A stretch of 64,000 nucleotides of DNA from contig NZ_LMSA01000002.1 in assembly GCF_001427985.1 (NCBI RefSeq), positions 908,544 to 972,543 on the forward strand, written 5' to 3'. Made by a program: the position numbers and the translations under genes. The notes beneath the pieces are model-generated. The model did no database searches. It worked only from the letters and a program-made list of their open reading frames with translations, and had not been told where the DNA came from. The DNA comes from Knoellia sp. Soil729. Its GTDB lineage: Bacteria > Actinomycetota > Actinomycetes > Actinomycetales > Dermatophilaceae. This document shows, piece by piece, positions 1 to 64,000 of the stretch; the first letter of the stretch is position 1, and every line of letters starts with the position of its first letter.

Positions 1-666
1 GACCTCGTCGATGGGCGCGTCCTGGACGACCTCGACGCCGAGGGAGGCCAGTCGCGCGCGGAGCGCAGCCATCAGGGCACCCGGGTCGACGAAGCGTTCG
101 TTCGGGAAGTGGATGCCGCCCCGGACCGCCTCGGAGAGCAGCGGCTCCTGGTCCCGCACCGCGTCCCCGACGAGAACACGCGACGCCACGCCGTGCGCAC
201 CCACCAGCTCCAGATCCTCGGCGTAGTGCTCGAGACGGGACTCGTCGAGGAAGGCCAGCAGCAGCCCGGTGTGGTGCATCTCGAAGTCGAGCCCGTCGGA
301 GTGGTACTCGTCGAGCATTTCCATGCTCCCGGCCGCCAACCGGAGGTGCGCCTCGAAACCTCGGCGGTAGTCGCGCGCGTTCGAGTGCCGCGCCATGCCG
401 AGCAGGAACCGGACGAACTCGGGGCGCACGGACGGCCGGATCGAGAGCGGACTGTCCCGACGGAGCATCCACCTGAGCGTCGACAGCACCATGCCGGGCG
501 CTGGCACCGGCCCCGAGACGGACGGCACCACCCAGCCGGCATTGACGTCGGAGGCGCCCTGACCCGGCGTCCGCGCATCCACCACGCACACCGAGCGACC
601 CTCGCGAGCGAGGCGGTACGCAGTGGTCAGGCCGATGATGCCGCCACCGATCACGATTGTGCTCAC
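1..666 (-). CDS. FAD-dependent D-amino acid dehydrogenase/oxidase-like protein, partial
   Basis: 222 codons are visible from a GTG at 666 to the left edge, so the C-terminal half is missing. The N-terminus VSTIVIGGGIIGLTTAY is the FAD-binding GxGxxG loop of the DAO/DadA superfamily. The following QGASDVNAGWVVPS resembles the flavin-contacting segment of D-amino acid dehydrogenases. Family members oxidatively deaminate D-amino acids or related amines. It lies 108 bases downstream of the methyltransferase that ends at 775 on the same strand, so it may be read from that operon or from its own promoter in 667-774. Substrate is unknown. Sarcosine or glycine oxidase-like activity is an alternative. 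Confidence 0.8.
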   Translation of the reverse strand, partial: MSTIVIGGGIIGLTTAYRLAREGRSVCVVDARTPGQGASDVNAGWVVPSVSGPVPAPGMVLSTLRWMLRRDSPLSIRPSVRPEFVRFLLGMARHSNARDYRRGFEAHLRLAAGSMEMLDEYHSDGLDFEMHHTGLLLAFLDESRLEHYAEDLELVGAHGVASRVLVGDAVRDQEPLLSEAVRGGIHFPNERFVDPGALMAALRARLASLGVEVVQDAPIDEV

Positions 667-774
667 GCCTCACCCTTTCAAACACCCGGTATGCCGCGTC
701 GCCCCGTCCCGAGGACCTCGCGCGAGTCCGCGGTCTCCGGTTCGGGGTGCCCACGGGAACCACGCTCCAGCGTC

Positions 775-1557
775 TCAGGGCACCACCCGCTCGGCGACCC
801 CCGCGAACTTGCGGACCCGGCCCGAGCCCAACCAGTGGGCCCACAGTCGGTGACTTGAGATCAGTCCCGCAACCACGTCCTCCTCACCAGCGGCCCTGAC
901 CTCCGCTTCCACCCCGATATACGCCCCAACCAATGCATCCACCGTCCTGCGATGCGTGGCGCTCCGGTCCGAAAGCCAACGCAACCGCAGGCCGAGGCTG
1001 GCCAGGTCGGACTGGAGGTCGGAGAAGGTGGTGAGCCACACAGTGTCCGCGTCCGGCATCGCAGCGCGCTCCGCGGCGCTGAGGGGCCGACCCGCCTCGA
1101 CCGTGAACACGAACCGACCGCCGAGCGACAGCGCCGCAGCGACCTCGGCCAACAACCCACGCTTGTCCCGGAACGCCAGCAGGGTCTCGAGGAGCATCAC
1201 GACGTCGAAGTTCCCAGGCGGCAATGGTGGCACCGTGGCCACGTCGAAGCGCGCCTCCACACCCTGATCCGCAGCACGCAGTCGAGCCCCAGCGACGGCG
1301 TCAGGATCAGCGTCGACTCCCAAGTAGTCGCAACCGAGCTGGCGCGCAACGAGGAGCCCCGGTCCACCCACACCACAACACAGGTCGAGCACCCTCACGC
1401 CGTCGCGGACCCCGGCGCGCTCGGCGAGCCAGAGGATCTCCGTGGCGCTGACGAAGCTCTCCTGACCGACGAACTCCCCCGGTGGGAAGGCCGACTTCCG
1501 CGCCTGCCAGAGGAGCCGGTCGACGAGCGGCCACGTGGCGACCTCGGTGACGCTCAC
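775..1557 (-). CDS. SAM-dependent class I methyltransferase
   Basis: 260 aa. Motif I VLDLCCGVGGPG (residues 57-68) and the acidic ribose-binding motif GVDADPD (80-86) identify a Rossmann-fold SAM methyltransferase of the methyltransferase-11/25 type. Its ATG overlaps the stop of the CDP-alcohol transferase/sulfatase gene by 4 bases (ATGA, 1554-1557), so it is probably translationally coupled and is the last gene of the nine-gene operon that starts at 9679. Substrate cannot be read from sequence. By context it would methylate an intermediate or head group of the operon's product. The fold call is secure; the role is inference. Confidence 0.85.
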   Translation of the reverse strand: MSVTEVATWPLVDRLLWQARKSAFPPGEFVGQESFVSATEILWLAERAGVRDGVRVLDLCCGVGGPGLLVARQLGCDYLGVDADPDAVAGARLRAADQGVEARFDVATVPPLPPGNFDVVMLLETLLAFRDKRGLLAEVAAALSLGGRFVFTVEAGRPLSAAERAAMPDADTVWLTTFSDLQSDLASLGLRLRWLSDRSATHRRTVDALVGAYIGVEAEVRAAGEEDVVAGLISSHRLWAHWLGSGRVRKFAGVAERVVP

Positions 1558-3920
1558 GGCGCACCACTGCCAAAGGCGCCCAGGAAGCGGTCACGGAAGG
1601 CGCTCATCGGCCACACCGCAGACCCCTGCTCCGGTCGCAGCCCAGGGGCCCATCCCCACCCCGAGACCCGATCGATGACCTTGGGGTCGCGGCTGATGAC
1701 ACTGATCGGCACGTCCCTGTTGCCCCCGAACCCACTGACGATGGTCGCCGGCTGGTGGTCCCCCACGACGACGAGCACGAGGTCGTCGCTGGCCTGGTTC
1801 TCGACGAACGACAGCACGCTCGTGAGCGAGTACTCGATCGACGACCGGTATGCCGCCGGCACGTTGGCGCGGTCGCCCCACAGGGCGGCAGCGCTTACCG
1901 CCTTGCTCTCCACCTCCCGATAGATCGACCCGTCTCCGAGGACGCTCGGGTCGACCATCGTCGGCAACGGCGCCCACGGGCCATGGCTCGAGGTCAGCTC
2001 GATCTCCGCCATCACCGGCCGAGGCCTCCCCTGCCCCAGCTCCGCCTTCGCGAAGGCCGCCAGGGCGTACTGGTCCGGCATGGCCGAGAAGCCGAACCTC
2101 GGGCCGGCATACCCGAGAGAGGAGTCTCCATAGACCTCGTCGAAGCCATAGAAGTCGCGCCCCTCCGGCCAGCTCCCATGCGTCGACGGCAGCACCGCCA
2201 CGGTGCGCCAACCGGCGCGGGAGAACGCCGATGTGAGGGTCGTCCGATCAGCCGACAGGAGCCGGTCGTAGCGCGACTGGTCGCTCACGGGCAGTCCCGA
2301 CTGGAGCGTGGAGTGCGCGAGCCAGCTGCTGCCTCCGAACGTCGAGGACGTGAGGTAGCCACTTCTCGCGGTGAAGCCGAGAGCCGCCAGTCGATGCGTC
2401 CCATCGTCCAGAACGGTTCGCACAGAGGCGGATTCGGACCCTTCCAGGGCCACCCGTCCGTAGCTCTCGACAAAGACGAGGAGCACATCCTTGCCAGCCA
2501 GTGCCGACAGCTCCCCCGTCGCTGGCCTCCAGTAGCCGTCCACCGCCAGTGCGCCTTCGAAGCGTTCACGATCCTGGTATGCCGTCCGAGCGGCTTCCAT
2601 TTTGCGTGCGGCATACGGACCCAGACCGTTCAACGCGACCGGTGTCGCGGAGGCCAGGTGCGCGCCTGTCAGGGCGCAGACGACCCACACGCCGGCGAGG
2701 GCTGCGACAACCCGACGTCCTCGGCGACGACGGGACGTGAGGACGCCGACGAGCTGCCCCACCGCCCAGGGCGAGCCGATGAGGAGCCCGGCAACGAGAA
2801 GCACGACCGCCACCACGCTCCCCGCGGCGGCGAGCGGGCCGAACGAGTCGCGCACGAACGCCACCCCCGAAGGCACCAGGCTCCCGTCCGTGACGACGTT
2901 GAAGGGCCGGTCGAGCACCGTGAACGCCGCGAGGTCGAGGGTCTTGAGCAGCGCGACAACAGCAAGAACCGACCCGGCGAGCACCGCGAGGAGACGGTGC
3001 CAGCGGGGAGGGACGACGAGCCCCGCAGCCCCCACAACCACGACCTCGACCGGCAACCGCAGCGATCCGAGCAGTGTGAACCGGTCGGGCTGGTTCGGTG
3101 CCACGAGGGTGAACCACAACAGCGCCACCACCACCGTGGCCGTCAGCGCGGACCTCGCACCGCGCCACCGCGAAGAACCGGCACGAACGTCCCGCCCTCT
3201 CCACAACGACCACACATCACGACCGAAGGACTCGGCCAGGAGGGCGAGCGCCCCGAGAACCACAGCCACCGTCAGCGGTCGAGGCAGCACGTCCGCCACC
3301 GCGACGGTGAGGGCGATGCCCACCGACGCAGTCACGACCTTGCGCCAGTAGCGGAACTCGAGCGACCCCCTCATCCACGGCAGCACCCAGCCCGCCGCCC
3401 CGAACACGTAGCGCACCAGACCGGCGGCGAGGACCCACCACCCGACCACCGGCACGGCCGCGACGCTCAGCACGAGGATGAGGAAGGCGTCCACCTCGCC
3501 GTCGAAGCGACCACCGATGGCGGACACCGTGCCCGTGCGACGAGCGACCACGCCGTCGACCGCGTCGAGAGCCAGGGCCGGGACGGTCAGCATGACGAGG
3601 ACAACGGTGACGTGGTGCCCGAGCAGGGACTCGGTGGTCAGCCCGGCCACCGCGCACGCCAGAAGGCCACGACCCAGGGTGACCACGTCCGCCGGCCCCA
3701 GGGACTCCCGCTCGGCCCGAACCAGTGCTCGCACGAGGAGCGCGAGAAGCCCCAAGCCGCAGCCCAGGGCCACCGCCCAACCCCCGACACCGACTCCCAC
3801 CGTCGTCCCCAGGGCGGCCAGGACCGACACGAGGACGACGCCACCAGCCACAGCCGCCGCTCCCACCGGCGCCGCCGCAGCACCGGCTGTGTCCACCCGC
3901 TCGACGGTCGTGCGGCTCAC
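1554..3920 (-). CDS. CDP-alcohol phosphatidyltransferase fused to LTA-synthase-like sulfatase domain
   Basis: 788 aa from a GTG at 3920 preceded by GGAGG. A longer reading to 4028 would run deep into ribA and is not favoured. Residues 119-144 carry the full CDP-alcohol phosphotransferase signature: D119..D122-G-VV-AR, eight residues, then G136, D140 and D144. Hydrophobic segments follow (about 150-230 and 260-420). The C-terminal part (about 475-780) looks like an alkaline-phosphatase/LtaS-type domain: VFVES (metal-binding Glu about 485), a Ser/Thr-rich nucleophile region (522-538), TSSHGPW (643-649) and VVVGDHQ (717-723). The first half should join a CDP-activated lipid to an alcohol. The second may transfer or hydrolyse a phospho- or sulfo-head group outside the membrane. 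The two-domain architecture is unusual. Confidence 0.85.
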   Translation of the reverse strand: MSRTTVERVDTAGAAAAPVGAAAVAGGVVLVSVLAALGTTVGVGVGGWAVALGCGLGLLALLVRALVRAERESLGPADVVTLGRGLLACAVAGLTTESLLGHHVTVVLVMLTVPALALDAVDGVVARRTGTVSAIGGRFDGEVDAFLILVLSVAAVPVVGWWVLAAGLVRYVFGAAGWVLPWMRGSLEFRYWRKVVTASVGIALTVAVADVLPRPLTVAVVLGALALLAESFGRDVWSLWRGRDVRAGSSRWRGARSALTATVVVALLWFTLVAPNQPDRFTLLGSLRLPVEVVVVGAAGLVVPPRWHRLLAVLAGSVLAVVALLKTLDLAAFTVLDRPFNVVTDGSLVPSGVAFVRDSFGPLAAAGSVVAVVLLVAGLLIGSPWAVGQLVGVLTSRRRRGRRVVAALAGVWVVCALTGAHLASATPVALNGLGPYAARKMEAARTAYQDRERFEGALAVDGYWRPATGELSALAGKDVLLVFVESYGRVALEGSESASVRTVLDDGTHRLAALGFTARSGYLTSSTFGGSSWLAHSTLQSGLPVSDQSRYDRLLSADRTTLTSAFSRAGWRTVAVLPSTHGSWPEGRDFYGFDEVYGDSSLGYAGPRFGFSAMPDQYALAAFAKAELGQGRPRPVMAEIELTSSHGPWAPLPTMVDPSVLGDGSIYREVESKAVSAAALWGDRANVPAAYRSSIEYSLTSVLSFVENQASDDLVLVVVGDHQPATIVSGFGGNRDVPISVISRDPKVIDRVSGWGWAPGLRPEQGSAVWPMSAFRDRFLGAFGSGAP

Positions 3921-3937
3921 GACGCCTCCGCCCGCGC

Positions 3938-4591
3938 TCAGGCCTCGAGCCGGAGGTCGTCCAGCGGCTCGAACGTGTGGTCTCCACGAGTGGCCTTGGC
4001 CATGAGGTAGCGAGCGTTCGACGGACACCAGTACACGCCCGTGGCAACCCGTTCGGTGACCTCGACGCCCAGACGAGTGAGCTGCTCGGCCTTGTCCGGG
4101 TTGTTGCTGAGCAGCGCCACCGACGGCAGGCCCAGGGTGTGGATCATCTGGGCCGCCACGGTGTAGTCGCGGGCGTCAGCGCGAAAGCCCAGCGCGAGGT
4201 TCGCTTCGTAGGTGTCGAGCCCGAGGTCCTGCAGCGCGTAGGCGTCGAGCTTGGCGTACAACCCGATCCCTCGACCCTCCTGGCGCAGGTAGAGCAGGTA
4301 TCCACCGACCTCCGCGATCCGCTCGACCGCCTCACGCAGCTGAGCTCCGCAGTCGCAGCGCTCGCTGCCGAAGACGTCACCGGTGAGGCACTCGCTGTGC
4401 AACCGCACGAGCGGCGGCTCTCCACCCGGGGCACGCGTCGGCTCGTCGCCCAGGCCCAGAGCCAGGTGCTCTCGGCCGTCGACGAGGCCGTGGAACGTCA
4501 GGACCCTTGCCTGAGTGCTGTAGCCGTCGGCGAACCGCAGCGGCACGCTCACCTCGGAGCGCACCGACGCTGCCGGAAGCCTGGGCCTCAT
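3938..4591 (-). CDS. ribA: GTP cyclohydrolase II (RibA-type)
   Basis: 217 aa stand-alone GTP cyclohydrolase II, without the DHBP synthase domain of the fused RibBA usual in actinobacterial riboflavin operons. The zinc cysteines are present in SECLTGDVFGSERCDC (C68, C79, C81), as is RQEGRGIGL. D139 and R141 match the catalytic Asp/Arg of E. coli RibA. Y118 in AYALQ matches E. coli Tyr105, so full hydrolysis to the diaminopyrimidine is expected rather than arrest at a formyl intermediate. Start ATG overlaps the reductase stop (ATGA, 4588-4591). No other riboflavin genes are nearby, which suggests a dedicated paralogue feeding the surrounding pathway. Confidence 0.93.
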   Translation of the reverse strand: MRPRLPAASVRSEVSVPLRFADGYSTQARVLTFHGLVDGREHLALGLGDEPTRAPGGEPPLVRLHSECLTGDVFGSERCDCGAQLREAVERIAEVGGYLLYLRQEGRGIGLYAKLDAYALQDLGLDTYEANLALGFRADARDYTVAAQMIHTLGLPSVALLSNNPDKAEQLTRLGVEVTERVATGVYWCPSNARYLMAKATRGDHTFEPLDDLRLEA

Positions 4592-5301
4592 GCCACCACC
4601 TCCGCCGACTCGTCCTCTGCGAACCGGTCCGAGAGGGCGTAGCGCAGGAGGACGACGTCCTCAATCCTGCGAACCTCCATCAGCTGTGCGCGTCGGCCCC
4701 GGTTCCACGGGAACGGACCATCCCCGACGACCCGGTGTGCGCGAGAGTCCCCGACGAAGAACGGTGCGACGACGACGTGGAGCTCGTCGGCGAGCCCCAG
4801 GGTGAGGAACTGGGTGTGCACGTTCTGGCCTCCCTCGACGAGGAGCCGGCGCACACCCCTCGTCGCCAGGTCTTCGCTCACCGCGACCACCGACGGGTCG
4901 CTGCCCGCGTCGACGACCGTCGCCACTGCGCGCAGCCGATCCCGCGTTCCGGGGACGGACCCGGTGGCGCAGTAGACGAGCTTGTCGCAGTTCCCGGTGG
5001 TGAAGAAGGCGGCCGAGGGATCGAACGAGGTATGCCGTGTCACCGTGACCTTGAGCGGTGACGGTCCGCGCCCCTCGGCGACGCGCCGCGCCTGCCGGTG
5101 CTCGGAGCGTACGAGCAGCCGTGGGTTGTCGGCGCGCACCGTACCGGCACCGACGAGGATCGCGTCGGCCCTCGCCCGCACCTCGTCCACGCGGTCGAGG
5201 TCCGCGGCGTTGGACAGGACGAGTCGGTTGCCCGAGCTGTCGTCGAGGTAGCCGTCGAGCGACATCGCGCAGCTGAGCACCGTGTACGGCAGGTCAGTCA
5301 T
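4588..5301 (-). CDS. RibD C-terminal-type (Rib7-like) pyrimidine reductase
   Basis: 237 aa. Only the RibD_C/DHFR-like reductase domain is present, with no deaminase domain. It has TVLSCAMSLDGYL at the N-terminus, GAGTVRADNPRL (51-62) and VEGGQN (155-160), all typical of 5-amino-6-(5-phosphoribosylamino)uracil reductases. Stand-alone forms such as fungal Rib7 reduce the ribosyl side chain of the GTP cyclohydrolase II product using NADPH. Start ATG at 5301 follows GAGAGAGG and overlaps the upstream stop by 4 bases. The direct coupling to ribA suggests the pair makes a ribitylaminopyrimidine. Whether it really accepts that substrate is inference. Confidence 0.85.
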   Translation of the reverse strand: MTDLPYTVLSCAMSLDGYLDDSSGNRLVLSNAADLDRVDEVRARADAILVGAGTVRADNPRLLVRSEHRQARRVAEGRGPSPLKVTVTRHTSFDPSAAFFTTGNCDKLVYCATGSVPGTRDRLRAVATVVDAGSDPSVVAVSEDLATRGVRRLLVEGGQNVHTQFLTLGLADELHVVVAPFFVGDSRAHRVVGDGPFPWNRGRRAQLMEVRRIEDVVLLRYALSDRFAEDESAEVVA

Positions 5302-6356
5302 GCCACCACCTCTCTCCTTGCGTCTGCGCCAAAGGTGGCTGGAGCAGCCGCATCGGCAGACGCAAGGGAAACGGTTGGTGCGGTTGGTGCTGTGGGGACC
5401 GTCCGTGCGGGGCGTCGTGATCGAGCGACGAGGAGCAGGGCGGCACCGGGGAGGGTGCCGACGAGGACGATCACCCCGAAGGCCACGGCGACCGCGAGCC
5501 CCTGGCTCGCGGTGGACCCGCTGGCGGCGAAGGCCCACGCCGCGACTCCTTCGCGCGGACCCCAGCCGGCGAGGTTCAGCGGTATGCCGGCCGCCACCAG
5601 GACGAGCAGCGCGAGGGGCGCGACGTCCGCCAGCGGCATACGGACTCCGACAGCACGGGCGGCGAGGGTGAAAGTGACAACGTGGCCACCGACGACCACG
5701 AGCGAGGCGGCCGCGATCCTGAGGACGGCAGAGGGTGAGGACAGTCGTCGCGCGTCGTCGACCACAACTCGGCCGAAGGATGACCAGCGTGCGAGCGCCG
5801 TCACTCCCACTGCAACGAACGCTCCCCCCGCGACCACGAGTGGCAACGCGGTGAACGACCCACCAGCGGCCAAGGCGGTCAGCGTCACTCCAGCGAGGAC
5901 GACCTGGCCTGCTGTGCGTTCCCACGCGACCGCCCGCAGGGCCCGGCCGACGTCATCGACGAGGCGACCGTGGTGGACCGCGCGGTCCACGTCCCCAAGC
6001 ACTCCGGCGGGAAGGGTGACGTTGAGGAACTGGGCGCGGTAGCAGGCAGCGACCGCCGAGGGCATCGACAACGGGACCCCGAGCCGACCGGCGACCACGC
6101 GCCACCGCCAGGCGGCAACCACCGTCGTGACCGCAGCGAGCGCGGCACCCGCCACGAGGACGCCAACATCCAAGCCGTGCAGGGCAGTGCTGACACCCTG
6201 GGTGCCGAGGTGGAGGAGGAGGGCGAGGAGGACCACCGCCCCACCGACGGTCCGGGCCCACCTCCGCTGCGCTTGCGCGGTCATCGGCCTCCGATCGCGT
6301 GCTGGCGTTGCTCTGCTCCTTCCCTCTGACACGAGGGCCAGGGCCGCGGGGTTCAC
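5298..6356 (-). CDS. LPG synthase TM-type (UPF0104/AglD-like) integral membrane protein
   Basis: 352 aa with about eight hydrophobic segments (first at roughly residues 35-60) and an Ala/Val/Leu-rich core. It carries the WRWRVVAGRLG and RAQFLNVTLPAGVLGDV regions typical of the lysylphosphatidylglycerol synthase transmembrane family. These proteins act as lipid or lipid-linked sugar flippases or accessory proteins without an obvious catalytic motif. The start overlaps the methyltransferase stop (ATGA, 6353-6356). An internal ATG at 6284 is possible, but coupling favours 6356. The C-terminus is a Thr/Ala/Pro-rich tail. Its place between soluble biosynthetic genes and the CDP-alcohol transferase suggests the product becomes membrane-linked. 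Confidence 0.8.
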   Translation of the reverse strand: MNPAALALVSEGRSRATPARDRRPMTAQAQRRWARTVGGAVVLLALLLHLGTQGVSTALHGLDVGVLVAGAALAAVTTVVAAWRWRVVAGRLGVPLSMPSAVAACYRAQFLNVTLPAGVLGDVDRAVHHGRLVDDVGRALRAVAWERTAGQVVLAGVTLTALAAGGSFTALPLVVAGGAFVAVGVTALARWSSFGRVVVDDARRLSSPSAVLRIAAASLVVVGGHVVTFTLAARAVGVRMPLADVAPLALLVLVAAGIPLNLAGWGPREGVAAWAFAASGSTASQGLAVAVAFGVIVLVGTLPGAALLLVARSRRPARTVPTAPTAPTVSLASADAAAPATFGADARREVVA

Positions 6357-7228
6357 TTCCGGCTCCCGACGTTCGGTGCGGGCAGGGCCAGCAGGTCGAC
6401 GTGCTGCACCGTGACCACCAAGAGGCCAGCGGCGAGCTCGGCCCTACGCCGCTCGAGGTAGGCATCACCAGCCGCCGCCAGCTCCGGATGCTGCTCGGTG
6501 GCGGCTCCCACCCAGCCATGCAGCCACTCTGCAGTGAGCTCTGGGCTGTGGGCGCCCAGGTGCCACGGGGCCCGGTCCAGCTCGACCCGGAAGCCGGCGT
6601 CGGTGAACAGGCCCGCCGCGATGCCGGCCGCTTCCGGGCCGAGGAGCGTTCGGCCCCCGACCCTGCGTCGCTGGTGCTCGTTGAAGGCTGCCTCCAGCTC
6701 GACGTCCAGGGGTTCCGACGGGTGAAGCCGGACGCATCCGGTGACCGAGAGGGTGAGCAGCACGGGGCAGTCGGCTGCCACACAGGCCGCCACGAAGCGC
6801 TCCAGCTCGTCGGCGCAGAACATGTCGAGCAGCGCGGAGGCCGTGAGGATCGAGGCCCCCGCGAGATGGTCGGCTCGGAGCCGGGTGATGTCCGAGCGGC
6901 GCGTCTCGACCGTGACGCGGGCACCGTCCGCGGCTGAGTCAGGCGCGTCATCCGCAGCAGCTCTCAGCAGGCGCGGGTCCCGGTCGTGGAGGACCCAGTG
7001 CTGCGGTCCGGCCACCAACGGTGCCAGCCAGCGCCCCATCGACCCGCTGCCGCAACCGAGGTCGTGCACCACCATCGCGGCGTCGCCGACAGCGGTCCGC
7101 CTCTCAGGGAGCGCCTGCGTCAGCCGATGCACCAGGGCAGCCGATCGGGCAGCCGCATCCGCGGGCTCCCGCAGTCGCAGCCATCCTTGGCTGACGCCGG
7201 CGGACAGGTGCGACTCGACGGTGGTCAT
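6353..7228 (-). CDS. SAM-dependent methyltransferase
   Basis: 291 aa. Motif I HDLGCGSGSMG (55-65) and the acidic post-I segment VLHDRDPRLL identify a class I SAM methyltransferase. It is not closely similar to the methyltransferase at the operon end, so the pathway probably has two distinct methylation steps. The start overlaps the glycosyltransferase stop (ATGA, 7225-7228) and the stop overlaps the flippase-like gene. Substrate unknown. Confidence 0.83.
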   Translation of the reverse strand: MTTVESHLSAGVSQGWLRLREPADAAARSAALVHRLTQALPERRTAVGDAAMVVHDLGCGSGSMGRWLAPLVAGPQHWVLHDRDPRLLRAAADDAPDSAADGARVTVETRRSDITRLRADHLAGASILTASALLDMFCADELERFVAACVAADCPVLLTLSVTGCVRLHPSEPLDVELEAAFNEHQRRRVGGRTLLGPEAAGIAAGLFTDAGFRVELDRAPWHLGAHSPELTAEWLHGWVGAATEQHPELAAAGDAYLERRRAELAAGLLVVTVQHVDLLALPAPNVGSRK

Positions 7229-8292
7229 GCGGCCACCTGCCGGAGCACAGAGCCCAGCGCATCGGCTGTCGCCGACCAGTTCGCGAGGACCTCGCGGCGC
7301 TCTCGGGCTGCCTCGCGCAGGGCACCGCGCAGCGTTTCATCCGTGAGCCACCGGCGCAGTGCCCGGGCGAGTGCCTGCGAATCCGCCGCGGGGACGAGCA
7401 TTCCCGGCCGCTGACCGCTCGACGAGCTCCCCAGGGTCGACGGCACCCCGCCGACCTCGCTGGCGACCACGGGCACGCCTCGGGCCAGTGCCTCGGTGAC
7501 GACCATGCCGTAGGTCTCGGTTCTGGACGCGACGACGACAAGGTCGGACCCGGCATACCGCGCGTCGAGGTCGGCACCCACACGAGGACCGTCGAAGGTG
7601 ATCCGATCCCCCACGACCGAGCCCGCGGCGCGCGCCCGGACGCGGTCCGCATACCCCCTGTCGATGTCGAGGGAGCCCACGCACCGGCACGACCACTCCA
7701 GGTCGGTCATCTCGAGAAGGGCCTCGACGAGCACGTCCTGTCCCTTGGTCTCGGTCACCGCACCCACACACAGCAACCGGCCTCCCGCACCCACCACCGG
7801 CGCGAGGGCCGCGACGTCGACCCCCGGCTCCACCACACGCACTGACACCGGATCGAGGCCGTAGGCACTCATGAGCCAGTCGCGGGTCCAGCTGCTCGTC
7901 GCGACCACCCCCGCGACGGCATGGAGCACCGCGCCCTCGCGCCGCAGCATCTCCCCGCCCCCGCCAGCCTCCGTGCCGCAACCCAGCGGCAGGTGGACGA
8001 GGACGAGCAGCCGCAGACGGCGCGCCTGCGGCACCATGACCTCGGGCAGGGCACAGGCGAGGAGTCCGTCGACGACCACGACGCTCCCCTCGGGGATGGC
8101 GCCGAGGGCAGCCCCCAGCGCAGCCCTCGACCTCCCGTCCCATCCCGGCCACGGCCCGGCCACCTCGTGGCGGCCCACCGCCCATCCACGGGCTCCCAGG
8201 CCCGCGCACACCTTCTGGTCGTAGGTGTTGCCGCCGCTGGGCCGGCGCGGATCCCCCACCCCGGCCGGGACGATGACGTGCACGGTGCTCAC
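7225..8292 (-). CDS. GT4-family glycosyltransferase
   Basis: 355 aa GT-B fold protein. The C-terminal half has VRVVEPGVD (151-159), [20 protein letters not shown] (174-193) and the EX7E motif with E259 and E267 in [17 protein letters not shown], the retaining GT4 signature. An N-terminal GGNTYDQKV is also typical of GT4 acceptor domains. It would transfer a sugar from a nucleotide-sugar to the product made by the neighbouring enzymes. The start overlaps the PTPS-like stop (8289-8292) and the stop overlaps the methyltransferase start. Confidence 0.9.
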
Positions 8293-8687
8293 GGGGCACG
8301 CTCGTAGGACGCCCAGGCCACGTGCGACTCGCGGAGGGTGACGGCGATCGCCGACACGCGCCCCGCGGCGACACCGAGCTCACCCGACGTCAGCCGGTCG
8401 GCCATCCGGTCTGCGACGACCTGGGCCAGTCGCTCCGTCGTCGTGTTTACCCCGGAGAGGCTCGGGTCCTCATCGAGGTTGCGGTAGGACAGCCCGCCCA
8501 TGACAGCCCTGAGCGCCTGCGACGCCCGGCCGATGTCGACGACCAAGCCGTCGGCGTCGAGCTCCGCGACGCGGAACGTCACATCGACGACATACGTGGC
8601 GCCGTGCAGTCGCTGCGCGGGACCGAACACCTCACCGCGCAGGCTGTGCGCGACCATCATGGAGTCCCTCACAGTCACGCTGAACAT
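8289..8687 (-). CDS. 6-pyruvoyl-tetrahydropterin synthase/QueD-like protein with degenerate active site
   Basis: 132 aa, start ATG 8687 preceded by GGGAGGG and overlapping the dehydrogenase gene by 13 bases. The fold signature is clear: VAHSL with H14 as first zinc ligand, RLHGATY with H28 as second, a Glu-rich C-terminal helix region and [13 protein letters not shown] at the end. Normal PTPS/QueD proteins have C-x3-HGH. Here the catalytic Cys position is Ala24 and the third zinc His is Ala30 (HGA instead of HGH). The protein therefore may bind a pterin- or pyrimidine-like ligand without the standard chemistry, or use a different mechanism. The gene sits in the same operon as ribA and the RibD-like reductase. 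Confidence 0.8.
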
Positions 8688-9679
8688 GCGCCCTCCCGGT
8701 CCGGCTCGTCGTAGCTGATGGTGTGGCACAACGCCGGCAGGCTGCCGTCGGCGAGGTTCCGCAGGACCACGGGCAGGTCCTCGAAGGGTGAGCAGCCGGT
8801 GAGGAGAACGTCGAACGCCGGGTCGCGCAGGAGCTCGAGGGCAAGCACGAGCCGGTCCCGCATCGACCGGTTCGCGCGTCGCGCCGGCGCCACCATGCCG
8901 ACCTGGCTCGCCCGGATCGACAACCGGCCCGAGTGGAACCTGCCCCCCAGGCTCAGCGTCACCTCGCCGTCGCCGTACCAGCTGAGGTCCAGCACGGTCC
9001 CCTCGTCGGCGAGGAGCTCGAGGGATCGCTGCAGACCAGCAGACGTCGCGCTGGCGTGGACCACGAGGTCTCGCCCGCCCAGCGCCACCTCCGGCAGGGC
9101 GAAGCCGGCGCCCAGCGCGGCTGCCACCTCCGCCCGCTGCTCGTCGACATCGACGACGGTGACCTCCACGCCGGGCATCCCGGCCAGCAGCCGGGCCACG
9201 CACAGCCCCACCATGCCGCCGCCCACGACCGCGACCCGGTCGCCGACCAGCGGCGCGGCATCCCAGAGTGCGTTGACGGCAGTCTCGACCGTTCCGGCAA
9301 GGACGGCCCGCGACGGCGGAACGCCCTCGGGCACCACCACGACCGCCTCGCGAGGGACGACATAGACCGTCTGGTGCGGGTGCAGGCAGAAGACGGTGCG
9401 CCCCACCAGGTCCGCCGACCCTTCCTCCACCACCCCGACGTTGAGGTAGCCGTACTTGACCGGCCCCGGGAAGGTGCCCTCCTGGAACGGAGCCAGCATC
9501 GCGGCATACTGCGAGGCCGGCACGCCACCACGGAAGACGAGCGTCTCGGTCCCCCTGCTCACCCCGGACCGCAGGCTGCGCACCCGAACCTCCCCCGGGC
9601 CCGGCGCAGCGAGCTCGACCGGCCGGATCTCACCGGCGCCGGGCTCGCGCAGCCAGAACGCTCGGGCCGTCTCCGTCAT
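8675..9679 (-). CDS. Zinc-type alcohol dehydrogenase (MDR superfamily)
   Basis: 334 aa. The N-terminal GroES-like fold contains [14 protein letters not shown] nucleotide-binding Rossmann motif [13 protein letters not shown] lies at 148-159. The usual catalytic zinc Cys is Ser41, so a classic zinc-dependent mechanism is doubtful. It may be a reductase-type MDR. It is the first gene of the nine-gene leftward operon, and the promoter should lie in 9680-9813. It presumably oxidises or reduces the operon's intermediate. Substrate unknown. Confidence 0.85.
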
Positions 9680-9813
9680 GGGCGTACCTGTCGCACAACT
9701 CAGTACACGACGCGGGGGCGCCAGCGGTTCACCCGGTGGTGAACCAGATGTCCGGCGCGACCGTGATGCATGGCAGTGGGACGATCGGGTCGTCCCGGAG
9801 CGGAGAAGACCTC
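9680..9813. promoter_or_regulatory. Divergent promoter region with palindrome
   Basis: 134 bases between the nine-gene operon (leftward) and the small membrane protein (rightward). It contains a perfect inverted repeat, GTTCACC (9727-9733), CGGT spacer, GGTGAAC (9738-9744). The repeat is a candidate operator for a dimeric regulator acting on one or both directions. No regulator gene lies in the operon. The palindrome is visible; the function is inferred. Confidence 0.45.
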
Positions 9814-10206
9814 ATGCGCATCCGGATCGTGACAGCACTGGCGGCCCTCGTGTCGGCGGCCGTGCACCTCATCCTGTTCTTCGACGGCTACAAGGACGTG
9901 GACGTCATCGGCCCCGCGTTCCTCACGAACGCGGTGGCCGGCGTGATCATCGCGGCGCTGCTCCTGCGGTGGCACCACTGGATCCCGGCGTTCCTCGTCG
10001 CAGGCTTCGGGGCGAGCACCCTGGGGGCGTTCGTCCTGTCCGCGACGGTGGGGCTGTTCGGGATCCACGAGAAGTGGACCGGTGGGTGGGTGCTCACCGC
10101 GGCCGTCGCCGAGGTCGTCTGCATCGTCGGTGGTCTCGTCCTCCTGAGCGAGCAGCTCCCTCTGCGAGAGCGGCTCCCCCTGCGGGAGCGGGCCGTCAGA
10201 CGTTGA
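9814..10206 (+). CDS. Small four-helix membrane protein
   Basis: 130 aa from the ATG at 9814, which follows GGAGAAG. An in-frame ATG at 9736 would pass through the divergent promoter and is not preferred. There are four hydrophobic segments (about 5-24, 32-55, 60-82, 92-112) and a short basic tail with the repeated PLRER. No catalytic motif. The family is not recognised with certainty, though it resembles small DUF4383-like actinobacterial membrane proteins. The 3' end overlaps the convergent anti-sigma gene by 11 bases. Confidence 0.7.
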   Translation: MRIRIVTALAALVSAAVHLILFFDGYKDVDVIGPAFLTNAVAGVIIAALLLRWHHWIPAFLVAGFGASTLGAFVLSATVGLFGIHEKWTGGWVLTAAVAEVVCIVGGLVLLSEQLPLRERLPLRERAVRR

Positions 10207-10894
10207 GCTGCAGGACGACGAGCCCGTCGGTCGTCTGCAGCTCCACTCGCTGGATGTCGTGCCGCTGGGCGGCCGTGGCCCCCTGCACGTGCATGGTGCG
10301 GCCCGGCAGCCCCTGCCAGGTCGCGACCTGCTCGGAGCGCCCGTCCGTGGTCCGGACCACGAGCGCATAGGTCGCATCGGGCCTCGCCTCGTACCCTCGC
10401 TCGGCCTCCTCGTAGGAGCACGTCAGGTCCACCCTGGTGCCCCACGCCACGCCCGCGAGCAGCAGGTCGGCCCGCACCGGGGTGTGCCCGACGGCCTCCA
10501 TCGCGACCCCCGGCGCCGGACTGCTCGCCGTCACTCTCGGTGCCGCGACCTGCTCGTCACGCCCGCCCAGGTCCGTGGCCACGGCCAGCGACCCCACGGC
10601 GACGGCCGCGACCGCCGCGGCGATCGCCGCAACCAGAGCCGACCTGCGCCGCTGCGAGGCGCGCACCTCGCGCACCAGTGCCGGCAGGAGGGTGGCGGGC
10701 ACCGGCGGGGGTGCCTCGGCCTCGAGGACTGCCGGGTCCACCTGCGCCAGAAGACCCGGTATGCCGGCCAGCTCGCGCACCGCGCTGCTGCAGTCCGCAC
10801 ACGTGGGGAGGTGGCGTTCGTAGGCCAGTCGCTCGGCCGGGGACAGGGACCCGAGGACGTAGGCAGCGTCGGCCTGCGCGAACTCACAGCTCAT
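10196..10894 (-). CDS. RskA-type zinc-finger anti-sigma factor
   Basis: 232 aa, ATG 10894 overlapping the sigma factor stop (ATGA, 10891-10894). The N-terminal zinc-associated anti-sigma motif is H28-LPT-C32-AD-C35 in YERHLPTCADC. A single transmembrane helix (about 85-106) and an extracytoplasmic RskA-like C-terminal domain follow. Such proteins hold an ECF sigma factor at the membrane until regulated proteolysis or redox change releases it. The HxxxCxxC finger suggests possible redox sensitivity. Partner is the adjacent ECF sigma factor. Confidence 0.92.
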   Translation of the reverse strand: MSCEFAQADAAYVLGSLSPAERLAYERHLPTCADCSSAVRELAGIPGLLAQVDPAVLEAEAPPPVPATLLPALVREVRASQRRRSALVAAIAAAVAAVAVGSLAVATDLGGRDEQVAAPRVTASSPAPGVAMEAVGHTPVRADLLLAGVAWGTRVDLTCSYEEAERGYEARPDATYALVVRTTDGRSEQVATWQGLPGRTMHVQGATAAQRHDIQRVELQTTDGLVVLQLNV

Positions 10895-11403
10895 GCCCCC
10901 ACCCCCATCTCCTGGAGCGCCAGACGCAGCGCCCGCAGAGCGTAGTGCGTCCTGGACTTCACTGTGCCCTCGGGGATGCCGAGCCGGTCGGCCGCCTGGG
11001 CGACCGACGCCCCCCGGAAGTAGCACTCGACGAGCACGGCGCGGTGGTCGGGCGAGAGGTTGAGCAGGGCGTCGGACACGACCCACGAGAGCAGGAGCTG
11101 GTCGGTCTCGTCGGTCGGTTCACGAACCTCGGGGACCTCCGCGACCGCCAGCTCGCCATGGATACGACGGGTGCGCCACTCGTCGATGACGATGTTGCGG
11201 GCGACGGTGAACAGCCACGACCGCACGGAGCCACGGCTCTCCTCGAGTCGGTCGCGGTTGCGCCAGGCGCGCAGCAGCGTCTCCTGGACGACGTCCTCGG
11301 CGTGCGCGTGGTCGCGCCCGGTGAGGCTCAGGCAGTAGCCCCACAGGGCGGCAGCATGTTCGTCGTGCAGCTGCTTCATCAGCACGGCGGCGCTCTCCGG
11401 CAT
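10891..11403 (-). CDS. ECF RNA polymerase sigma factor
   Basis: 170 aa. Region 2 (HAEDVVQETLLRAWRN, then SWLFTVARNIVIDEWR) and region 4 (LSPDHRAVLVECYFRG with helix-turn-helix SVAQAADRLGIPEGTVKSR) are intact. It is co-transcribed with its anti-sigma factor by a 4-base overlap, resembling the SigK/SigL groups. The initiating ATG lies inside an octamer copy (CGGCATAC, 11398-11405). Autoregulation is usual for this family, but no clear -35/-10 pair was identified upstream. Confidence 0.93.
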   Translation of the reverse strand: MPESAAVLMKQLHDEHAAALWGYCLSLTGRDHAHAEDVVQETLLRAWRNRDRLEESRGSVRSWLFTVARNIVIDEWRTRRIHGELAVAEVPEVREPTDETDQLLLSWVVSDALLNLSPDHRAVLVECYFRGASVAQAADRLGIPEGTVKSRTHYALRALRLALQEMGVGA

Positions 11404-11611
11404 ACGACCTCCTACCCATCCATACGCAGACCGGGGCCGCCCGGTTCACGGCGTGACCGCAACAGTCCTCCAGCCTGTCCCGCCCGGTCAACACGAGGTC
11501 TTGACGAGGTGGCGCAGCGGGCAGACGCTGAGCCCATGCCCACTCGCCTTCGGCGAGGACTGGCTGATCGTCGTCCTGTGGCAGCACCGCCCGGCAGACA
11601 GGTAGGCACCC
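11404..11611. promoter_or_regulatory. Divergent intergenic region, sigma factor and RidA
   Basis: 208 bases between the divergent ECF sigma and RidA genes. It should hold both promoters. A weak near-palindrome GTTCACGGCGTGAC lies near 11445. I see no other clear operator or RNA structure. Confidence 0.35.
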
Positions 11612-11992
11612 ATGCCACGTCAGATCATCACGACCTCGGCCGCACCCGGTTCGCCGCTCTACAGCCAAGGCGTGCGGGCCGGTGCCCACGTCGTCCTCTC
11701 CGGGATCGTCGGCATCGACCCTGCCACAGGCGCTCTCGCGGGCGCGACCATCGAGGCCCAGACCCGTCAGGCCCTCACGAACTGCGAGGCCATCCTCCAC
11801 GCGGGCGATGCCGCCCTTGACGACGTCATCGAGGTCGGGATCCTGCTGACCCGCCCTGAGGACTTCGCCGCCATGAACGCGGAGTACGCGCGGTGGTTCC
11901 CCATCGACCCGCCCACTCGCTACGTCGCCCGCCTGGGCGTCGACCTGCCCGGCCTGCTCGTCTCGATCCGCATGACGGCCTTCACGGGCTGA
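11612..11992 (+). CDS. RidA family reactive intermediate deaminase
   Basis: 126 aa, matching the usual 125-130 aa of the YjgF/YER057c/UK114 family. It contains YSQGVRAGAHVVLSG and C-terminal PTRYVARLGVDLPGLLVSI, with R103 at the position of the carboxylate-binding Arg (E. coli Arg105). RidA trimers hydrolyse enamine/imine intermediates made by PLP enzymes. It is a single-gene unit and its stop is 19 bases from the convergent kinase stop. Specificity (archetypal RidA or another Rid subfamily) cannot be decided here. Confidence 0.88.
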   Translation: MPRQIITTSAAPGSPLYSQGVRAGAHVVLSGIVGIDPATGALAGATIEAQTRQALTNCEAILHAGDAALDDVIEVGILLTRPEDFAAMNAEYARWFPIDPPTRYVARLGVDLPGLLVSIRMTAFTG

Positions 11993-12011
11993 GGGCCTGC
12001 CAGCCCCAAGT

Positions 12012-12947
12012 TCAGGACCCTTGGACGCTCTCGTTGCGCACGGGCGGGTAGGGCGTGAACATGCCGTCCGGAAGGCCTGCCACCACGGGGCTGACCGCGG
12101 AGGCCGCGCCCTTGACGAGGTGCGCGGGCGCCGTGCCGGCGGGCAGCCGCAAGGCCTCTGCGAACGCCGCGGCGTCGGCCGGGCGCTGCTCGGGCAGCTT
12201 GGCGAGACCGGCCAGGACGACCGTGCGCAGCGGCTCGGGCACGGTGTCGGGCAGCTGCGGTGCGGGCTGACCCACGTGCGCGAGGGCCGTCGTGATCATC
12301 GACTCGCCCGCAAACGGCCGGCTGCCGGTGAGCATCTCGAACCCGACGACCGCCAGTGCATAGATGTCGCTGGCGGGGCCGGCAGGGCGGCCCTGGACCT
12401 GCTCGGGCGACAGGTAGTGCGCCGTCCCGAGCATCTCGCCGGTCTGGGTCAGGGCGGAGCCCGCCATCGCCTTGGAGATTCCGAAGTCGGTCAGCCGCGC
12501 ATAGCCGTCGGCGTCGACCATGATGTTGGCCGGCTTCACGTCGCGGTGGACGACCCCGGCGTCGTGCGCGGTCTGCAGGGCCAGCGCCGCCTGGTAGAGG
12601 ATCTCGGTCACCTGGTCGGGTGGCAGCGGTCCGCGCTTGCCGATGACTGCCGACAGCGGCTCGCCGTCGATGAGCTCCATCACGAGGAAGGCCGAGTGCT
12701 CGCCCTCGCCGAAGTCGTGCACGGTGACGATGTTGGGGTGCTGGAGCCCGGCAGAGTTCACCGCCTCGACGCGGAAGCGCTCGATGAAGGACTCGTCACC
12801 CTTCGCGTCGGGCCGAAGGACCTTGACGGCAACAGGTCGCTGGAGCCGCTCGTCCAGCGCACGCCACACCTGACCCATTCCGCCCTCGGCGATGAGCTCC
12901 TCGAGCCGGTAGCGGTCGGTCAGCAGCAGTCCCGGTGCGTAGTTCAC
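12012..12947 (-). CDS. Soluble serine/threonine protein kinase
   Basis: 311 aa Hanks-type kinase. It has the Gly loop LIAEGGMGQVW (18-28), catalytic Lys K42 in VAVKVLR, alpha-C Glu E62, HRDVKPAN (134-141), DFG (154-156) and an activation loop with Thr residues before GTAHYLSPEQ. Unlike PknA/PknB it ends soon after the kinase domain, with no transmembrane helix, PASTA or other sensor domain, so it should be cytosolic. It may form a unit with the adjacent TPR-like membrane protein upstream. Substrates are unknown. Confidence 0.92.
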   Translation of the reverse strand: MNYAPGLLLTDRYRLEELIAEGGMGQVWRALDERLQRPVAVKVLRPDAKGDESFIERFRVEAVNSAGLQHPNIVTVHDFGEGEHSAFLVMELIDGEPLSAVIGKRGPLPPDQVTEILYQAALALQTAHDAGVVHRDVKPANIMVDADGYARLTDFGISKAMAGSALTQTGEMLGTAHYLSPEQVQGRPAGPASDIYALAVVGFEMLTGSRPFAGESMITTALAHVGQPAPQLPDTVPEPLRTVVLAGLAKLPEQRPADAAAFAEALRLPAGTAPAHLVKGAASAVSPVVAGLPDGMFTPYPPVRNESVQGS

Positions 12948-13121
12948 AGGCGGTCCCCGGACCCGCTGGCGGCGAAGGAAGGAGCGGGTGTGGAGAGGCA
13001 GGGGCGAGCAGTGGTCACGAGGGTCCTGAGCGAGCGGGCTCCCTCCACAGTGGAAGGAGGACAGAACACCATTGTCGCAGGTCGCACGCCTCCCGGGGAC
13101 CGCAACAGCCTGCGAGATGGC

Positions 13122-13141
13122 GGCCTCGGCCGACCGAGGTC
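13122..13141 (-). terminator. Possible short terminator hairpin
   Basis: GGCCTCGG and CCGAGGTC (one mismatch) flank a CCGA loop directly at the stop of the 13140-13733 gene. The stem is short and no T-run follows, so this is a weak call. The rest of 12948-13121 shows nothing recognisable. Confidence 0.25.
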
Positions 13142-13733
13142 AGCCTCCGGGAACCATCCAGCGCAGGATCTGCACCAGCCCGACGACGGCGCACACCACG
13201 ACGATCGCCGCGATGACCCAGGCGATGATCTGGGCCGCGTCGATCCCGCCACCGGACCCCGAGGACGCCCCGGTCTCGGACGAGGAGGAGGACGCGACGC
13301 CGGAACCCGCGGGGTCGACCGTCGGGCCGGTGCTCGCGCGCGCCTCGAGCGCCTTGGACCTCAGCGCCTCGACCTTCTTGGACCGCGGCTCCTGACGCAC
13401 CGAGCGGGGCAGCGAGCGCCACATCGCGCCGAAGTCGTCGCCGTGCGAGGACCGCCAGGCGTCGACGGCGGCCTCGACCTCGGGCCCCTTGACGCCGGCA
13501 CCGAACCACGCCGCACCGGCCGCCGGGAGGTCGCCCATGCCGTGGTGCACCTCGCCGAGCAGCCGCAGCGCCTCGACGTCGCGCTCCTCGCGCACGTGCG
13601 CGGCGAGCAGGTCCCGGGCCACCCACAGCTGGTGGGCGTCGATGGCGTCGTGCGCCGACGCCACCACGGAGCTGGTCTCGTCCTGTGCGGTGGCATCAGC
13701 GGACGACGTCGACTGGGAGGGCAGGTCAGGCAT
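13140..13733 (-). CDS. DUF6584-like protein with C-terminal transmembrane helix
   Basis: 197 aa from the ATG at 13733. A further-upstream start at 13832 would read a Cys/Arg-rich non-conserved segment and the octamer hairpin. Residues 28-90 form a helical, TPR-like pair (LWVARDLLAAHV, EALRLLGEVHHGMGDLPAAGAAWFGAG). A basic helix follows (105-132), then a Ser/Gly-rich linker (140-163) and one transmembrane helix (167-190) near the C-terminus. It resembles uncharacterised actinobacterial DUF6584 proteins. It sits just upstream of the soluble kinase on the same strand and may be a substrate or partner. Function unknown. Confidence 0.65.
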   Translation of the reverse strand: MPDLPSQSTSSADATAQDETSSVVASAHDAIDAHQLWVARDLLAAHVREERDVEALRLLGEVHHGMGDLPAAGAAWFGAGVKGPEVEAAVDAWRSSHGDDFGAMWRSLPRSVRQEPRSKKVEALRSKALEARASTGPTVDPAGSGVASSSSSETGASSGSGGGIDAAQIIAWVIAAIVVVCAVVGLVQILRWMVPGG

Positions 13734-13919
13734 GAGATCCAGCGAACCACACGACCGCACCGGTCTCGATGACCGGCACACGCGGCATACCGCCGCGTTC
13801 CGTCGTTTTCGCGTATGCCGTCCGCCCACCACACGTGGCCGGCGCCACTGAGCGTGCGCTCAGTCACAAACCTGGGACCCGCCTTGCCGGGGTGTACTCA
13901 CCAGTAGCACCATGGCGGT
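13734..13919. promoter_or_regulatory. Divergent region with inverted octamer pair
   Basis: 186 bases between the DUF6584-like gene and the acyl-CoA dehydrogenase. CGGCATAC (13783-13790) and GTATGCCG (13813-13820) are exact inverse complements separated by 22 bases and could form a hairpin. A TTTTC run lies in the loop. Promoters for both genes must be here. No further operator is recognised. Confidence 0.4.
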
Positions 13920-15806
13920 ATGGGCCACTACAAGAGCAACCTGCGCGACATCGAGTTCAACCTCTTCGAGGTGCTCGGTCGCGGTGACGTCCTGGGCCAC
14001 GGCCCCTACGAGGACCTCGACTCCGACACCGCACGCGAGATGCTCAAGGAGATGGCGCGCCTCTCCGAGCACGAGCTCGCCGAGTCCTTCCAGGACGCCG
14101 ACCGCAACCCGCCGGTCTATGACCCGCAGTCGCAGACCGTGACGATGCCGGAGTCGTTCAAGAAGTCCTACAAGGCCTACCGCGACAGTGGCTTCTGGGG
14201 CGTCGACCTGCCGGCAGACCTCGGCGGCACCGTCGCGCCACCCAGCCTGCGCTGGGCCATGAACGAGCTCATCCTCGGCGCCAACCCTGCCGTGGCGATG
14301 TTCAACGCGTCCTACGGCTTCGCCAAGCTCCTGCACATCATGGGCACCGAGGACCAGCGCAAGCTCGCCCGCTGGATCGTCGAGAAGGACTGGCACTGCA
14401 CGATGGTGCTCACCGAGCCCGACGCGGGTTCGGACGTCGGCGCCGGTCGCACCAGGGCGACGCAGAACGAGGACGGCACCTGGGACATCACCGGCGTCAA
14501 GCGCTTCATCACCAGCGCCGAGTCCGACATGGTCGACAACGTCGTCCACTTCGTCCTCGCCCGCCCCGAGGGCGCCGGTCCCGGCACCAAGGGCCTCTCG
14601 CTCTTCATCCTCAGCAAGTACGACGTCGACCTCGAGACCGGTGAGCTCGGCGAGCGCAACGGCGTCTACGTGACCAACGTCGAGAAGAAGATGGGCCTCA
14701 AGGTCTCCACGACCTGCGAACTCACCTTCGGTGGCGACAAGCCCGCGACCGGAACGCTGCTCGGCGACGTCCACGACGGCATCGCCCAGATGTTCCGCGT
14801 CATCGAGAACGCCCGCATGCTCGTCGGCACCAAGGCCATCGCGACCCTGTCCACCGGCTACCTCAACGCGCTCGAGTACGCCAAGGAGCGCGTCCAGGGC
14901 GCCGACCTCACGCAGCAGACCGACAAGTCCGCGCCGCGCGTGACGATCACCCACCACCCCGACGTGCGCCGCAGCCTCATGCTGCAGAAGGCGTACGCCG
15001 AGGGCCTGCGCGCGCTCGTGCTCTACACCGCGGCGCAGCAGGACATCGTCGACACCGAGCAGCTGCGCACCGGCGCCGAGTCGCTCGAGCACGGCACCCC
15101 CGCCGAGCTCGCCAACCGCGTCAACGACCTGCTGCTCCCGATCGTCAAGGGCCTGGGCTCCGAGCGTGCCTGGGTGCTGCTCGGCACCGAGTCGCTGCAG
15201 ACGTTCGGCGGGTCCGGCTTCCTGCAGGACTACCCGGTCGAGCAGTATGTCCGCGACGCCAAGATCGACACCCTCTACGAGGGCACGACCGCGATCCAGG
15301 GCCTCGACTTCTTCTTCCGCAAGATCATCAAGGACAAGGCCCAGGCCCTGACCACGATCTCGATGCAGATCCAGGAGTTCGCCAAGGACCTCGGAGGACA
15401 CGGCGGCCGACTCGACCGCGAGCGCGAGCTGCTCGGCGAGGGCCTCGAGAACGTCCAGGGCATCCTGGGCTACATGGTCGGCGAGCTCATGAAGTCCGAC
15501 CCGCGACAGGGCGGTGACGTCAGCAACCTCTACAAGGTCGGGCAGAACACGACCCGGCTGCTCCTGGGCGCCGGCGACCTCGTCGTCGGTTGGCTGCTCC
15601 TGCGCCAGGCCGACATCGCCCTCACGGCGCTCGAGGGAGAGGGGAGCGAGACGTCCCTTTCGGAGAAGGACACAGACTTCTACACCGGCAAGGTCGCGGC
15701 GGCGCAGTTCTACGCCCGCCAGGTGCTGCCCCGCCTCGCGGCCGAGCGCACGATGGCCGAGGCCACGGACAACGAGCTCATGGACGTGCCCGAGTCCGCC
15801 TTCTGA
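13920..15806 (+). CDS. Long-type acyl-CoA dehydrogenase (FadE-like)
   Basis: 628 aa, much longer than the usual 380-400 aa ACAD. It has the ACAD N-terminal extension with the [15 protein letters not shown] region, an FAD/acyl-binding middle domain ([17 protein letters not shown], 165-180; [10 protein letters not shown], 192-201), catalytic Glu E454 in [10 protein letters not shown], and a C-terminal ACAD_C-like extension after about residue 475. Such proteins catalyse the first step of beta-oxidation and pass electrons to ETF. It is a monocistronic unit followed by a strong hairpin (15830-15865). Chain-length preference is not predictable here. Confidence 0.92.
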
Positions 15807-15829
15807 CTCAAGGGCCACCAGAACGACCC

Positions 15830-15865
15830 GGTATGCCGGCCGCTCACCTTGCCGGCCGGCATACC
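15830..15865 (+). terminator. Terminator-like hairpin built from two octamer copies
   Basis: GGTATGCCGGCCG (15830-15842) and CGGCCGGCATACC (15853-15865) make a perfect 13-bp stem with a 10-base loop, 24 bases after the dehydrogenase stop. The outer part of each arm is the genome-wide octamer GTATGCCG in inverted orientation. No T-run follows. Confidence 0.6.
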
Positions 15866-15973
15866 TGCGTCTCGGTCCCGGATTCGCGAGGATGGGTGTC
15901 GAGATCGGCCCGCCTCGCTCGTCAGGGTGGTGAGGGCCGGCGACTGAACCGGCCACCGTGACAAGGAGCAGCC

Positions 15974-16327
15974 ATGGCGCAGTACCTCATCTACTTCAAC
16001 CAGCAGTGGGTCGGGGAGCACCCGCCCGAGTGGTTCCTCAGCCGCGTCGAGCCCTCGATGGCGGTCATCGAGGAGATGAAGGCGGCCGGGGTCTACGTGT
16101 TCGCCGGTGGGCTCGAGGAGGACGGCCCCATCTACACGGCCGACGCGACGAGTGGCACCGTGACGGTCACCGACGGCCCCTTCGCCGAGACGACCGAGCA
16201 GCTCGGCGGGTTCACCGTCATCGACGTGCCCGACGACGACAGTGCGAAGTTCTGGGCGGGCAGGCAGGCGCAGGGGTGCGGCTGGCCGCAGGAGGTCCGC
16301 AGGATCGGGGCCCCGCCGGAGCTCTGA
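15974..16327 (+). CDS. YCII-domain (DGPF) protein
   Basis: 117 aa single-domain protein with the conserved TDGPFAETTEQLGGF block (52-66) typical of the YCII/DGPF family, a dimeric alpha-beta barrel related to muconolactone isomerase folds. An upstream AAGGAG lies just before the ATG. The family is often paired with ECF sigma factors in actinobacteria, but none is adjacent here. Biochemical function is not established for this subgroup. Confidence 0.85.
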   Translation: MAQYLIYFNQQWVGEHPPEWFLSRVEPSMAVIEEMKAAGVYVFAGGLEEDGPIYTADATSGTVTVTDGPFAETTEQLGGFTVIDVPDDDSAKFWAGRQAQGCGWPQEVRRIGAPPEL

Positions 16328-16428
16328 CCCCAGGTCGGCGCACCCACGACGCGGAAACCGTCAGAGGTCGCGGATAGTGCCGCGCCGTCTCCCGACTTCC
16401 CCGTCGTCCAGCCCGTCCCGCGGACGCA

Positions 16429-16461
16429 CGAACGCCCCGGTGGCGAGCACCGGGGCGTTCG
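16429..16461. terminator. Bidirectional terminator
   Basis: Perfect 12-bp stem CGAACGCCCCGG / CCGGGGCGTTCG with a 9-base loop, lying between the convergent YCII and DUF6458-like genes. No long T-run in either direction, typical for high-GC hosts. Confidence 0.75.
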
Positions 16462-16489
16462 GGAGGACCGGCGTGTGCCGGGTCTCGAG

Positions 16490-16750
16490 TCAGAGACGCG
16501 AGTCCGGGTCGACGCGGGTCTCGTCAACCCGCGAGCCGGTGGTGGGGTCGACCTGCGACGAGCGGGTCGCGGTGTATCCCGCCGGACGGGCCCGGCCGCG
16601 CATCGCGAAGGAGAGCAGGATGGCCAGCACTCCCGCAGCGATGAGGATCCAGCCGAGCATGCCGTCGTCCATCCCCGGGATGTCCACCTGCAGGACGAAC
16701 GCGAGGATCGCACCGATCACGATGAGGACGATTCCGAGTCCGATGTACAT
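16490..16750 (-). CDS. DUF6458-like small membrane protein
   Basis: 86 aa with two transmembrane helices (MYIGLGIVLIVIGAILAFVL, then GMLGWILIAAGVLAILLSF) and a polar tail with RSSQVDPTTGSRVDETRVD. This matches the DUF6458 pattern in actinobacteria: a G-rich first helix, a short acidic loop and a second helix. Function unknown. Divergent from the PAP2 gene, with 157 bases (16751-16907) holding both promoters and nothing else I recognise. Confidence 0.75.
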   Translation of the reverse strand: MYIGLGIVLIVIGAILAFVLQVDIPGMDDGMLGWILIAAGVLAILLSFAMRGRARPAGYTATRSSQVDPTTGSRVDETRVDPDSRL

Positions 16751-16907
16751 GGGTCACTCCTTGTGGCCGTGTCCGGGAAAAGGGGTCCCGGATCGGGAAC
16801 CAACTCTACGCCGTGAAGCCTCTGACCTGCGGTTTCGCCACCCACTCATCCGCGCCTGTCTCGGGGCCGGTGATCGACGCCGTGCCTCCCGTCCGGATAA
16901 TCACCGG

Positions 16908-17741
16908 ATGAGCGAGTCGACCTCACCCGCACCGGCAGAGTCGGTCGACGCGCCGGGTGGTGTGATCGAGGGACTGGAGGCCCGGCCGGCCTGGGCACAG
17001 CTGCTCATCGCGCTCTCGCCGTTGAGCGTCATCCTCGCCGCCTATGCCGTGGCCCAGTGGCTCACCGCTCCCATCTCGCACGGACGCATCCGCGAGGGTG
17101 ACGCCAACCGGCTGGGTGCCGGGCTGCACGTCTCCGGGCCGGCCGGTGCCGACGGCGCGCTCTTCGGCGAGGTGCCCACCGTGTGGCTGCAGGAGCGGCT
17201 CGCTGGTCAGGGAGGCCACTGGTACGACGCGCTCGCCTCGGTCGTCTACCTCAGCCACTACATCGTGCTGCCGCTGGTGACGGCCTACGTCTGGTTCCGC
17301 CTGCGCGACGAGTTCAGGGCCTGGATCCGGGCCGTCCTCATGCTCACCGTCGGGGCCATGACGACCTATGTGCTCTACCCCGCGGCGCCGCCGTGGCTGG
17401 CCTCCGACCTCGGGGTCGTGGCGTCGGTGGAGCGGCTGTCCGCGTCGGGCTGGGACCACCTCGGGCTCGGCGGGGTCGGCTCGCTGCTCGCGAGCACGCA
17501 GGCGGGCAGCAACCCGGTCGCCGCCATGCCCTCGCTCCACGCGGCGGTCCCCGTCCTCATCGCGGTGTTCATGTGGTCGGTGTCGCGCCGGAGGTGGCGC
17601 CTGGTGGCGTGCGCGTATGCCGTCGCGATGGCCCTGACCCTCGTCTACACCGGTGAGCACTACGTCGTCGACGTGGCGGCCGGTTCCCTGGCCGCGCTCG
17701 TTGCTGCCCTCGCCGGTCGAGCGACCACGACGACGAAGTAG
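16908..17741 (+). CDS. PAP2-family membrane phosphatase/phosphotransferase
   Basis: 277 aa from the ATG at 16908. Six hydrophobic segments carry the PAP2/Aur1-like active-site motifs APPW (160-163), PSLHAA (208-213, H211) and YTGEHYVVDVAAG (247-259, with H251 and D255). It resembles the inositolphosphotransferase-like PAP2_3 group. It lies 68 bases upstream of crtB in the same direction. A role in dephosphorylating prenyl diphosphates or lipid phosphates is possible but not shown. Transcriptional linkage to the carotenoid operon is plausible. Confidence 0.85.
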   Translation: MSESTSPAPAESVDAPGGVIEGLEARPAWAQLLIALSPLSVILAAYAVAQWLTAPISHGRIREGDANRLGAGLHVSGPAGADGALFGEVPTVWLQERLAGQGGHWYDALASVVYLSHYIVLPLVTAYVWFRLRDEFRAWIRAVLMLTVGAMTTYVLYPAAPPWLASDLGVVASVERLSASGWDHLGLGGVGSLLASTQAGSNPVAAMPSLHAAVPVLIAVFMWSVSRRRWRLVACAYAVAMALTLVYTGEHYVVDVAAGSLAALVAALAGRATTTTK

Positions 17742-17750
17742 GTTGAGGCG

Positions 17751-17813
17751 ATGAACGTGGACGCAGGGGCGGGCCTGCATCGCACCGGTCGCCTCCCCGG
17801 AAGCGCGGCGTGA
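17751..17813 (+). CDS. 20-codon ORF overlapping crtB start
   Basis: ATG at 17751 follows AGGTTGAGG at good spacing and reads MNVDAGAGLHRTGRLPGSAA to a TGA at 17811-17813. The stop overlaps the crtB GTG (GTGA, 17810-17813), the same coupling used between all later genes of the operon. It could be a translational leader or the scar of a lost upstream gene. In related operons crtE often precedes crtB and is absent here. Too short for any homology claim. Confidence 0.35.
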   Translation: MNVDAGAGLHRTGRLPGSAA

Positions 17814-18730
17814 CTCCGCGCGGTCCGTGGCCGACGGGTTCGTCAGCGCGCCCACTCACCGACGAGGAGCGCTACGACCGCGTCGCCCGGGAGGCGGCGG
17901 GCCTGGTCATCGGCGCCTACTCCTCCTCGTTCGGCCTTGCCTCCCGCCTGCTGCACGAGCCGGTGCGCGCCGGGGTGCGTGACGTCTACGCGTTCGTGCG
18001 CCTGGCCGACGAGATCGTCGACGGACCGATGGGCGTCTCCCGTCCCGAGCTCGCCGAGCAGGCCCTGCGCCGGCTCGAGGAGGAGACGGCGGTGGCACTG
18101 GAGCACGGCTACAGCCCCAACCTCGTCGTGCACGCCTTCGCCGGGACGGCCCGGCGGCACGGCATCGACCGCGAGCAGATCGACCCGTTCATCTCCTCGA
18201 TGCGGATGGACCTCACCAGGTCCGTCCACGACGAGGCGAGCTTCGCCGAGTACGTCAACGGGTCCGCCGAGGTCGTCGGCCTCATGTGCCTCAAGGTCTT
18301 CCTCCACGCCGACGGGTCGCAGGGCACGGCGGGCAGCCGGGGCACGCTGGCAGCGCAGCTCGAGCCCGGGGCCATGCGCCTGGGGGCCGCCTTCCAGAAG
18401 GTGAACTTCCTGCGCGACCTCGCCGAGGACTACCAGTCGCGCGGGCGCCGCTACTTCCCCGGCATCGACCCGGAGCACCTCACCGAGGCCGAGAAGCACC
18501 GCCTGCTCGACGACATCGACACGGACCTGGCGGCGGCGCAGCCGGCGGTCGACGGGCTGCCGCGCAGCAGCCGCGCGGCGGTGGCCGTCGCGCACGCGCT
18601 CTTCCTCGAGCTGTCCCGACGCCTGCGTGCGACCCCGGCCACCACGATCTGCAGCTCCCGGGTGCGCGTTCCCGGCCTGGTCAAGAACCGGGTGGCCGCC
18701 GCCGCACTTCTCCGGGCGCGCCGGTCATGA
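17810..18730 (+). CDS. crtB: Phytoene synthase
   Basis: 306 aa. Both Asp-rich substrate motifs of head-to-head prenyl synthases are present, ADEIVD (66-71) and RDLAED (202-207), followed by YQSRGRRYFP. It condenses two GGPP into phytoene. The start is a GTG at 17810 coupled to a 20-codon ORF. It is the first enzyme gene of a seven-gene operon in which every junction overlaps or nearly overlaps. No GGPP synthase (crtE) is in the window, so GGPP must come from elsewhere. Confidence 0.95.
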   Translation: MTPRGPWPTGSSARPLTDEERYDRVAREAAGLVIGAYSSSFGLASRLLHEPVRAGVRDVYAFVRLADEIVDGPMGVSRPELAEQALRRLEEETAVALEHGYSPNLVVHAFAGTARRHGIDREQIDPFISSMRMDLTRSVHDEASFAEYVNGSAEVVGLMCLKVFLHADGSQGTAGSRGTLAAQLEPGAMRLGAAFQKVNFLRDLAEDYQSRGRRYFPGIDPEHLTEAEKHRLLDDIDTDLAAAQPAVDGLPRSSRAAVAVAHALFLELSRRLRATPATTICSSRVRVPGLVKNRVAAAALLRARRS

Positions 18731-20373
18731 GCGCGCCCCGGAAAGCCGTCGTCATCGGCGGAGGCATCAGCGGGCTCGCGTCGGCCGCCCTGCTCGCGCG
18801 CGAGGGCTACGACGTCGACCTGTTCGAGCAGGGGGAGCAGCTCGGCGGTCGTGCCGGCCGGTGGTCACGCGACGGCTTCCGCTTCGACACGGGTCCGTCG
18901 TGGTACCTCATGCCCGACGTCTTCGACCACTTCTTCCGCCTCATGGGGACCACGACGCAACGCGAGCTCGACCTCGTGCGTCTCGACCCGGCATACCGCG
19001 TCTTCTTCGAGGACGAGGGGCAGCCGCTGGACGTCCGCTCCGGGCACGACGAGGTCATCGCCCTCTTCGAGCAGGTCGAGCCGGGCGCCGGACGGGCCAT
19101 GGCGCGTTATCTCGAGTCCGCGCGCACGACGTACGACCTGGCGGTCCAGCGGTTCCTCTACACGTCCTTCGAGTCGTTCACCCCGCTCGTGCGCCGCGAC
19201 GTCGTCTCGCGGCTCGGGCGGCTCGGCCGGTTGCTGGCCCAGCCCCTCGACCGGTTCGTCGCTGCCCACGTGAGCGACTCCCGGCTCCAGCAGGTCCTCG
19301 GCTACCCGGCGGTCTTCCTCGGCACCTCGCCGGGACGCGCGCCGAGCATGTACCACCTCATGAGCCACCTGGACCTCGTCGACGGTGTGCGCTACCCCCG
19401 CGGCGGCTTCTCGCGCCTCGTCGACACCCTCGCCGGGCTGGCCGAGGGTGCGGGTGCCCGGCTGCACACCGGTGCCACCGTCACCCGTGTGGTCACCGAA
19501 CTCCTCGCTGACGGCCCACGACGGGGTATGCCGGGTGCTCACCTTCGCGACCGGGCCCTGCGTCGTGACCGGGTTGCCCGCGCCACCGGCGTCATGGTGC
19601 GCGACGGTGGTGACGAGCGCTTCCACGCGGCCGACGTCGTCGTCGCGGCCCACGACCTGCACCACCTCGAGAGCGCTCTGCTGCCTGCGGAGCTGCGGGA
19701 CCACTCGGCGCGCTGGTGGGACCGGCGCGACCCGGGCCCGGGCGCGGTGCTCGTGATGCTGGGCGTGCGGGGCGGCCTGCCCGAGCTGGCGCACCACTCG
19801 CTGTTCTTCACGCGCAACTGGCAGGAGCACTTCGACGTCATGCACGGCTCGGGGGACCCGATGCCCGACCCCGCCTCCATCTATGTCTCGCGCACCTCGG
19901 CGACCGACCCGTCCGCCGCACCGCAGGGGTGCGAGAACCTGTTCATCCTCGTGCCGGTCACGGCGGACCCGGGGCTGGGCCGAGGTGGCGAGGACGGTGC
20001 CGGCGACCCCGGTGTCGAGCAGATCGCCGATGCCGCCATCTCCCAGGTCGCGCAGTGGGCCGGGATCCCCGACCTCGCCGCACGCGTGGTCGTGCGCCGC
20101 ACCATCGGCCCGGGCGACTTCTCCGGCGACCTCAACGCCTGGCGCGGCGGGGCCCTGGGGCCGGCACACACCGTGACGCAAAGCGCCTTCCTGCGTGGAC
20201 GCATCTCCTCACGTCGCGTCGCCGGCCTGCTCTACGCCGGGGCGAGCACGATCCCCGGCATCGGGCTGCCGATGTGCCTCATCAGTGCCGAGGTCATGCT
20301 CAAGTCACTGCGCGGCGACGTCTCGACCGGCCCCCTGGCCGAGCCGGCCCTCGACGAAGGACGTCCGGCGTGA
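18727..20373 (+). CDS. crtI: Phytoene desaturase
   Basis: 548 aa, ATG 18727 overlapping the crtB stop (ATGA). N-terminal FAD-binding VVIGGGISGLASAALLAREG (8-27), GGRAG, and the C-terminal CrtI signature YAGASTIPGIGLPMCLISAE near residues 503-522. It should dehydrogenate phytoene to lycopene. A charged insertion around residues 260-285 (DGPRRGMPGAHLRDRALRRD) is less typical and contains an octamer copy at 19526. Confidence 0.95.
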   Translation: MSAPRKAVVIGGGISGLASAALLAREGYDVDLFEQGEQLGGRAGRWSRDGFRFDTGPSWYLMPDVFDHFFRLMGTTTQRELDLVRLDPAYRVFFEDEGQPLDVRSGHDEVIALFEQVEPGAGRAMARYLESARTTYDLAVQRFLYTSFESFTPLVRRDVVSRLGRLGRLLAQPLDRFVAAHVSDSRLQQVLGYPAVFLGTSPGRAPSMYHLMSHLDLVDGVRYPRGGFSRLVDTLAGLAEGAGARLHTGATVTRVVTELLADGPRRGMPGAHLRDRALRRDRVARATGVMVRDGGDERFHAADVVVAAHDLHHLESALLPAELRDHSARWWDRRDPGPGAVLVMLGVRGGLPELAHHSLFFTRNWQEHFDVMHGSGDPMPDPASIYVSRTSATDPSAAPQGCENLFILVPVTADPGLGRGGEDGAGDPGVEQIADAAISQVAQWAGIPDLAARVVVRRTIGPGDFSGDLNAWRGGALGPAHTVTQSAFLRGRISSRRVAGLLYAGASTIPGIGLPMCLISAEVMLKSLRGDVSTGPLAEPALDEGRPA

Positions 20374-20726
20374 ACCTGCAGCAGTGGTCCTATGCCGCGA
20401 TGCTCGTGTTCTGCCTCATCGGCACGCTTCCCCTCGAGGTCGCCTTCCGCCTCGGCGTCCTGCGCCGCGTGGGTGCACTCTCCCTCACGGTCGTGCTCGC
20501 GGCCGGTCCCTTCCTGGTGTGGGACCTGTGGGCCACCTCCGTCGGTCACTGGAAGTTCGACCCGGCCCAGACCCTGCCGTGGCGGGTGGCCGGGGTCCCG
20601 CTGGAGGAGGTCGGCTTCTTCGTCGTCATCCCGCTGGCCGGCATCCTCACCTACGAAGCCGTCCGCACGCTGCGAGGTCGCCGGGCCGGGGCGCGAGCAT
20701 CGGCACAACAGGTGAGCGCCCGGTGA
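20370..20726 (+). CDS. crtYc: Lycopene cyclase heterodimer subunit, first
   Basis: 118 aa, GTG 20370 overlapping the crtI stop (GTGA). Three transmembrane segments and the cyclase motif VPLEEVGFF (about 75-83), where PxE is diagnostic of the CrtYc/CrtYe and CarR family. Small heterodimeric cyclases act with the next gene product. The CrtYc name assumes beta-cyclisation of C40 lycopene, since no C50 elongase (crtEb) is present. A CrtYe-like activity is the alternative. Confidence 0.85.
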   Translation: MNLQQWSYAAMLVFCLIGTLPLEVAFRLGVLRRVGALSLTVVLAAGPFLVWDLWATSVGHWKFDPAQTLPWRVAGVPLEEVGFFVVIPLAGILTYEAVRTLRGRRAGARASAQQVSAR

Positions 20727-21058
20727 GCTACACCGCGCTTGCCGCCGTGGCCGTCGTCCTGGCGCTCGCCCTCGACCTCTGGGCGCTGCGGACCCGCCTG
20801 ACCACCACGAGCACCTGGTGGCTGTCCTACGTCATCGTCGTCGGCTTCCAGCTGCTCACCAACGGCTGGCTCACCGGCCGCGGCATCGTGCGCTACGACG
20901 GCGACGCCATCCTCGGCAGTGAGCGGATCACCTTCCTCGGGGACGGGCGCATCGCCTTCGCTCCCGTCGAGGACCTGGCGTTCGGCTTCGCGCTGGTGCT
21001 CGCGACCTGTGCCGTGTGGGTCCGGCTGCGCGGTCCGGTCGAGGAGCCGGCGTCATGA
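20723..21058 (+). CDS. crtYd: Lycopene cyclase heterodimer subunit, second
   Basis: 111 aa, GTG 20723 overlapping the previous stop. Three transmembrane segments and the related motif APVEDLAFGF (84-93). Partner of the preceding subunit: the two halves together equal one fungal CarR-type cyclase domain. The stop overlaps the P450 ATG (ATGA, 21055-21058). Confidence 0.85.
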   Translation: MSYTALAAVAVVLALALDLWALRTRLTTTSTWWLSYVIVVGFQLLTNGWLTGRGIVRYDGDAILGSERITFLGDGRIAFAPVEDLAFGFALVLATCAVWVRLRGPVEEPAS

Positions 21059-22437
21059 GCGGGACCAGCACCTCGCAGAAGTGGTCACCGACGGACCTGG
21101 GCATCGACGGCCCGAGCGCGCTGGACATGGCCCGGGCGTTCCGCTCCGTGCGGGCCGACCCGCTGACCTTCCTCGCGGACCTGCGGGCGCGGTACGGCGA
21201 CCTCGTCGCGCTGCCGGTGCCCGGCCCACCCGCGCTCCTGCTCAACGACCCGGCCGACATCCGCCGCGTCCTGCAGACGTCCGCCCGGCACTGGACCAAG
21301 GACACGGTGCAGTACACCGCGCTTCGACGTGTCACGGGTGACGGACTCCTCGCGACGGCGAAGCCGACGTGGCTGGAGCACCGCCGGATCGCCGCACCGG
21401 CCTTCCACCACGAGCGCCTGGCCGGGGTCGGGGAGCAGGTTCGGGTCGCGACCGACGAGGCGCTTCGTTCGTGGCAGCCCCTGCCTCAGGCCGGCCGCAC
21501 GGTGGACGTGCTCGAGCTCACGACGGGCGTGGCGCTCGACGTGGTCGGCCGGGCCCTGTTCTCGGCCGACCTGTCGTCTCGGGCCGAGCGCCTGCTTGCG
21601 GCCACCGGCGCGGCTGCGGGACTCATCGTGCGCCTGGGCCGCTCCATCCTCCCCATCCCGGAGTGGGTTCCCACCCCGCTGCACCGGCAGCTGCATGACG
21701 CCCGTCGCGAGCTCGACCGCCTCTGCGGCGAGCTCATCGTGGCGCGCCGCGCAGGGGCCAGCCAGTCCCATGGTGACGACCTCCTGGGCCTTCTCCTCGA
21801 CAGCGGGATGGACGACGAGGCGGTGCGCGACGAGCTCGTGACCATGGTCATCGCCGGTCACGAGACGGTGGCTGCCGGCCTCGCGTGGACCCTCATGCTC
21901 CTGGCCGAGGACGAGGACGCGCAGGCCCGGGTGCGAGCGGAGCTCGGCGCCCTCGGTGACGAGCTGCCGCTCGTGGGTGCGGACCGGGTCGCCCCCTGGA
22001 CCCGGGCGGTCGTCGACGAGTCGCTGCGCCTCTACCCTCCGGCCTGGGCCCTGTCCCGCCGCGCGACGGCCGAGGACGTGCTCGGTGGGCACGAGGTCCC
22101 GGTGGGGACGCTCGTGATCATCAGCCCCTGGCTCGTGCACCGCCATCCCGGACGCTGGAGCGACCCCGAGGCGTTCCGCCCCGACCGCTTCCTCGACGGC
22201 GCGAGCGGGGCGGCGCTCGACCGGGGCTACCTCCCCTTCGGCGCCGGTCCCCGTCTGTGCATCGGGCGCGAGTTCGCCCTTGGTGAGATGGTCATCGTCC
22301 TCAGCCGGCTGCTGCGGCAGCACCGGCTCAGCGTGCCGTCCGGCTGGGTTCGGCCCAGGGTTGAGGCGAGGGTGGCGCTCCACCCCGTGGGGGGCATGCC
22401 GCTCGTCCTGTCCCACACCGGCGAGCAGTCACCGTGA
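21055..22437 (+). CDS. Cytochrome P450
   Basis: 460 aa. I-helix AGHET (267-271), ExxR in DESLRLYP (321-328), PERF-like RPDRF (375-379) and heme-binding FGAGPRLCIG with C402. Family resembles bacterial fatty-acid/terpenoid-type P450s of the CYP4/CYP102-like fold. Placed between the cyclase subunits and the glycosyltransferase, it most likely hydroxylates the carotenoid to create the site for glycosylation. Redox partners are not encoded nearby. Confidence 0.92.
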   Translation: MSGTSTSQKWSPTDLGIDGPSALDMARAFRSVRADPLTFLADLRARYGDLVALPVPGPPALLLNDPADIRRVLQTSARHWTKDTVQYTALRRVTGDGLLATAKPTWLEHRRIAAPAFHHERLAGVGEQVRVATDEALRSWQPLPQAGRTVDVLELTTGVALDVVGRALFSADLSSRAERLLAATGAAAGLIVRLGRSILPIPEWVPTPLHRQLHDARRELDRLCGELIVARRAGASQSHGDDLLGLLLDSGMDDEAVRDELVTMVIAGHETVAAGLAWTLMLLAEDEDAQARVRAELGALGDELPLVGADRVAPWTRAVVDESLRLYPPAWALSRRATAEDVLGGHEVPVGTLVIISPWLVHRHPGRWSDPEAFRPDRFLDGASGAALDRGYLPFGAGPRLCIGREFALGEMVIVLSRLLRQHRLSVPSGWVRPRVEARVALHPVGGMPLVLSHTGEQSP

Positions 22438-23585
22438 CCCCGCTGCTGGTCCTGCTCCTCGTCGTTGCGGCGGCCCTCGCTGTGCGGCGCCAGCTTGCCG
22501 GCCTCACCGCCCTCGTGCCCCTGGCCGCTGAGGTCCCACCCGCAGGAGCGCCCGAGGTCTCTGTCGTCATCCCGGCGCGCAACGAGGGACATGCCCTGCC
22601 GCGCCTGCTGGGCTCCCTCACCGCGGCGGCGCCGTGGCTGTGCGAGGTCATCGTGGTCGACGACGGCTCGAGCGACGACACCGCCGCGGTGGCTCGCGCC
22701 GCGGGGGCCACTGTCCTCTCGGCCCCACCCCCGCCGGACGGATGGACCGGCAAGGCCCGGGCCTGCCACCTCGGAGCGCAGCACAGCACCGGGAGCGTGC
22801 TGCTCTTCCTCGATGCCGACACGAGCCTGGCACCGGGCGCCCTGCCCGCGCTGCTCGAGGAGCACGTTCGACATGGTGGGCTGCTCTCGGTGCAACCCCA
22901 CCACGAGCCGCTCGAGGCCTACGAGCAGCTGTCGAGCTACTTCAACCACGTGTCCCTGGTGGGCTGTGGCGCGTTCACCCCACGAGGGGCGCGCCGACCC
23001 ATGGCCTTCGGTCCCTGCCTGCTCACCACCCGCGCCGACTACGCGCGCGCTGGTGGGCACGCGGGCGTGCGGGCCGCCATCCTCGACGACGCCGAGCTCG
23101 CGGCCTCCTACGGACACGTCGGCCTGCCCGTCACCTGCCTGATCGGCGGCGAGGCGGTGCGGATGCGCATGTACCCCCGCGGCCTGCGCCAGCTCGTCGA
23201 GGGCTGGACCAAGAACATGGCCTCCGGGGCGACCGAGGCCGAGCCACTGTCGTCCCTCGTCGCCGTGGCATGGGTGTCGACCCACTTCGCCGTGGCCGCT
23301 GGCCTGGTCGGTGCGGGAGTCGACCTCGCCACGGGAGCCGACCTCCCCTCCACGGCCCTTGCCTGGCCCATCGCGTATGCCGTCGTCGCGGCCGAGATGC
23401 GACGTCACCTCCGCCGCATCGGCACCTTCCGGTGGTGGACCTGGGCGGTCTTCCCGGCGCCGCTGCTCGCCTTCGGGCTGATCTTCGCCCGGTCCCTGGT
23501 GCTGACGCGGGTGCTGCGGTCGGTGCGGTGGAAGGGTCGCGCCGTCGCCCTGTCGCCCAGCAACAGCGCCCACGAGGAGGGCTGA
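22434..23585 (+). CDS. GT2 glycosyltransferase, CrtQ-like (carotenoid glycosylation)
   Basis: 383 aa, GTG 22434 overlapping the P450 stop (GTGA). One N-terminal membrane segment, then the GT-A fold: VSVVIPARNEG (43-53), VVDDGSSDDT (73-82), FLDADTSL (124-131, DxD), and C-terminal membrane helices. This arrangement matches 4,4'-diaponeurosporenoate glycosyltransferase (CrtQ) of the staphyloxanthin pathway. The sugar donor is probably a UDP-hexose. By position it glycosylates the P450-hydroxylated carotenoid. Confidence 0.85.
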   Translation: MTPLLVLLLVVAAALAVRRQLAGLTALVPLAAEVPPAGAPEVSVVIPARNEGHALPRLLGSLTAAAPWLCEVIVVDDGSSDDTAAVARAAGATVLSAPPPPDGWTGKARACHLGAQHSTGSVLLFLDADTSLAPGALPALLEEHVRHGGLLSVQPHHEPLEAYEQLSSYFNHVSLVGCGAFTPRGARRPMAFGPCLLTTRADYARAGGHAGVRAAILDDAELAASYGHVGLPVTCLIGGEAVRMRMYPRGLRQLVEGWTKNMASGATEAEPLSSLVAVAWVSTHFAVAAGLVGAGVDLATGADLPSTALAWPIAYAVVAAEMRRHLRRIGTFRWWTWAVFPAPLLAFGLIFARSLVLTRVLRSVRWKGRAVALSPSNSAHEEG

Positions 23586-24094
23586 TGCCCGTCTTCACTC
23601 TGCCGCTGCCCGCGACCGTGCTCGTCGACATCGTGGCCTGGGGCCTCTTCCACGGGGCCACCGGTCTGCTGGCACACCGCCTCGGGGAGCACCGGCTCCA
23701 CGCCGACGGCTGGCTGCTGCGGCAGCGCGGCTTCGAGGACGGCGGCCGCTGGTACCGACGGGTCTGGCACATCCAGCGCTGGAAGGACCGGCTCCCCGAA
23801 GCGGGGGCGCTGTTCGCCGGCGGCGTGAGCAAGCGCCAGCTCCCCAGCGCCGACACCCAGGGGTTGCACCGGTTCGTGCGCGAGACGAGGCGGGCCGAGC
23901 TGACCCACTGGTGGGCCATGGCGTGCGGTCCGCTGTTCGTCCTGTGGAACCCGCCCTACGCCTCGGCCATCCTCATTGCCTACGGGATCGGGATCAACCT
24001 GCCGTTCATCACGATCCAGCGCTACAACCGGTTCCGCATCCAGGACCTCATCGCGCGTCGCGCACGCGCAGCGGGAGAACCGCACCGGGGTTGA
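23585..24094 (+). CDS. Glycosyl-carotenoid acyltransferase (staphyloxanthin CrtO-like)
   Basis: 169 aa with hydrophobic termini. The motif region WYRRVWHIQRWKDRLPEAG, then LFAGGVSKRQL, is typical of glycosyl-4,4'-diaponeurosporenoate acyltransferase, which esterifies the sugar with a fatty acid. The name CrtO is avoided as a symbol because it also denotes a ketolase. ATG overlaps the GT2 stop by one base (TGATG). The last 47 bases overlap the convergent FAD-linked oxidase gene. Confidence 0.82.
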   Translation: MPVFTLPLPATVLVDIVAWGLFHGATGLLAHRLGEHRLHADGWLLRQRGFEDGGRWYRRVWHIQRWKDRLPEAGALFAGGVSKRQLPSADTQGLHRFVRETRRAELTHWWAMACGPLFVLWNPPYASAILIAYGIGINLPFITIQRYNRFRIQDLIARRARAAGEPHRG

Positions 24095-25442
24095 GCAGGC
24101 CGTCGGGGTCGAGCGCGTCCTTGATGCGCTGGTTGAGCTCCATGACGTCGGGTCCGAGCATCGCGGGCAGGGCGTCGCGCTTGAGCCGGCCCACCCCGTG
24201 CTCGCCGGTGATCGTCCCGCCCAAGGCGATGGCGGCCGCGAGGATGTCCTCGAACGCCGCCCTCGCCCGGGTGGTGGAGTCCGCGTCGGCGGCGTCGTAC
24301 ATGACGATCGGGTGGGTGTTGCCGTCCCCGGCGTGCGCGACGCAGACGATGTCGACGCCCCGCTCGACGCCGATCTCCTCGACGCGGGCCACGAGGTCGG
24401 GCAGCAGGGGCACGGCGACCCCGACGTCCTCGAGGAGCAACGAGCCAGCCGCCTCGGCTGCGGGGAACGCGAGCCGGCGGGCGCGCACGAACGACTCGCC
24501 CTCGGCCGGGTCGTGGGTGAGAAAGACGTCGACCGAACCGGAGTCGACGCAGGCCTTCTCGATGACCGCCATCTCGGCCTCGCGCGCGCCCTGGGGTGCG
24601 TCGGACTGCACGATGAGCAGGGCCCGCTCGCGGTCCAGGCCCATGGGCGCGAAGTCCTCGACCTGGTTCACGGTCGGCCGGTCCATGAGCTCGACCATCG
24701 ACGCACGCACGACCCGGCCCATCGCGACGACGGCCTCGGCGGCCGCTCGCACGGTGTCGAACGAGGCGACGAGGGTCGAGGGCGCGAGCTGAGCAGGGAT
24801 GAGCCGCAACGTTGCTCGCGTGACGATGCCAAGCGTCCCCTCGCTCCCGACGAAGAGCTTGAGCAGCGACAGCCCGGCGACGTCCTTGACCCGCTTGCCA
24901 CCCAGCGTGATGAGCCGCCCGTCGGCGAGGACGACGTCGAGCCCGAGGACGTAGTCGGTGGTCACGCCGTACTTCACGCAGCACAGCCCGCCCGCGTTGG
25001 TCGCGACGTTGCCGCCGATGGAGCAGATCTCGAACGAGCTGGGGTCCGGCGGGTACCAGAGGCCGTACTCGGCGGCGGCCTTCTTGACGGAGGCGTTGAA
25101 GGCGCCCGGCTCGACGACGGCGCAGCGCGCGGCCGGGTCGATCTCGATGGCGGTCATCCGCTCGAGGCTGATGACGAGCCCGTCCTCGACCGCCGACGCT
25201 CCCCCGCTCAGCCCGCTTCCCGCTCCACGGGGAACCACGGGTATGCCGTGGCTCGCCGCCCAGCGCACCGCGGTCTGGACGTGTTCGGCGACTTCGGCAC
25301 GAACGGCGGCACACGGCATACCGGCGCCTGGGTCGTGAGCCCAGTCCCGGCGGTACTTCTCGAGCGCCTCGGGCGTCGTCGCGACGACGCCTTCCGGGAG
25401 GGAGGCGACGAGCTCGGCGACGGCAACGCTGCGATCGGTCAC
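24048..25442 (-). CDS. FAD-binding oxidase, GlcD/D-lactate dehydrogenase family
   Basis: 464 aa. The PCMH-type FAD domain contains VVPRGAGSGLSGGA (69-82) and SIGGNVATNAGG (141-152). The C-terminal FAD-oxidase domain ends with HAGDGNTHP and ITGEHGVGRLK, which bind the 2-hydroxyacid. The usual substrates are glycolate, D-lactate or D-2-hydroxyglutarate. No glcE/glcF partners are adjacent, so a stand-alone dehydrogenase is likely. It runs convergently into the carotenoid operon with a 47-base overlap. Confidence 0.9.
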   Translation of the reverse strand: MTDRSVAVAELVASLPEGVVATTPEALEKYRRDWAHDPGAGMPCAAVRAEVAEHVQTAVRWAASHGIPVVPRGAGSGLSGGASAVEDGLVISLERMTAIEIDPAARCAVVEPGAFNASVKKAAAEYGLWYPPDPSSFEICSIGGNVATNAGGLCCVKYGVTTDYVLGLDVVLADGRLITLGGKRVKDVAGLSLLKLFVGSEGTLGIVTRATLRLIPAQLAPSTLVASFDTVRAAAEAVVAMGRVVRASMVELMDRPTVNQVEDFAPMGLDRERALLIVQSDAPQGAREAEMAVIEKACVDSGSVDVFLTHDPAEGESFVRARRLAFPAAEAAGSLLLEDVGVAVPLLPDLVARVEEIGVERGVDIVCVAHAGDGNTHPIVMYDAADADSTTRARAAFEDILAAAIALGGTITGEHGVGRLKRDALPAMLGPDVMELNQRIKDALDPDGLLNPGAVLPLRVRDAR

Positions 25443-25502
25443 GGCCCCATCCTAGGAACGACGAGACTGGCGGGCCCAGCCCCTGACGACACGGAGACCC
25501 CG

Positions 25503-26099
25503 ATGAGCACAGCGACGACCGCGGACCTCGACCTGCTGCGGGCGGCAGCCGCCGGTGACGTGGACGCTGCAGCAGCGGCCCTGCGGGCCGGGGCCGACGT
25601 GGAGACGCGTGACGAGCACCAGCGCACGCCGCTGCTCCTGGCGGCCACATCGGACGAGGTCGAGGTCGCTCGGCTGCTGCTCGAGGCCGGCGCGTCCCCG
25701 GATGCGCTGGACGACCGGCACGACACACCGTGGCTGGTCACCGGCGTGACCGGGAGCGTGGCGATGCTCGAGGCGCTGCTGCCGGCGAACCCTGACCTGA
25801 CGATCCGCAACCGCTACGGCGGGGTGTCGGTCATCCCGGCGAGCGAGCGCGGCCACGTGGACTACGTGCGCCGTGTGGTGCAGACCGGCATCGACGTCGA
25901 CCACGTCAACGACCTCGGCTGGACCGCACTGCTCGAGGCCGTGATCCTCGGAGACGGCGGACCGCACCATCAGGAGATCGTGGAGATTCTTCTCGAGGCG
26001 GGCGCCGACCGCGACCTCGCCGACAGGGAGGGTGTCACCGCCCTGGAGCACGCCAGGGCCAAGGGACAGGTCGAGGTCGCGCGCGTGCTCGAGGGCTGA
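25503..26099 (+). CDS. Ankyrin-repeat protein
   Basis: 198 aa with about five ankyrin repeats, for example QRTPLLLAATSDEVEVARLLLEAG and LGWTALLEAVILGDGG... followed by EIVEILLEAGAD. No signal peptide. Bacterial proteins of this size are cytosolic protein-binding modules, often co-encoded with enzymes such as catalase. Here the neighbours are a divergent FAD oxidase and a PIG-L deacetylase, and no partner is evident. Confidence 0.9.
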   Translation: MSTATTADLDLLRAAAAGDVDAAAAALRAGADVETRDEHQRTPLLLAATSDEVEVARLLLEAGASPDALDDRHDTPWLVTGVTGSVAMLEALLPANPDLTIRNRYGGVSVIPASERGHVDYVRRVVQTGIDVDHVNDLGWTALLEAVILGDGGPHHQEIVEILLEAGADRDLADREGVTALEHARAKGQVEVARVLEG

Positions 26100-26148
26100 G
26101 GGGGCGGCGGTCGCCGCCGGTGACCGTGCCGTTCGGCAGGATGGGGGC

Positions 26149-26952
26149 ATGGCCACGATCGTCTTCCTGCATGCCCACCCCGACGACGAGGCCTCCGGCA
26201 CCTCGGGCACGATGACGCGGCTCTCGCGCGAGGGCCACCGGGTCGTGGTGGTCTACGGCACCGGTGGCGAGCACGGCACGGCGCCGGCAGAGCTGGCCGA
26301 AGGCATGACGGTCGCCGACTTCCGTCGTGGAGAGGCGGAGGCCTCGGCCCGCGTCACAGGGGCGGAGCGCATCGTCTGGCTCGGGTACCAGGACTCGGGG
26401 ATGCACGGCTGGGACCAGAACGCCCACGAGCAGTCCTTCCACAGCGCTGACCTCGACGAGGCAGCGGAGCGGCTGGTCGAGGTGCTCGACGAGGAGGATG
26501 CCGACGTGCTCGTGGCGTACGACTGGCATGGCGGCTACGGCCACCCGGACCACATCAAGGTGCACCACGTGGCCCACCGCGCCGCCGAGCGAGCCATGCA
26601 ACGTCCGCGTCTGCTCGAGTCGACGATGAACCGCGACGCCATGCGAGCTGGTTATCGGGCGGCCAAGGAAGCGGGACATGACGCGAGCTTCGACCCGGAC
26701 CAGCCGATGGAGGACGGCGAGCCGATCGGCACGCCCGAGACCCAGATCTCCTGGCGGGTCGACGTCTCCGCCGACATCGACGCCAAGCGGGCAGCGCTGT
26801 CCGCCCACGCGAGCCAGACGTCCAACGTCGGCATGATGCTCCAGCTGCCGCCCGAGACCTTCCTCGCGTGGTTCGGCACCGAGTTCTACATCGAGCCGGG
26901 TCGTGAGCCGGGCATGGTCGACGGGTGGCCGTTCGCCGACCTGAACGCCTGA
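26149..26952 (+). CDS. PIG-L/LmbE family deacetylase
   Basis: 267 aa. N-terminal HAHPDDE (8-14) supplies the zinc His/Asp-Asp motif and HPDH (127-130) the further His ligand. The family removes N-acetyl groups from sugars such as GlcNAc-inositol (MshB) or acts on mycothiol S-conjugates (Mca). The YDWHGGYGHPDH stretch and overall length fit the MshB/Mca neighbourhood, but I cannot separate them. Start ATG 26149. An overlapping ATG at 26141 is out of frame. Confidence 0.88.
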   Translation: MATIVFLHAHPDDEASGTSGTMTRLSREGHRVVVVYGTGGEHGTAPAELAEGMTVADFRRGEAEASARVTGAERIVWLGYQDSGMHGWDQNAHEQSFHSADLDEAAERLVEVLDEEDADVLVAYDWHGGYGHPDHIKVHHVAHRAAERAMQRPRLLESTMNRDAMRAGYRAAKEAGHDASFDPDQPMEDGEPIGTPETQISWRVDVSADIDAKRAALSAHASQTSNVGMMLQLPPETFLAWFGTEFYIEPGREPGMVDGWPFADLNA

Positions 26953-26967
26953 CTCGGGAGCGACCGG

Positions 26968-27022
26968 AGGGAACCTTGGGGGTCCGGAGGGTTAGCAACC
27001 ATCCGGCCCCCAAAGGTCCCCT
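26968..27022. terminator. Bidirectional terminator
   Basis: Imperfect 20-bp inverted repeat: 26968-26988 (ending GGGGGTCCGGA) against 27002-27022 (starting TCCGGCCCCC), with a 13-base loop. It lies between the convergent PIG-L and nitrilase-family genes. Confidence 0.7.
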
Positions 27023-27043
27023 CATGGGGAGCAAAAGTCGGGG

Positions 27044-27853
27044 TCAGAGGTGGCGGTCAGCCAGGACCGGGAAGCCCTCTCTCGTGCTGAGCACCACGGC
27101 GGGGTCGATGTCGACGACGAGGACTTCCTCGTCGCTGCCGGCCTCGGCCAGCACCTCACCGCTCGGCGAGACCACCTGGCTGCGGCCGCCCATCTCCGTG
27201 CGCGCGTGGGTGCCGGCGGTGTTGCACTGCACGACGAACGCCTGGTCCTCGACGGCCCGCGCCCGCCCGAGCAGCGTCCAGTGGGCGACGCGCGCAGCCG
27301 GCCAGGCCGCGGGCACGAGGAACACCGTCGCGCCGGCGTCGAGCTGCTGCCGGTAGAGCTCGGGGAAGCGCAGGTCGTAGCAGGTCGAGAGCCCGACCGT
27401 CACGGGCTCGGCTGCACCGGACGGGATCTCGACGGTGACGACCTCAGTGCCGGCCTCGAGGAGCTTCGGCTCACCGGAGCCGAACCCGAACCGGTGGATC
27501 TTGCGGTATGCCGTCCGCCCACCCTGCGCAGTGACGAGGACGGAGGTGTTGGCCAGGGTGCGGCCGTCCGGCCCGGCCTCGGGCAGGCGCTCGATGAACG
27601 ACCCGGCATGCAGGGTCACCCCGGCGTCGGTCGCGAGGGTGGTCATGGCGCTCACCCAGGGTCCGTTGAGCGCCTCGGCCAGGCCCTCCCACCGGCGGTA
27701 GTCGAACCCCGTCGGACCCCACAGCTCGGGCAGGACGACCAGGTCCGGCCCGTGCTCGTCGGACACCTCACGCACGAGGCCCGAGACCCGCTCGATGCGC
27801 TCCGGCATCGACTCGTCATCGTCGTAGCCCAGCTGGATGGCCGCGATCCGCAT
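27044..27853 (-). CDS. Carbon-nitrogen hydrolase (nitrilase superfamily)
   Basis: 269 aa from the ATG at 27853. The Glu-Lys-Cys triad is visible: E in VVLPELWG (about 43), K in AYRKIHRFG (about 117) and C in LSTCYDLRFPELYR (about 152). It hydrolyses a C-N bond. The omega-amidase/NIT2-like branch (deaminated glutathione or 2-oxoglutaramate) fits the CYDLRFPE motif best. Start overlaps the stop of the CopD-CtaG gene by one base (TGATG), so the two are probably co-transcribed. Confidence 0.88.
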   Translation of the reverse strand: MRIAAIQLGYDDDESMPERIERVSGLVREVSDEHGPDLVVLPELWGPTGFDYRRWEGLAEALNGPWVSAMTTLATDAGVTLHAGSFIERLPEAGPDGRTLANTSVLVTAQGGRTAYRKIHRFGFGSGEPKLLEAGTEVVTVEIPSGAAEPVTVGLSTCYDLRFPELYRQQLDAGATVFLVPAAWPAARVAHWTLLGRARAVEDQAFVVQCNTAGTHARTEMGGRSQVVSPSGEVLAEAGSDEEVLVVDIDPAVVLSTREGFPVLADRHL

Positions 27854-29829
27854 CAGTCGATCTCCTTGCTCTCTTGACCGAGGCGCCCGAGTCGCGCGTT
27901 GTAGGCGCGCAGCGCTGCGTCGTCGTCGCGGTCGGCCTGGCGGTCGAGCCGCACCGTCTCCTGACGGTCCCGGCTGAACCATTGTCGCGCGACGAGGACG
28001 GCGAGGATGAGCGTGGGCGCCTCACCGAAGCCCCACGCGATCTCGCCGGCGCGCTCCTGGTCGGCTAGCAGCGGCGGCCCCCACGGCAGGTTGATCTGCT
28101 CGAAGAAGCCCGGGGCCAGCACGAACTGCGTCCCCGTGAGCGTCACCCCGAAGAAGGCGTGGAACGAGATCGTCGCAAAGAGGATGAGGAGCAGGATCGT
28201 CGGCGACCACTTCGGCGGACCGGGGTCGATGCCGATGAGCACCCACGTGAAGAGGTATCCCGTGAGGAAGAAGTGGGCGATCATGAGCAGGTGCCCGGTG
28301 TGGGTGGTGAGCGCGACCTCGAACAGCGGCGACCAGTAGAAGGCCGCGAGGCTCCCGAAGAACAGAGCGGCCGCGACCACCGGGTTGGCGAGCAGCTTCA
28401 TCGCCCGTGAGTGCACGACCTGGAGGATGAGCTCGCGAGGCCCCCAGGTGCGGTCGTGGCGTGACGGCAGGGCGCGCAGGGCCAACGTCAGGGGGGCGGC
28501 CGGGACGAGCAGCAGCGGCACGACCATCGCCACGATCATGTGCATGACCATGTGGACGGAGAAGAGCACCCGGCCCCAGATGTCGGGGGCACCGCTCGTG
28601 GCCCAGACGAACGCGATCCAGCCGAGGGTCCACAGGATCGTGCGGTGGACCGGCCAGGTGTCGCCGCGCCGTCGCAGACGGATGACGCCCGCGGCATACA
28701 GGCCGACGGCGAGCACCGCGATGGTGAGCATGAGCCAGTTGGGCCGCCAGGCCAACAGCCAGTCGGCCCTGGACATCGGCCCCGGGTCCGGGAAGCCGGT
28801 GAGGGTCAGCACCGCGCTCGGTGACTCCTCGGAGTCCGGCACGGGTGGGGGCGTACGCCCCAGCACCGCACCCAGACCGAAGGCGGCCGACATGAGCGCG
28901 AGCTCGAGGAGCACGAGGCGTGAGAACGCGTTGCCACCCTGGCCGATGGTGGCCATGACCCGGCGCCGCTGCTGCCAGCCGAGGATGCCGAGGGCGACGA
29001 TGATGACTGTCTTGCCCACGAGCATCGCGCCGTAGGCCGAGTTGATGCCCGAGAAGGACCCGAGCCGGATCACGGCCTGCTGCAACCCGGTGAGGGCCAC
29101 CGCGGCGTAGGCCCAGGCGGCGAGCACCGAGTAGCGGCCGACGGTGGCGCCGAGGTCCTCACCGATGCGCGGCCGCATGATCGCGATGGCGAGCAGTCCA
29201 CCGACCCACACCGTGACGCCGATGAGGTGCACCCCGAGCGAGTTGACCGCGTCCTCGTGGCTGGCGCTGCCCGCCGCGTGCCCCGTGAGCGCGACGATGA
29301 CGATGCCGCCCAGGGCCAGTGCCGCCAGCCAGGCAAAGGACGACCGCGCACGGGCGAGCAGTGCACCGCTGGTGACAGCCAGTGCCACTGCGGTCGAGAT
29401 CGACAGGACACGGGTGACTTCGAGCGACCAGACGAACGTGAGGAACTGGCGACCCAGCTCCGGGTCGCCCAGGGTGAGGCCGGCGAGCGAGGCGAACGTG
29501 AGGAGGACTCCCAACCCAGCCGAGACGAACCAGATGACCCCGGTGACGGCGGCCAGGCGCGCGGCCTGGATGCGCCGCTCGGTGTTGCGCCGCTCCGGGA
29601 CGAGGAACGCCGCCAGGACGAGCAGCCCGAGGGTCGCCGCAGACGAGAGGTCGCTGACCACCCGCACCAGGGGCAGGGCGACGCGCACGAGGGGGCCGGG
29701 GTCGTCGAGGACGAGCGGCGCCAGCACCCCGGCGAGCGCGGCTGCGACGAGGGCGACGAGCAGTCCGCTGACGGTGACGACAGCCACCGGCCCCAGGGCG
29801 GTGCGAGGGGCAGCGGGGGCAGTGCTCAT
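27853..29829 (-). CDS. CopD domain fused to CtaG cytochrome c oxidase assembly domain
   Basis: 658 aa, at least fourteen hydrophobic segments. The N-terminal half (to about 340) resembles the copper-resistance CopD family, with GHAAGSASHEDAVNSLGVHLIGVTVWVGG containing conserved His residues. The C-terminal half (about 370-620) matches the CtaG/caa3 assembly family: SVHMVMHMIVAMVVPLLL, TTHTGHLLMIAHFFLTGY and FHAFFGVTL. His and Met residues in these helices are likely copper ligands. It probably delivers copper to heme-copper oxidase. The fusion is common in actinobacteria. Start ATG 29829. Confidence 0.9.
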   Translation of the reverse strand: MSTAPAAPRTALGPVAVVTVSGLLVALVAAALAGVLAPLVLDDPGPLVRVALPLVRVVSDLSSAATLGLLVLAAFLVPERRNTERRIQAARLAAVTGVIWFVSAGLGVLLTFASLAGLTLGDPELGRQFLTFVWSLEVTRVLSISTAVALAVTSGALLARARSSFAWLAALALGGIVIVALTGHAAGSASHEDAVNSLGVHLIGVTVWVGGLLAIAIMRPRIGEDLGATVGRYSVLAAWAYAAVALTGLQQAVIRLGSFSGINSAYGAMLVGKTVIIVALGILGWQQRRRVMATIGQGGNAFSRLVLLELALMSAAFGLGAVLGRTPPPVPDSEESPSAVLTLTGFPDPGPMSRADWLLAWRPNWLMLTIAVLAVGLYAAGVIRLRRRGDTWPVHRTILWTLGWIAFVWATSGAPDIWGRVLFSVHMVMHMIVAMVVPLLLVPAAPLTLALRALPSRHDRTWGPRELILQVVHSRAMKLLANPVVAAALFFGSLAAFYWSPLFEVALTTHTGHLLMIAHFFLTGYLFTWVLIGIDPGPPKWSPTILLLILFATISFHAFFGVTLTGTQFVLAPGFFEQINLPWGPPLLADQERAGEIAWGFGEAPTLILAVLVARQWFSRDRQETVRLDRQADRDDDAALRAYNARLGRLGQESKEID

Positions 29830-29913
29830 GCCACCCAGCGTAGGCAGGCCGCTGTGGCCTCTCGGCCATGACCCAGCCCGCACGAGGCATCCGGCGGTGG
29901 CACAGTGGTGGGG

Positions 29914-30354
29914 ATGAGGTTCCTGCCGCCGCCGGTCACCGTCGGACTCCACGTCGCCACCAGCCCCGACGTCGTCTGGGACCTGCTCACCGACGTGGAC
30001 CAGTGGCCGCTCTGGGGCCCCACCGTGAGCGGTGCCACGGTCGATGGTGTGACCCTCGACGGGCGCCGGCGGATCGGACCGGGCGCCACCGGGACGGTAC
30101 GCACCTCGCTCGGCCCCTCCCTGCCGTTCCGCATCGAGGTCTGGCAGGACACCGGTGAGGTTCGGCGCTGGTCCTGGCGCGTGGCCGGGCTGCCGGCGAC
30201 CAGCCACACCGTCCGTGCTCGCCAGGGGGACTGCCGCGTCGAGATGACGGCGCCGTGGTTCGCGCCGGCCTACACCCCGGTGCTGTGGCTCGGGCTGCGC
30301 CGGATCAGAGGGCTCGCGCAAGCTCGGGCAGCTGCAGCCGGCACCACGGACTGA
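29914..30354 (+). CDS. SRPBCC (polyketide cyclase/START-like) protein
   Basis: 146 aa. ATG 29914 preferred; a GTG at 29905 is in frame. The opening VTVGLHVATSPDVVWDLLTDVDQWPLWGP is the first strand and helix pair of the SRPBCC ligand-binding fold, with VSGATVDGV and IEVWQDTGEVRRWSWRV as later strands. Such proteins bind hydrophobic ligands or act as cyclases/hydroxylases. Its last 50 bases overlap the convergent idi gene, the end of the prenylquinone operon. A role with that pathway is possible but unproven. Confidence 0.82.
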   Translation: MRFLPPPVTVGLHVATSPDVVWDLLTDVDQWPLWGPTVSGATVDGVTLDGRRRIGPGATGTVRTSLGPSLPFRIEVWQDTGEVRRWSWRVAGLPATSHTVRARQGDCRVEMTAPWFAPAYTPVLWLGLRRIRGLAQARAAAAGTTD

Positions 30355-30832
30355 CCTCGCGCCGTCCGGCGAGCACGTCCGCGCAGAACTCCTCCCAGTC
30401 CACCCAGGCGTGCTCCACCACCTCCGACGGGTCCGGCGAGAGGACGTCCGGCTGCGGACAGGTGGCGGCGTAGACCGGGCAGATCTCGTTCTCGACGACG
30501 CCGTCGTCCATGACCGCCCGGTAGCGGAAGTCGGGCAGGACGACTCTCAGGTCGGTGATCTCGGCACCGAGCTCTTGGCTCACCCGACGGCTGACGGCCT
30601 CTGCGGCGGGTTCCTCCGGCGCCGGGTGGCCGCAGCAGCTGTTGGTCCACACCCCGGGCCACGTCCGCTTCGACCAGGCTCGCTGCGTGATGAGCAGCCG
30701 CCCCTGCGGGTCGAACAGGTAGCAGGAGAAGGCGAGGTGCAGTGGGGTGTTGGCGTGGTGCACCTCGGCCTTCGGCGCCGTCCCGATCGGCTCCCCCGCC
30801 TCCGACAGCAGGACCACCCGCTCGACGCTCAT
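30305..30832 (-). CDS. idi: Isopentenyl-diphosphate delta-isomerase, type 1
   Basis: 175 aa with the Nudix-like Idi1 fold. TNSCCGHP holds the catalytic Cys, HLAFSCYLFD the His/metal region, and VVENEICPVY contains the second catalytic Glu. It interconverts IPP and DMAPP. ATG overlaps the flavoprotein stop (ATGA, 30829-30832). It is the last gene of the UbiA-type III PKS operon and supplies prenyl precursor for that pathway and possibly for carotenoids. Confidence 0.95.
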   Translation of the reverse strand: MSVERVVLLSEAGEPIGTAPKAEVHHANTPLHLAFSCYLFDPQGRLLITQRAWSKRTWPGVWTNSCCGHPAPEEPAAEAVSRRVSQELGAEITDLRVVLPDFRYRAVMDDGVVENEICPVYAATCPQPDVLSPDPSEVVEHAWVDWEEFCADVLAGRREVSPWCRLQLPELARAL

Positions 30833-31851
30833 GCCGGCCTCGCCAGCTGGTTGACCGCAGCCCGGAAGACGGTGGGGACCGCGCGCGCCGCAGGGACCAG
30901 GGCCCGGCGCACCACCGGGACGCGCGTGGCCGTGACGAGACCGAGTGTCAGCGCGTCGTGCCGGCGCCGGATCCGGCTCCACGACTTCTCGTATGCCGCC
31001 GGGTCGCCCGAGGCGACCGCGTCCACCGCCGCCCTGGCCTGGGCCATGCCCACGGCGAGCCCCTCGCCGGTGAGCGCATCGACGTAGCCCGCTGCGTCCC
31101 CGACGAGCAGCACGCGGCCCTGCACCCGCCGGCGCGAGCGCTGGCGCAGCGGCCCGGCGCCGCGCACCGACGAGCGGGAGTGCCCGGCGATCCGCTCGCG
31201 GACGAGGGGGAAGTCCTCGAGCAGCTCCTCGAAGGGTCGTCGTCGCGCACTCAGCACGGCGACGCCGATCTCGTCCGGGCCGACCGGCGTGAGGTAGGCC
31301 TCGCCCGCGCTCCCCCAGTGCACCTCGACCAACGACGTCCACGGGGCACAGCGCACGTGCACCCGCTGCCCGTAGCGACGCGGCGAGGTCCGGGCCACCT
31401 CCAGCCCGACCAGCCGGCGCACGGCGGAGTGCAACCCGTCGGCGGCCACCACGTGCCGCACGTCCTCGCCGTCGACCCGCACGTGGTCGCCGCGGTCCTC
31501 GATCTCGGTCACCGGGGACTCGACGACGCGGACGCCAGCCGACTGGACCCGCTCCCGCAGGGCAGCGTGCAGCTCGGTGCGGCGGACGCCCAACCCGGTG
31601 CCCGAGGTGAACCCGGCATCGACGTGGCGGTGCCGGTCGACGTAGCGGATGCCCGTGATCGGGGAGCCGCCGAGCTCCACCCCGAGGTCGCGCAGGGCGG
31701 CGACCGCGCCGGGCATGAGGCCTTCGCCGCAGGCCTTGTCGATCACCCCGGCACGCGGCTCACGCACGGTGACCTCGAGACCGGCGCGGACGGCATACAG
31801 GGCAGTGGCCAGCCCGATCGGTCCGCCACCGGCGATCAGGAGGTCACGCAT
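30829..31851 (-). CDS. FAD-dependent monooxygenase/reductase (AgqC/SrsC or geranylgeranyl reductase-like)
   Basis: 340 aa. N-terminal [20 protein letters not shown] is the FAD GxGxxG fold. ACGEGLMP (40-47) and VLLVGDAAGYVDALTGEGL match the flavin-binding motifs shared by aromatic hydroxylases and geranylgeranyl reductases. In srs/agq clusters a flavoprotein hydroxylates the alkylresorcinol to a hydroquinone. The gene overlaps the methyltransferase by 8 bases and idi by 4. A geranylgeranyl-reductase role cannot be ruled out and would saturate the prenyl group. Confidence 0.8.
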   Translation of the reverse strand: MRDLLIAGGGPIGLATALYAVRAGLEVTVREPRAGVIDKACGEGLMPGAVAALRDLGVELGGSPITGIRYVDRHRHVDAGFTSGTGLGVRRTELHAALRERVQSAGVRVVESPVTEIEDRGDHVRVDGEDVRHVVAADGLHSAVRRLVGLEVARTSPRRYGQRVHVRCAPWTSLVEVHWGSAGEAYLTPVGPDEIGVAVLSARRRPFEELLEDFPLVRERIAGHSRSSVRGAGPLRQRSRRRVQGRVLLVGDAAGYVDALTGEGLAVGMAQARAAVDAVASGDPAAYEKSWSRIRRRHDALTLGLVTATRVPVVRRALVPAARAVPTVFRAAVNQLARPA

Positions 31852-32386
31852 CGCTGCCGACCGTGGCAGGCGGCAACGTGGCGAGCGCGGCGTTCTCGGC
31901 CCGCAGGCGCACGGTGAGCAGCACGGCGTTGGCCAGGGTGAAGGCCAGGGCGGTGACCCACGAGGCGTGGACGAGCGGCAGCGCGACACCCTCGGCGACG
32001 ACCGCCACGTAGTTGGGGTGGGACAGGAGGCGGTAGGGCCCGGACCGCACGGGGGCAAGGCCCGGCACGACGATGACCCGCGTGTTCCAGCGGTGCCCGA
32101 GCGTGAGGATGCACCACCAGCGCAGCGCCTGCGCGGCGAGGACCACGGCGAGCATCGACCACGCGAGAGCCAGCGGCACCACGGGTCGGCGCACGAACGC
32201 CTCGACGAGCATGGCCACGAGGAAGCCGGTGTGGAGGACCACCATCGCCGGGTAGTGGCCGCGCCCGGTCTCGATGCCCCCGCGCGACAGGCTCCAGGCC
32301 GCGTTGCGGTTCGAGACGACCAGCTCGACCCCGCGCTCGGCCGCCACGAGGAGCACGAGGACGACGAACGCGGTCAGGCTGCTCAC
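31844..32386 (-). CDS. ICMT-family membrane methyltransferase
   Basis: 180 aa with about four transmembrane segments. The SAM-binding C-terminal region is [21 protein letters not shown] and [19 protein letters not shown], typical of isoprenylcysteine carboxyl methyltransferase-like and phospholipid methyltransferase-like enzymes. In this operon it most probably O- or C-methylates the type III PKS product, as proposed for SrsB/AgqB. Start overlaps the PKS stop (ATGA, 32383-32386). Confidence 0.85.
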
Positions 32387-33486
32387 GCGTCCCCGTCCTC
32401 GCCGGTGGCCCGCAGGAGGACGAGCTCGGAGCAGAAGCCCGGCCCCATCGCCATGAGCAGGCCGTGGGTGCCCGGGGTGGGAGGGCGCAGGGCGAGGGTG
32501 TCGGCGAGCACGTGGAGCACCGACGCCGAGGAGAGGTTGCCGATCTGAGCCAGGCTGGCCCGGGTGAGCGCCACGTCCTCGTCGGTGAGGCCGAGGGTGT
32601 CACGCAGGGCGTCGATGACCTTGGGGCCGCCGGGGTGGCACACCCACCACCCGATCTCCTCGCGGGTCAGGCCGTGGTCGGCGAGGAACGCGTCGACGTC
32701 GCCGCCGAGGTGGCGCGAGACGATGGCCGGCACCTGGGCGTCGAGGACGATGCGCAGGCCGCTGGCGCCGATGTCGAAGCCCATGGTGCGCTCGCTGTCG
32801 GGATAGAGCCGGCTGCGGCTGCTCAGGACCTCGACCCTCGAGTCGCGGTACGGCCCACCGACGACGACGGCGGCGGCGCCGTCACCGAAGAGGCCGCTCG
32901 CGACGATGTTGGCGACGCTGGTGTCATCGCGCTGGACGGTGAGCGAGCACAGCTCGACCGCCACGAGCACGCCGATGTCGTCGGGGTGTCCCAGGACGTG
33001 GTCGTGCAGCCGGGCCACCCCGGCGGCCCCGGCCACGCACCCGAGGCCGAACATCGGGACCCGCTTGACGTCCTCGCGGAGCCCGACCGTGGCGGCGATG
33101 CGCGCGTCGAGCGACGGGACCGCCAGCCCGGTCACCGTCGTCGAGATGATGAGGTCGACGTCGCGCGGCTCCAGTCCGGCCGCCGCGAGGGCCTTCTCGA
33201 GGGCGCGGGCACCCAGCGCGACGGCGTGCTCGAGGAAGAGGTCGTTGGCCTGGCCGAAGTCCCCCATCGTGAGGTAGCCCGCGAGCGGCTGGACGAGGTG
33301 ACGCTGCTCCACCCCGGCGTTGGCGTGCACCGACCGCAGCAGCCGCTCGCTCGCGCCCGCCTCCACGATCACCTGCGCGAAGGTGTCGGTGATGTCGCGC
33401 TGGGTGTGGCGGTGGTCCGGGAGTGCCGTCCCGACGGAGAGCAGTCGACTGTGCACAGCTGCCTCGATCCGAGCGCCAGGGCTCAT
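32383..33486 (-). CDS. Type III polyketide synthase (alkylresorcinol synthase-like)
   Basis: 367 aa chalcone synthase-fold enzyme. The catalytic triad is present: C150 in [11 protein letters not shown]284 in CHPGGPKV and N317 in GNLSSAS. GFGPG-like loop reads AMGPGF near the C-terminus. It extends a fatty acyl-CoA with malonyl-CoA and cyclises it. Neighbours UbiA, ICMT-like methyltransferase and flavoprotein match the agqABCD and srsABC arrangement, so an alkylresorcinol or related phenolic lipid is the likely product. ATG overlaps the UbiA stop (ATGA, 33483-33486). Confidence 0.92.
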
Positions 33487-34286
33487 CGGGCCACCAGCGT
33501 CACCACGTTGACGAACGCGATGCCGACAGCGGCATAGAAGGGCGCTCGACCGGGGCCGACGAGCGCGAGCACTGCCAACCCTGCCACGCCGATGCCCACC
33601 ACGAGGGCGACGGCGACGTTCGATTCTGACCGCACGGGGCCGGTGACCAGCAACAACGCCGTCGCGACGACGAGGAGGGCGACCGCGAGCAGGATGCTGG
33701 CCCGGCCCCCGATCCGGTGAGGGAGCCCCCGCACACCGGTCGCGGCGTCGTCGGCGAGGTCGGGGACGACGTTGAGCAGGTGGGCCGCCACCCCGAGCAG
33801 CGCTCCCGCGGCAACGACTCCGGGCGGGGCCCAGGAGCCGCCCACCAGGTCGACGAAGACCGGGAGACCGCCGAACGACACGGCATACGGCACCCAGGAT
33901 GCGAGAGTGCCCTTGAGCCACAGGTTGTAGGCCCACGCCGAGGCGACACAGAGCAGGTGCACGGACCCGGCGAGGAGACCGCAGGCCACGGAGAGCACGA
34001 CGGTGGCGGCGAGGGCGAGCGCGCAGGCCTGCCGGACGGTCCTCACGGACAGCGTGCCGTTCGCGAGCGGCTTGTCCGGACGGCCCACTGCGCCGTCCCG
34101 GCCGCGGTCGCGCAGGTCGTTGCACCACCCGACCGACAGCTGTCCCGTCAGGACCGCGGCGGTGACCAGCACCCCGTTGGCGAGCGACAGGTCCGCGGCG
34201 GCCGCGAGCAGGGCCGAGAGCGTGGTCACCGCCAGTGCTGGTCCGAGGTGGGCGGCCTGCAGCAGGAGCCGCCCGCTCGTCTTCAT
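33483..34286 (-). CDS. UbiA-family prenyltransferase
   Basis: 267 aa from the ATG at 34286, preceded by GGGGGA; a GTG at 34304 is in frame. About eight transmembrane helices. The first Asp-rich motif is NDLRDRGRD (56-64) and the second is DLADDAATG, which together bind prenyl diphosphate via magnesium. It transfers a prenyl chain to an aromatic acceptor, by context the type III PKS product (AgqD-like). First gene of a five-gene coupled operon ending in idi. Confidence 0.9.
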
Positions 34287-34324
34287 GTCCCCCAGCCTAG
34301 GCACGAGTGGCTATGGTTCGGTCC

Positions 34325-35173
34325 ATGCCGCTGAGCCCCAGCCTCTCCCAGGACCTGCCCGCCCTCACCGCGACGTACGCCCACACGGTGCAGTCGATTC
34401 TCGACCTCGGACGTTCCCTGCGGCCCGGTGACACCGAGCGTGAGACCGACTGTCCCGGATGGACCGTGCACGACCAGTTCGCCCACATCGTGAGCCTCGA
34501 GGCGTGGGTGCAGGGCGAGTCGGCCCCCGACGTCGACGTGAGCGGCCGTGCGCACGTACGCACCGAGCTCGACGCCCTCGTCGAGCGCTACCTCGAGTCA
34601 CGCCGGGGTCGCCCCGTGGAGGAGCTTCTCGAGGAGCTCGAGGACCTCGCCGCCACGCGCATCGCCCACCTGCAGGCCGAGACCACGAGCCCCGACGAGC
34701 CGGCCACGGGACCGTTCGGCCCGACCACGCTCGTGGGCCTGATGCAGAACCGCGTCTTCGACCTGTGGAACCACGAGCAGGACATCCGTGAGGCCATCGA
34801 CCGCCCCGGAAACCTCGACAGCGCCGGCGCTGCCCACATGGTGCGCACACTCTTTGCGGCCTTCCCGCGGATCGTCGCCCGCACTGCAGGGGTGCCCGCG
34901 GGGCAGGCGGTCATCCTCGACCTCACCGGACCGCTGGTGGGCCGCGCCGGCGTGCGGGTGGAGGAGCACGACGGCAAGCCGCACGGCATACCCCTGTTCG
35001 CCGGTGCGGCGGAGGAGCACGCGGACGTGGTCACCACGACCATCACCCTCTCGACGCGGGCGGCGACCCGGCGGGGGGCCGGCCGTGTCTCGACGGCCGA
35101 CACGCACTACACCGTGACCGGCGACGACAGCATTGCCCGCCGGGTGCTCGACGCCCTCGTCATCGCCCCCTGA
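34325..35173 (+). CDS. DinB/mycothiol-dependent maleylpyruvate isomerase-like protein (TIGR03083 type)
   Basis: 282 aa; ATG 34325 preferred, GTG 34307 possible. N-terminal four-helix region with DCPGWTVHDQFAHIVSLE (H48, H53 type ligands), then FDLWNHEQDIREAI giving the third His. This metal-binding pattern defines the mycothiol maleylpyruvate isomerase N-terminal family. C-terminal SCP2-like domain. Substrate unknown; many paralogues exist in actinobacteria. Divergent from the UbiA operon with only 38 bases between starts. Confidence 0.82.
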   Translation: MPLSPSLSQDLPALTATYAHTVQSILDLGRSLRPGDTERETDCPGWTVHDQFAHIVSLEAWVQGESAPDVDVSGRAHVRTELDALVERYLESRRGRPVEELLEELEDLAATRIAHLQAETTSPDEPATGPFGPTTLVGLMQNRVFDLWNHEQDIREAIDRPGNLDSAGAAHMVRTLFAAFPRIVARTAGVPAGQAVILDLTGPLVGRAGVRVEEHDGKPHGIPLFAGAAEEHADVVTTTITLSTRAATRRGAGRVSTADTHYTVTGDDSIARRVLDALVIAP

Positions 35174-35184
35174 GTCCACGACAG

Positions 35185-35233
35185 TTGCATCCCGCAAGCA
35201 TTCGGGGCACACTTGCTTGTATGCCGCAAGCAA
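35185..35233. promoter_or_regulatory. MarR operator region over the start codon
   Basis: Perfect inverted repeat TTGCTTG (35213-35219), seven-base spacer, CAAGCAA (35227-35233). It surrounds the marR ATG at 35221, and the spacer holds part of an octamer copy. A smaller repeat TTGC (35185-35188) and GCAA (35194-35197) lies upstream, and both share TTGC/GCAA half-sites. This strongly suggests autoregulation by the MarR protein. Confidence 0.65.
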
Positions 35234-35694
35234 CAGACCCCGGGACAGCGCGCGACACCTTCGGTGACGCCCTCGTGCGCTGCATGAAGCTCATGGGAAC
35301 GGTCAAGCAGCGCGCCCCCCGGGTGCACCCACGCATCGACCCCGTCAGCTACCCGATGATGTTCAACCTGCGCGACCAGCCCCGGCGCGTGTCCGAGATC
35401 GCCGAGCGCATCCACCTCGACATCTCCACGGTCAGCCGACAGGTGAGCGCCCTGGTCGCCCAGGGACTCATCGCCAAGGTCGCCGACCCGAGCGACGGCC
35501 GTGCCCAGATGCTTACCCTCACCGACGACGGCGAGCAGATGCTCACGCTGTTGCGCGACCGCCGCAACGGCTGGCTGGGCGAGGTCGTCACCGACTGGTC
35601 GGACGACGACCTCGCCACCTTCGACGCCCTCCTCACCCGCTTCGCCGACGCCGTCGAGGCCCATCCCCTCCTGACCCCCAAGGACCACGAATGA
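35221..35694 (+). CDS. MarR-family transcriptional regulator
   Basis: 157 aa winged helix protein. Recognition region RVSEIAERIHLDISTVSRQVSALVAQGL (56-83) and wing DPSDGRAQMLTLT (91-103). The stop overlaps the DHA2 exporter start (ATGA, 35691-35694), so it is the local repressor of the pump. A likely operator overlaps its own start codon. Probably inactivated by a phenolic or lipophilic ligand, which may relate to the phenolic-lipid cluster next door (inference). Confidence 0.92.
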   Translation: MPQATDPGTARDTFGDALVRCMKLMGTVKQRAPRVHPRIDPVSYPMMFNLRDQPRRVSEIAERIHLDISTVSRQVSALVAQGLIAKVADPSDGRAQMLTLTDDGEQMLTLLRDRRNGWLGEVVTDWSDDDLATFDALLTRFADAVEAHPLLTPKDHE

Positions 35695-37370
35695 GCGCCG
35701 CCTCCACCAGCGCCGACGCCACCGCGTCGGAGCAACCCCTCACCCACCGACAGATCGTCACGATCCTCATCGGCCTGATGTCGGGCATGTTCCTCGCCGC
35801 CCTCGACCAGACGATCGTCGCCACCGCGATCCGCACCATCGCCGACGACCTCCAGGGTCTCGAACACCAGGCCTGGGCGACGACGGCCTACCTCATCACC
35901 GCCACGATCGTCACGCCGCTCTACGGCAAGCTGTCCGACATCTACGGCCGCAAGAAGTTCTTCGTCACGGCCATCACGATCTTCGTTCTCGGCTCGATCC
36001 TGTGCACCTTCTCCACGTCGATGATCGAGCTCGCCTTCTTCCGCGCCGTGCAGGGGCTGGGTGCCGGTGGCCTCTTCTCCCTCGCCCTCGCGATCGTCGG
36101 CGACATCGTGCCGCCGCGTGAGCGCGCGAAGTACCAGGGCTACTTCCTGGCCGTCTTCGGTACGTCCTCGGTGCTCGGTCCGGTCATCGGCGGGTTCCTC
36201 GCCGGCGCCGACAGCATCCTCGGCGTCACCGGCTGGCGCTGGGTCTTCCTCGTCAACGTCCCGATCGGCATCGCTGCCCTCACGCTCGTGAGCAAGACGC
36301 TGCACCTGCGTCACACCCGCTTGGACCACCGCATCGACTGGAGCGGCGCCGCCCTGCTCTCGGTCTCGCTCGTGCCGCTCCTGCTCGTCTCCGAGCAGGG
36401 TCGCGAGTGGGGCTGGACCTCCGGCAACGCCATCGCCTGCTACGCCGTCGGGGTCCTTGCCGCAGCCGCGTTCTTCTGGCAGGAGGCGCGCATGGGCGAG
36501 GAGGCGATCCTGCCGCTGGCCATGTTCAAGAACCGCACCGTCGGTGTCTCGTCCCTTGCCTCGGTCCTCATCGGCATCGCCATGTTCGGTGGGCTCGCCT
36601 CGCTCCCGCTCTACCTCCAGATCGTCAAGGGCGCGACGCCGACCGAGGCCGGGCTGCTGCTCCTGCCCATGACCCTGGGCATCATGACCGGCTCGATCTC
36701 GTCCGGCCAGGTCATCAGCCGCACCGGCCGCTACCGGATCTTCCCGGTCGTCGGCGTCGGCCTGCTCATGGTCTCGCTCTTCGTCTTCCACTACATCCAC
36801 TTCGACACGCCGCTGTGGCAGACGATGATCGTCATGGTCTTCTTCGGCCTGGGGCTGGGCTTCAACTTCCAGCCGCTCACCCTCGCGGTGCAGAACGCCG
36901 TGCCGCCGCAGCAGATCGGCGTCGCCACCTCGACCGCGACGTTCACGCGTCAGATCGGTGGCACCATCGGCACCGCGGTCTTCCTGTCGATCCTGTTCTC
37001 ACTGGTGCCCGAGAAGATCGCCAGCGCCATGAAGGTCGTCGTCCCCACCCCGCAGTTCCAGGAGGCGTTGCGGGACCCGGCCAACGCGGCCTTCGCCAAG
37101 GAGTTCGCGCAGTCCCAGTCCTCAGGTGGTGGCTCGGCCGCCGCGAGCAGCGGTGTGCTGCAGGACAGCTCGTTCCTGTCCAGCCTTGACGAGCGCCTCG
37201 CCAAGCCGTTCCTCATGGGCTTCTCCGACGCGATGGACCACGTGTTCCTCGTCGGCGCGGCCGTCATGGTCATCGGCTTCGTCGTCATGTGGTTCCTGCC
37301 CGAGGTCGAGCTGCGCAAGGGTTCGGCCTACCAGGAGCGCGCCGACGCCGAGGCGGAGGCAAAGGTCTGA
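35691..37370 (+). CDS. DHA2-family MFS multidrug exporter (14 TM)
   Basis: 559 aa with fourteen predicted membrane segments. Typical motifs: LDQTIVATAI in helix 1, GKLSDIYGRKKFF (motif A), and antiporter motif C GTSSVLGPVIGGF. Belongs to the EmrB/QacA group, proton-coupled exporters of lipophilic compounds. A serine-rich extracytoplasmic loop lies before the last helix. Controlled by the co-transcribed MarR. The next feature is a very long terminator hairpin. Confidence 0.93.
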   Translation: MSAASTSADATASEQPLTHRQIVTILIGLMSGMFLAALDQTIVATAIRTIADDLQGLEHQAWATTAYLITATIVTPLYGKLSDIYGRKKFFVTAITIFVLGSILCTFSTSMIELAFFRAVQGLGAGGLFSLALAIVGDIVPPRERAKYQGYFLAVFGTSSVLGPVIGGFLAGADSILGVTGWRWVFLVNVPIGIAALTLVSKTLHLRHTRLDHRIDWSGAALLSVSLVPLLLVSEQGREWGWTSGNAIACYAVGVLAAAAFFWQEARMGEEAILPLAMFKNRTVGVSSLASVLIGIAMFGGLASLPLYLQIVKGATPTEAGLLLLPMTLGIMTGSISSGQVISRTGRYRIFPVVGVGLLMVSLFVFHYIHFDTPLWQTMIVMVFFGLGLGFNFQPLTLAVQNAVPPQQIGVATSTATFTRQIGGTIGTAVFLSILFSLVPEKIASAMKVVVPTPQFQEALRDPANAAFAKEFAQSQSSGGGSAAASSGVLQDSSFLSSLDERLAKPFLMGFSDAMDHVFLVGAAVMVIGFVVMWFLPEVELRKGSAYQERADAEAEAKV

Positions 37371-37373
37371 ACC

Positions 37374-37447
37374 CCTGAACCACCTCGCCTTGTGTGCCTC
37401 AGCGCGAGCCAGGGCTCGCGCTGAGGCACACGAGGCGAGGGTTCAGG
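37374..37447. terminator. Very long bidirectional terminator hairpin
   Basis: Arms 37374-37410 and 37413-37447 are nearly perfect inverse complements of about 34 bases, with a two-base apex (core GCGCGAGCC / GGCTCGCGC, outer CCTGAACC / GGTTCAGG). It lies right after the DHA2 exporter stop and covers the stop codon (37443-37445) of the convergent MFS gene. The length is unusual for a terminator. Confidence 0.8.
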
Positions 37448-38633
37448 CGCGTGCTGCTGAGCCGATCCGGCGGCCCCAGGCTGCGGCGATGAGCGCCGAG
37501 ACGAGGGCAGCGGCCACCGGGAGGGCATAGGTCTCGTGGGCGCCCCATGAGTCGACGAGCACCCCGCTCAGTGCCGTCCCCGAGGCCAGGCCGACGAGCA
37601 TGCCGGTGATGACCACGGCCATCCCTTCGGTGATGAAAGCCCGCGGCACGAGGTGCTGCACGAGCGTCATGCCCGTGATGAGCGTCGGTGCCGTGGCGGA
37701 CCCGGCGACGAGCATCATCGCCGCCAGCCCCCACAGGTCATCGATGAACAGCACCGGCAGCTCGAGCAGGAACATCGCGAGGGCGCACCACACGAAGCGC
37801 CTGGCGATCGAGCCGCTGAAGACGCGCGTGCCGAAGAGAACGGCCGAGAGCGCCGACCCCAGCGCGAAGGCACCGAGGATCACCGAGCTCATCCCGGTGC
37901 GCCCGGCCTCCTGGGCGACGGCGACCGCCACGACCTCGTTGCCGCCGAAGACCGCCCCGACCATGAAGAGCGCCGCGGCCACGGCTGCGACTCCCGGTCG
38001 CTGGATGGCGAGCCCGTGCGGACGCTCGTCGTGGGGCACCAGGGGCGGCTCCGAGCGACGCTGGGAGAGGAACAGCACCGAGCCCAGCGTGAAGACGACG
38101 TAGGCGAAGAGCAGCCCCGCCTCGGGGAACAGCAGGGTGGCTGCCAGCACTCCCAGCACCGGACCGAGCACGAACGCCGCCTCCTCGACCACCTGCTCGA
38201 GCGACATCGCGGTGTGCAGGGCGTCCGGCTCGTCGCGCAGCAGGTACGCCCACCGGGCCCGGGACATCGGTCCCATCTCCGGCAGGAAGGACGACACGGC
38301 ATACCCGGCAAAAAGGGTCCACGCCGGTGCGCCGGCCGCGGACAGGAGCACCGTGACCAGGCCCGCGACGAAGGTGAGCAGGATGAACGGCATCGATGCG
38401 CGGCGTTGGCCGTGCTTGTCGACGAGGCGCCCGATGACCGGTCCCGCCACGGCGAGGACGACGATGCCGCCGGCCGACACCGCACCGGCAAGCCCGTAGG
38501 AGTCGCGGCGCGTGGCGATCATGACGATGATCGCGACGCCGAACATCGCGCCCCCGACACGCGACAACGCGCTCGCGGCGACGAACCGCGCCGCTCCCGG
38601 GATCGCGAAGAGCGGGCGATAGGCATCGAGCAC
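37443..38633 (-). CDS. MFS transporter
   Basis: 396 aa with twelve predicted membrane segments. Motif A-like GRLVDKHGQRR (68-78) in the loop after helix 2, and LEQVVEEAAFVLGPVLG (145-161) in helix 5. The family resembles actinobacterial MFS proteins of unknown substrate. It stands alone, convergent to the DHA2 pump. Substrate not predictable. Confidence 0.85.
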   Translation of the reverse strand: MLDAYRPLFAIPGAARFVAASALSRVGGAMFGVAIIVMIATRRDSYGLAGAVSAGGIVVLAVAGPVIGRLVDKHGQRRASMPFILLTFVAGLVTVLLSAAGAPAWTLFAGYAVSSFLPEMGPMSRARWAYLLRDEPDALHTAMSLEQVVEEAAFVLGPVLGVLAATLLFPEAGLLFAYVVFTLGSVLFLSQRRSEPPLVPHDERPHGLAIQRPGVAAVAAALFMVGAVFGGNEVVAVAVAQEAGRTGMSSVILGAFALGSALSAVLFGTRVFSGSIARRFVWCALAMFLLELPVLFIDDLWGLAAMMLVAGSATAPTLITGMTLVQHLVPRAFITEGMAVVITGMLVGLASGTALSGVLVDSWGAHETYALPVAAALVSALIAAAWGRRIGSAARA

Positions 38634-38695
38634 GGGCCAACTCTGTCACGCTCCGGCAGGCACCCAGACCTGCTCCGGCCCGGGGTTCGACCCGG

Positions 38696-38742
38696 AAATG
38701 CAGCGTTCCGCCCGGAACTGTTCCGGGCGGAACGCTGCGTTT
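38696..38742. terminator. Terminator hairpin of the GTTCCGCCCGGAAC family
   Basis: CAGCGTTCCGCCCGGAAC (38701-38718) pairs with GTTCCGGGCGGAACGCTG (38720-38737) around one base. The stem is extended by AAATG/CGTTT to 23 bp, giving a T-run on either strand. It lies 41 bases beyond the stop of the E2 gene and terminates that operon. A near copy occurs at 58902-58948. Confidence 0.85.
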
Positions 38743-38783
38743 GCCTGACCAAGCGGAAAAGGTGGGGTGCTGCGCGGGGTGGG

Positions 38784-40235
38784 TCAGCCCCAGACGAGGG
38801 CGCGGGAGGGGTCGTTGAGGATCGCCGCGACGTCGGCGAGGTAGCGCGAACCGAGCTCCCCGTCGACGAGCCGGTGGTCGAAGCTCAGCGCGAGCGTCGT
38901 CACCGAGCGCACGACGATCTCCTCCGTGCCGTCCTCGTCGGTGGCCACCCACGGACGCCGGTTGACCGCACCGAACGCCAGAATCGCGGCCTCGCCGGGG
39001 TTGAGGATGGGCGTGCCCGCGTCGACGCCGAAGACACCGACGTTGGTGATCGTGATCGTGCCACCGGACATGTCTGCCGGCTGGGTGCGGCCCTCACGGG
39101 CGGTCGCGGTCAGCGCGCCGACGGCCTCGGCCAGCTCGCGCAGGGAGAGCCGGTCGGCGTCCTTGATGTTGGGGACGACGAGCCCACGCGGGGTGGCCGC
39201 GGCGATGCCGAGGTTGACGTAGTTCTTGAGGACGATCTCCTGCGCTGCCTCGTCCCACGTCGCGTTGATGCCGGGGTTGCGGCGGGCCGCGAGGATCATC
39301 GCCTTGGCGAGGATGAGAAGGGGCGTGACCTTGACGTCGCGGAACTCCTTGTCCTTCTTGAGCTTCGCGACGAGGTCCATGGTGGCGGTGACGTCGACGG
39401 TGACCCACTCGGTGACGTGCGGAGCCGTGAAGGCGCTGCCGACCATCGCCTGCGCGGTCATCTTGCGCACGCCCTTGATGGGTACGCGCACCTCGCGCTC
39501 ACCCTGGCCCAGACCCCCGCCGTATGCCGGTGACGCACCTCGCGTCGAACCCGCACCACCAGCGTCGGCCGAGTCGGGGGCGGAGCTCGAGCCCGCGGCA
39601 TACGCCTCGAGGTCCGAACGCGTCACGATGCCTCGGTCACCCGAGCCGCTGACCGAGGCCAGGTCGACGCCGAGGTCCTTGGCGAGCTTGCGGACCGGCG
39701 GCTTGGCGAGCACCTTGGCCGAGGACTCCGGCGCTGCGTCTGGAGCAGACGTTGCCGAAGGGGCGGGGGCAGGAGCGGGAGCGACAGCCGGGGCGGGGGC
39801 CGGCGCGGCGGCAGCCTTGCGCGGACGACGGCTGCTGCCACCGGCCTTGGGGCCGTAGCCGACGAGCGTCTTGACCGGCTCCTCCTCGACCTCGGCGTCA
39901 GCGGCCTCGGCAGCACTCCCCGGACCGACCTCGACGGACGACTGGGCGCCGGCGGCCACAGGTTCGGGTGCAGCAGAACCGGACTCACCACCGAGCCCGT
40001 CGTCGATGGTGATGATCGGCGTACCGACCTCGACCTCGTCGCCCACGCTGACGTGCAGCGCCGACACGGTGCCCGACCACGGGATGGGCAGCTCGACGAG
40101 CGACTTGGCCGTCTCGACCTCGACGACGATGTCGTTGACCTTGACCGTGTCGCCGACCTTGACCTTCCACTCGACGATCTCTGCCTCGAGCAGGCCCTCA
40201 CCCGGGTCCGGGAGGTTGAAGTGCTTCACACCCAT
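38784..40235 (-). CDS. 2-oxoacid dehydrogenase E2 dihydrolipoamide acyltransferase
   Basis: 483 aa from the ATG at 40235. One N-terminal lipoyl domain with K44 in ETAKSLVELP, an Ala/Pro linker (about 130-170), a peripheral subunit-binding domain PPVRKLAKDLGVDLASVSGSG (about 185-205), and a catalytic domain ending in SFDHRLVDG. It forms the core of the complex with E1alpha and E1beta. Since many actinobacteria use AceE for pyruvate, a branched-chain 2-oxoacid complex is my first choice, but a pyruvate role is possible. No E3 gene is adjacent. Confidence 0.93.
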   Translation of the reverse strand: MGVKHFNLPDPGEGLLEAEIVEWKVKVGDTVKVNDIVVEVETAKSLVELPIPWSGTVSALHVSVGDEVEVGTPIITIDDGLGGESGSAAPEPVAAGAQSSVEVGPGSAAEAADAEVEEEPVKTLVGYGPKAGGSSRRPRKAAAAPAPAPAVAPAPAPAPSATSAPDAAPESSAKVLAKPPVRKLAKDLGVDLASVSGSGDRGIVTRSDLEAYAAGSSSAPDSADAGGAGSTRGASPAYGGGLGQGEREVRVPIKGVRKMTAQAMVGSAFTAPHVTEWVTVDVTATMDLVAKLKKDKEFRDVKVTPLLILAKAMILAARRNPGINATWDEAAQEIVLKNYVNLGIAAATPRGLVVPNIKDADRLSLRELAEAVGALTATAREGRTQPADMSGGTITITNVGVFGVDAGTPILNPGEAAILAFGAVNRRPWVATDEDGTEEIVVRSVTTLALSFDHRLVDGELGSRYLADVAAILNDPSRALVWG

Positions 40236-40255
40236 GCGTTTCGTTCTCCTCGGAC

Positions 40256-41242
40256 TCAGTAGGCCAGCGCGCGGTCGACACCGTCGAGCACGCGGTCGAG
40301 ATCGGGCAGGTAGTGCTCCTCGAGCTTGCTCGCCGGGTAGGGCGTGTTCCAGCCCGCGACCCGGATCACCGGTGACTCCAGCGAGTAGAAGCAGCGCTCG
40401 GTCACGAGCGCAGCGATCTCGGAACCCACGGACACGAACGACGGCGCCTCCTGGGCGACGACGAGCCGGCCCGTCTTCTCGACGGAGCGGGTGATGGCGT
40501 CGATGTCGAGGGGGCTGACCGAGCGCAGGTCGATCACCTCGAGCGAGCGACCCTCCTCGGCGGCGACCCTGGCGGCGTCGAGGCAGACCTTGACCATCGG
40601 ACCCCAGCACGCGAGCGTGAGGTCGGTGCCCTCGCGCACGGTGTGCGCCGAGAAGAGGTCGCGCGGGGCGGAGGGCGCGTCGAAGTCGACCTCGCCCTTC
40701 TCGTGGTAGCGCCGCTTGGGCTCGTAAAAGATCACCGGGTCGTCGCACTCGATGGCCTGCTGGATCATCCAGTAGGCGTCCTCGGGGTTCGAGCAGAACA
40801 CCACGCGCAGACCCAGGGTGTGCGCGAAGTAGGCCTCGTTGGACTCGCTGTGGTGCTCGACCGCGCCGATGCCGCCACCCATGGGGATCCGCACGACGAC
40901 GGGCACCTTGACCGCCCCGCGCGAGCGCGAGTGCAGCTTGGACAGCTGGGAGACGATCTGGTCGAACGCGGGGTAGACGAAGCCGTCGAACTGGATCTCG
41001 ATCACCGGCCGGTAGCCGCGCAGCGCCAGCCCGATGCCGGTGCCCAGGATCCCGGACTCGGCCAGGGGCGTGTCGATGACGCGGTCCTCGCCGAAGTCCT
41101 TCTGGAGGTGCTCGGTGATGCGGAAGACGCCACCGAGCTTGCCGATGTCCTCGCCCTGGAGGATGACCTTGGGGTCGCGCTCCATCGCCCTGCGCAGACC
41201 GGTGTTGAGGGCCTTGGCGATCGTGGTCTTCTGCATGCTCAC
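40256..41242 (-). CDS. 2-oxoacid dehydrogenase E1 component, beta subunit
   Basis: 328 aa. Transketolase-like pyrimidine-binding domain (KTTIAKALNTGLRRAMERDPKV, then GEDIG) with the E1beta Glu in DTPLAESGILGTGIGLALRG, and transketolase C-terminal domain (SLEVIDLRSVSPLDIDAI). Pairs with E1alpha to form the TPP-binding heterotetramer. ATG overlaps the E1alpha stop (ATGA, 41239-41242) and 20 bases separate it from E2. Confidence 0.94.
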   Translation of the reverse strand: MSMQKTTIAKALNTGLRRAMERDPKVILQGEDIGKLGGVFRITEHLQKDFGEDRVIDTPLAESGILGTGIGLALRGYRPVIEIQFDGFVYPAFDQIVSQLSKLHSRSRGAVKVPVVVRIPMGGGIGAVEHHSESNEAYFAHTLGLRVVFCSNPEDAYWMIQQAIECDDPVIFYEPKRRYHEKGEVDFDAPSAPRDLFSAHTVREGTDLTLACWGPMVKVCLDAARVAAEEGRSLEVIDLRSVSPLDIDAITRSVEKTGRLVVAQEAPSFVSVGSEIAALVTERCFYSLESPVIRVAGWNTPYPASKLEEHYLPDLDRVLDGVDRALAY

Positions 41243-42447
41243 GCCTGGACCTCCTGTCCCTCGAAGGACTCGAGGTAGGCCGTGAAGGTCGCCTTGTCGT
41301 CAGCCACCTGCTGGTGGGGCTCGACATAGACCTGGTCGAAGATGTCGCCCACGTCCGGGTCGGGCATGGACACGGTGGCGGTGCGCACGTGCTCGCCGAG
41401 CTCGTCGGCCTCGCGGTCGATCGCCTCGAAGTAGTCGTGGTCGGCGATGCCCTCGCTCATGAGCCAGCGCTTGTAGCGGGCGATCGGGTCGCGCAGCTTC
41501 CAGATCTCGACCTCCGCGGAGACGCGGTACTTGGTCGGGTCGTCGGAGGTCGTGTGGGCAGCCATGCGGTAGGTGTAGGCCTCGACGAGCGAGGGACCGT
41601 CACCGGAACGCGCGCGGTCCAGCATCGTCTTGGTCACGGCATACGAGGCAAGGACGTCGTTGCCGTCGACCCGGATCCCGGGGAAGCCGAAGCCGTCGGC
41701 CCGCTTGTAGATCGGGGCTCTCGTCTGGCGCGCGTTGGGCTCGGAGATGGCCCACTGGTTGTTCTGGCAGAAGAAGACGACAGGGCTGTTGTAGACGCCG
41801 GCGAAGACGAACGCCTCGTTGTTGTCGCCCTGGGCCGTGGCACCGTCACCCATGCACGCGATGACGGCCGCGTCACGCTGGTCGTCGCCGGTGCCCACGG
41901 CGCCGTCTCGCTGGATGCCCATGGCGTAGCCGGTGCCGATGAGGCTCTGGTTGCCGATGACGATGGTGTAGCCGTGGAAGCCGAACTCGGCGGGGTCCCA
42001 GGCACCCTTGTCGACCCCGCGGTACATCGCGATGAGCCGCATCGGGTCCAGGCCGCGGGTCCAGGCGATGCCGTGCTCGCGGTAGCCGGGGAAGGCGTGG
42101 TCCTGCGTGCGCATGGCGCGGCCGCAGCCGATCTGGGCGGCCTCCTGCCCGAGGAGCGAGGCCCACAGCCCCAGCTCACCCTGGCGCTGCAGGGCCGTGG
42201 CTTCCTGGTCGACGCGGCGGATGAGCACGAGGTCGCGATAGAAGGCACGCAGCTCGTCGTGGCTCAGCGCGTCGATGATCGCGTCGTACTCGGTGTGGTG
42301 CACGCGCTCACCCTCGGGGGTGAGCAGCTGGACCATGTCGGGGCCACCATCGGCAGCCGGACGGGGCTCGGTCACGATGGCCGGATCCACCGAGACGTGG
42401 TGGTCCATACCGCCGGACGGCGAGGCGGCGACGTCGGTGTCGCTCAC
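41239..42447 (-). CDS. 2-oxoacid dehydrogenase E1 component, alpha subunit
   Basis: 402 aa from a GTG at 42447 with AGGAGTG upstream; a start at 42558 would lack support. The TPP/magnesium motif runs GDGATAQGDNNEA (200-212) to NN (229-230). The phosphorylation-loop-like YRMAAHTTSDDPTKYR region is also present. It decarboxylates a 2-oxoacid and passes the acyl group to E2. Branched-chain or pyruvate specificity cannot be settled by eye. First gene of the three-gene operon. Confidence 0.93.
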   Translation of the reverse strand: MSDTDVAASPSGGMDHHVSVDPAIVTEPRPAADGGPDMVQLLTPEGERVHHTEYDAIIDALSHDELRAFYRDLVLIRRVDQEATALQRQGELGLWASLLGQEAAQIGCGRAMRTQDHAFPGYREHGIAWTRGLDPMRLIAMYRGVDKGAWDPAEFGFHGYTIVIGNQSLIGTGYAMGIQRDGAVGTGDDQRDAAVIACMGDGATAQGDNNEAFVFAGVYNSPVVFFCQNNQWAISEPNARQTRAPIYKRADGFGFPGIRVDGNDVLASYAVTKTMLDRARSGDGPSLVEAYTYRMAAHTTSDDPTKYRVSAEVEIWKLRDPIARYKRWLMSEGIADHDYFEAIDREADELGEHVRTATVSMPDPDVGDIFDQVYVEPHQQVADDKATFTAYLESFEGQEVQA

Positions 42448-42671
42448 GGGCACTCCTGTTCCCTGGGACGTCCGTTCGTGACGGACGCCCGGCTCGGGCC
42501 GCCGGCTCCACGCGCTGGTACGCACGCGGCCCGGACGGCGGTGTCTGGGACTCCCCACGGGGTGTGTGGGGGGTCACCAAGCCTGCTGGGGCAAACGTAC
42601 CGCGACCGCCCGCCCCGTCACCAAACGCGCCGGTCAGGGAACCGTCCCGGGGCCCGCGACGTCCTAGGTTC
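42448..42671. promoter_or_regulatory. Divergent region with inverted repeats upstream of E1alpha
   Basis: 224 bases between E1alpha and the lipoprotein gene. GGACGTCCGT (42466-42475) and ACGGACGCCC (42481-42490) form a 10-base inverted repeat with one mismatch, 19 bases upstream of the E1alpha start. A second imperfect repeat lies at 42549-42557 and 42567-42575. Either could be an operator or a leader hairpin. Confidence 0.4.
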
Positions 42672-43355
42672 ATGGGTGTGCACCTCTTCTCGAGACGACG
42701 GACGACCGGGTATGCCGCGAGCGCGCTGTGCGCTCTCGGCTTCCTCTCCGCGTGTGGTTCCGCGCAGGACCCGCCGGGAGGCTCCAGTCCGGCGAGCACC
42801 GCGTCGCCCTCCGCGAGCGCCTCGGCGGCGACCCCCTCGACCTCACCGTCGGGCACGCAGATGCCTCCGATCGGACGGGCTCGTCCCGCTGTCATGTCGG
42901 GACGCGTGACGAGCACCGACGGCGGCTGCGTGGTGTTCAAGAACGACCGGGACGCCCACCGGTGGGTGCTCATCGGTGGGCCGGAGAGCCTGACGGCAGG
43001 CACGGCATACGTCATCCAGGGCGTCGCGATGGATGCGATGGACCCCGCGTGCCCGCAGGGCCTCCCCTTCCAGGTGAGCGAGGCGACGCCTGCGGAGAGG
43101 GACGACCGGCCCATCCCCCTGCCCAGCACGAGCCCGGCGGGCGCGCCGGTGACGCTCACGGGTGTCGTGACGGCGGGGGTCGAGGCCGGGTGCCGTGTGC
43201 TGCGCACCGATGACGGGACCTTCACCCTCATCGGCGAGGTGTGGGTGGCTGACGGCACCCGCGTCACCGTGCGGGGAACGCGCAGTGACAACCTCCGCTC
43301 CACCTGCATGCAGGGTCCGGTTCTCGAGGTCGCCACCCTCACCCCGGCGGGGTGA
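42672..43355 (+). CDS. Lipoprotein with two tandem Cys-containing beta domains
   Basis: 227 aa. Signal peptide with lipobox LSAC (C28), then a Ser/Thr/Pro-rich spacer (35-65) typical of surface lipoproteins. Two homologous domains follow (about 73-138 and 158-226), with Cys pairs C86/C127 and C174/C212. The pattern is G.V....gC.v...dg..tLIG...v.v.G....C.QG..f.V. Each pair could form a disulfide outside the cell. The next gene encodes a third copy. Function unknown. Confidence 0.8.
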   Translation: MGVHLFSRRRTTGYAASALCALGFLSACGSAQDPPGGSSPASTASPSASASAATPSTSPSGTQMPPIGRARPAVMSGRVTSTDGGCVVFKNDRDAHRWVLIGGPESLTAGTAYVIQGVAMDAMDPACPQGLPFQVSEATPAERDDRPIPLPSTSPAGAPVTLTGVVTAGVEAGCRVLRTDDGTFTLIGEVWVADGTRVTVRGTRSDNLRSTCMQGPVLEVATLTPAG

Positions 43356-43600
43356 GTGCGATGCGACCCCGGGACAGGACGCTCACCGGCCACCTCGTCG
43401 AGGCCGTCGAGAGCAGCTGCGTCGTGCTGCGGACTGCCGACGGGGACACCTTCACCCTCGTCGGCCCTGCCGCGCGTCTGCTGCCGGCGTCCGGTGGCGG
43501 CGCAGAGTTGACGGTGCGCGGACGGGTGGAGCCCGAGATGCTCAGCCACTGCATGCAGGGCCCGGTCTTCGTCGTCACCGAGGTCGTCCGCGACGCCTGA
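43352..43600 (+). CDS. Small cytosolic paralogue of the lipoprotein domain
   Basis: 82 aa, GTG 43352 overlapping the lipoprotein stop (GTGA). It aligns with the second domain of that lipoprotein: C23 in SSCVVLRTADGDTFTLVG and C67 in SHCMQGPVFVV. It lacks a signal peptide, so it should stay in the cytosol, where the Cys pair may be reduced. Probably arose by tandem duplication. Function unknown. Confidence 0.7.
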   Translation: MSAMRPRDRTLTGHLVEAVESSCVVLRTADGDTFTLVGPAARLLPASGGGAELTVRGRVEPEMLSHCMQGPVFVVTEVVRDA

Positions 43601-43619
43601 TCCCGGTGCCCGGACGCCA

Positions 43620-43650
43620 AGAGGCCCCCACCGCGGTGGTGAGGGCCTCT
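43620..43650. terminator. Bidirectional terminator
   Basis: AGAGGCCC (43620-43627) pairs with GGGCCTCT (43643-43650), and CCACC with GGTGG inside, leaving a GC loop and a small bulge. It lies between the convergent paralogue and S8 protease genes. Confidence 0.75.
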
Positions 43651-43666
43651 CGGGTGTGCCAGGTGG

Positions 43667-46600
43667 TCAGCTGGTGACCTCCACCGTGGTCGAGGCGACG
43701 CGGGTGCCGTCGATCGCGTGGGAGACCGAGCCCAGCCAGGTGTCCCCGGCGGCCAGGCCCGACCACGCCAGTCCGACCTGAACCTTCGTTCCCGCCGTGG
43801 CGGTCGTCGGGCTGCCCGACGTCACCGACAGGCTGCCTCCCGTCGCGTTCGGGACGAGCCACGACCTGAGGTCGAACGCGACCGGTGTGGCACCGACGGC
43901 CCAACCGTGGACGACCATCGTGTACGTGCCGTCCGCAGGCCGGTCGAGGTCGATCTGCTCGTCCGTCCCGCCGTTGGTCGACGCGGCCACCTGCTTGCCG
44001 TCCGGCCCGAACAGGTAGACGTCGATGTCATACGGCTCCGGAAGTTGGAGCTTCCAGCGCGCGTGGTCCACCCCACTGAGCGTGAACGACTTGCGCACGA
44101 CACCGGCACCGTCATCGGCGCTCGGGAACGTCTGGTCCGGGTCCTGCGCGACCGTGCCGGTGGTGTGGGTGGTGCCCACCAGCCCGTGCGGAACGGCCGT
44201 GTAGGTGCCGGCCTGACCGACCGTGACCGAGAGGGTGGCCGTGCCAGAGGTGCCGGAGCCCGACACGGTGGCGGGTGCCGCGATGGCGACCCCCTTGACA
44301 GCGATCGGGCTGCGGACCTCGTAGCCAGTGCCCTTCCAGGTGAGCGAGCCGAACTTCCACTCGCCGACCTTGGCGCCCGTGTTGCGGACGGTCAGCGTGA
44401 AGGACTTCGACGCACCCGGTGCCAGCTGGAGCGAGCTCGGGCTGGCAGTGGCGGAGTAGCCGGCCGGCGCCTCGATGACCGCGTCGACCGAGACCTTCTT
44501 GGCGCTGACGTTGGTCACGGTCCGGGTGACCGTCTGCTCGCCCGGGACGGCTTCCATGCCGATGGAGGCGTAGTTGAGGTTCGCCGCCGTCGTCGCGATG
44601 CCGGCATTGGCCAGGCTCTTGCACGTGGCGGCCGGGTTGCCGAACACCTCAGGACCTTCGGCGCAGAGGAAGCCGAGGTAGTCGTTGAAGCCGGCGTCGT
44701 AGACGAGGCCGGGCTGGAACGCCGACCCCTTCTTGGCCGGCTCACCCAGCTTGGCCATGCCGGAACCGGTGTCGAACGGCGTTGCCGGTGACACGCGGTC
44801 GCTGTCTCGCACCGCCGTGTAGGCGGTCGTCATCATGGCCGACTTTGCGGCCGCAGGTGACCAGTCGGGGTGCGCCTGCTTGAGCAGGGCGTAGGACCCG
44901 GCCACGACCGGGCTCGACATGGACGTGCCCGCGATGGCCTGCCAGAGCTCACCCGAGGGCTGGCTGCCACCGGTGGGCAGCGGCGTGTTGCCGGCCATGA
45001 TCTGGGCACCCGGAGCAGCGATGTCGGGCTTGATGATGTCGCCGTTGGGGACGGTCTCACCACGGCTCGAGAAGTAGGTCACGGTGGGGCTGTAGTGCCA
45101 CAGCGTGTTGATGCCGTCGTTGACGATCTGGGCGGTCGGCGCCGACTGCGAGTTGGCCCACGCGACGATCTCCTCACCCGGGGTGTTGTCCATCATCACC
45201 GTGGGCACGAAGAAGTTGTCCGAGAACATCGTGTCGGAGTCGACGGCGTTGTAGAGGACCATGCCGACACCGCCGGCACGCTTGACCTCGCCGCTCTTGG
45301 CGATGCGCCCGTTGGAGCCGCGCTCGCAGAGCACGATCTTGCCCTTGGCCTTGGCCGGGTCCAGCGAGCCCTCGACGCACAGGCCGGGGTTGGCCTTGCC
45401 GGCCAGGCCCGCCTTGGCGGCGTCGATGACCGGGGCGACAGCCGTGCCCCTGGTGACCGAGGTGCCGTTGTAGACCTTGCCGTTGCTCAGGTGGATGGAA
45501 CCGGCGTAGTTGCGCGGCAGCGTCGTCGCGCCGACCGAGGTCACCCACGGCACGTTGGACGGGCCACCGATGGTCTTCGGGCCGGGTCCGCTGTTGCCGG
45601 CGGAGACGGCGGCGAAGACACCGGCGTCCGCGGCGAAGAGGAACGAGAGCGTGTCCGCGGAGACGACGCGGGCGCCGCCACCGATGGAGTAGTTGATGAC
45701 GTCCACGCCGTCGGCCACTGCCTGGTCGATGGCCGCGGACAGGTCCGAGGTGTAGCCACCGCCGTCACCAAGGGCCTTGTAGGCGATGACCTGGGCCCGC
45801 GGGGCGATGCCGGAGACGACGTCCTTGGCGACACCGAAGATCTCGGACTGCACGTTGGCGTTGCCGGCAGCGGTCGTCGCCGTGTGCGTGCCGTGTCCTT
45901 CGTTGTCACGGGCCGAGTCGAACTCCTCGGGCGTGAGCCCGGCGTTCGCCTTGTAGGTGTCGAGGAACTCGCGGGCACCCACCAGCTTGTTGTTGCACGT
46001 GAAGGGCTTGTCGTTCGTGTTCCACGCGGTGTTGCCGAAGTCGCAGGCCGAACGCTCGGACTCGTCGAACTTCGGTGCCGCCGGGAAGGTCCCGTCGTCG
46101 GCGAGCATCGGCTGCTCGGGCCAGATGCCGGTGTCGATGACCCCGACGAGCACGCCGTTGCCGGTGACGCCGCTGTTGTAGGCGTCCTTCTTGTCGGTGA
46201 GGCCGAGGAAGGAGTTGAGGGCGTTGGGCCCGGTGCGGTCGGCCTTGGCCTGGTCGACGGCGGAGGCGATGGACTGCGCCTGGCGCATCTCGTCCGGGAT
46301 CACGGCTGCGACACCGGACTGCTTGGCCAGTCGCTCGGCGCCCTGGAGGTCGGTGCGCACCGCGAAGCCGTTGAGGGTGTTGCTGAAGTCGGTGGTCCTG
46401 CGCGAGCTGGAGACACCAGCTGCCTTGAGGACCTTGTCGTGCGAGGCCTTGATCGCCTTGCGCTTGGACTTGGCGGGAGCCTTGTTGAGGTCCTGCTGCT
46501 TGACCGAACGGACGAGCGGATCGGCCTTCATGAGCACGATGTAGCTGCCCGTGCTCGACTTGGCCACGGGCGACGAAGCGGTCTGGGCCGCACCGTCCCC

Positions 46601-46720
46601 GGTGGCACCGACTGCCGCCTGGGCGGTGGGCGCCAGGCTTGCCAAGGGCAGGATCGCTGCAGCGACGGCTCCGGTGGCCACCACTGCGAACTTCCTCCCC
46701 CGGGACTGGAGTTGAGACAT
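43667..46720 (-). CDS. Secreted S8 (subtilisin-like) peptidase with PA and C-terminal domains
   Basis: 1017 aa. Signal peptide with AQA cleavage near residue 35, an Inhibitor-I9 propeptide (about 58-150), then the catalytic domain: D196 in VIDTGIW, H276 in GHGTHTA, oxyanion N376 in SAGNSGPG and S600 in GTSMSSPV. A PA-type insert (about 410-530) sits between His and Ser as in plant cucumisin-like subtilases. Fibronectin-type and pre-peptidase-like beta domains follow (about 700-1017). Should be an extracellular general protease. The gene contains no octamer copy and is flanked by terminators. Confidence 0.95.
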   Translation of the reverse strand: MSQLQSRGRKFAVVATGAVAAAILPLASLAPTAQAAVGATGDGAAQTASSPVAKSSTGSYIVLMKADPLVRSVKQQDLNKAPAKSKRKAIKASHDKVLKAAGVSSSRRTTDFSNTLNGFAVRTDLQGAERLAKQSGVAAVIPDEMRQAQSIASAVDQAKADRTGPNALNSFLGLTDKKDAYNSGVTGNGVLVGVIDTGIWPEQPMLADDGTFPAAPKFDESERSACDFGNTAWNTNDKPFTCNNKLVGAREFLDTYKANAGLTPEEFDSARDNEGHGTHTATTAAGNANVQSEIFGVAKDVVSGIAPRAQVIAYKALGDGGGYTSDLSAAIDQAVADGVDVINYSIGGGARVVSADTLSFLFAADAGVFAAVSAGNSGPGPKTIGGPSNVPWVTSVGATTLPRNYAGSIHLSNGKVYNGTSVTRGTAVAPVIDAAKAGLAGKANPGLCVEGSLDPAKAKGKIVLCERGSNGRIAKSGEVKRAGGVGMVLYNAVDSDTMFSDNFFVPTVMMDNTPGEEIVAWANSQSAPTAQIVNDGINTLWHYSPTVTYFSSRGETVPNGDIIKPDIAAPGAQIMAGNTPLPTGGSQPSGELWQAIAGTSMSSPVVAGSYALLKQAHPDWSPAAAKSAMMTTAYTAVRDSDRVSPATPFDTGSGMAKLGEPAKKGSAFQPGLVYDAGFNDYLGFLCAEGPEVFGNPAATCKSLANAGIATTAANLNYASIGMEAVPGEQTVTRTVTNVSAKKVSVDAVIEAPAGYSATASPSSLQLAPGASKSFTLTVRNTGAKVGEWKFGSLTWKGTGYEVRSPIAVKGVAIAAPATVSGSGTSGTATLSVTVGQAGTYTAVPHGLVGTTHTTGTVAQDPDQTFPSADDGAGVVRKSFTLSGVDHARWKLQLPEPYDIDVYLFGPDGKQVAASTNGGTDEQIDLDRPADGTYTMVVHGWAVGATPVAFDLRSWLVPNATGGSLSVTSGSPTTATAGTKVQVGLAWSGLAAGDTWLGSVSHAIDGTRVASTTVEVTS

Positions 46721-46869
46721 ACGTCTTCCCCTCTACGGGTCCTTCGCGTGGCACGTCGTCGTGTCCGCGTCACCCGCAGCGGGAGCCAACGGGTGACGAC
46801 AGTGTGACCCCTGGATCGACGGCGCGCCAGAGGTTCGCAGAGAATCCTGTGCCGTCCGCACGAACCCAT

Positions 46870-46934
46870 CCGTCGAGAGTGGGCAAGGTCCTGCCTCGGG
46901 TACCCCGGAGCGGGACTCTGTCCACTCTCGACGG
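46870..46934. terminator. Inverted repeat after the LysR gene
   Basis: CCGTCGAGAGTGG (46870-46882) and CCACTCTCGACGG (46922-46934) are perfect 13-base inverse complements with a 39-base loop that itself contains a CTCGGG/CCCGGAG stem. It starts 5 bases beyond the LysR stop and so probably ends that transcript ahead of the protease promoter (46721-46869). Confidence 0.6.
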
Positions 46935-46938
46935 CTTC

Positions 46939-47835
46939 TCAGCTGGCGGTGTGGGCTCCGACGTCGCGCAGCACCGCGACGGCCCGGCCGACGACGGCGC
47001 GTTCGGCGCGGTCCGGACGGGCCAGCGCCACCACCCAGCGGCGGGCGTTGACGCCGCGCAGCGGCCGCAGCGCGAGGCCGTCGCGAGGGCGGGACGTGAA
47101 GCGCGGGAGCAGAGCGACCCCGACGCCGGCGACCACGAGGGCCTCCACGACCCGGTTGTCGCGCACACGCTGGACGACACGCACGGGCCGTCCCGTGACA
47201 CCCTCCAGTCCGTCGAGGACCGCCGCGAAGGGGTAACCCGGCGGCACACCGATCCAGGGCTCGTCGATGACGTCGCGCGGTGACAGCACGTCCTTGGCCG
47301 CGAGGGCGTGGCCGCTCGGCAGGGCCACGTCGAGGGGCTCGCGGGCGAGGACCGTGCGCGCGAGGTGCTCAGCGCCACGCGGGACGGCACTGAGCAGGCT
47401 GTGGCCGATGACGAGGTCGTGGTCGGCGGCGAGCGACGCGTAGTCCTCCTCCGACACGTCCGTGTCGCTCAGCTCGACGTCGATGCCCTCCCCGGCCAGC
47501 TGCACCAGAGCAGGCGGGACGAGGAACTCGGCGGCGCTCGTCAGGGCCGCGATCCTCACGGTGCCGGACGGTCGGCCCCGGAACTCGTCGAGCCGTGCCT
47601 CGACCCGCGCCAGCGCGCTCGCCACGTCGACTGCTCCGTCGGCGAGGAGCCGGCCGGCGTCGGTGAGCCGGAGCCCGCGCCCGACGGGTTCGACGAGCCG
47701 GACGCCGAGGTCACGCTCAGCCGTGCGCAGCTGCTGCGACACGGCCGAGGCCGTGCGATGGGTCGCTGCGGCCACGGCCGTGACGCTCCCGCGGTCGGCG
47801 AGCTCCCGCAGGAGGGCGAGATGACGAGCATCCAT
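46939..47835 (-). CDS. LysR-family transcriptional regulator
   Basis: 298 aa. N-terminal helix-turn-helix MDARHLALLRELADRGSVTAVAAA through SAVSQQLRTAERDLGVRL (1-48), then a periplasmic-binding-like effector domain. Divergent from the EamA exporter with about 71 bases between starts, the usual arrangement for LysR control of a neighbouring transporter. Effector unknown, possibly an amino acid or metabolite exported by the EamA protein. Confidence 0.92.
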   Translation of the reverse strand: MDARHLALLRELADRGSVTAVAAATHRTASAVSQQLRTAERDLGVRLVEPVGRGLRLTDAGRLLADGAVDVASALARVEARLDEFRGRPSGTVRIAALTSAAEFLVPPALVQLAGEGIDVELSDTDVSEEDYASLAADHDLVIGHSLLSAVPRGAEHLARTVLAREPLDVALPSGHALAAKDVLSPRDVIDEPWIGVPPGYPFAAVLDGLEGVTGRPVRVVQRVRDNRVVEALVVAGVGVALLPRFTSRPRDGLALRPLRGVNARRWVVALARPDRAERAVVGRAVAVLRDVGAHTAS

Positions 47836-47906
47836 GCAGGCAGCCTAAACACTTGACCAACAAACTTTCACTGGACCGAAGCAGTGCCAGCAGGAACGCT
47901 GGAGCC
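47836..47906. promoter_or_regulatory. LysR-EamA divergent promoter
   Basis: About 71 bases, noticeably richer in A and T than the surroundings (around AACACTTGACCAACAAAC). It should hold the LysR binding site and both promoters. I cannot assign -10 boxes with confidence. Confidence 0.4.
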
Positions 47907-48854
47907 GTGCCAGCACGCCACCGCCTCCTCGCCATGCTCGTCGCCGTCCTCTGGGGCGTGAACTTCATCGCCATCCACGCCTCGCTCGAACAGTTCCCAC
48001 CGTTCTTCACGGTGGCACTGCGATGGCTCCCGCTCGCGGTGGTTGCGGTGCTGTTCGTCCCGAGGCCGGACGTCGCCTGGCGCTGGGTCCTGCTCTACGG
48101 GCTCGGGTTCGGGATGCTCCAGTTCGTCTTCCTCTACTGGGGGATGGCCACGGGTATGCCGGCCGGCCTCGCCTCGCTCGTGCTCCAGAGCTCGGCGCCC
48201 TTCACCGTCGTCCTGGGCGCCCTTCTCGGGGAGCGCCTCTCACCGCGACGGGGGCTCGGAGTCCTCGTCGCCCTCGTCGGCCTGGCCATCGTGGGCTCGC
48301 AGCGCGGCGACGCCTCGGCCGCCTGGCCGTTCGTCCTCACCGTGCTCGGCGGGCTCGGCTGGGCCTTCGGCAACCTCGCGGTCAGGCGGGCCCGCTCGAC
48401 CCAGCCCTTCCGCCTCACGATGTGGATGAGCGTCGTGCCGCCGCTACCCATGTTGCTGCTCAGCCTCGTCGTCGAGGGCCCGCAGCGGATCGGCAGCTCG
48501 CTCACCTCCGTGTGGAGCTCGGTCGGGGGCCTGGCCGTGCTCGGCCTCGTCTACACCAGCCTCATCGCGACGGTCATCGGGACCGGCATCTGGTCCTGGC
48601 TCATGGCGCGGCACCCGGCGGGCACGGTCGCCCCCTTCTCGATGCTCGTGCCGGTCACCGGCCTCACCGCCGCGTGGGTCCTGCTCGGGGAGCGTCCCGC
48701 GGCACTGGAGTGGGTCGGCTGCGCGGTGGTCGTGGTGGGGGTCCTCATCACCTCGGGGCAGGGTCAGTCGCGCGGGAAGGACCCGGTCACCTCGAGCAGC
48801 CGGTCGTTGGCCTCGGGCTCGGCGATGGTCGCGCGGACCCCGTCGGTGCCGTAG
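47907..48854 (+). CDS. EamA/DMT-family transporter
   Basis: 315 aa from a GTG at 47907 with AGGA upstream; a TTG at 47853 or ATG at 47934 are alternatives. Ten predicted helices in two EamA repeats ([21 protein letters not shown] opens the first, [22 protein letters not shown] the second). These are metabolite or amino-acid exporters. The last 91 bases overlap the convergent aminotransferase gene. Confidence 0.88.
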
Positions 48855-49864
48855 GGCCGCACCGTCAGGCCCACCTCCTGGCACGCCGCGGCAAGCTCGC
48901 CCGTGCGCTCGCCCACCGGGAACCACACGAAGTTGGCGTCGGTCTCGGGCAGGTCCCAGCCCTGCTTCTCGAGCTCGGCCACCACACGGGCCCGCTCCGC
49001 GACGAGCTGCTTGACCCGCACATCGAGCTCGTCGAACGCCTCGAGGGAGGCGATCGCCGCCACCTGCGCCAGCGAGCTCACGCCGAAGGGAATCGCCGCC
49101 TTGCGCAAGGCCTCGGCCACGGGTTCGTGCGCCACGGCATACCCGACCCGCAGTCCGGCAAGGCCGTAGGCCTTGGAGAAGGTGCGCAGGACCGCGACAT
49201 TGGGGCGCGCACGGTGGACGGCCAACGCGTCGGGCGCGTCGGCGGAGGAGACGAACTCGAGATAGGCCTCGTCGAGGACCACCAGCACATCGTCGGGCAC
49301 CGCGTCGAGGAACGCCTCGAGCTCGTTGGTGCGCACGCTCGGACCCGTGGGGTTGTTGGGGGTGCAGACGAGGACGACCTTGGTGCGCTCGGTGACCGCC
49401 GCCGCCATCGCGTCGAGGTCGTGACGCGCCTCGCTGGTCAGCGGCACCCGGACCGCCGTGGCACCGGACAGGGCCACGAGGATCGGGTAGGCCTCGAAGC
49501 TGCGCCACGCGAAGACGACCTCGTCACCGGGGTCGCACAACGCCGTGATGATCTGGCTCAGCACCCCGACACTGCCGGGGCCCGTCGCGATGCGCGCGGC
49601 CGGGACGTCGAGCCTGGCGGCGAGCGCCTCGGTCAGCGCCGCCACCCCCATGTCGGGGTAGCGGTTCATCTGGCCCGCGTGCTCGCGCACGACCTCGAGG
49701 ACGGACGGCAGGGGCGGATAGGGGTTCTCGTTCGACGACATCTTGTATGCCGTGACGCCCTCCAGAACGGCCGCCGGCCGGCCCGCGACGTAGGCCGGGA
49801 CACCACCCAGCGCCTCCCGGAGGCGGACGCGGGAGGACGGGGTCGGAGCAGCACCATCGGTCAT
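48764..49864 (-). CDS. hisC: HisC-like aminotransferase (histidinol-phosphate/aromatic)
   Basis: 366 aa, PLP fold type [20 protein letters not shown] is the HisC N-terminal signature, CTPNNPTGP the Asn/Pro loop, DEAYLEF the cofactor Asp/Tyr, and [16 protein letters not shown] carries the PLP Lys. It could be the histidine-pathway enzyme, but it stands outside a his operon. A phenylalanine aminotransferase (Pat) role, common for actinobacterial HisC paralogues, is equally possible. Start ATG 49864. Confidence 0.85.
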
Positions 49865-49915
49865 GCTCGCCACTGTAGAGGGCCATGTCGAGCGGTCCCG
49901 TGCGAGCATGATCGC

Positions 49916-50305
49916 GTGCAGAACTTCGTGATCCGAGTCCTCATCAACGCCGTGGCCCTCTGGGCGGCCGCCGGCCTCGTCAACGGCATCAGCTTCGGCG
50001 AGGACGACGCCTGGACGAGCAAGGTCGTGACGATCGTGCTCGTGGCGCTGGTCTTCGGCCTCGTCAACGCCGTGATCCGCCCGATCGCCAAGATCCTGTC
50101 CTTCCCCGCGATCGTCCTGACGCTGGGCCTGTTCACGTTCATCGTCAACGCGTTCATGCTCCAGATCACCGAGTGGATCGCGAAGCCCCTCGGGCTCGCG
50201 TTCACGATCGACCAGTTCTTCTGGGACGCCGTGATCGGTGCCGTGATCATCACCATCGTCTCGTGGCTCCTCAGCGTGGTCCTGCCCGACGGCGACGACG
50301 ACTGA
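49916..50305 (+). CDS. Phage holin family 4 (four-TM) membrane protein
   Basis: 129 aa, GTG 49916. Four transmembrane segments with the pattern [40 protein letters not shown] and [20 protein letters not shown], matching the PF04020 membrane family found widely in bacteria. Despite the name, chromosomal members are not phage genes. Function unknown. Divergent from the aminotransferase, 51 bases apart, and upstream of the cyd operon. Confidence 0.85.
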
Positions 50306-50378
50306 GCCGTTTGGCTACGACGTCCTGTCGTAGATACTATCGACGGTAGTAGTTTCTCCGTCGATCCCGAGGAATGCC
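50306..50378 (+). promoter_or_regulatory. cyd promoter with two palindromes
   Basis: CTACGAC (50315-50321), GTCCT, GTCGTAG (50327-50333) is a perfect inverted repeat. Directly after it, TACTA (50335-50339) and TAGTA (50347-50351) with inner CG/CG form a second near-perfect palindrome. The TAC/GTA half-sites resemble operators of BlaI/MecI/CopY-type repressors, and a BlaI-like gene lies at the end of this operon. Confidence 0.55.
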
Positions 50379-51845
50379 ATGGAGCCCGTCGACCTCGCGC
50401 GCTGGCAGTTCGCCATCACGACCGTCTACCACTTCCTCTTCGTCCCCGTGACGATCGGGCTCTCGCTCGTCGTCGCGGCGATGCACACGGCGTGGCTGCG
50501 CACCCGGCGACCGGAGTGGCTGCGGCTGACGAAGTTCTTCGGCAAGCTCTTCACGATCAACTTCGCGCTCGGGCTCGTCACCGGCATCGTCCAGGAGTTC
50601 CAGTTCGGGATGAACTGGTCGGACTACTCGCGCTTCGTCGGTGACATCTTCGGGGCGCCGCTGGCCCTCGAGGCGCTGCTCGCATTCTTCGTCGAGTCGA
50701 CCTTCCTGGGGCTGTGGATCTTCGGGTGGGGGCGCATCCCCGAGAAGCTGCACGTGGCGACGATGTGGGTGGTGCACGTGGGCACGCTGCTGTCGGCCTA
50801 CTTCATCCTCGCGGCGAACTCCTTCATGCAGAACCCGGTCGGCTTCCGCTACAACCCGGAGTCCGGGCGGGCCGAGATGACCGACTTCGTCGCGATCCTG
50901 CTCAACAAGGTGCAGCTCGTCGCCTTCCCCCACATCGTCACCTCGGCCTACATGGTCGGAGGGGCCGTGGTCATGGGCGTCGCGCTCTGGCTCTGGCGGC
51001 GTGCGGCCGCACCCGGCGCGCACGACGCCGACGACGTGCCCATGTACCGCCGCGCCACCCGCCTCGGCGCCGTCCTGACCCTCGTCGCGAGCCTGGGCGT
51101 CATCGTGTCCGGTGACGTGCAGGGCAAGATCATGACCGAGGTGCAGCCGATGAAGATGGCGGCGGCCGAGGCGCTCTACGAGACCGAGGCCGGTGCGGGC
51201 TTCTCGGTCCTCACCATCGGCTCGCTCGACGGTCAGCACGAGGTCTTCGCCCTCAAGGTCCCCAAGGTGCTGGCCTTCATGGCCACCGGCAGCCCCAGCG
51301 GCACGGTCGAGGGCATCAACCCGATCAAGGCGCGCAATGCGGAGCTGGTCGCCCAGATCGAGCGCACCTATGGCAGCGACGTCGCCCGCATCACGGCCGA
51401 CGCCGACTACACCCCCAACATCCCGCTGGCCTACTGGACCTTCCGCCTCATGATGGGGGTCGGGTTCGCGTCGATGGCGTTGTCCGCGCTCCTGCTCTGG
51501 GTGACCCGCGGCAGCTCGCGTCCACCGGTGTCACGGTGGGGGATGGCCGCGGCGGCCGTTGCTCCGCTGCTGCCGATCTTCGGCAACAGCTTCGGCTGGG
51601 TCTTCACCGAGACCGGGCGGCAACCCTGGCTCGTCAACGGGCTCATGACGACTGCCTTCGGCGTCTCGCCGTCGGTGTCCGCGGCCGAGATCTGGACGTC
51701 GATGACCGTCTACACCCTCCTGTATGCCGTGCTGGCCGTCGTCGAGGTCCGTCTCTTCCTGCGTTACGTCGCCCATGGCGCAGAGCCCTTCCACGAGCCG
51801 GACGAGGCGCCCGCCGAGGACGCGCCGCTCCAGTTCGCCTACTGA
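50379..51845 (+). CDS. cydA: Cytochrome bd oxidase subunit I
   Basis: 488 aa. ARWQFAITTVYHFLFVPVTIG contains H18, the heme b595 ligand. ETGRQPWLV is the diagnostic GRQPW motif, and the quinol-loop region (about 240-320) is of the short type. Nine membrane helices. Quinol-linked, high-affinity oxygen reduction in the membrane without proton pumping. First gene of an apparent six-gene operon, preceded by two palindromes. Confidence 0.97.
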   Translation: MEPVDLARWQFAITTVYHFLFVPVTIGLSLVVAAMHTAWLRTRRPEWLRLTKFFGKLFTINFALGLVTGIVQEFQFGMNWSDYSRFVGDIFGAPLALEALLAFFVESTFLGLWIFGWGRIPEKLHVATMWVVHVGTLLSAYFILAANSFMQNPVGFRYNPESGRAEMTDFVAILLNKVQLVAFPHIVTSAYMVGGAVVMGVALWLWRRAAAPGAHDADDVPMYRRATRLGAVLTLVASLGVIVSGDVQGKIMTEVQPMKMAAAEALYETEAGAGFSVLTIGSLDGQHEVFALKVPKVLAFMATGSPSGTVEGINPIKARNAELVAQIERTYGSDVARITADADYTPNIPLAYWTFRLMMGVGFASMALSALLLWVTRGSSRPPVSRWGMAAAAVAPLLPIFGNSFGWVFTETGRQPWLVNGLMTTAFGVSPSVSAAEIWTSMTVYTLLYAVLAVVEVRLFLRYVAHGAEPFHEPDEAPAEDAPLQFAY

Positions 51846-51876
51846 CTGCCGCACTGCTGAGAAAGAAGAGCTCGAC

Positions 51877-52917
51877 ATGGACTACCCGCTCATCTGGTTC
51901 ATCCTCATCGCGGTGCTGTGGACCGGCTACCTCGTCCTCGAGGGGTTCGACTTCGGGGTCGGGGCACTGCTGCCGGTCCTGGGCCGCCACCCGCATGTCG
52001 GCGCCGGCGTTGACGAGGCGGAGAAGCGCCGTCGCGTCATGCTCACCGCGATCGGTCCCCACTGGGACGGCAACGAGGTGTGGCTCATCACCGCCGGCGG
52101 CGCGATGTTCGCGGCCTTCCCGCACTGGTACGCCACGATGTTCTCCGCGTTCTACCTGCCCCTGCTGCTCCTGCTCGTCGCGCTCATCGTGCGCAACATG
52201 GGCCTCGAGTACCGCCACAAGCGCGACGACGACACCTGGCGCCGGCGCTGGGACGCGGCCATCATCACGGGGTCGCTGCTGGCGCCGTTCCTCGTCGGGG
52301 TGGCGCTCACCAACATCGTGCGTGGCGTACCCCTGGACAAGGACTTCGAGTTCGTCGGCTCGCTCGGGACCCTGCTCAACCTCCCGAGCCTGCTCGGTGG
52401 TGCCACCTTCGTGGCCCTCTCCGTGACCCACGGCGCCCTGTTCCTCACGGTGAAGACCGAGGGCGCGGTCCGCGAGGACGCTCGAGAGGTCGCCGCCCGG
52501 TCGGGCGGCGTGGCAGCGGTGCTCGCACTCACCCTGCTCGGCTGGCTCCTCGGCACCCAGTGGTCGGTCACGGTCGCTTCGCTGGCCCTCATCGCGGCAC
52601 TGGGGCTGGTCGCCGGGCTCGTCGCCAACCACGCCGGGCAGGAGCACGCAGCCTTCGCGGGCACGGCAGTGGCGTGGGTCGGGGCGGCCTCGGCGTACTT
52701 CGTCGCGCTCTTCCCGGCGGTCATGCCCACGACCCTCGCCGACGGTGCCTCGCTCACCATCGATAACGCCGCGAGCACGACGATGACCCTGCAGATCATG
52801 TCGGTGGCCGCACTGCTCTTCCTGCCGATCGTCCTGGCCTACACGGCCTGGACCTACTGGGTGTTCCGTCGCCGCCTCTCGACCTCCCACATCCCCGCGC
52901 CGGTCCTGGTGAAGTGA
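51877..52917 (+). CDS. cydB: Cytochrome bd oxidase subunit II
   Basis: 346 aa, 31 bases after cydA. Signature YLVLEGFDFGVGAL (18-31), PHWDGNEVWLITAGGAMFAAFP (61-82) and eight to nine membrane helices. Stabilises the heme centre of CydA and completes the oxidase. Confidence 0.97.
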   Translation: MDYPLIWFILIAVLWTGYLVLEGFDFGVGALLPVLGRHPHVGAGVDEAEKRRRVMLTAIGPHWDGNEVWLITAGGAMFAAFPHWYATMFSAFYLPLLLLLVALIVRNMGLEYRHKRDDDTWRRRWDAAIITGSLLAPFLVGVALTNIVRGVPLDKDFEFVGSLGTLLNLPSLLGGATFVALSVTHGALFLTVKTEGAVREDAREVAARSGGVAAVLALTLLGWLLGTQWSVTVASLALIAALGLVAGLVANHAGQEHAAFAGTAVAWVGAASAYFVALFPAVMPTTLADGASLTIDNAASTTMTLQIMSVAALLFLPIVLAYTAWTYWVFRRRLSTSHIPAPVLVK

Positions 52918-52932
52918 GCGGACGGCATACGG

Positions 52933-54525
52933 ATGAAGCCCTTTGACCCACGACTGCTGCAGGTCGCACCGACGGTCCGCCGTCCGGTGATCCTGCTCGG
53001 CGCCGTCGCGGCGGGGCAGGGCGCAGCAGCCATCGGTCTCGCCTTCGCCCTGGCGCGGCTCGTGACCGATGTCGTGGCACACGAGGACTGGGTGCGCTCC
53101 GCCGGCTGGGTCGTCGTCGCCTTCCTCGTCCGCGCCGGTCTGGGGATGCTCGTCGAGCGCGTCGGCGCGAGCACCGCCACCGAGGTCAGCGCGGCCCTGC
53201 GCCGCGGGCTCCTCGAGCGCTGGCTCGCCGCACCCGTCGAGGGTCGCCCGGACGCCGAGAAGGCCTCGACGCTCGCCGTGCAGGGCGCCAGTGCCGTCGA
53301 GCCGTATGCCGCCCGCTTCCTGCCCGCCCTGGTCGCCGGTGTGGTCGTTCCGGTCCTCGCCGTGTCGGCCCTGCTCGTGGTCGACCCGCTGAGCGCGGTG
53401 GTCGTCATCGCCACGCTGCCCCTGCTGCCGCTGTTCGCCGCACTCATCGGGCGCACGACCGAGGACGACACGATGCGGCGCTGGCGGGCGCTCGAGCAGC
53501 TGGCCGGACACTTCGGCGACGTGATGCGCGGCCTGCCGACCCTCGTCGCGTTCGGACGCGCCCGGCGCCAGGTCGAGGTCGTGCGCGCGGTGTCGGAGCA
53601 GGACCGGCTCGCGACGATGCGTACCCTGCGCCTGGCCTTCCTGTCGTCGGCGGCGCTGGAGCTGCTCGCCACCATCTCGGTGGCCATCGTCGCGGTGTGC
53701 GTCGGTCTGCGCCTCACTCACGGCTCCATGACCCTCCACGCCGGGCTGCTCGCGATCCTGCTTGCGCCAGAGGCGTACTGGCCGATCCGCAAGGTCGGCG
53801 CCGAGTTCCACGCAGCCGCCGACGGCGCCACCGCCATCAGCAGGCTGCTCGAGCACTCCGTCGACGGCGCGCACTCTGGGGGCACGCCGTCCGGGTCAGG
53901 GGTGCCGGCTGTCGTGGTCGAGGGCCTGGGCTATGCCTACCCCGGGTCGCAGGCGCGCGTGATCGACGACCTGTCGCTCACCGCCGGGCTCGGGCTGACC
54001 GTCGTCACCGGGGAGTCCGGGAGCGGCAAGTCGACCCTGCTCGACCTCGTCGCCGGGCTGCGCCTGCCCTGCTCGGGAACCGTGGAGGCAGGACGCGTGC
54101 ACTACGTGACGCAGCGGCCGTTCCTGCCCGACGGCACGATCACCGAGGCGCTGCGGATGGGCAACGCCCCCGAGCTCACCGCGCAGGAGCTGTGGTCAGC
54201 CCTTCGCCAGGTCGGGCTCGACGAGCTGGTTGCGCGGCTGCCCGACGGGCTCGACACCTCGCTGGGCGATGACGGCTTCGGCCTGTCCGCGGGTCAGCGC
54301 CTGCGTCTCGGGCTCGCCCGGGCCGTGCTCTCCGACGCGCCCGTCCTGCTGCTCGACGAGCCCACCGCCCACCTCGATCGCGAGGGCAGCGCCCTCGTGA
54401 CGGGCCTGCTGCGCAACCTCGCCGCCGAGCGCTGCATCGTCGCGGCCACCCACGCGAGCGAGCTCGTCGCGACCGCCGAGCAGCACGTCCACCTCGGTCG
54501 GACCCTCGCGGAGGTGACGGCATGA
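52933..54525 (+). CDS. cydD: CydD ABC transporter half (cytochrome bd assembly)
   Basis: 530 aa exporter-type ABC half-transporter. Six-helix membrane domain (20-300) then ATPase with Walker A GESGSGKST, signature LSAGQRLRLGLARA and Walker B VLLLDEPTAHLD. With CydC it exports cysteine/glutathione-type thiols needed for cytochrome bd maturation. Starts 15 bases after cydB. The start is close to an octamer copy (52923). Confidence 0.95.
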   Translation: MKPFDPRLLQVAPTVRRPVILLGAVAAGQGAAAIGLAFALARLVTDVVAHEDWVRSAGWVVVAFLVRAGLGMLVERVGASTATEVSAALRRGLLERWLAAPVEGRPDAEKASTLAVQGASAVEPYAARFLPALVAGVVVPVLAVSALLVVDPLSAVVVIATLPLLPLFAALIGRTTEDDTMRRWRALEQLAGHFGDVMRGLPTLVAFGRARRQVEVVRAVSEQDRLATMRTLRLAFLSSAALELLATISVAIVAVCVGLRLTHGSMTLHAGLLAILLAPEAYWPIRKVGAEFHAAADGATAISRLLEHSVDGAHSGGTPSGSGVPAVVVEGLGYAYPGSQARVIDDLSLTAGLGLTVVTGESGSGKSTLLDLVAGLRLPCSGTVEAGRVHYVTQRPFLPDGTITEALRMGNAPELTAQELWSALRQVGLDELVARLPDGLDTSLGDDGFGLSAGQRLRLGLARAVLSDAPVLLLDEPTAHLDREGSALVTGLLRNLAAERCIVAATHASELVATAEQHVHLGRTLAEVTA

Positions 54526-56138
54526 CGACCATCGGACCGGCGCTCGCGCGCCGGGACGGAGCGGTGGCCGGGGTGTGGGGTGGGCTGGCGCTGACCTCGG
54601 GCGTCGCCCTCACCGCGACCTCGGGCTGGCTCATCGTGCGCGCCGCCGAGCGGCCGGTGATCCTCACCCTGCTCACCGCCATCGTCGGGGTGCGGGCTTT
54701 CGGGATGGCCCGCCCCTTCTTCCGCCACCTCGAGCGGCTCCGCTCCCACGACTCGGCCCTCGCGGACCTCGCCTCCGCCCGCACCGAGGTGTATGCCGCC
54801 CTCGTGCCGCTCACCCCCGCTCGCCTCGGCCGTCGGTCACGGTCGGCGGTGCTCACCGGTGTCGTCGATGACCTCACCGACGTCGTCGAGGCGCACGTCC
54901 GCGTCCGGGTGCCGGTGCTGTCGGCTGCCGTTGCCGCCTTCTTCGCGATCGTGCTGACCGGGGCGCTCGAGCCGCGCGCCGGCCTCGTGGTCGCTGTGGA
55001 GATGGTGCTCGTGGCGCTCACTGCTCGGGTCGGCCTGGTCCGTGAGCGTGAGGCGCAGCCGCTGCTGGGTGCGGCACGCGCGGAGGTGGGCCGGGCAGCC
55101 GAGCTGGTGGCCCGGCACACACTCGAGGTCCAGGCGATCGGCGCGGCCGCAGACGTCCTCGGCCGGCTCGACCGGGCACACGCCGACCTCGCCGACGCCC
55201 TGCGACGCCAGAGCCGCGGACGGGCTCTCGTCACGGGTGGGGTGCTCGCCCTCACCGGTGCCGCCACCATCGTCATGGCCGCCGTCGCCACAGGGTCGGA
55301 CCTCTCGGCGGGGGTGACCGCCCTGCTCGTCGTCGTCCCCGCCGCCCTCGCGGACGCCGTCCTCCCGCTCGCTGACTCCGTGCGGGCCCAGGCACGTGCG
55401 GAGCAGAGCCGGTTGCGGGTCGACGCCCTGCTCGACCAGGCACCCGCGATCGCGGACGCCGGCACTGCACAGCCCCCCTCGCGCGCACCCCACCTCGTGC
55501 TCGAGGACGTCACCGCCGGGTGGAGCGCCGACCACGTCGACGTCGGGCCGGTCGACCTCGACCTCCCGCCCGGGAGGCGGGTCGGCATCGTCGGAGCCAA
55601 CGGGTCCGGCAAGTCCACCCTGCTCGCCGTGCTCGCACGCGCCCTCGACCCGCTCGCGGGCACCTACCGCGTGGGCGGGCGTGACGCCACCGAGCTGGAC
55701 ACCGAGGCGGTGCGTGACCTCGTCGCCGTGGTCGACGACGAGCCACACCTGTTCGCGAGCGACGTGCGCGCCAACCTCCTCCTGGCCCGGCCTGATGCGC
55801 AGGACGAGGACCTGCGCGGGGGGTTGCGCGTGGCCGGGCTCGGCAGCTGGTTCGACGGCCTGCCCGACGGCCTCGACACCCGGCTCGGTGCAGGAGGCCG
55901 TGGCGTCTCCGGCGGTGAGCGCGCACGGCTCGCCCTGGCCCGCGCCGTGCTCTCGCGCCGACCGGTGGTCCTCCTCGACGAGCCGGTCGCGCACCTCGAC
56001 CACGCGACCGCGACCCAGGTCATGAGTGACGTCTGGAATGCCACGTCCGGGCGTAGCGTTGTCGTCGTCAGCCACCGTCAGGAGGGGCTCGACATGGTCG
56101 ACACCATCCTCGACCTGACCCCCACCCGGAAGGACTGA
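54522..56138 (+). CDS. cydC: CydC ABC transporter half (cytochrome bd assembly)
   Basis: 538 aa. ATG overlaps the cydD stop (ATGA, 54522-54525). Membrane domain opens with GLALTSGVALTATSGWLIVRAA. ATPase has Walker A GANGSGKST, signature VSGGERARLALARA and Walker B VVLLDEPVAHLD. Heterodimer partner of CydD. Confidence 0.95.
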   Translation: MTTIGPALARRDGAVAGVWGGLALTSGVALTATSGWLIVRAAERPVILTLLTAIVGVRAFGMARPFFRHLERLRSHDSALADLASARTEVYAALVPLTPARLGRRSRSAVLTGVVDDLTDVVEAHVRVRVPVLSAAVAAFFAIVLTGALEPRAGLVVAVEMVLVALTARVGLVREREAQPLLGAARAEVGRAAELVARHTLEVQAIGAAADVLGRLDRAHADLADALRRQSRGRALVTGGVLALTGAATIVMAAVATGSDLSAGVTALLVVVPAALADAVLPLADSVRAQARAEQSRLRVDALLDQAPAIADAGTAQPPSRAPHLVLEDVTAGWSADHVDVGPVDLDLPPGRRVGIVGANGSGKSTLLAVLARALDPLAGTYRVGGRDATELDTEAVRDLVAVVDDEPHLFASDVRANLLLARPDAQDEDLRGGLRVAGLGSWFDGLPDGLDTRLGAGGRGVSGGERARLALARAVLSRRPVVLLDEPVAHLDHATATQVMSDVWNATSGRSVVVVSHRQEGLDMVDTILDLTPTRKD

Positions 56139-56143
56139 GCCGC

Positions 56144-56539
56144 ATGCCGCACACGTCCTCCGCTCCCCGCCTCGGCGACCTGGAGCGCACCCTGATGGAG
56201 CAGCTGTGGGACTCTGCCGCGCACCGTCCCGACGGTGCCAGCGTCCGCGAGGTGCTCGAGGCCCTGCCCGCCGAGCGCGGACTGGCCTACACGACGGTGA
56301 TGACCGTCCTCGACCGCCTCTCCAAGAAGGGCCTGGTCACGCGCGAGCGCGACGGGCGGGCCTGGCGCTACACCCCCGCTGGCACCCGCGAGTCCCTGAC
56401 CGCCGAGACGATGCGCGCCACCCTCGATGACGCGAGCGACCGGCGCGCCACCCTCCTGCACTTCCTCGACGGGGCCACGCCCGAGGAGCTCGACGACCTG
56501 CGCGCTGCACTGTCCGAGGTCGAGCAGCGACGCGGCTGA
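56144..56539 (+). CDS. BlaI/MecI/CopY-family repressor
   Basis: 131 aa winged-helix repressor: LGDLERTLMEQLWD (10-23), recognition helix AYTTVMTVLDRLSKKGLVTRERDG (48-71), then a dimerisation helix. It starts 5 bases after the cydC stop and is followed by an M56 peptidase, giving the classic blaI-blaR layout inside the cyd operon. It probably controls this operon. M. tuberculosis BlaI is known to regulate respiratory/ATP synthase genes. Confidence 0.9.
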   Translation: MPHTSSAPRLGDLERTLMEQLWDSAAHRPDGASVREVLEALPAERGLAYTTVMTVLDRLSKKGLVTRERDGRAWRYTPAGTRESLTAETMRATLDDASDRRATLLHFLDGATPEELDDLRAALSEVEQRRG

Positions 56540-56554
56540 GCCCGGGACGCCGCC

Positions 56555-57424
56555 GTGCTCGCCCTCCTGCTCGTACTGCTCGCGGCGGTCCTCGCCGGGG
56601 TGGCGCCACGTCTCATGGCCCGGCTCGTGAGCTTCCGCCGCGCCCCGCGCGCCGCGCTCGTGGCATGGCAGGCGGTGTCCCTGGCGGCAGTGCTCGCGGC
56701 CCTGAGCGCCGCACCCGCAGCCCTCTCCTACCTCACCGAGCTCCAGACCGGGCGGTGGGTCGTCCTGGGTCTTGCCGCGGCCGTGACCCTGCTCGTGCTC
56801 GGCCGGCTGCTCCTGTCCGGGCACCGCATCGGCACGAGACTGCGGGCCGCCCGCACCCGCCACCGCGAACTCGTCGACGTCCTGGCCACCCCGGAACCGG
56901 TGACGCAGGGCGAGAGGCGGGCGGACGGCATACGGGTTCTCGACCATGCGACGCCGACGGCGTACTGCCTGCCCGGCCGGCGGTCGCGCGTCGTGCTCAC
57001 CCAGGGCGCCCTCGCAGCGTTGCCGAGTGACCAGCTCGACGCAGTCCTGGCCCACGAGCGGGCGCACCTGCGGGGGCGGCACGACCTGCTCATCGAGTAC
57101 TTCACCGTCCTGCACCACTCCGTGCCCGGGCCGGTCCGCTCTCCGGAGGCACTGCGGGAGGTGCGCCTGCTCGTCGAGGCGCTCGCCGACCGGGCGGCGG
57201 TGCGGGCCTCGAGTCCGCTCGCCACGGCGCGCGCCCTCATGGCGCTGGCGCAGGGGCAGGCGCCACTCGCCACGCTCGGAGCGGGTGGCGACGGCACGAC
57301 GGCAGCCCGGATGCGCCTGCTGGCCGCCGACCCGATGCCACCGGTGGTGGTTGCCGGCATGTACGCGTATGCCGGTGCCGTCCTCGTCCTCCCGCTCGCC
57401 CTGCTCTGGCTCGCCTGGCGCTGA
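56555..57424 (+). CDS. M56 (BlaR1-like) membrane metallopeptidase
   Basis: 289 aa, GTG 56555. Membrane segments at about 1-25, 36-58, 66-90 and 264-289, and a cytosolic zinc peptidase motif H167-ERA-H171 in AVLAHERAHLRGRHD. It lacks the penicillin-binding sensor domain of BlaR1, so it is unlikely to sense beta-lactams. It may cleave the adjacent BlaI to relieve repression. The signal it senses is unknown. Confidence 0.88.
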   Translation: MLALLLVLLAAVLAGVAPRLMARLVSFRRAPRAALVAWQAVSLAAVLAALSAAPAALSYLTELQTGRWVVLGLAAAVTLLVLGRLLLSGHRIGTRLRAARTRHRELVDVLATPEPVTQGERRADGIRVLDHATPTAYCLPGRRSRVVLTQGALAALPSDQLDAVLAHERAHLRGRHDLLIEYFTVLHHSVPGPVRSPEALREVRLLVEALADRAAVRASSPLATARALMALAQGQAPLATLGAGGDGTTAARMRLLAADPMPPVVVAGMYAYAGAVLVLPLALLWLAWR

Positions 57425-57460
57425 TCCGGTCGGGAGCCCAGCAATGGGACAATGACGCCC

Positions 57461-58870
57461 ATGGGCTCTCTCGCTGACGTCACTCCCTCCATCGCGCTCG
57501 GCGCCCTCGACGGCCGCTACCGCGGCGCCGTGGCTCCGCTGGTCGACCACCTCTCGGAGCCCGCGCTCAACCGACAGCGGATCCACGTCGAGATCGAGTG
57601 GCTCATCCACCTCACCGACCGCCAGGTCGTGCCGGGCGTCCGTCAGCTCACCGACGACGAGAAGGCAGCGCTGCGCGCCATCGTCGACGACTTCGGGCAA
57701 GACGAGATCACCGAGATGGGCGAGACCGAGAAGGTCACGCAGCACGACGTCAAGGCGGTCGAGTACTTCCTCAAGAAGCGCCTCGCCCGCATTGCGCCCG
57801 CCGACCAGGACAAGGGCCTCGCCGAGCTCATCCACTTCTGCTGCACGAGCGAGGACATCAACAACCTCTCCTACGCCCTGATGGTGCAGGGGGCGATCGA
57901 GGACGTCTGGCTGCCCCGGGCCAACGCGCTCGTCGAGGCCCTGTCGACCATGGCGTCCGACCTGCGTGAGGTCCCGCTGCTCTCACACACCCACGGCCAG
58001 CCGGCGACGCCGTCGACGATGGGCAAGGAGCTGGCAGTGCTGGCCTGGCGCCTGCAGCGCCAGCTGCGCCGGATCGAGGACGCGGAGTTCCTCGGCAAGC
58101 TCAACGGGGCCACCGGAACCTATGGCGCACACCTGGCCGCCGTGCCCGAGGCCGACTGGGAGGACATCAGCGAAAGCTTCGTCGAGGGCCTCGGGCTCAC
58201 GTGGAACCCGCTCACCACCCAGATCGAGAGCCACGACTGGCAGGCCGAGCTCTATGCCGACGTCGCGCGCTTCAACCGCGTCCTGCACAACCTGTGCACC
58301 GACGTCTGGACCTACATCTCGCTGGGCTACTTCGCGCAGGTCCGCGGCCAGGGCACGGTCGGTTCCTCGACGATGCCGCACAAGGTCAACCCGATCCGCT
58401 TCGAGAACGCCGAGGCCAACCTCGAGGTCTCCAACGCGCTGCTCGACGTGCTGGCCTCGACCCTCGTGCAGTCGCGCCTCCAGCGCGACCTCACCGACTC
58501 GAGCATGCAGCGCAACATCGGCGTCGCCCTGGGACACTCGCTCCTCGCGCTCGACAACGCCGCCCGCGGCCTCGCCGGTCTCGACGCCGTGCCGGCCGCG
58601 ATGGAGCGCGACCTCGACGGCAACTGGGAGGTCCTCGGCGAGCCGATCCAGTCCGCGATGCGCGCCCTCGGAGCCCAGGGCGTGCCCGGCATGGAGGAGC
58701 CCTACGAGCGGCTCAAGGAGCTCACCCGCGGCCGGCGCATCGGCCAGCCCGAGCTCGTCGAGTTCGTGCGCGGACTGGGGCTGCCGGCCGAGGTCGAGGA
58801 GCGCTTGGCCGCGATGACGCCCCAGACCTACGTCGGCCTCGCGCCGGCCCTGGTCGACCACCTGGCCTGA
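57461..58870 (+). CDS. purB: Adenylosuccinate lyase
   Basis: 469 aa (ATG 57461 chosen for spacing to GGGAC; an in-frame ATG at 57452 is possible). Fumarase/aspartase superfamily signature GSSTMPHKVNPIRFENAEAN, TSEDINNLSYAL, and SHTHGQPATPSTMGKE with the catalytic His. Length and ALDGRYRGAV start fit the E. coli-type PurB. It catalyses two steps: release of fumarate from SAICAR and from adenylosuccinate. No other purine genes adjoin. Confidence 0.95.
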   Translation: MGSLADVTPSIALGALDGRYRGAVAPLVDHLSEPALNRQRIHVEIEWLIHLTDRQVVPGVRQLTDDEKAALRAIVDDFGQDEITEMGETEKVTQHDVKAVEYFLKKRLARIAPADQDKGLAELIHFCCTSEDINNLSYALMVQGAIEDVWLPRANALVEALSTMASDLREVPLLSHTHGQPATPSTMGKELAVLAWRLQRQLRRIEDAEFLGKLNGATGTYGAHLAAVPEADWEDISESFVEGLGLTWNPLTTQIESHDWQAELYADVARFNRVLHNLCTDVWTYISLGYFAQVRGQGTVGSSTMPHKVNPIRFENAEANLEVSNALLDVLASTLVQSRLQRDLTDSSMQRNIGVALGHSLLALDNAARGLAGLDAVPAAMERDLDGNWEVLGEPIQSAMRALGAQGVPGMEEPYERLKELTRGRRIGQPELVEFVRGLGLPAEVEERLAAMTPQTYVGLAPALVDHLA

Positions 58871-58901
58871 GCGGAGCGACCGCGGCACGACTTCGGCCCG
58901 C

Positions 58902-58948
58902 AAACGCAATGTTCCGCCCGGAACAGTTCCGGGCGGAACATTCCGTTT
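58902..58948. terminator. Terminator hairpin of the GTTCCGCCCGGAAC family
   Basis: 58902-58924 (core GTTCCGCCCGGAAC) pairs with 58926-58948 (core GTTCCGGGCGGAAC) around a single base, 22 of 23 pairs, with AAA/TTT ends. It lies between purB and the convergent VOC gene. Its core is identical to the hairpin at 38696-38742. Confidence 0.85.
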
Positions 58949-58989
58949 CCCGGACCAGCCGGAAAACGGGAGGTGTGCGGGGAGCCGGG

Positions 58990-59625
58990 TCAGAGGGTGA
59001 CCGGACCGCCGGGGGTCTCGAAGGTCACCGACATGAGGCCGGGCGTGCCCTTGGGCGAGACGAAGGTGAAGTCGATGCCCTCGGGGACGAAGTCGTGGTC
59101 CAGGCCCACCCACTCGCGCACGCGGTCGGGGTCACCGGCGATCTCCAGCGACTTCAGGCCGACCTGCGTCGGGCCGCCGGACGAGGGGTGCGGAACGCCG
59201 GCGTCCCACTCGACGAAGAAGGGCAGCTGCGGGTCGGACTGCAGGCCCTTGATGCCGAGCTGCTTCCAGCGCAGCTCGACGCCGTCGGGACGGTGGCGGT
59301 TGCCGGCCACCGACTGACGACCGAGCCGTCGCTCCTGCTCGGTGATGTCGTCGACGGCCAGGACCCAGCCGAGCCAGCCTCCGCCGCACTCGGAGCGGGC
59401 GCGCACGACCTGGCCGAAGGGGGCCTTGTCGGACGCGGGGTGGTCGAGCACCTCGACGACTTCGAGATAACGCTCACCGAGCAGAGGAAGGATGACGTTG
59501 CGCGTCCCGAAGCGCGGGTGCACACCCCCGTCGACGGCGGCGACGCCGAGCTGTGTGGCCAGACGTTCGGCCGTGGCTCGGGCACCGTCGTTCTCTGCGG
59601 CATAGACAACATGGTCGACTCGCAT
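58990..59625 (-). CDS. VOC/glyoxalase-like domain protein
   Basis: 211 aa. Starts MRVDHVVYAAENDGARATAERLATQLGV, continues with GTRNVILPLLGERYLEVVEVLD and GLKSLEIAGDP. These are paired beta-alpha-beta units of the vicinal oxygen chelate fold, close to the Glyoxalase_3-type group. H5 and E (in YLEVVEV) may bind metal. Reaction unknown. Start ATG 59625. Confidence 0.82.
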   Translation of the reverse strand: MRVDHVVYAAENDGARATAERLATQLGVAAVDGGVHPRFGTRNVILPLLGERYLEVVEVLDHPASDKAPFGQVVRARSECGGGWLGWVLAVDDITEQERRLGRQSVAGNRHRPDGVELRWKQLGIKGLQSDPQLPFFVEWDAGVPHPSSGGPTQVGLKSLEIAGDPDRVREWVGLDHDFVPEGIDFTFVSPKGTPGLMSVTFETPGGPVTL

Positions 59626-59701
59626 GCGCCCAATCGTGACACATCTTCAGGGGTGCTCTTGACACGGGTGCGCAGACTCGGCCGGGAGGGGTTTGCGCAG
59701 G

Positions 59702-60526
59702 TCAGGCGTTCCGCTGGCGCACGGCCTCGTAGACCACGATGGCCGCGGCCGCCGAGGCGTTGAGCGAGTTCACCTGACCGTGCATGGGAATGCGCACGCG
59801 CACGTCAGCCGAACGCAGTGCCTCGTCGGTGAGGCCGAACTTCTCGGTGCCCACGGCGATCGCGACACCGCCGGTCAGGTCGGCGTCGGTGTGCAGCGTC
59901 TCGGTGTCCGGGGTGGTCGCCACGAGGCGTATGCCGCCCTCCCGCAGCCAGTCGAGCGCCTCACCCAGCGTGGCGCTCGCCACCGGGACGGAGAACACCG
60001 TGCCCTTGGAGCCGCGCACGACGTTGGGGTTGCCCCAGTCCGTCACCGGGTCGACGGCGATGACGGCGTGGACCCCGGCCGCGTCGGCGGTGCGCAGCAT
60101 GGCGCCGAGGTTGCCCGGCTTCTCCAGCCCCTCGCACACCAGGAGCAGCGGCTGCGGCGGGAGCTCGAGCTCCGCGAGCTCCCCTCGCACCGAGGGCACG
60201 AGGGCAAGGAACCCGTCCGGGCCCTCGCGGTAGGCGACCTTCTCGAACGCCGAGCGCGACACGTGGACCGTCTCGACGCCCGAGGCGCGCACGTCGTCGA
60301 CGACCCGGAGCTGCGCCTGCGGGTCGAGCATGAGCTCGGGCGAGTAGAACAGCGTCCTCGGCCGCACTCCTGCGGCCAGCGCCAGCCCGAGCTCCTCGAA
60401 CCCCTCGACGACCGTGACCCCGGCCTCGTCGCGAGCCCGGCGCCGGCGCAGGCCGACGAGCTGCTTCAGCCGCGGGTTGGCCGGTGAGGTGATCTCGAGA
60501 TCGGGACGCGACGGCATGGGCACCAT
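59702..60526 (-). CDS. SpoU/TrmH-family RNA 2'-O-methyltransferase
   Basis: 274 aa; the ATG at 60517 is an alternative start. N-terminal substrate-binding domain (NPRLKQLVGLRRRRARDEAG) and SPOUT catalytic domain with motif 1 EGLEKPGNLGAMLRTADAAG, motif 2 AVGTEKFGL and motif 3 IPMHGQVNSLNASAAAAI, forming the trefoil SAM knot. Probably methylates a 23S rRNA or tRNA ribose. Family members such as TsnR confer thiostrepton resistance, but this one is more likely housekeeping. Confidence 0.9.
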   Translation of the reverse strand: MVPMPSRPDLEITSPANPRLKQLVGLRRRRARDEAGVTVVEGFEELGLALAAGVRPRTLFYSPELMLDPQAQLRVVDDVRASGVETVHVSRSAFEKVAYREGPDGFLALVPSVRGELAELELPPQPLLLVCEGLEKPGNLGAMLRTADAAGVHAVIAVDPVTDWGNPNVVRGSKGTVFSVPVASATLGEALDWLREGGIRLVATTPDTETLHTDADLTGGVAIAVGTEKFGLTDEALRSADVRVRIPMHGQVNSLNASAAAAIVVYEAVRQRNA

Positions 60527-60542
60527 TGTCCGTGACGTGCGG

Positions 60543-61337
60543 TCAGAGCTTGGCGTGACGGGCGCGGGCGAACGAGTAGACGCCGAAGGCCGCGATCCCG
60601 AGGGCGACGACGGTGAGCAGGTAGGGGCCGAAGGGCCGGTCCCTCAGCTCCTTGAGCGAGGCGTCGAGTCCACCCGCCTTGGACGCGTTGTCCGACAACG
60701 CCGCACCGACGAAGAGCAGCCCGGCGATGGCGAGCGCGACGCCCTTGGCGATGAAGCCGGCCCGACCCGAGGTCACCACCCAGGTGCCCGGATTACCGCC
60801 CAGGTCGTCGACGAAGTGCTTGGTCCAGCCGTTCCACACGTGGTAGCCCGCCACGGCGATGATCGCGAGCCCGACGATGCCGACGAGCACGCGTCCACCG
60901 GGGTTGGACATGAGCGTGCCCGTCAAGGAGTCCGTCTTCTGCTCGTCGCTGCCACCCGCCCCGCGCACCACCTTGAACGCCGACCAGGCGAAGACGAGAT
61001 AGAGCACGGCCATCCCGGCGGCCTTGAGGCGGTCGAGCACCTCGCCGCCCTGCCCTCCGACCACCGCCTGGCTGAGGTGCCACAGGGCGAGCATGAGGAA
61101 CCCGGCGATGGCCAGCCACAACAGGAACGGACCGGTGGTACCACCGGCGACCGCCTCGAGCGCGCCGGACTTGTCCGCACTGCTGGACCCCCCGCCGAGG
61201 CCCCAGGCGATCTTGAGTGCGATCCATCCGATGAGGAGGTGGATGAGCCCGCTCATTGCGTAGCCCAGCCGGGCCCCCTTCTCGACGACGTCACTGTTGC
61301 CGATGTGCTGGGCGCCCTTGCGCGCGGAGTTGGTCAC
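60543..61337 (-). CDS. DUF1206 membrane protein
   Basis: 264 aa, GTG 61337 overlapping the HAD gene stop (GTGA, 61334-61337). Six transmembrane helices arranged as three tandem DUF1206 units. Each starts with a basic residue-aromatic stretch such as GARLGYAMSGLIHLLIGW, AAGMAVLYLVFAWSAFKVV and GRAGFIAKGVALAIAGL. Function unknown. Confidence 0.85.
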   Translation of the reverse strand: MTNSARKGAQHIGNSDVVEKGARLGYAMSGLIHLLIGWIALKIAWGLGGGSSSADKSGALEAVAGGTTGPFLLWLAIAGFLMLALWHLSQAVVGGQGGEVLDRLKAAGMAVLYLVFAWSAFKVVRGAGGSDEQKTDSLTGTLMSNPGGRVLVGIVGLAIIAVAGYHVWNGWTKHFVDDLGGNPGTWVVTSGRAGFIAKGVALAIAGLLFVGAALSDNASKAGGLDASLKELRDRPFGPYLLTVVALGIAAFGVYSFARARHAKL

Positions 61338-62131
61338 AGAAGTGATTGGAGCACAGGCACGAGCCCGTCGTCGTCGACATCGAGGGTCGTCTCGTCGGCC
61401 GCTGCCTTGACCTCGTCCGGCGCGTTGCCCATCGCGACCCCGCGCGCGGCCCAACGGAGCATCTCGAGGTCGTTGCGCTGGTCGCCGACCGCGACCGTGT
61501 TGGCCGGTTCGACGCCGAGGTGGCGACGGACCAGCTCCAGCGCCGAGCCCTTGCTCACGCCTTCGGGGTTGATGTCGAGCCAGGCGGTGAAGCCGACGGC
61601 GTAGTTGACGCCGTGCAGTCCGATGCGCTCGGTGAGCTCGGTGAAGTCCTCGCTCGTCCCACCCGGCGAGCGGAAGGTGACACGGGTGACCGGGTCGGCG
61701 AGGAGCTCCTCCCACGGGACGACGGTGATCTGCCCCTCGAGCTCGCCCTCGGGGAACGGCGCGCTCACCTTGAACCCCACGCCGAGCTCCTCGACGGCCA
61801 CGACGGCGTCGGGCCACTCGCCGCGCAGCAGCTCCAGCGCGGGCCGCGGGTCGAAGGTCACGGCGTCGATGACCTCGTAGCCGTCCTTGGCGCTCGGGTC
61901 GAGACGCAGGGTGACCGCGCCGTTGGAGCACACGGCATACCCGGTCGTGATCCCGAGCTTCGCGAGGATCGGCAGGGTCGCGAGGATCGCGCGCCCGGTC
62001 GCGATGGTCACGTGGTGCCCGGCCTCGGCCACGGCCTGCACGGCGTCGAGCACCGGCGCCGACATCTCGCCGGCGTGGTTGATCGTCGTCCCGTCGACGT
62101 CGAGGGCAACGAGGTGGGGGGTGGTGGTCAT
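61334..62131 (-). CDS. HAD-family Cof-type phosphatase
   Basis: 265 aa from the ATG at 62131. HAD motif I DVDGT (10-14), motif II in TIATGRA, motif III Lys in GVSKGSAL, and motif IV GDQRNDLEML. The large C2B cap identifies the Cof/YbiV group acting on sugar phosphates, pyridoxal phosphate or nucleotides. Precedes and is coupled to the DUF1206 gene. Confidence 0.9.
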   Translation of the reverse strand: MTTTPHLVALDVDGTTINHAGEMSAPVLDAVQAVAEAGHHVTIATGRAILATLPILAKLGITTGYAVCSNGAVTLRLDPSAKDGYEVIDAVTFDPRPALELLRGEWPDAVVAVEELGVGFKVSAPFPEGELEGQITVVPWEELLADPVTRVTFRSPGGTSEDFTELTERIGLHGVNYAVGFTAWLDINPEGVSKGSALELVRRHLGVEPANTVAVGDQRNDLEMLRWAARGVAMGNAPDEVKAAADETTLDVDDDGLVPVLQSLL

Positions 62132-62183
62132 GCGGCCAAACCTATCCATCCTCACTGCCGGACCCGTCACCAGACGGATTCGA

Positions 62184-63353
62184 CTACTCCGGGGTGGCCC
62201 ACGCCTGCCGCAGGCTGAGCCGGCCCTGGGTCTGGAGCAGCGAGCGCTGGTAGAGGCGCGCGGCCACCTGCACGACGAGGCCGGCGGCGAGCACGAGGAT
62301 GGCCAGGGCTGCGAGCGCCTGCCACCACGGAGCGGAGCCTTCGAGCACCCGGATCGGCATGAGGATCGCCGAGAACGGCGGCACGAACGAGAGCACCGTC
62401 TTGACCGTGCCGTCGACGAACAGGGCGGCGAAGAAGACTGCCATCGTCAGCGTCGTCAGCGGCATCGAGGTGGACTGCACGTCCTCGGTCCGGGTGGCGA
62501 GGGCGCCGGCCACCGCCCACAGGCACGAGAGCAGCCCGAACCCCACGACGAAGAAGACCACGAACCAGCCGACGGCCCCCGAGATCGCCGGCACGAACCG
62601 GTCGTAGTCGGTGAACGTCAGCCCGATGAGCCCCACCCCGACGAAGAGCGCCATCTGGGCGAGGGCCAGCGCGAGGTTGCCCATGACCTTGCCGGCGAGC
62701 AGCTCGCGCACCGAGATCTTCGTCGTGATGATCTCGACGATCCGGCTGGCTTTCTCCTCGACCACGCTGTTGGCGAGCGCGATGCCGAAGGTGAGCGAGG
62801 CGACGTAGAAGAGCATGGCAAGCGCGAAACCGACGGCCTTGGCCACCCCGGCCCTCTCGGCGTCACCGTCGAGAATGCTTGTGCTGACTGCTGATCCGCG
62901 CTGGAGCAGCTCGACCGAGGTGCCCGCCGCCGCAGCGTTGGTCCGCAGGACGGCGTCACGGATCGCGGTCGTGGCCGCGATGGTCAGGCCGGAGTCGACA
63001 TTGTCCTTGCCGGTGAGCACCCAGCCGCCGTCGCCCTCGTGGAGCCACACGTCCGCGTCGCCGTCCTTGACCACCTGGGAGGCGGCCGCGTCGCCCGGGG
63101 CCTCGCTGAGGGAGACCGTGGTCTTGTCGTCCTCCGCCTCGGCCACCGTCCTGACCTGCTCGCCGATCTGGTACCCCGCGCTGGAGCTGGTGACGACGGC
63201 ATACTCGGTCGCCTGGTTGGCGAAGAAGGCCTGCACGCCGAGCGCACCGGCGAGGATGACGACGAGACCGAGGGTTCCGAAGAGGAACGCACGGTCGGTG
63301 ATCTTGGTGATGATCTCGCGGCGGGCCACGGTCAGCCAGGCGGTGCTCTTCAT
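62184..63353 (-). CDS. ABC-2 type exporter permease (NatB-like)
   Basis: 389 aa. First helix (24-46), large extracytoplasmic domain (about 47-170), then five more helices ending near 365. EEKASRIVEIITTKISVRELLAGK is the typical NatB/YhaP permease segment. ATG overlaps the ATPase stop (ATGA, 63350-63353). Forms an ABC exporter with the next gene. Sodium or drug export is known for relatives. Confidence 0.9.
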   Translation of the reverse strand: MKSTAWLTVARREIITKITDRAFLFGTLGLVVILAGALGVQAFFANQATEYAVVTSSSAGYQIGEQVRTVAEAEDDKTTVSLSEAPGDAAASQVVKDGDADVWLHEGDGGWVLTGKDNVDSGLTIAATTAIRDAVLRTNAAAAGTSVELLQRGSAVSTSILDGDAERAGVAKAVGFALAMLFYVASLTFGIALANSVVEEKASRIVEIITTKISVRELLAGKVMGNLALALAQMALFVGVGLIGLTFTDYDRFVPAISGAVGWFVVFFVVGFGLLSCLWAVAGALATRTEDVQSTSMPLTTLTMAVFFAALFVDGTVKTVLSFVPPFSAILMPIRVLEGSAPWWQALAALAILVLAAGLVVQVAARLYQRSLLQTQGRLSLRQAWATPE

Positions 63354-64000
63354 GCCGTCACCTCACGGTAGATCTCGGACAGGGCAGGAACCTGGCGGGC
63401 GAAGTCGAGGACGTCGCCCCGGTCGAGCGCGGCACGCAGCAGTGCCTGCCGCGCGGCGGAGTCGGGAAATTCCAGGAGCGCCGTGCTCCCGTCGACGTCA
63501 TGGACATGTATGCCGGGCTGGTCGCGTACCCATCCCGCGTCACCTCCGACCGTGATCCGGTAGCGCTCGGGCCCGGCGCCGCGCAGCTCGTCGACCGCAC
63601 CGGAGGCCACGACCCGGCCCTTGGACAGGACGACGAGCCGGTCGCACAGGCGCTCGACGAGCTCGAGCTGGTGGGAGCTGAAGAGGACGGGCACGCCGCG
63701 GGCGGTGTGCTCCCGCAGGAGGTCGACCATGGAGTCGACCGCCTGTGGGTCGAGGCCCGAGAACGGCTCATCGAGGATGAGCGCGTCGGGGCTGGTCATG
63801 AGGGCCGCGATGATCTGGACCCGCTGCTGGTTGCCCAGCGAGAGCTTCTCGACCCGCTCACCGGCCCGGTCCGCGAGCCCGAAGCGCTCGAGATGGTCGA
63901 GCACCGCCGCCTTGGCGGCCGCGGCGGTCATGCCGGACAGCTCGCCGAGGTAGACGAGCTGGTCGAGGGCCTTCTGCTTGGGATAGAGCCCGCGCTCCTC
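63350..64000 (-). CDS. ABC transporter ATP-binding protein, partial (NatA-like)
   Basis: The C-terminal 216 residues are present; the N-terminus with Walker A lies beyond the right edge. Visible are EERGLYPKQ, signature LSLGNQQRVQIIAAL, Walker B ALILDEPFSGLD and the H-loop FSSHQLE. A regulatory C-terminal extension follows. Pairs with the permease at 62184-63353. Confidence 0.9.
   Translation of the reverse strand, partial: EERGLYPKQKALDQLVYLGELSGMTAAAAKAAVLDHLERFGLADRAGERVEKLSLGNQQRVQIIAALMTSPDALILDEPFSGLDPQAVDSMVDLLREHTARGVPVLFSSHQLELVERLCDRLVVLSKGRVVASGAVDELRGAGPERYRITVGGDAGWVRDQPGIHVHDVDGSTALLEFPDSAARQALLRAALDRGDVLDFARQVPALSEIYREVTA

What the first reader, a model, noticed from the sequence alone, without database searches (positions are those of the whole stretch)
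17810..24094. Carotenoid operon joining a cyclic C40-type head pathway to a staphyloxanthin-type tail pathway
crtB-crtI and heterodimeric lycopene cyclase are followed in the same coupled operon by a P450, a CrtQ-like GT2 and a CrtO-like acyltransferase. This predicts a cyclised, hydroxylated, glycosylated and fatty-acylated carotenoid. No C50 elongase (crtEb) and no crtE are present, unlike decaprenoxanthin/sarcinaxanthin clusters of relatives.
Basis: partly seen in the sequence, partly recalled or inferred. Interest (0 to 1): 0.6.

Follow-up and report, generated by a model that had tools for sequence, protein, structure and literature searches.

The report
Actinobacterial glycosyl-acyl xanthophyll operon
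A soil bacterium carries a compact, widely shared set of genes that should make a ring-ended yellow pigment, add a hydroxyl, a sugar and a fatty acid to it, and includes one extra conserved enzyme, related to yeast sphingolipid-making enzymes, whose role in pigment synthesis is unknown.

Summary
The seven genes are real, at the stated places, and form one coupled operon: crtB, crtI, crtYc, crtYd, P450, GT2, CrtO (PF18927). It is not a one-off: P450, GT2 and CrtO stand together in 41 of 65 CrtO loci fetched (mostly Nocardioides; also Knoellia flava, Flexivirga, Luteipulveratus, Kribbella). I expect a zeaxanthin-type glycosyl fatty-acid ester, closer to thermozeaxanthin than to staphyloxanthin, as the genome has no second CrtI-family enzyme over cut-off to make a carboxyl end. 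Two things were missed. An eighth gene, a PAP2_3 membrane protein at 16908-17741, belongs to the set (full-length in 35 of 41 loci, at different ends); its best structural match is AUR1, inositol phosphorylceramide synthase. And crtE, beside crtB in 38 of 39 relatives with linked crtB, is missing here, so GGPP must come from elsewhere, perhaps the prenyl synthase by metF. No pigment was measured. What the AUR1-like protein does is the open question.

The parts
16908..17741 (+). PAP2_3 (PF14378) membrane protein, AUR1-like; eighth member of the gene set
   Evidence: Pfam 111.9 bits, cut-off 27; full-length homologue near crtO in 35 of 41 P450-type loci, plus a remnant in one, at different ends; 4-bp overlap with crtO in 30 of 32 loci where it follows crtO; only PAP2_3 over cut-off in the genome; best structure match AUR1
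17742..17809 (.). 68-bp gap where Knoellia flava has crtE between PAP2 and crtB; most of a 20-codon ORF (17751-17813) lies in it, its stop overlapping the crtB start
   Evidence: small ORF read by eye
17810..18730 (+). crtB, phytoene synthase
   Evidence: PF00494 8e-42; only SQS_PSY match in the genome; no NCBIfam equivalog over cut-off
18727..20373 (+). crtI, phytoene desaturase
   Evidence: TIGR02734 545.7 bits, cut-off 238.1; only one over cut-off in the genome
20370..20726 (+). crtYc, lycopene cyclase subunit, C40 type
   Evidence: TIGR03462 65.9 bits; tree
20723..21058 (+). crtYd, lycopene cyclase subunit, C40 type
   Evidence: TIGR03462 38.2 bits, just under the cut-off of 39.4; tree
21055..22437 (+). 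cytochrome P450, inferred beta-ring hydroxylase
   Evidence: PF00067 235.7 bits; profile matches LUT5 at 5.6e-65 and a P450 of unknown role, 7wzl, better at 1.6e-75; phmmer matches CYP175A1 at 2.3e-40; haem, ExxR and I-helix motifs invariant in the window protein and 6 homologues (motif names recalled)
22434..23585 (+). GT2 glycosyltransferase of the CrtO-linked kind
   Evidence: PF00535 75.2 bits; the 12 P450-type GT2s in the tree form one clade 100/99
23585..24094 (+). CrtO-like acyltransferase
   Evidence: PF18927 102.4 bits, cut-off 27.3
30305..34304 (-). neighbouring block, not part of the operon: idi 30305-30832, FAD oxidoreductase 30829-31851, ICMT-type methyltransferase about 31890-32410, type III PKS 32383-33486, UbiA 33483-34304; the same block follows PAP2 directly in 16 relatives

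Best explanation
The operon is the genome's only visible carotenoid pathway and makes a C40 xanthophyll glycosyl fatty-acid ester of zeaxanthin or cryptoxanthin type. Steps: GGPP from a prenyl diphosphate synthase in trans (perhaps the gene by metF) -> CrtB phytoene -> CrtI lycopene -> CrtYc/CrtYd beta-carotene -> P450 hydroxylates the ring (probably C-3) -> GT2 puts a sugar on that hydroxyl -> CrtO acylates the sugar. The AUR1-like PAP2_3 protein acts on the same product or on a lipid that the pathway uses; its exact step is not known. Shown here by sequence: the genes, the coupling, the conservation, the C40 type of the cyclases, and that no CrtEb-like, FA_hydroxylase (CrtZ) or second CrtI-family protein over cut-off was found in the genome. 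Inferred: beta rings, the C-3 position, the sugar, the acyl group, the GGPP source, and that the acyl tail anchors the pigment in the membrane.
For: Order recurs in other genera. Cyclases fall with a C40 set that includes three CrtZ-linked pairs, split at 100/100 from a set that holds all 8 CrtEb-linked pairs; no CrtEb motif in any of the 65 CrtO loci. CrtZ-like proteins lie near crtO in 4 of 65 loci, none with the P450 nearby; none of the 41 P450 loci has one. In the GT2 tree two CrtZ-type GT2s are the sister group of the P450-type clade (84/87), as expected if both see the same acceptor. The P450 is related to LUT5 and CYP175A1. Where the cyclase genes have left the operon (Luteipulveratus), the genome still holds a pair. 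One crtI_fam over cut-off, no FA_hydroxylase, one CrtB in the genome. GT2 stands beside crtO in all 41 P450 loci.
Against: No pigment chemistry. The best PDB match of the P450 is a P450 of unknown role (7wzl), and many non-carotenoid P450s also match. Two of the four CrtZ-type GT2s (L077, L082) do not group with the P450-type ones, and L082 is a long branch; L082 also has a weak P450 match (31 bits) 7.5 kb from its crtO, its CrtZ is under Pfam's cut-off, and in L071 no cyclase was seen in the stretch. Seven of the 15 cyclase pairs on the C50 side had no CrtEb seen by my motif. PF18927 also occurs in 17 actinobacterial stretches with no crt gene found, so the family alone does not prove carotenoid acylation. 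A 58-bit crtI_fam match (C5:96796) is under cut-off and unassigned. CrtYd is just below both curated cut-offs. The function of PAP2 is not accounted for.
Confidence: 0.6

Rival explanations
1. Same scaffold, but the P450 oxidises another ring position (C-2 or C-4) or makes a ketone or epoxide, so that the product is a glycosyl-acyl ester of a different xanthophyll.
For: Homology to CYP175A1 and LUT5 does not fix the position; the Deinococcus 2-hydroxylase P450 is a recalled precedent.
Against: CrtZ-like proteins (3-hydroxylases; the position is recalled) stand in the P450's place in 4 related clusters.
Confidence: 0.2
2. A C50 carotenoid: a UbiA protein elsewhere, such as the one at 33483-34304, extends lycopene before cyclisation.
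For: A UbiA gene lies 9.4 kb downstream and its homologue follows PAP2 directly in 16 of the 65 loci.
Against: It scores 5.2 bits with a CrtEb profile against 498-634 for the rows that built it, lacks their motif and overlaps a type III PKS gene by 4 bp; the PKS follows it in all 16 relatives too. The other two UbiA proteins are CtaB and MenA; the cyclases are of the C40 type.
Confidence: 0.05
3. True staphyloxanthin-like chemistry: the P450 or another oxidase makes a carboxyl end, the GT2 makes a glycosyl ester and CrtO acylates it.
For: GT2 and CrtO homologues lie beside crtI/crtN-like genes in 7 of 8 stretches opened from the Paenibacillus family.
Against: No second CrtI-family enzyme over cut-off in the genome; the CrtZ exchange points to a hydroxyl acceptor. 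Aldehyde dehydrogenases were not searched.
Confidence: 0.08
4. On the eighth gene only: the PAP2_3 protein is a lipid or prenyl phosphate phosphatase that supports the pathway (for example by recycling a lipid carrier) and does not modify the pigment.
For: PAP2 fold and intact SLH and GEHYVVD stretches; LpxE matches with Z 17.7 and a lower rmsd, and PgpB and others also match.
Against: AUR1 is the best match by sequence, profile and fold, and over the longest span; a fold is not a function.
Confidence: 0.55

Closest known systems
Thermozeaxanthin-type pigments of Thermus (CYP175A1 pathway)
   Same: Expected order of cyclisation, P450 ring hydroxylation, glycosylation, fatty acylation; P450 related to CYP175A1. 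Thermus filiformis is described as a producer of carotenoid-(di)glucoside-branched fatty acid (di)esters (PMC4432349, title and start of abstract in a search listing). The rest of the pathway is recalled.
   Different: In the one Thermus control genome (T. composti) neither the CrtO family nor the CarR/CrtYc-type cyclase was found, so those steps would be of other families; its pigments were not checked.
Salinixanthin and Rhodothermus carotenoid glucoside esters (CrtY, CruC, CruD)
   Same: Cyclic C40 carotenoid, glucose, fatty acid (PMC5822342, passages read).
   Different: The sugar sits on the acyclic end (recalled); GT and acyltransferase are CruC/CruD; no P450 in the passages read. The NCBIfam CruG model matches the window GT2 at 77 bits, far below its cut-off of 600.
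Staphyloxanthin pathway (CrtM, CrtN, CrtP, CrtQ, CrtO)
   Same: CrtO family (PF18927) and a CrtO-linked GT2.
   Different: Cyclases and P450 present; no CrtP/CrtNb-type enzyme over cut-off in the genome.
C50 clusters of actinobacterial relatives (CrtEb, CrtYe/Yf)
   Same: crtB-crtI and a two-gene cyclase.
   Different: No CrtEb-like protein; cyclases on the other side of a 100/100 split.
AUR1 inositol phosphorylceramide synthase (PAP2_3)
   Same: Fold over 227 residues, Z 21.1, rmsd 4.0, 21% identity; PAAPPW, SLH and HYxVD stretches shared.
   Different: NCBIfam's bacterial phosphoinositol dihydroceramide synthase model gives 55 bits, cut-off 480; activity unknown.

Membership tests
CrtO acyltransferase family PF18927 | Score over the curated cut-off | tested here: met
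   102.4 bits against 27.3
CrtO acyltransferase family PF18927 | Transfers a fatty acid to a carotenoid-bound sugar | not testable with these tools
   Needs enzyme or pigment chemistry; 17 family members lie in stretches without crt genes
Staphyloxanthin pathway | CrtP/CrtNb-type oxidase making the carboxyl end | tested here: not met
   One crtI_fam protein over cut-off in the genome, the operon's own CrtI; next best 58 bits against 238
Staphyloxanthin pathway | GT2 (CrtQ) paired with CrtO | tested here: met
   Adjacent, 1-bp overlap; GT2s beside CrtO in the Paenibacillus family are found by the same profile at about 390-420 bits. No reference CrtQ was compared
Staphyloxanthin pathway | C30 synthase CrtM | tested here: inconclusive
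   SQS_PSY domain over cut-off but no NCBIfam equivalog over cut-off
C50 carotenoid cluster | Lycopene elongase CrtEb | tested here: not met
   Three UbiA proteins: CtaB, MenA, PKS-linked; 5.2 bits (PKS-linked) or no match (the other two) with a CrtEb profile
C50 carotenoid cluster | CrtYe/Yf-type cyclases | tested here: not met
   Window pair on the other side of a 100/100 split, 35 rows
Thermozeaxanthin-type pathway | Ring-hydroxylating P450 | tested here: inconclusive
   P450 family over cut-off and related to CYP175A1; reaction not tested
Thermozeaxanthin-type pathway | Zeaxanthin glucoside fatty acid ester as product | not testable with these tools
   Needs LC-MS
Inositol phosphorylceramide synthase / PAP2_3 | PAP2_3 domain with the two histidine/aspartate stretches | tested here: met
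   111.9 bits, cut-off 27; S209-L210-H211 and H251, D255 invariant in 36 sequences, window included
Inositol phosphorylceramide synthase / PAP2_3 | NCBIfam phosphoinositol dihydroceramide synthase cut-off | tested here: not met
   55.2 bits against 480
Inositol phosphorylceramide synthase / PAP2_3 | Transfers phosphoinositol to an alcohol | not testable with these tools
   Needs an assay

The most novel reading that the evidence does not exclude
The eighth gene encodes an AUR1-like phosphotransferase that moves a phosphoinositol (or another phospho-head group) from a phospholipid to a free hydroxyl of the xanthophyll or of its sugar, giving a pigment with a charged head at one end and a glycosyl-acyl group at the other: a phospho-carotenoid lipid not known to me.
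Probability: 0.12. Interest if true: 0.75.

Novelty: new variant of a known kind. Interest (0 to 1): 0.45.

Why it matters
It outlines a self-contained actinobacterial route to glycosyl-acyl xanthophylls, present in about 40 sequenced genomes (41 of the 65 loci) and not described in the papers that my searches listed, suggests a carotenoid role for a P450 clade, and shows that an AUR1-like PAP2_3 protein is a coupled part of a carotenoid operon in many of them. The last point gives a concrete, testable question about what phospholipid chemistry has to do with membrane pigments.

Tried and rejected
C50 reading: rejected after the UbiA inventory, the CrtEb comparison and the cyclase tree. Staphyloxanthin-type carboxyl route: made unlikely by the single CrtI-family protein over cut-off; aldehyde dehydrogenases were not searched. 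PAP2 as a chance neighbour: rejected.

Led nowhere: NCBIfam gave no model for window CrtO and none for the four CrtZ-like proteins (Pfam FA_hydroxylase matched all four, L082 only at 22 bits, under the cut-off of 31). CrtO had no PDB sequence match better than E 1, no Foldseek match at E <= 0.001 and a best Z of 7.1, not above the stated background, so its fold gave no lead. The other two AUR1-based hints are weak as controls go: only one other PAP2_3 protein was tried. The first CrtO alignment used the wrong strand for four rows and was replaced. In one search my PAP2 query was out of frame, mended. In one search the type III PKS query was out of frame; one search repeated it in frame. The CrtEb profile was built from 8 rows, some with wrong starts, and those rows match it by construction. 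The test whether P450-type cyclases form one clade neither rejects nor shows it (p-AU 0.309). Paper searches listed no paper whose title or abstract start describes this operon; only openly licensed PMC papers are held and I opened passages of two, so this is not proof that it is unpublished.

Rows dropped: the cyclase tree used 10 of the P450-type loci (window included), 3 CrtZ-type pairs, L176, L177 and 20 loci; L018 was skipped and the other P450-type loci were not put in. The trees used 34 GT2 and 36 CrtO rows chosen from the loci; L083 and L151 were left out of the GT2 tree because their GT2 hits were split. Of the 20 stretches, 17 showed a CrtO by my profile and 3 none; some are short contigs.
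Full report
What is there. Pfam and NCBIfam identify a squalene/phytoene synthase, a CrtI-family desaturase, two CarR-type cyclase halves (the second just below both curated cut-offs), a P450, a GT2 and a CrtO-family protein. The window lies in a 3.6-Mb genome of high completeness. A same-genus genome, G004, holds a contig of the same length as the Knoellia flava TL1 contig with the same cluster, so the genus is taken to be Knoellia.

It is not unique. A scan of named genomes with the CrtO alignment gave 65 loci. Of these, 41 carry the P450 and GT2 with crtO, 40 of the 41 also have crtYc close by, 4 have a CrtZ-like protein and no P450 nearby, 14 have GT2 without either and 6 have crtO alone or nothing by my profiles. 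The 41 come mainly from Nocardioides, and from Knoellia flava, Flexivirga, Luteipulveratus, Kribbella, Occultella and uncultured actinobacteria. A Segeticoccus contig ends inside the cluster and is not among the 41. In Luteipulveratus the cyclase pair is not in the operon, but the genome holds one elsewhere, beside a prenyl synthase related to the one by metF here. Among relatives, 8 of 98 genomes have the CrtO family, and 36 of 394 in the class. In the genus only 2 of 9 genomes have a CrtB-family gene, the same two that have CrtO, so in Knoellia it is a whole-pathway gain or a remnant of repeated loss.

Which carotenoid. The genome has three UbiA proteins: heme O synthase, MenA, and one in a type III PKS block. 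The last gets 5.2 bits from a CrtEb profile and lacks the CrtEb motif. A tree of 35 cyclase pairs has a split with 100/100 support: on one side 15 pairs, 8 of them with CrtEb seen nearby and 7 without; on the other side 20 pairs, with the window's and three CrtZ-linked ones. No CrtEb motif was found near the pairs L176, L177 and L184-L188 of that side nor in any of the 65 CrtO loci. This agrees with the statement that CrtYcd and CrtYef are homologous and that C40 and C50 actinobacterial lineages exist (PMC2889829, passages read). The genome has one crtI_fam protein over cut-off (the next at 58 bits against 238), no FA_hydroxylase match and one CrtB, so the operon is its only visible carotenoid route.

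What the P450 does. In four other actinobacterial CrtO loci a CrtZ-like protein lies near crtO and the P450 is absent; none of the 41 P450 loci has a CrtZ. Three of the four CrtZ-like proteins pass Pfam's cut-off and one (L082) does not; L082 also has a weak, distant P450 match, and in L071 no cyclase was seen. In the GT2 tree the P450-type clade (12 rows, 100/99) has two of the CrtZ-type GT2s as sister (84/87); the other two fall elsewhere. Two unrelated hydroxylases serving related glycosyl- and acyltransferases point to the same hydroxylated beta ring. By sequence the P450 is related to plant LUT5 and to CYP175A1, though its best match is a P450 of unknown role.

GGPP. A crtE-type gene lies beside crtB in 38 of the 39 P450-type loci that have a linked crtB (all but Luteipulveratus), and in K. 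flava it lies between PAP2 and crtB. In the window these two genes are 68 bp apart. K. flava has three polyprenyl synthases, the window's genome and the other seven of the genus two each. So crtE was lost here or never came along. Of the two left, one lies by a methylenetetrahydrofolate reductase gene, and its homologues stand beside carotenoid genes in Flexivirga, Luteipulveratus and two other genomes. It is my candidate. But no NCBIfam model reached its cut-off for either; the best for this one is a mycobacterial farnesyl/geranyl diphosphate synthase and for the other a nonaprenyl/farnesyl/geranylgeranyl one, so the chain length is not shown.

The eighth gene. 68 bp before crtB lies a PAP2_3 protein. 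A full-length homologue lies near crtO in 35 of the 41 P450-type loci and a short remnant in one more, L063. It stands before crtE and crtB in K. flava, before crtB in Luteipulveratus, overlapping crtYc in Kribbella, and after crtO in the other 32. In 30 of those 32 its start overlaps the crtO stop by 4 bp. The window's genome has only this one PAP2_3 gene over cut-off. A good model (pLDDT 86) matches AUR1 best: Foldseek E 4e-6, Z 21.1 over 227 residues at rmsd 4.0, against 17.7 over 163 residues at rmsd 2.3 for LpxE and 12.8 for PgpB. By sequence AUR1 is the best PDB match of the window protein alone (E 8e-4) and of the profile (E 8e-11); one other PAP2_3 protein, from Luteipulveratus, searched alone as a control had no match at E <= 1. 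The PAAPPW stretch shared with AUR1 is in 30 of 36 sequences. This suggests, but does not show, transfer of a phospho-head group.

Verdict. A new variant of a known kind: a glycosyl-acyl xanthophyll operon built from actinobacterial C40 cyclases, a P450 and a GT2-CrtO pair, with an AUR1-like partner. Related chemistry is known from Rhodothermus (PMC5822342, passages) and Thermus (PMC4432349, search listing only).

Noticed in passing
window 30305-34304 (-): Block of idi, FAD oxidoreductase, ICMT-type methyltransferase, type III PKS and UbiA (UbiA and PKS overlap by 4 bp). The same genes follow PAP2 in 16 of the 65 CrtO loci. A possible meroterpenoid operon linked to the pigment operon.
   Followed up: partly
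window 17751-17813: A 20-codon ORF between PAP2 and crtB whose stop overlaps the crtB GTG start; Luteipulveratus L035 has a different small ORF between the same two genes (read by eye).
   Followed up: no
L025 1360-2235 (-): MerR-type regulator with a DICT sensory domain upstream of the crtE-type gene, with homologues in many of the Nocardioides loci; no homologue found in the window.
   Followed up: partly
L069, L070, L072, L075, L079, L081, L083-L085: GT2-CrtO pairs in Spirochaetota without other carotenoid genes recognised by my profiles on the stretch held.
   Followed up: no
L131-L146, L148: PF18927 proteins in actinobacterial genomes with no crt genes found in the stretch fetched: the family may have roles outside carotenoids.
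   Followed up: no
L176: Flexivirga carries a second carotenoid locus (prenyl synthase, crtI, crtB, cyclase pair, beside a metF-like gene) in addition to the P450 operon.
   Followed up: partly
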